A stretch of 5,534 nt of DNA. Origin: Candidatus Aminicenantota bacterium. GTDB taxonomy: Bacteria > Acidobacteriota > Aminicenantia > UBA2199. The stretch's first letter is position 1. Each line of letters opens with the position of its first letter. The position numbers were made by a program, and so were the translations under genes. The stretch lies in NCBI GenBank assembly GCA_020355945.1, contig CP070627.1:5773709-5779242 (forward strand). The letters run 5' to 3'. The notes below the pieces were generated by a model. That model was not told the DNA's origin. It saw only the letters and a list, made by a program, of their open reading frames with translations, and did no database searches. Of this stretch, positions 1 to 5,534 are shown piece after piece.

Positions 1-116
1 GTTGAGGTTAAGGTTGAGGAGAAAAAAAACTGCTTGAAATTACCTGTTTTTCCAGAATAATACGTAAAATTCCTGGAGTTTTCCGTTTCCTCTAACCTCA
101 GCCTTAACCTTAACCT
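1..116. repeat. Inverted hexamer repeats of the AGGTTA/TAACCT type
   Basis: Positions 1-18 read GTTGAG GTTAAG GTTGAG. Positions 93-116 read TAACCT CAGCCT TAACCT TAACCT, which is the same degenerate hexamer on the other strand. The reverse complement of 5-19 matches 96-110 at 14 of 15 positions, so the two blocks are inverted around an AT-rich spacer of about 75 bases. The left block begins at the window edge and may continue beyond it. The block lies downstream of the EF-G gene. No function is visible; it looks like an intergenic simple-repeat array. Confidence 0.6.
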
Positions 117-143
117 GGAAATTCTCAAAATTAGAATTCCTGG
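114..143. repeat. Imperfect hairpin downstream of EF-G gene
   Basis: CCTGGAAATTCT (114-125) can pair with AGAATTCCTGG (133-143) across a 7-nt loop. The pairing has one T-T mismatch and one bulged base. There is no U-tract on either strand, so it is not a convincing intrinsic terminator. It may be part of the same palindromic intergenic material as the flanking hexamer repeats. Confidence 0.35.
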
Positions 144-152
144 AACCTCGCC

Positions 153-169
153 ATAAAGTCCTGAAATAA
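153..169 (+). repeat. Dispersed 17-bp motif, copy 1
   Basis: ATAAAGTCCTGAAATAA belongs to a motif ATAAAGNNCTGAAATAA found three times in this window, all in the same orientation and all intergenic (also 2608-2624 and 2751-2767). Only the seventh and eighth bases vary. This copy lies just beyond the stop codon of the minus-strand EF-G gene. Confidence 0.55.
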
Positions 170-179
170 CAAATATAAA

Positions 180-209
180 CTCTTTCAAGCTCTAATACTT
201 TGAAAAGAG
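180..209 (-). terminator. Possible weak terminator overlapping EF-G stop
   Basis: Read on the minus strand, CTCTTTTCAA (209-200) can pair with TTGAAAGAG (188-180) with one bulged base and an 11-nt loop. The hairpin spans the EF-G stop codon and is followed by a T-rich stretch (179-166). The stem is AT-rich and the U-tract is interrupted, so a role as intrinsic terminator is only an inference. No better terminator is visible downstream of this gene. Confidence 0.35.
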
Positions 210-2327
210 AGAAATTGGCCTGTCCTGTTTTTTTTCAGCCACAGAGGACAAAGAGGAGGCTTTTTCTTTCTTCTCGGCAATGATTTCTTCTTGAATATTT
301 TTCGGCAGGGGTTCGTATTTGAGGAATTCCAAAGAGTAATTGGCCCGGCCGCTGGACAGGGTGCGCAGCACGGATGCATACCCGAACATCTCCATTAATG
401 GAATTTTACCGGCAAGTTTCTGGGAACCTTTACGATAGCGCCGCATATTGTCAATATGCCCTCGCCTGCGGTTAATATCGCCAATAATATCCCCGATGTA
501 TTCATCCGGGGTATTGATTTCAATTTTCATCACCGGTTCCAATAGTTGGGCACATCCTGGTTTGATTGCTTGTTTTAAGGCCAGTTCCGTACAGGTGCGA
601 AAGGCCATTTCACTGGAATCCACCGCGTGGAAACTGCCGTCAATTAACGTGAATTTGACATCTACCATGGGATACTCTGCCAACAGGCCTTTTTCCATGA
701 TGCGGCGAAATCCTTTTTCCACTGCCGGGATAAACTCTTTGGGAATATTCCCTCCTTTGATATAGTCGACAAATTCAATTCCTTTCCCCGTATTGGGTTC
801 TAGCCTGAATAGGATATGGGCATACTGTCCATGACCGCCGGTTTGTTTTTTAAATTTATATTCATGGCGGATTTCACAGGTAAGGGTTTCACGAAATGCT
901 ACGGCTGGTTTTCCTACTTCTACATTCACTTTATGTTCGGTTTTTAAACGATCCACTATCACATCCAGGTGAAGCTCTCCCATCCCGGAAATCACGGTTT
1001 CTTCGGTCTCGTTGTCATAACGTATTTTAAAGGAGGGGTCTTCCAACGCCATTTTATTTAGAGCAATTCCCAGACGATCCCGTTCTTTCAAGGTGGCAGG
1101 AGCAATTTTCATGTCCATCACAGTATCCGGGTAATGAATATTCTCCAGCAGGAGGGGATTACTTTCGTCGCACAGGGTATCACCGGTGGTAGTGATTTTC
1201 AGACCGATCAGGGCGCCAATATCCCCGGCACGCAGTACATTGACTTCCTTACGTTCATTGGCATGAATTCGCATAATCCTGCCGATGCGTTCTTTTTTTT
1301 CTTTAGTGGAATTGTATACATAAGTACCGGAATGCAGGTCCCCGGAATAAACCCGGATAAAGGTTTGCTGGCCCACGTAGTTATCATTGATAATTTTAAA
1401 GGCCAGTGCGGAAAAGGGTCGTTTCCATGAGGGTTTCCTGGAGATAGTGGTTTTCGGATCGTTTATATCGTATCCCAGTACAATGCCGCGGTCAATGGGA
1501 GAAGGAAGATAATCCACCACGGCATCCAGCAGTTTTCGTACGCCTTTGTTTTTAAAGGCGGAACCGCAAAATACCGGGGTGATTAGCAAACGCAGCACTG
1601 CATGCCTGGCAGCTTGCTTGATATCACCTGTGGTAATCTCTTCTTCATTTAGATATTTTTCCATTAAGTTTTCATCAAAATCTGCCAGTTTTTCAACCAG
1701 TTTTTCGTGATATATTTGTGCCTGGTCTTTTAATTCCCCGGGGATTTCAGATACGATGATTTTCAGGTCATCATAGGTGACAGCGGTCATATCTACCAGG
1801 TCGATGATGCCCTGGAAATTTTCTTCGCTGCCGATGGGTAATTGGAAGGGGACGGCATTGGCGCCCAGCATATCGTTCATCATATCGACTGTTTGCAGCA
1901 GGTGGGCCCCGGGGCGGTCCATTTTATTAACAAAAGCGATCCTGGGGACTTTGTAGCGGTCAGCCTGGTGCCACACGGTTTCGCTTTGGGGTTCTACGCC
2001 GCCCACTGCGCAAAAGACCGTGACAATGCCGTCCAGGACTCTTAATGATCGTTCCACTTCCAGGGTGAAATCGATATGACCGGGTGTATCAATAATATTA
2101 ATCTGGTGGTTGTTCCATGTGGTGGTAATGGCGGCGGAGGAAATGGTAATTCCTCGTTCTTGTTCTTGTTTCATGAAGTCCATGACAGCCTGGCCGTCGT
2201 GGACTTCTCCCATTTTACGGGTAACGCCGGAAAAGAAGAGGATGCGTTCGGTGGTGGTGGTTTTACCGGCATCGATATGGGCTGCGATGCCGATATTTCT
2301 AATTTTTTGTATCACGTTTTGTTCCAT
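192..2327 (-). CDS. fusA: Elongation factor G (translational GTPase)
   Basis: EF-G is the cytoplasmic GTPase that drives tRNA-mRNA translocation on the ribosome and helps recycle ribosomes. The 711-residue product has all five G motifs: AHIDAGKT (16-23), GITI in switch I (59-62), DTPGH (80-84), NKMD (134-137) and GSAFKNKG (255-262). EF-G domains II-V follow. They include the domain IV stretch ending [10 protein letters not shown], with the conserved decoding-site-proximal His at 567, and the domain V motif GRANYSLEF (660-668). The ATG at 2327 has an AAGGAA site 9 nt upstream and a strong promoter beyond it. About 20 residues of charged tail (roughly 690-711) exceed the usual C-terminus. No rpsL, rpsG or tuf gene is adjacent, so this may be a second EF-G copy rather than the str-operon gene. 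Family assignment is secure; which paralogue is not. Confidence 0.97.
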
Positions 2328-2336
2328 TTTTCACAG

Positions 2337-2342
2337 TTCCTT
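2337..2342 (-). promoter_or_regulatory. Ribosome binding site of EF-G gene
   Basis: On the minus strand AAGGAA lies 9 nt before the ATG at 2327. It supports this start, which also places the first G motif at the normal distance from the N-terminus. Confidence 0.7.
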
Positions 2343-2399
2343 TTGGGTAAGGTGTATGGTTTCCTCTATCCAAATGATTGTCTTCAGTTTGACCCGCGG

Positions 2400-2428
2400 A
2401 TTATATCATTTTAATTTCCATTTGGCAA
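2400..2428 (-). promoter_or_regulatory. Sigma-70 type promoter of EF-G gene
   Basis: On the minus strand TTGCCA (2428-2423) and TATAAT (2405-2400) are separated by exactly 17 bp. The -35 matches consensus at 5 of 6 positions and the -10 is perfect. Transcription is expected to start near 2393, giving a 5' leader of about 66 nt. Two CCGCGG palindromes, 2394-2399 at the start site and 2431-2436 just upstream of the -35, bracket the promoter. The gene therefore seems to be transcribed independently. Confidence 0.7.
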
Positions 2429-2468
2429 GCCCGCGGTCGGCCTAGATTCACCATCTATTTTTTAAAGC

Positions 2469-2498
2469 CGCGAAGACACGCGAAGGAACGCGAAGAAA
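2469..2498. repeat. Three tandem 10-bp CGCGAAG repeats
   Basis: CGCGAAGACA, CGCGAAGGAA and CGCGAAGAAA follow each other without gaps, giving a helical-turn period of 10 bp. The reverse complement (TTCGCG every 10 bases) resembles short intergenic repeats I associate with many environmental bacterial genomes. That association is from memory, not a search. The block lies upstream of the EF-G promoter in non-coding DNA. Confidence 0.7.
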
Positions 2499-2539
2499 AA
2501 GATAACCAAAACCTCCATTAGTGAGAAGTTTTTGGGAGT

Positions 2540-2569
2540 CCAGAACCCTTTTCTCAAAAAGGGTTTTGG
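2540..2569. repeat. 13-bp hairpin in intergenic region
   Basis: CCAGAACCCTTTT (2540-2552) pairs with AAAAGGGTTTTGG (2557-2569) around a CTCA loop. The stem has 13 pairs, one of them G-U. It is flanked by a GC-rich CTGCCGGAGGC segment on one side and by GTTTTTGGGAGT on the other. No U-tract follows on either strand and the nearest gene ends are far away, so I read it as a REP-like palindromic element rather than a terminator. Confidence 0.6.
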
Positions 2570-2607
2570 CTGCCGGAGGCACAATGCTTAATACTCTTCA
2601 AGATTAA

Positions 2608-2624
2608 ATAAAGCGCTGAAATAA
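2608..2624 (+). repeat. Dispersed 17-bp motif, copy 2
   Basis: ATAAAGCGCTGAAATAA is identical to the copies at 153-169 and 2751-2767 except at the two variable central bases. It immediately precedes the left arm of the 12-bp inverted repeat starting at 2627. Confidence 0.55.
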
Positions 2625-2626
2625 TG

Positions 2627-2679
2627 CGAATGGGCAATTTTTAAAATTCTATAAATCTGTTTCCATTATTGCCCATTCG
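2627..2679. repeat. Perfect 12-bp inverted repeat, AT-rich loop
   Basis: CGAATGGGCAAT (2627-2638) is exactly the reverse complement of ATTGCCCATTCG (2668-2679). The 29-base spacer is AT-rich. It contains no open reading frame of note and lies in the non-coding stretch between the EF-G promoter and the small membrane-protein gene. It could be a stem-loop in RNA or the remnant of a small palindromic element. Confidence 0.6.
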
Positions 2680-2734
2680 TGCTACGCGAGGTACTGCAGG
2701 GAGAGTGACGTGATCCAGGAACGAAGTGCTGTAA

Positions 2735-2760
2735 AGTACTGCCGTTCGGCATAAAGTACT
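2735..2760. repeat. Compact hairpin with AGTACT outer arms
   Basis: AGTACT-GCCG-TT-CGGC-ATAA-AGTACT forms a 10-bp stem with a 4-nt bulge. The sequence TAAAGTACTG occurs twice here, 20 bp apart (2732-2741 and 2752-2761). The hairpin starts about 25 bases beyond the stop codon of the small minus-strand gene and could slow transcription or protect the mRNA end. It lacks a U-tract, so it is not a typical intrinsic terminator. Confidence 0.45.
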
Positions 2761-2767
2761 GAAATAA
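2751..2767 (+). repeat. Dispersed 17-bp motif, copy 3
   Basis: ATAAAGTACTGAAATAA is the third copy of ATAAAGNNCTGAAATAA. It overlaps the right arm of the compact hairpin. It lies 17 bases past the stop codon of the small gene, much as copy 1 lies 22 bases past the EF-G stop. Confidence 0.55.
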
Positions 2768-2784
2768 TAAAGTCCTTTGAATTA

Positions 2785-2973
2785 CTATAAAATCCACAGG
2801 ATCAATTGAATTATTCCTACGATAAGACCTACGATAACAGCAATCCCGGCAATGATGCCCCAGAATGTTTTATACCACTTTTTTTTCTCTTTTTTCGGTT
2901 GAATCTCAAATTTGTTTTTGTCTGCTTTTACGACTTCCATTTGCTCCTGGTCCACATGTAAATCCTCACTCAT
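2785..2973 (-). CDS. Small lysine-rich protein with C-terminal membrane anchor
   Basis: I do not recognise this family. From the preferred start the product is 62 residues. It has an acidic/polar N-terminal half, a KKEKKK cluster (27-32) and one hydrophobic segment (about 36-61, rich in Gly, Ile, Val) that ends at the C-terminus. This is a tail-anchored layout with the N-terminus probably cytoplasmic. The frame stays open to ATGs at 3057 and 3096. I prefer 2973 because AAGAAGG lies 4 nt upstream, and because the SSKEGN peptide just before it is largely the translated Shine-Dalgarno. The ATG at 3096 overlaps the -10 of the predicted promoter, so it would not be on the transcript. The start at 3057 (91 residues) remains possible. 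Function is unknown. It is transcribed divergently from the ATPase gene. Confidence 0.6.
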   Translation of the reverse strand: MSEDLHVDQEQMEVVKADKNKFEIQPKKEKKKWYKTFWGIIAGIAVIVGLIVGIIQLILWIL

Positions 2974-3094
2974 ATTGCCTTCTTTTGAAGAGTTTAATCG
3001 CCGCACAGCTTCGGGCGAATGTTTCAACACACAAAGCGAATGAAGTGGTTCGCTCATCTGCTCTATATCCTCTCTAAATTTAAATTTCCTTTTC

Positions 3095-3123
3095 ATTATA
3101 CCCGATTAACAACATTTTTTCAA
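3095..3123 (-). promoter_or_regulatory. Sigma-70 type promoter of small membrane-protein gene
   Basis: On the minus strand TTGAAA (3123-3118) and TATAAT (3100-3095) are spaced by exactly 17 bp. The predicted start is near 3088. The -35 lies in the left end of the inverted-repeat element at 3118-3242, while the -10 lies outside it. The -10 overlaps the most upstream in-frame ATG of the small gene, which argues for a downstream translation start. Confidence 0.65.
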
Positions 3124-3242
3124 AGGGGGCGGCGCCCCCAGCCCAAAAAGGCCCGGATTTTGGTGCCAGGCAAAGTTTTGAGGCAAAATTTTTGGCAAAC
3201 CGTTAGGGTTTTCTTGGGCTGCGGGCGCCGCCCGCCTTGACA
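3118..3242. repeat. 125-bp inverted-repeat element, MITE- or REP-like
   Basis: The 32-bp arms 3118-3149 and 3211-3242 are reverse complements at 27 of 32 positions. Their core is very GC-rich: GGGCGGCGCCC on the left, GGGCGCCGCCC on the right. The 61-bp interior also folds, with TGCCA pairing to TGGCA and CAAA to TTTG. It encodes no protein. GC content and palindromicity are unlike the neighbouring AT-rich DNA, which suggests an inserted element. No target-site duplication is obvious at either end. Each end carries an outward -35 hexamer (TTGAAA left, TTGACA right). Alternatives are a bidirectional regulatory palindrome or a transcribed structured RNA. Confidence 0.7.
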
Positions 3243-3265
3243 TCAGTAAATTTCTAAGTTATAAT
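3237..3265 (+). promoter_or_regulatory. Perfect-consensus sigma-70 promoter of ATPase gene
   Basis: TTGACA (3237-3242) and TATAAT (3260-3265) both match consensus completely and are separated by the optimal 17 bp. Counting 7 bases from the end of the -10 puts +1 at about 3272, the A of the ATPase start codon. The -35 forms the right end of the inverted-repeat element and the -10 is outside it. Confidence 0.8.
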
Positions 3266-3271
3266 TAGAAT

Positions 3272-4513
3272 ATGACTGGTCTTAAACGAAACCTTGAAGA
3301 TAAACTTAATAAACTGCTGACCTTCTTTCCCGCGGTGACTATCCTGGGAGTAAGACAGGGAGGAAAAACCACCCTGGCAAAGATGATCAGGCCCCAATGG
3401 AAATATTTTGACCTGGAAAAAGGCAGCGACTACGATCGAATGACCAATGATGTTGATTTCTTTTTCAGGGAAAATCCCGAACACTTGATCATTGACGAGA
3501 TCCAACAAGCTCCCCAACTTTTTCAAGAACTGCGGGGGATTATTGACAGGGACCGGGAGAAAAAAGGTCGCTTTATCCTTACCGGTTCCAGTTCCTTTGA
3601 ACTGGTGAAAAATATATCAGACAGCCTGGCCGGCCGTGTGGGGATCGTGGAATTGGGCACGTTAAAACTCAATGAATTTGCCGCGAAACCCCTGTCACCA
3701 TTTTATAAAATTTTTGATAACCCGCTGTCATTAAATACTTTAGAATTTTTGAAAGATTTACAGCCGCAGGTTTCGCATGAACAGGTTACAAACTTTTTTT
3801 TAAAAGGCGGTTACCCGGAACCAGCCGTTATCAATGATGATGAATTTCACTTTAGTTGGATGGAGAACTATTATAAGACATATATTGAAAGAGATATCAG
3901 GAAATTATTCCCTAAGCTTGATATTGTCAAATACAGACGATTTATAGCCATGCTGTCCTCCCTTTCGGGGACCATCATCAATCGATCCGAAGTGGGCCGG
4001 TCCCTGGATACCTCGGAAGTTACCGTGAAAGAATACCTGGATATTGCTCATGGGACCTATGTGTGGCGGAATATACCCAGCTATGAAAAGAGTGTGATTA
4101 AATCTATCCTAAAAATGCCCAAAGGCATTCTTAGAGATTCGGGGCTCTCACACTTTCTCCAGAGAATTCGCGATAAAGAACAATTAAATGCCTATCCCCG
4201 TGTAGGTAACAGTTTTGAAGCGTTTATCACAGGAGAAATAATTAAAGGGCTGGAAGCAAAGATGCTGACAGGATGGGAATATTATTACTACAGGACACGC
4301 AATGGAGCTGAAATCGATTTAATCCTGGATGGTGATTTTGGTGTCCTGCCTATTGAAATCAAATATGGACTTAAAACCGATAAAAACCAGATAACTTCTC
4401 TTAGAAAATTTATTAAAGATAATAACCTGCCCTTTGGTATTGTCATCAATAACAGCGAAGAAGTAACCATGCTGGCTGAAGGGATAATTCAAATACCTGC
4501 AGGATTAGTATAA
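3272..4513 (+). CDS. AAA+ ATPase with C-terminal DUF4143 domain
   Basis: The 413-residue product has the AAA_14/DUF4143 architecture common in bacteria and archaea; its cellular role is unknown. The N-terminal ATPase core shows Walker A GVRQGGKT (26-33), Walker B HLIIDEIQ (71-78, Asp75-Glu76), sensor-like LTGSSSF (103-109) and SLAGRVG (118-124), whose Arg122 is a candidate ATP-contacting residue. A linker and winged-helix-like part follow (YIERDIRKLF at 204-213, then about 231-258). The C-terminal part ends in AEIDL (Asp349) and IEIK (Glu362, Lys364), with Glu316 upstream. This is the spacing of a PD-(D/E)xK nuclease-type core, and it looks intact. Length is normal for the family. No signal peptide or membrane segment is present, so it is cytoplasmic. 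The start codon has no Shine-Dalgarno and coincides with the predicted transcription start. No toxin, antitoxin or defence partner is adjacent. DNA binding or cleavage is inference. Confidence 0.93.
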   Translation: MTGLKRNLEDKLNKLLTFFPAVTILGVRQGGKTTLAKMIRPQWKYFDLEKGSDYDRMTNDVDFFFRENPEHLIIDEIQQAPQLFQELRGIIDRDREKKGRFILTGSSSFELVKNISDSLAGRVGIVELGTLKLNEFAAKPLSPFYKIFDNPLSLNTLEFLKDLQPQVSHEQVTNFFLKGGYPEPAVINDDEFHFSWMENYYKTYIERDIRKLFPKLDIVKYRRFIAMLSSLSGTIINRSEVGRSLDTSEVTVKEYLDIAHGTYVWRNIPSYEKSVIKSILKMPKGILRDSGLSHFLQRIRDKEQLNAYPRVGNSFEAFITGEIIKGLEAKMLTGWEYYYYRTRNGAEIDLILDGDFGVLPIEIKYGLKTDKNQITSLRKFIKDNNLPFGIVINNSEEVTMLAEGIIQIPAGLV

Positions 4514-4514
4514 T
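4509..4514 (+). promoter_or_regulatory. Possible -10 element for HEAT-repeat gene
   Basis: TATAAT overlaps the ATPase stop codon and would give a start near 4521 with a leader of about 74 nt. No good -35 is visible at 16-18 bp and there is no extended -10 TG, so this is weak. The alternative is read-through from the ATPase promoter, since no terminator is evident between the two genes. Confidence 0.3.
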
Positions 4515-4580
4515 TTCCTGCCTCATGGTTGTAAACCGATTCCTCCTCCACCCCGTCTAAGGGATCTTAAAACGAAATAA

Positions 4581-4588
4581 AAAGGAGG
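4581..4588 (+). promoter_or_regulatory. Strong ribosome binding site of HEAT-repeat gene
   Basis: AAAGGAGG lies 6 nt before the ATG at 4595, a near-perfect Shine-Dalgarno at good spacing. It fixes the start and predicts efficient translation, in contrast to the ATPase gene upstream, which has none. Confidence 0.9.
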
Positions 4589-4594
4589 AATAAC

Positions 4595-5386
4595 ATGAAA
4601 ACATTTCAACATCAGGTGTTTAAAAAATTAAGAATTGGCCTGGTAATGGTTATTGTATTCGGTCTCATGGGACTCGGAGTCTTTACTTTCGGTGAAGAAA
4701 AAGCCAAAGATGAAGAAACCGAACTGAAAGAAGCAGCCTTGAATGCCCTACTAATGATGAATGGAGAAAAAGCAATCCCTATTTTGGAAAAAATTCTCAA
4801 GCAAAAAGATAATCCTAAATTAAGGGAAAAAGCGGTATTTATTCTCAGCCAAAAAAGCAAGGAAAAAGCAATCCCCATCATTATCCGGGTAGCTAAAACC
4901 GATCCTGACATGGAGGTCAGGGAAAAAGCCATCTTCTGGTTGGGACAAATCAGGGACGAGAAAGCCTTTAACGCCTTAATGGATATTTATAACACCACTA
5001 AAGAACAAAGTTTAAGGGAGAAGCTGATTTTCTCAATTTCACAGCACAGGAGTGAAAAAGCCTTTCAAAAACTGGTGGAAATCGCTCAAAAAGACCCTGA
5101 TGAAGAAACCAGGGGAAAAGCAATTTTCTGGATCAGCCAATCAGGAAACAAAGGAGCAGCCGACATATTACAAAAAATCGCGCTGGGAGACCCCGACAAA
5201 AATATCCGGGAAAAAGCCCTGTTTGCTCTTTCTCAACTGCCTGGGCATGCCGGAGTACCATATTTAATCAAAATAGCCAAAACCCACAAAGACATGAATA
5301 CCAGGAAAAAAGCCGTATTCTGGCTGGGACAGTCCAATCATCCTGATGCCATAAAAGTATTGGAAGAGATCGCCCATGGAAAATAA
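4595..5386 (+). CDS. Exported HEAT-repeat protein
   Basis: The 263-residue product starts with a basic segment (Lys10, Lys11, Arg13) and a hydrophobic stretch (about 14-31). This is a signal peptide or an uncleaved anchor; no clear AxA site is seen before GEEKAKDE. From residue 45 the rest is built of HEAT-like helical repeats in strict 32-residue register. The consensus R-E-K-A-x-F-x-x-S/G-Q begins at 77, 109, 141, 173, 205 and 237, and a diverged unit (LKEAALNALL) begins at 45. Such repeats form alpha-solenoids that bind proteins, and no catalytic motif is present. It is therefore probably a scaffold or binding protein on the membrane or in the periplasm. The strong Shine-Dalgarno supports the start. 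The next gene overlaps its end by 11 nt, which suggests joint expression. Repeat class is clear; the partner is unknown. Confidence 0.9.
   Translation: MKTFQHQVFKKLRIGLVMVIVFGLMGLGVFTFGEEKAKDEETELKEAALNALLMMNGEKAIPILEKILKQKDNPKLREKAVFILSQKSKEKAIPIIIRVAKTDPDMEVREKAIFWLGQIRDEKAFNALMDIYNTTKEQSLREKLIFSISQHRSEKAFQKLVEIAQKDPDEETRGKAIFWISQSGNKGAADILQKIALGDPDKNIREKALFALSQLPGHAGVPYLIKIAKTHKDMNTRKKAVFWLGQSNHPDAIKVLEEIAHGK
4727..5383 (+). repeat. Coding tandem repeats with 96-bp period
   Basis: Seven units of 96 bp (32 codons) encode the HEAT-like repeats; the last unit is shortened to 27 codons by the stop. Sequence similarity is highest around the RGGGAAAAAGC segment that encodes (R)EKA, for example near 4919 and 5208. 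The exact period with no insertions suggests origin by tandem duplication of one unit. Confidence 0.75.
5362..5368 (+). promoter_or_regulatory. Ribosome binding site inside HEAT-repeat gene
   Basis: GGAAGAG lies 7 nt before the ATG at 5376, within the last codons of the HEAT-repeat gene. It supports an overlapping start and coupled translation of the next gene. Confidence 0.5.
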
Positions 5387-5534
5387 AAAATTATTCCCGA
5401 TATTTTTGGTTTTGTGTTTTTGGTTTTCGGGTCTCTTCATCCAGGGCCAGTCCACCCCGGTTACCCATGCCCCCCCATCCCTGGCATCTTTAGATGCCGG
5501 GTGGGACTGGGGTGTCAAAGCGTCCACCCGGTTA
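5376..5534 (+). CDS. Secreted protein of unknown function, 5' part only
   Basis: An ATG at 5376 opens a frame with no stop through the window end (53 codons seen). The N-terminus MENKK is followed by a hydrophobic run (about 6-22), then FIQGQS and a proline-rich, polar stretch (TPVTHAPPS). This is a typical cleavable signal peptide, with a likely cut near Gln-Gly-Gln-Ser at 23-26. The mature part is too short to classify; DAGWDWGVKAS could begin an extracellular domain. The start overlaps the HEAT-repeat gene by 11 nt and has a Shine-Dalgarno within it. Both proteins therefore carry export signals and are probably made together, as expected for partners in the envelope. Start choice rests on the signal peptide and ribosome binding site. 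Confidence 0.65.
   Translation, partial: MENKKLFPIFLVLCFWFSGLFIQGQSTPVTHAPPSLASLDAGWDWGVKASTRL

Follow-up and report, generated by a model that had tools for sequence, protein, structure and literature searches.

Autorepressors with operators over the -10 box of their own promoter are a familiar arrangement. Hybrid promoters at the ends of insertion sequences, as described in passages of one report (PMC9330008), take their -35 box from the element and their -10 box from the target. REP sequences of the GTAG and CGTC families, in the sections of another report that describe them (PMC3733652), are short, dispersed, high-copy hairpins, some of them intragenic, and sometimes occur as opposed pairs. 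Passages of a third report (PMC12988326) rank PDC-S01 fourth in frequency among the defences of all prokaryotes and state that validation is pending for most such candidate defences; these passages treat distribution and phylogeny and do not mention regulation or an operator. The literature listed for DUF4143, COG1373, PF13635 and PF13173 contained nothing evidently on regulation. Among publications that mention both Aminicenantes and palindromic sequences, titles and abstract openings pointed to nothing evidently concerned with the repeat described below.

The window analyzed here is a stretch of 5,534 nucleotides from Candidatus Aminicenantota bacterium (contig CP070627.1, 9,131,798 bases). 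The explanation that we favor, with a probability of roughly 0.7, is that a dispersed, GC-rich hairpin repeat fills the gap between divergent genes with two of its copies, which lie face to face; each gene would have its own sigma-70-type promoter, and the repeat would be needed for neither -35 box. The right promoter is the conserved promoter of an AAA_14/DUF4143 ATPase gene, with a 39-bp dyad centered on its -10 box. The ATPase would probably bind this dyad and thereby limit its own, probably leaderless, transcription, and the repeat would probably be a spacer or cruciform between the promoters. The features of the window are as follows.

192-2327, minus strand: EF-G gene.
2430-4530, approximate: block of membrane protein, palindrome and ATPase without counterpart in relative G007; on the right it ends at 4530 as judged by eye and at 4575 according to BLAST.
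2785-3096, minus strand: small membrane-protein ORF; probable true start 3057 (M14), start at 3096 also possible.
3095-3123, minus strand: left promoter, -35 TTGAAA 3123-3118, -10 TATAAT 3100-3095; probably native to the membrane-protein gene.
3125-3145, plus strand: left repeat module core, hairpin GGGGGC-GGC-GCCCCC and tail AGCCCA; arm matched at dozens of places in relatives.
3146-3214, no strand: center of the composite palindrome, joining both modules into one long stem.
3215-3235, minus strand: right repeat module core, inverted copy, GCGGGC-GGC-GCCCGC and tail AGCCCA.
3237-3265, plus strand: native promoter of the ATPase gene, -35 TTGACA 3237-3242, -10 TATAAT 3260-3265.
3242-3280, plus strand: 39-bp dyad (putative operator) centered on the -10 box; outer arms 3242-3247 and 3275-3280, inner arms 3251-3257 and 3265-3271.
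3272-4513, plus strand: AAA_14/DUF4143 ATPase gene (PADLOC PDC-S01), 413 aa.
3986-3988, 4019-4021 and 4301-4303, plus strand: ATPase codons 239 and 250 (presumed helix-turn-helix) and 344 (presumed nuclease-like part).
4595-5386, plus strand: HEAT-repeat protein gene.

Both promoters reported in the initial annotation are present. On the plus strand, TTGACA and TATAAT are separated by 17 bp and match in 12 of 12 positions; on the minus strand, TTGAAA and TATAAT have the same spacing and match in 11 of 12. The inverted repeat between them was also correctly recognized, with arms at 3120-3154 and 3206-3240 that are 83% complementary. The folding energy of the 125-nt stretch was -72.2 kcal/mol, compared with -49.0 kcal/mol (sd 4) in shuffled sequences (z -5.8). 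A score of 11/12 with a spacer of 16-18 bp was reached at three sites in the whole window, the two promoters and one upstream of the EF-G gene (2428-2400). Any 11/12 site with a 17-bp spacer appeared in 18 of 3000 dinucleotide shuffles of the region 2330-3400, and such a site at offsets 0-2 from the element edge in 1 of 20000 shuffles of the left flank. The rarity of these sites in the window and in the shuffles indicates that both promoters are more than chance, in agreement with the earlier view that a chance alignment of the two is unlikely. The promoter-like site upstream of EF-G (TTGCCA-17-TATAAT, minus strand, 2400-2428) shares 83% identity with G007 (locus L174, 3611-3646).

The initial annotation had further proposed that the element supplies the -35 boxes of both promoters. 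A widely applicable control for such a claim is to ask if the promoter is retained in homologues that lack the repeat. The upstream regions of 78 of 80 ATPase loci (L039 and L051 lacked the gene start) were combined with the window into a set of 79 rows, which by record title came from Acidobacteriota, Thermodesulfobacteriota, Deltaproteobacteria, Gamma- and Alphaproteobacteria, Bdellovibrio kin, and others. No ATG was found at the anchor in 20 of the 79 rows, and the promoter test was made with the 59 rows that have one. A hexamer with at least 5 of 6 matches to TTGACA was located exactly at -35 to -30 from the ATG in 42 of the 59 rows, window included (41 of 58 without it), compared with 0-3 rows at each of 37 other offsets. 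The other 17 rows lacked a -35 box of 5/6 at the conserved place. Within 150 nt upstream of the gene, the repeat module was absent in 52 of 53 aligned rows and present only in the row of the window. The best control was L001 from Candidatus Aminicenantes RS_9_67 (genome G001), the closest ATPase locus among the searched genome contigs (74%). There, the same gene is preceded by TTGACA-17-TATACT without a repeat, even though the genome has 268 repeat sites.

The right TTGACA is therefore kept in homologues without the repeat and belongs to the ATPase gene's own, conserved promoter. With the hybrid promoters in the passages of PMC9330008, the window shares a -35 box beside the repeat edge and a -10 box outside it; unlike them, its right -35/-10 pair accompanies the ATPase gene in different phyla where the element is missing. 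A hybrid promoter would have been a striking case here, and this control removed the right side of the claim. Since the expected transcript start coincides with the ATG at 3272, the right promoter would give a leaderless mRNA, and transcription of the ATPase gene is thus probably leaderless.

The left side is less clear. The promoter had been thought to drive the small membrane protein, and its TATAAT overlaps the ATG of the listed ORF at 3096. If the left promoter drives this gene, the protein must therefore start at 3057 (M14) or later; conversely, with a start at 3096, the TATAAT could not serve the gene. M14 was invariant in 18 of 18 aligned rows (the window and 17 of 20 homologues; P0256, P0258 and P0261 were left out of the 21 rows), while residues 2-3 were variable, which indicates a start at M14. 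Where residues 7-13 (FREDIEQ) are present, they were well conserved, which leaves some room for a start at 3096 and slightly lowers our confidence in the favored explanation. In the homologue P0259, the ORF runs upstream through the promoter region and reads ...FLFSLKRGYKSDIM, compared with ...APPPLKKCC*SGIM for the window in the same frame. P0259 has Leu-Lys at the place of TTGAAA and Ile-Met at the place of ATAATG, and its protein sequence contains no equivalent of the GC-rich arm before them. As a single protein sequence rather than DNA, this is evidence of moderate strength. A search for DNA of membrane-protein homologues found it in 0 of 396 genomes, an empty answer that shows little, and the case for the left promoter rests for this reason on protein sequences. 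We conclude that the membrane-protein gene probably owns the left promoter, a weaker conclusion than that for the right side, and that a hybrid origin of the left promoter is unlikely. The claim that the element supplies the left -35 box is not supported either, on weaker evidence than for the right one.

The window's small membrane protein had no Pfam or NCBIfam match. The stretch 2785-3057 belongs to a family with a conserved start, MSEPxHSLCVLKHSPxAVRRLN, and two kinds of C-terminus, either a membrane anchor or a short end of the type ...KLK. The family looks like a leader with a variable tail.

In G007, the EF-G and HEAT genes are adjacent, about 250 bp apart, and the membrane protein, the repeat and the ATPase are missing between them. 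According to the matching flanks, the missing block comprises about 2.1 kb. The block may have been gained in the lineage of the window or lost in G007. Among relatives, the five top-scoring EF-G loci (L174-L178, with about 1.5 kb to either side) had no convincing match to the membrane protein, and the HEAT gene was convincingly matched only in L174.

The expectation that further copies of the arms would be found in relatives was confirmed. Single arms matched many places in G001 and G002, and the repeat was matched at E 0.001 in 5 of 34 genomes of the family. Four of these five genomes are large (6.9-10.4 Mb); the fifth, G010 (3.4 Mb), was matched by the palindrome center only. Repeat sites in the genomes of relatives were counted with a 20-base pattern allowing at most two mismatches, and the reversed pattern served as control. 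The counts were 268 compared with 6 for the control in G001, 65 with 2 in G007, 18 with 7 in G009, 15 with 1 in G002 and 13 with 0 in G005; G006, G008 and G010 had 0-1 sites. In the fetched loci, stem pairing was kept, with both partners changed, in 30 of 37 sites with two mismatches, and this test was run without any demand for pairing. The alignment of modules (45 of 95 module references) cannot test pairing, because the regular expression that defines a module demands 5 of 6 pairs. It gave the consensus AAAR, followed by a hairpin with the loop GGC and by A[AG]CCNA. The arms in the window are thus copies of a hairpin repeat that covaries in its stem and is dispersed in Aminicenantes relatives with large genomes.

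Of 102 modules, the 95 with a locus of at least 1 kb around them were inspected for open reading frames and partners. Twenty-four of the 95 fell within an ORF of 150 aa or longer, in 19 cases in the sense direction. With the strict pattern, none of the 95 modules had an inverted partner within 160 nt, except for the two in the window. The composite in the window is therefore unusual in form, yet built of a common part. With regard to a target-site duplication as in MITEs, direct repeats of at least 12 nt were absent from the region 2800-3500. Compared with the GTAG/CGTC REP sequences, as far as described in the sections of PMC3733652, the repeat is similarly short, dispersed, high in copy number and partly intragenic, with the opposed pair as a further likeness. 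It differs in its flanks (AAAR and A[AG]CCNA), in the absence of a GTAG or CGTC tag, and in its host of the Aminicenantes kind.

Several other properties of the modules were noted. Modules that are in frame inside ORFs (L123, L083, L190 and others) add peptides such as RAAPAAHE, and the one in L123, judged by eye, lies in the linker of a kinase-like protein. In many modules, for example in L103, L106, L135, L156, L161 and L201, the likeness continues downstream for about another 100 nt and includes a T-run near TTTGTTTTTTT; this extension ends like GTATTA[AG]TAAAA, as in a longer element. A second repeat-like hairpin is present in the window at 2521-2580, AGTTTTTGGGAGTCCAGAACCCTTTTCTCAAAAAGGGTTTTGGCTGCCGG, and a near copy in the opposite orientation adjoins a module in L209.

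Three other explanations for the locus have to be considered. A mobile palindromic element might have brought outward -35 boxes in both ends, which then formed hybrid promoters with local TATAAT sequences. Consistent with this idea, the element is directly bordered by two strong promoters, its arms belong to a dispersed repeat, and a strong outward promoter is found at the 5' edge of the module in L089 (11/12), L232 (10/12) and, by eye, L121 (TTGAAA-17-TATAAT; outside the set of 100 non-window modules because its tail differs). However, copies in general do not share outward -35 ends with a -10 box 17 bp outside: only 2 of the 100 non-window modules reached 10/12 at offsets 0-2, where the mean outward score was 4.4-4.6 compared with about 4.2 elsewhere. 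Offsets 3-44 together had three 10/12 sites, which leaves a slight excess at the edge. This excess, seen in L089, L232 and L121, suggests that a hybrid promoter can arise at some copies; it may be due to the A-rich flank or to the survival of insertions just outside a promoter. With the right side refuted by conservation in the absence of the element, and with P0259 hinting at a native left -35 box, we consider the mobile-element explanation quite improbable. The resemblance of the -35 hexamers to parts of the repeat has two causes: divergent boxes such as TTGAAA and TTGACA mirror each other as inverted copies, and the 5' flanks of the repeat tend to be A-rich. Generally, TCAA...TTGA lengthens any inverted repeat that lies between divergent -35 boxes.

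A mixed origin, with a native right promoter and a left -35 box derived from the A-rich edge of the repeat (outward TTT plus GAAA), would mean that the repeat switched on the membrane-protein gene. The A-rich 5' flanks of the copies are in line with this scenario, as is a slight rise in -35 matches towards the edge, where offset 1 has a mean of 2.1 of 6, compared with about 1.6 elsewhere. Few copies do so, however, and the Leu-Lys and Ile-Met of P0259 are in register without a GC-rich arm, which makes the scenario unlikely. We are equally doubtful that the palindrome, instead of being a stray repeat, has been selected at its place between the promoters to serve as a transcription insulator or regulatory site. 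A very stable hairpin exactly between the boxes, and an inverted module pair seen only here among 95 modules, speak for such a site, but hundreds of modules occur elsewhere, a quarter of those inspected (24/95) lie inside ORFs, and none of the other 52 ATPase promoters tested has the repeat upstream. Facing repeat copies between genes with promoters of their own are therefore our preferred explanation, and the remaining analysis concerns the promoter of the ATPase gene.

This promoter contains a covarying 39-bp dyad with one axis, located on the -10 box. In the 59 rows, the inner arm was 74% and the outer arm 73% complementary, compared with 52% (sd 2) and 54% (sd 2) when arms were exchanged between rows, and complementarity on 12 neighboring axes was 12-43%. 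For a 53-row alignment, L043, L049, L056, L057, L058 and L073 were dropped by eye as out of register. In this alignment, 82.9% of the cells were paired (68.3% in shuffles, sd 1.0), and 121 cells had changes on both sides (48.6 in shuffles, sd 7.3); dropping the six rows favors the dyad in this test, while the 59-row test kept them. Covariation in an RNA hairpin was considered as the cause of the dyad, but the expected transcript would begin downstream of the dyad's left half, and this possibility was therefore rejected. As in autorepressors with operators over the -10 box, the dyad is centered on the -10 box of the gene's own promoter. Unlike in those systems, the reader would be an ATPase, which we take to be STAND-like, with a helix-turn-helix and a nuclease-like part.

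In L051, positions 2722-2770 hold a solo ATPase promoter with the dyad, with 91% identity to the window across 35 nt. Next to it comes ATGACTGGTATGAAA, and beyond this the DNA is unrelated. The solo copy may be a lone operator or what is left of a second ATPase copy.

The ATPase has AAA_14 and DUF4143 domains and matched PADLOC PDC-S01 models, with a best E value of 9.8e-88. The distribution of the gene is patchy: at 1e-90, 9 of 395 genomes had it in one phylum and 4 of 398 in another, starting genomes included. Corrected mutual information between promoter columns and ATPase residues was calculated for 51 of the 53 rows (L029 and L033 have early stops). Residue 239 covaried with column 18 (z 11.6) and its mate, column 34 (z 9.6), residue 344 with columns 10 (z 8.6) and 42 (z 7.0), and residue 250 with column 32 (z 8.0) and with columns 20 and 31 (z 6.4 each). 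The other pairs above 5.5 involved codons 2-4, which are promoter columns themselves, and the maximum z in 24 upstream flank columns was 5.5. After thinning to less than 80% and less than 70% identity (36 and 27 rows), residues 239, 344 and 250 were still among the leading pairs; with 27 rows, an unexplained pair of column 23 and residue 37 (z 6.7) ranked fourth. With 19 rows, residue 239 still led, and residues 344 and 250 were near noise. In a tree test of co-change with those regions left out, residue 239 agreed in 4 of 4 supported independent pairs (p 0.125), residue 344 in about 3.6 of 4 and residue 250 in about 2.3 of 4, too few pairs for significance.

In a confident structure model of the ATPase (pLDDT 93.9, pTM 0.92), residues 239 and 250 start the helices 238-245 and 249-261, which are followed by strands. 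Residue 344 lies close to E347, D349 and the PIEIK motif, in the loop that connects strands 336-342 and 347-354. We take the two helices to be a helix-turn-helix and the region of residue 344 to be a nuclease-like part. The simplest reading of the co-variation between bases and residues is that the ATPase probably binds its own promoter. The location of the dyad over the -10 box suggests that the ATPase would thereby repress its own transcription.

We lean towards a more specific model, in which a dimer of the AAA_14/DUF4143 (PDC-S01) ATPase would be a sequence-specific reader of its own promoter, spanning the 39-bp dyad over the -10 box and the start codon. The inner half-sites would be contacted by the winged helix (residues 239 and 250) and the outer ones by a loop of the nuclease-like part (residue 344), and the protein would have co-evolved with the operator across several phyla.

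For the Aminicenantes, the analysis adds a high-copy, covarying hairpin repeat. The dyad, a by-product of the work, outweighs the question of hybrid promoters, and a conserved self-operator is worth following. The conserved putative operator and the three predicted base-reading residues offer a direct biochemical test for which neither a phage nor knowledge of the trigger is required. If the model is true, a candidate defence gene that is widespread and moves horizontally would have its expression coupled to the DNA-binding state of its own product.
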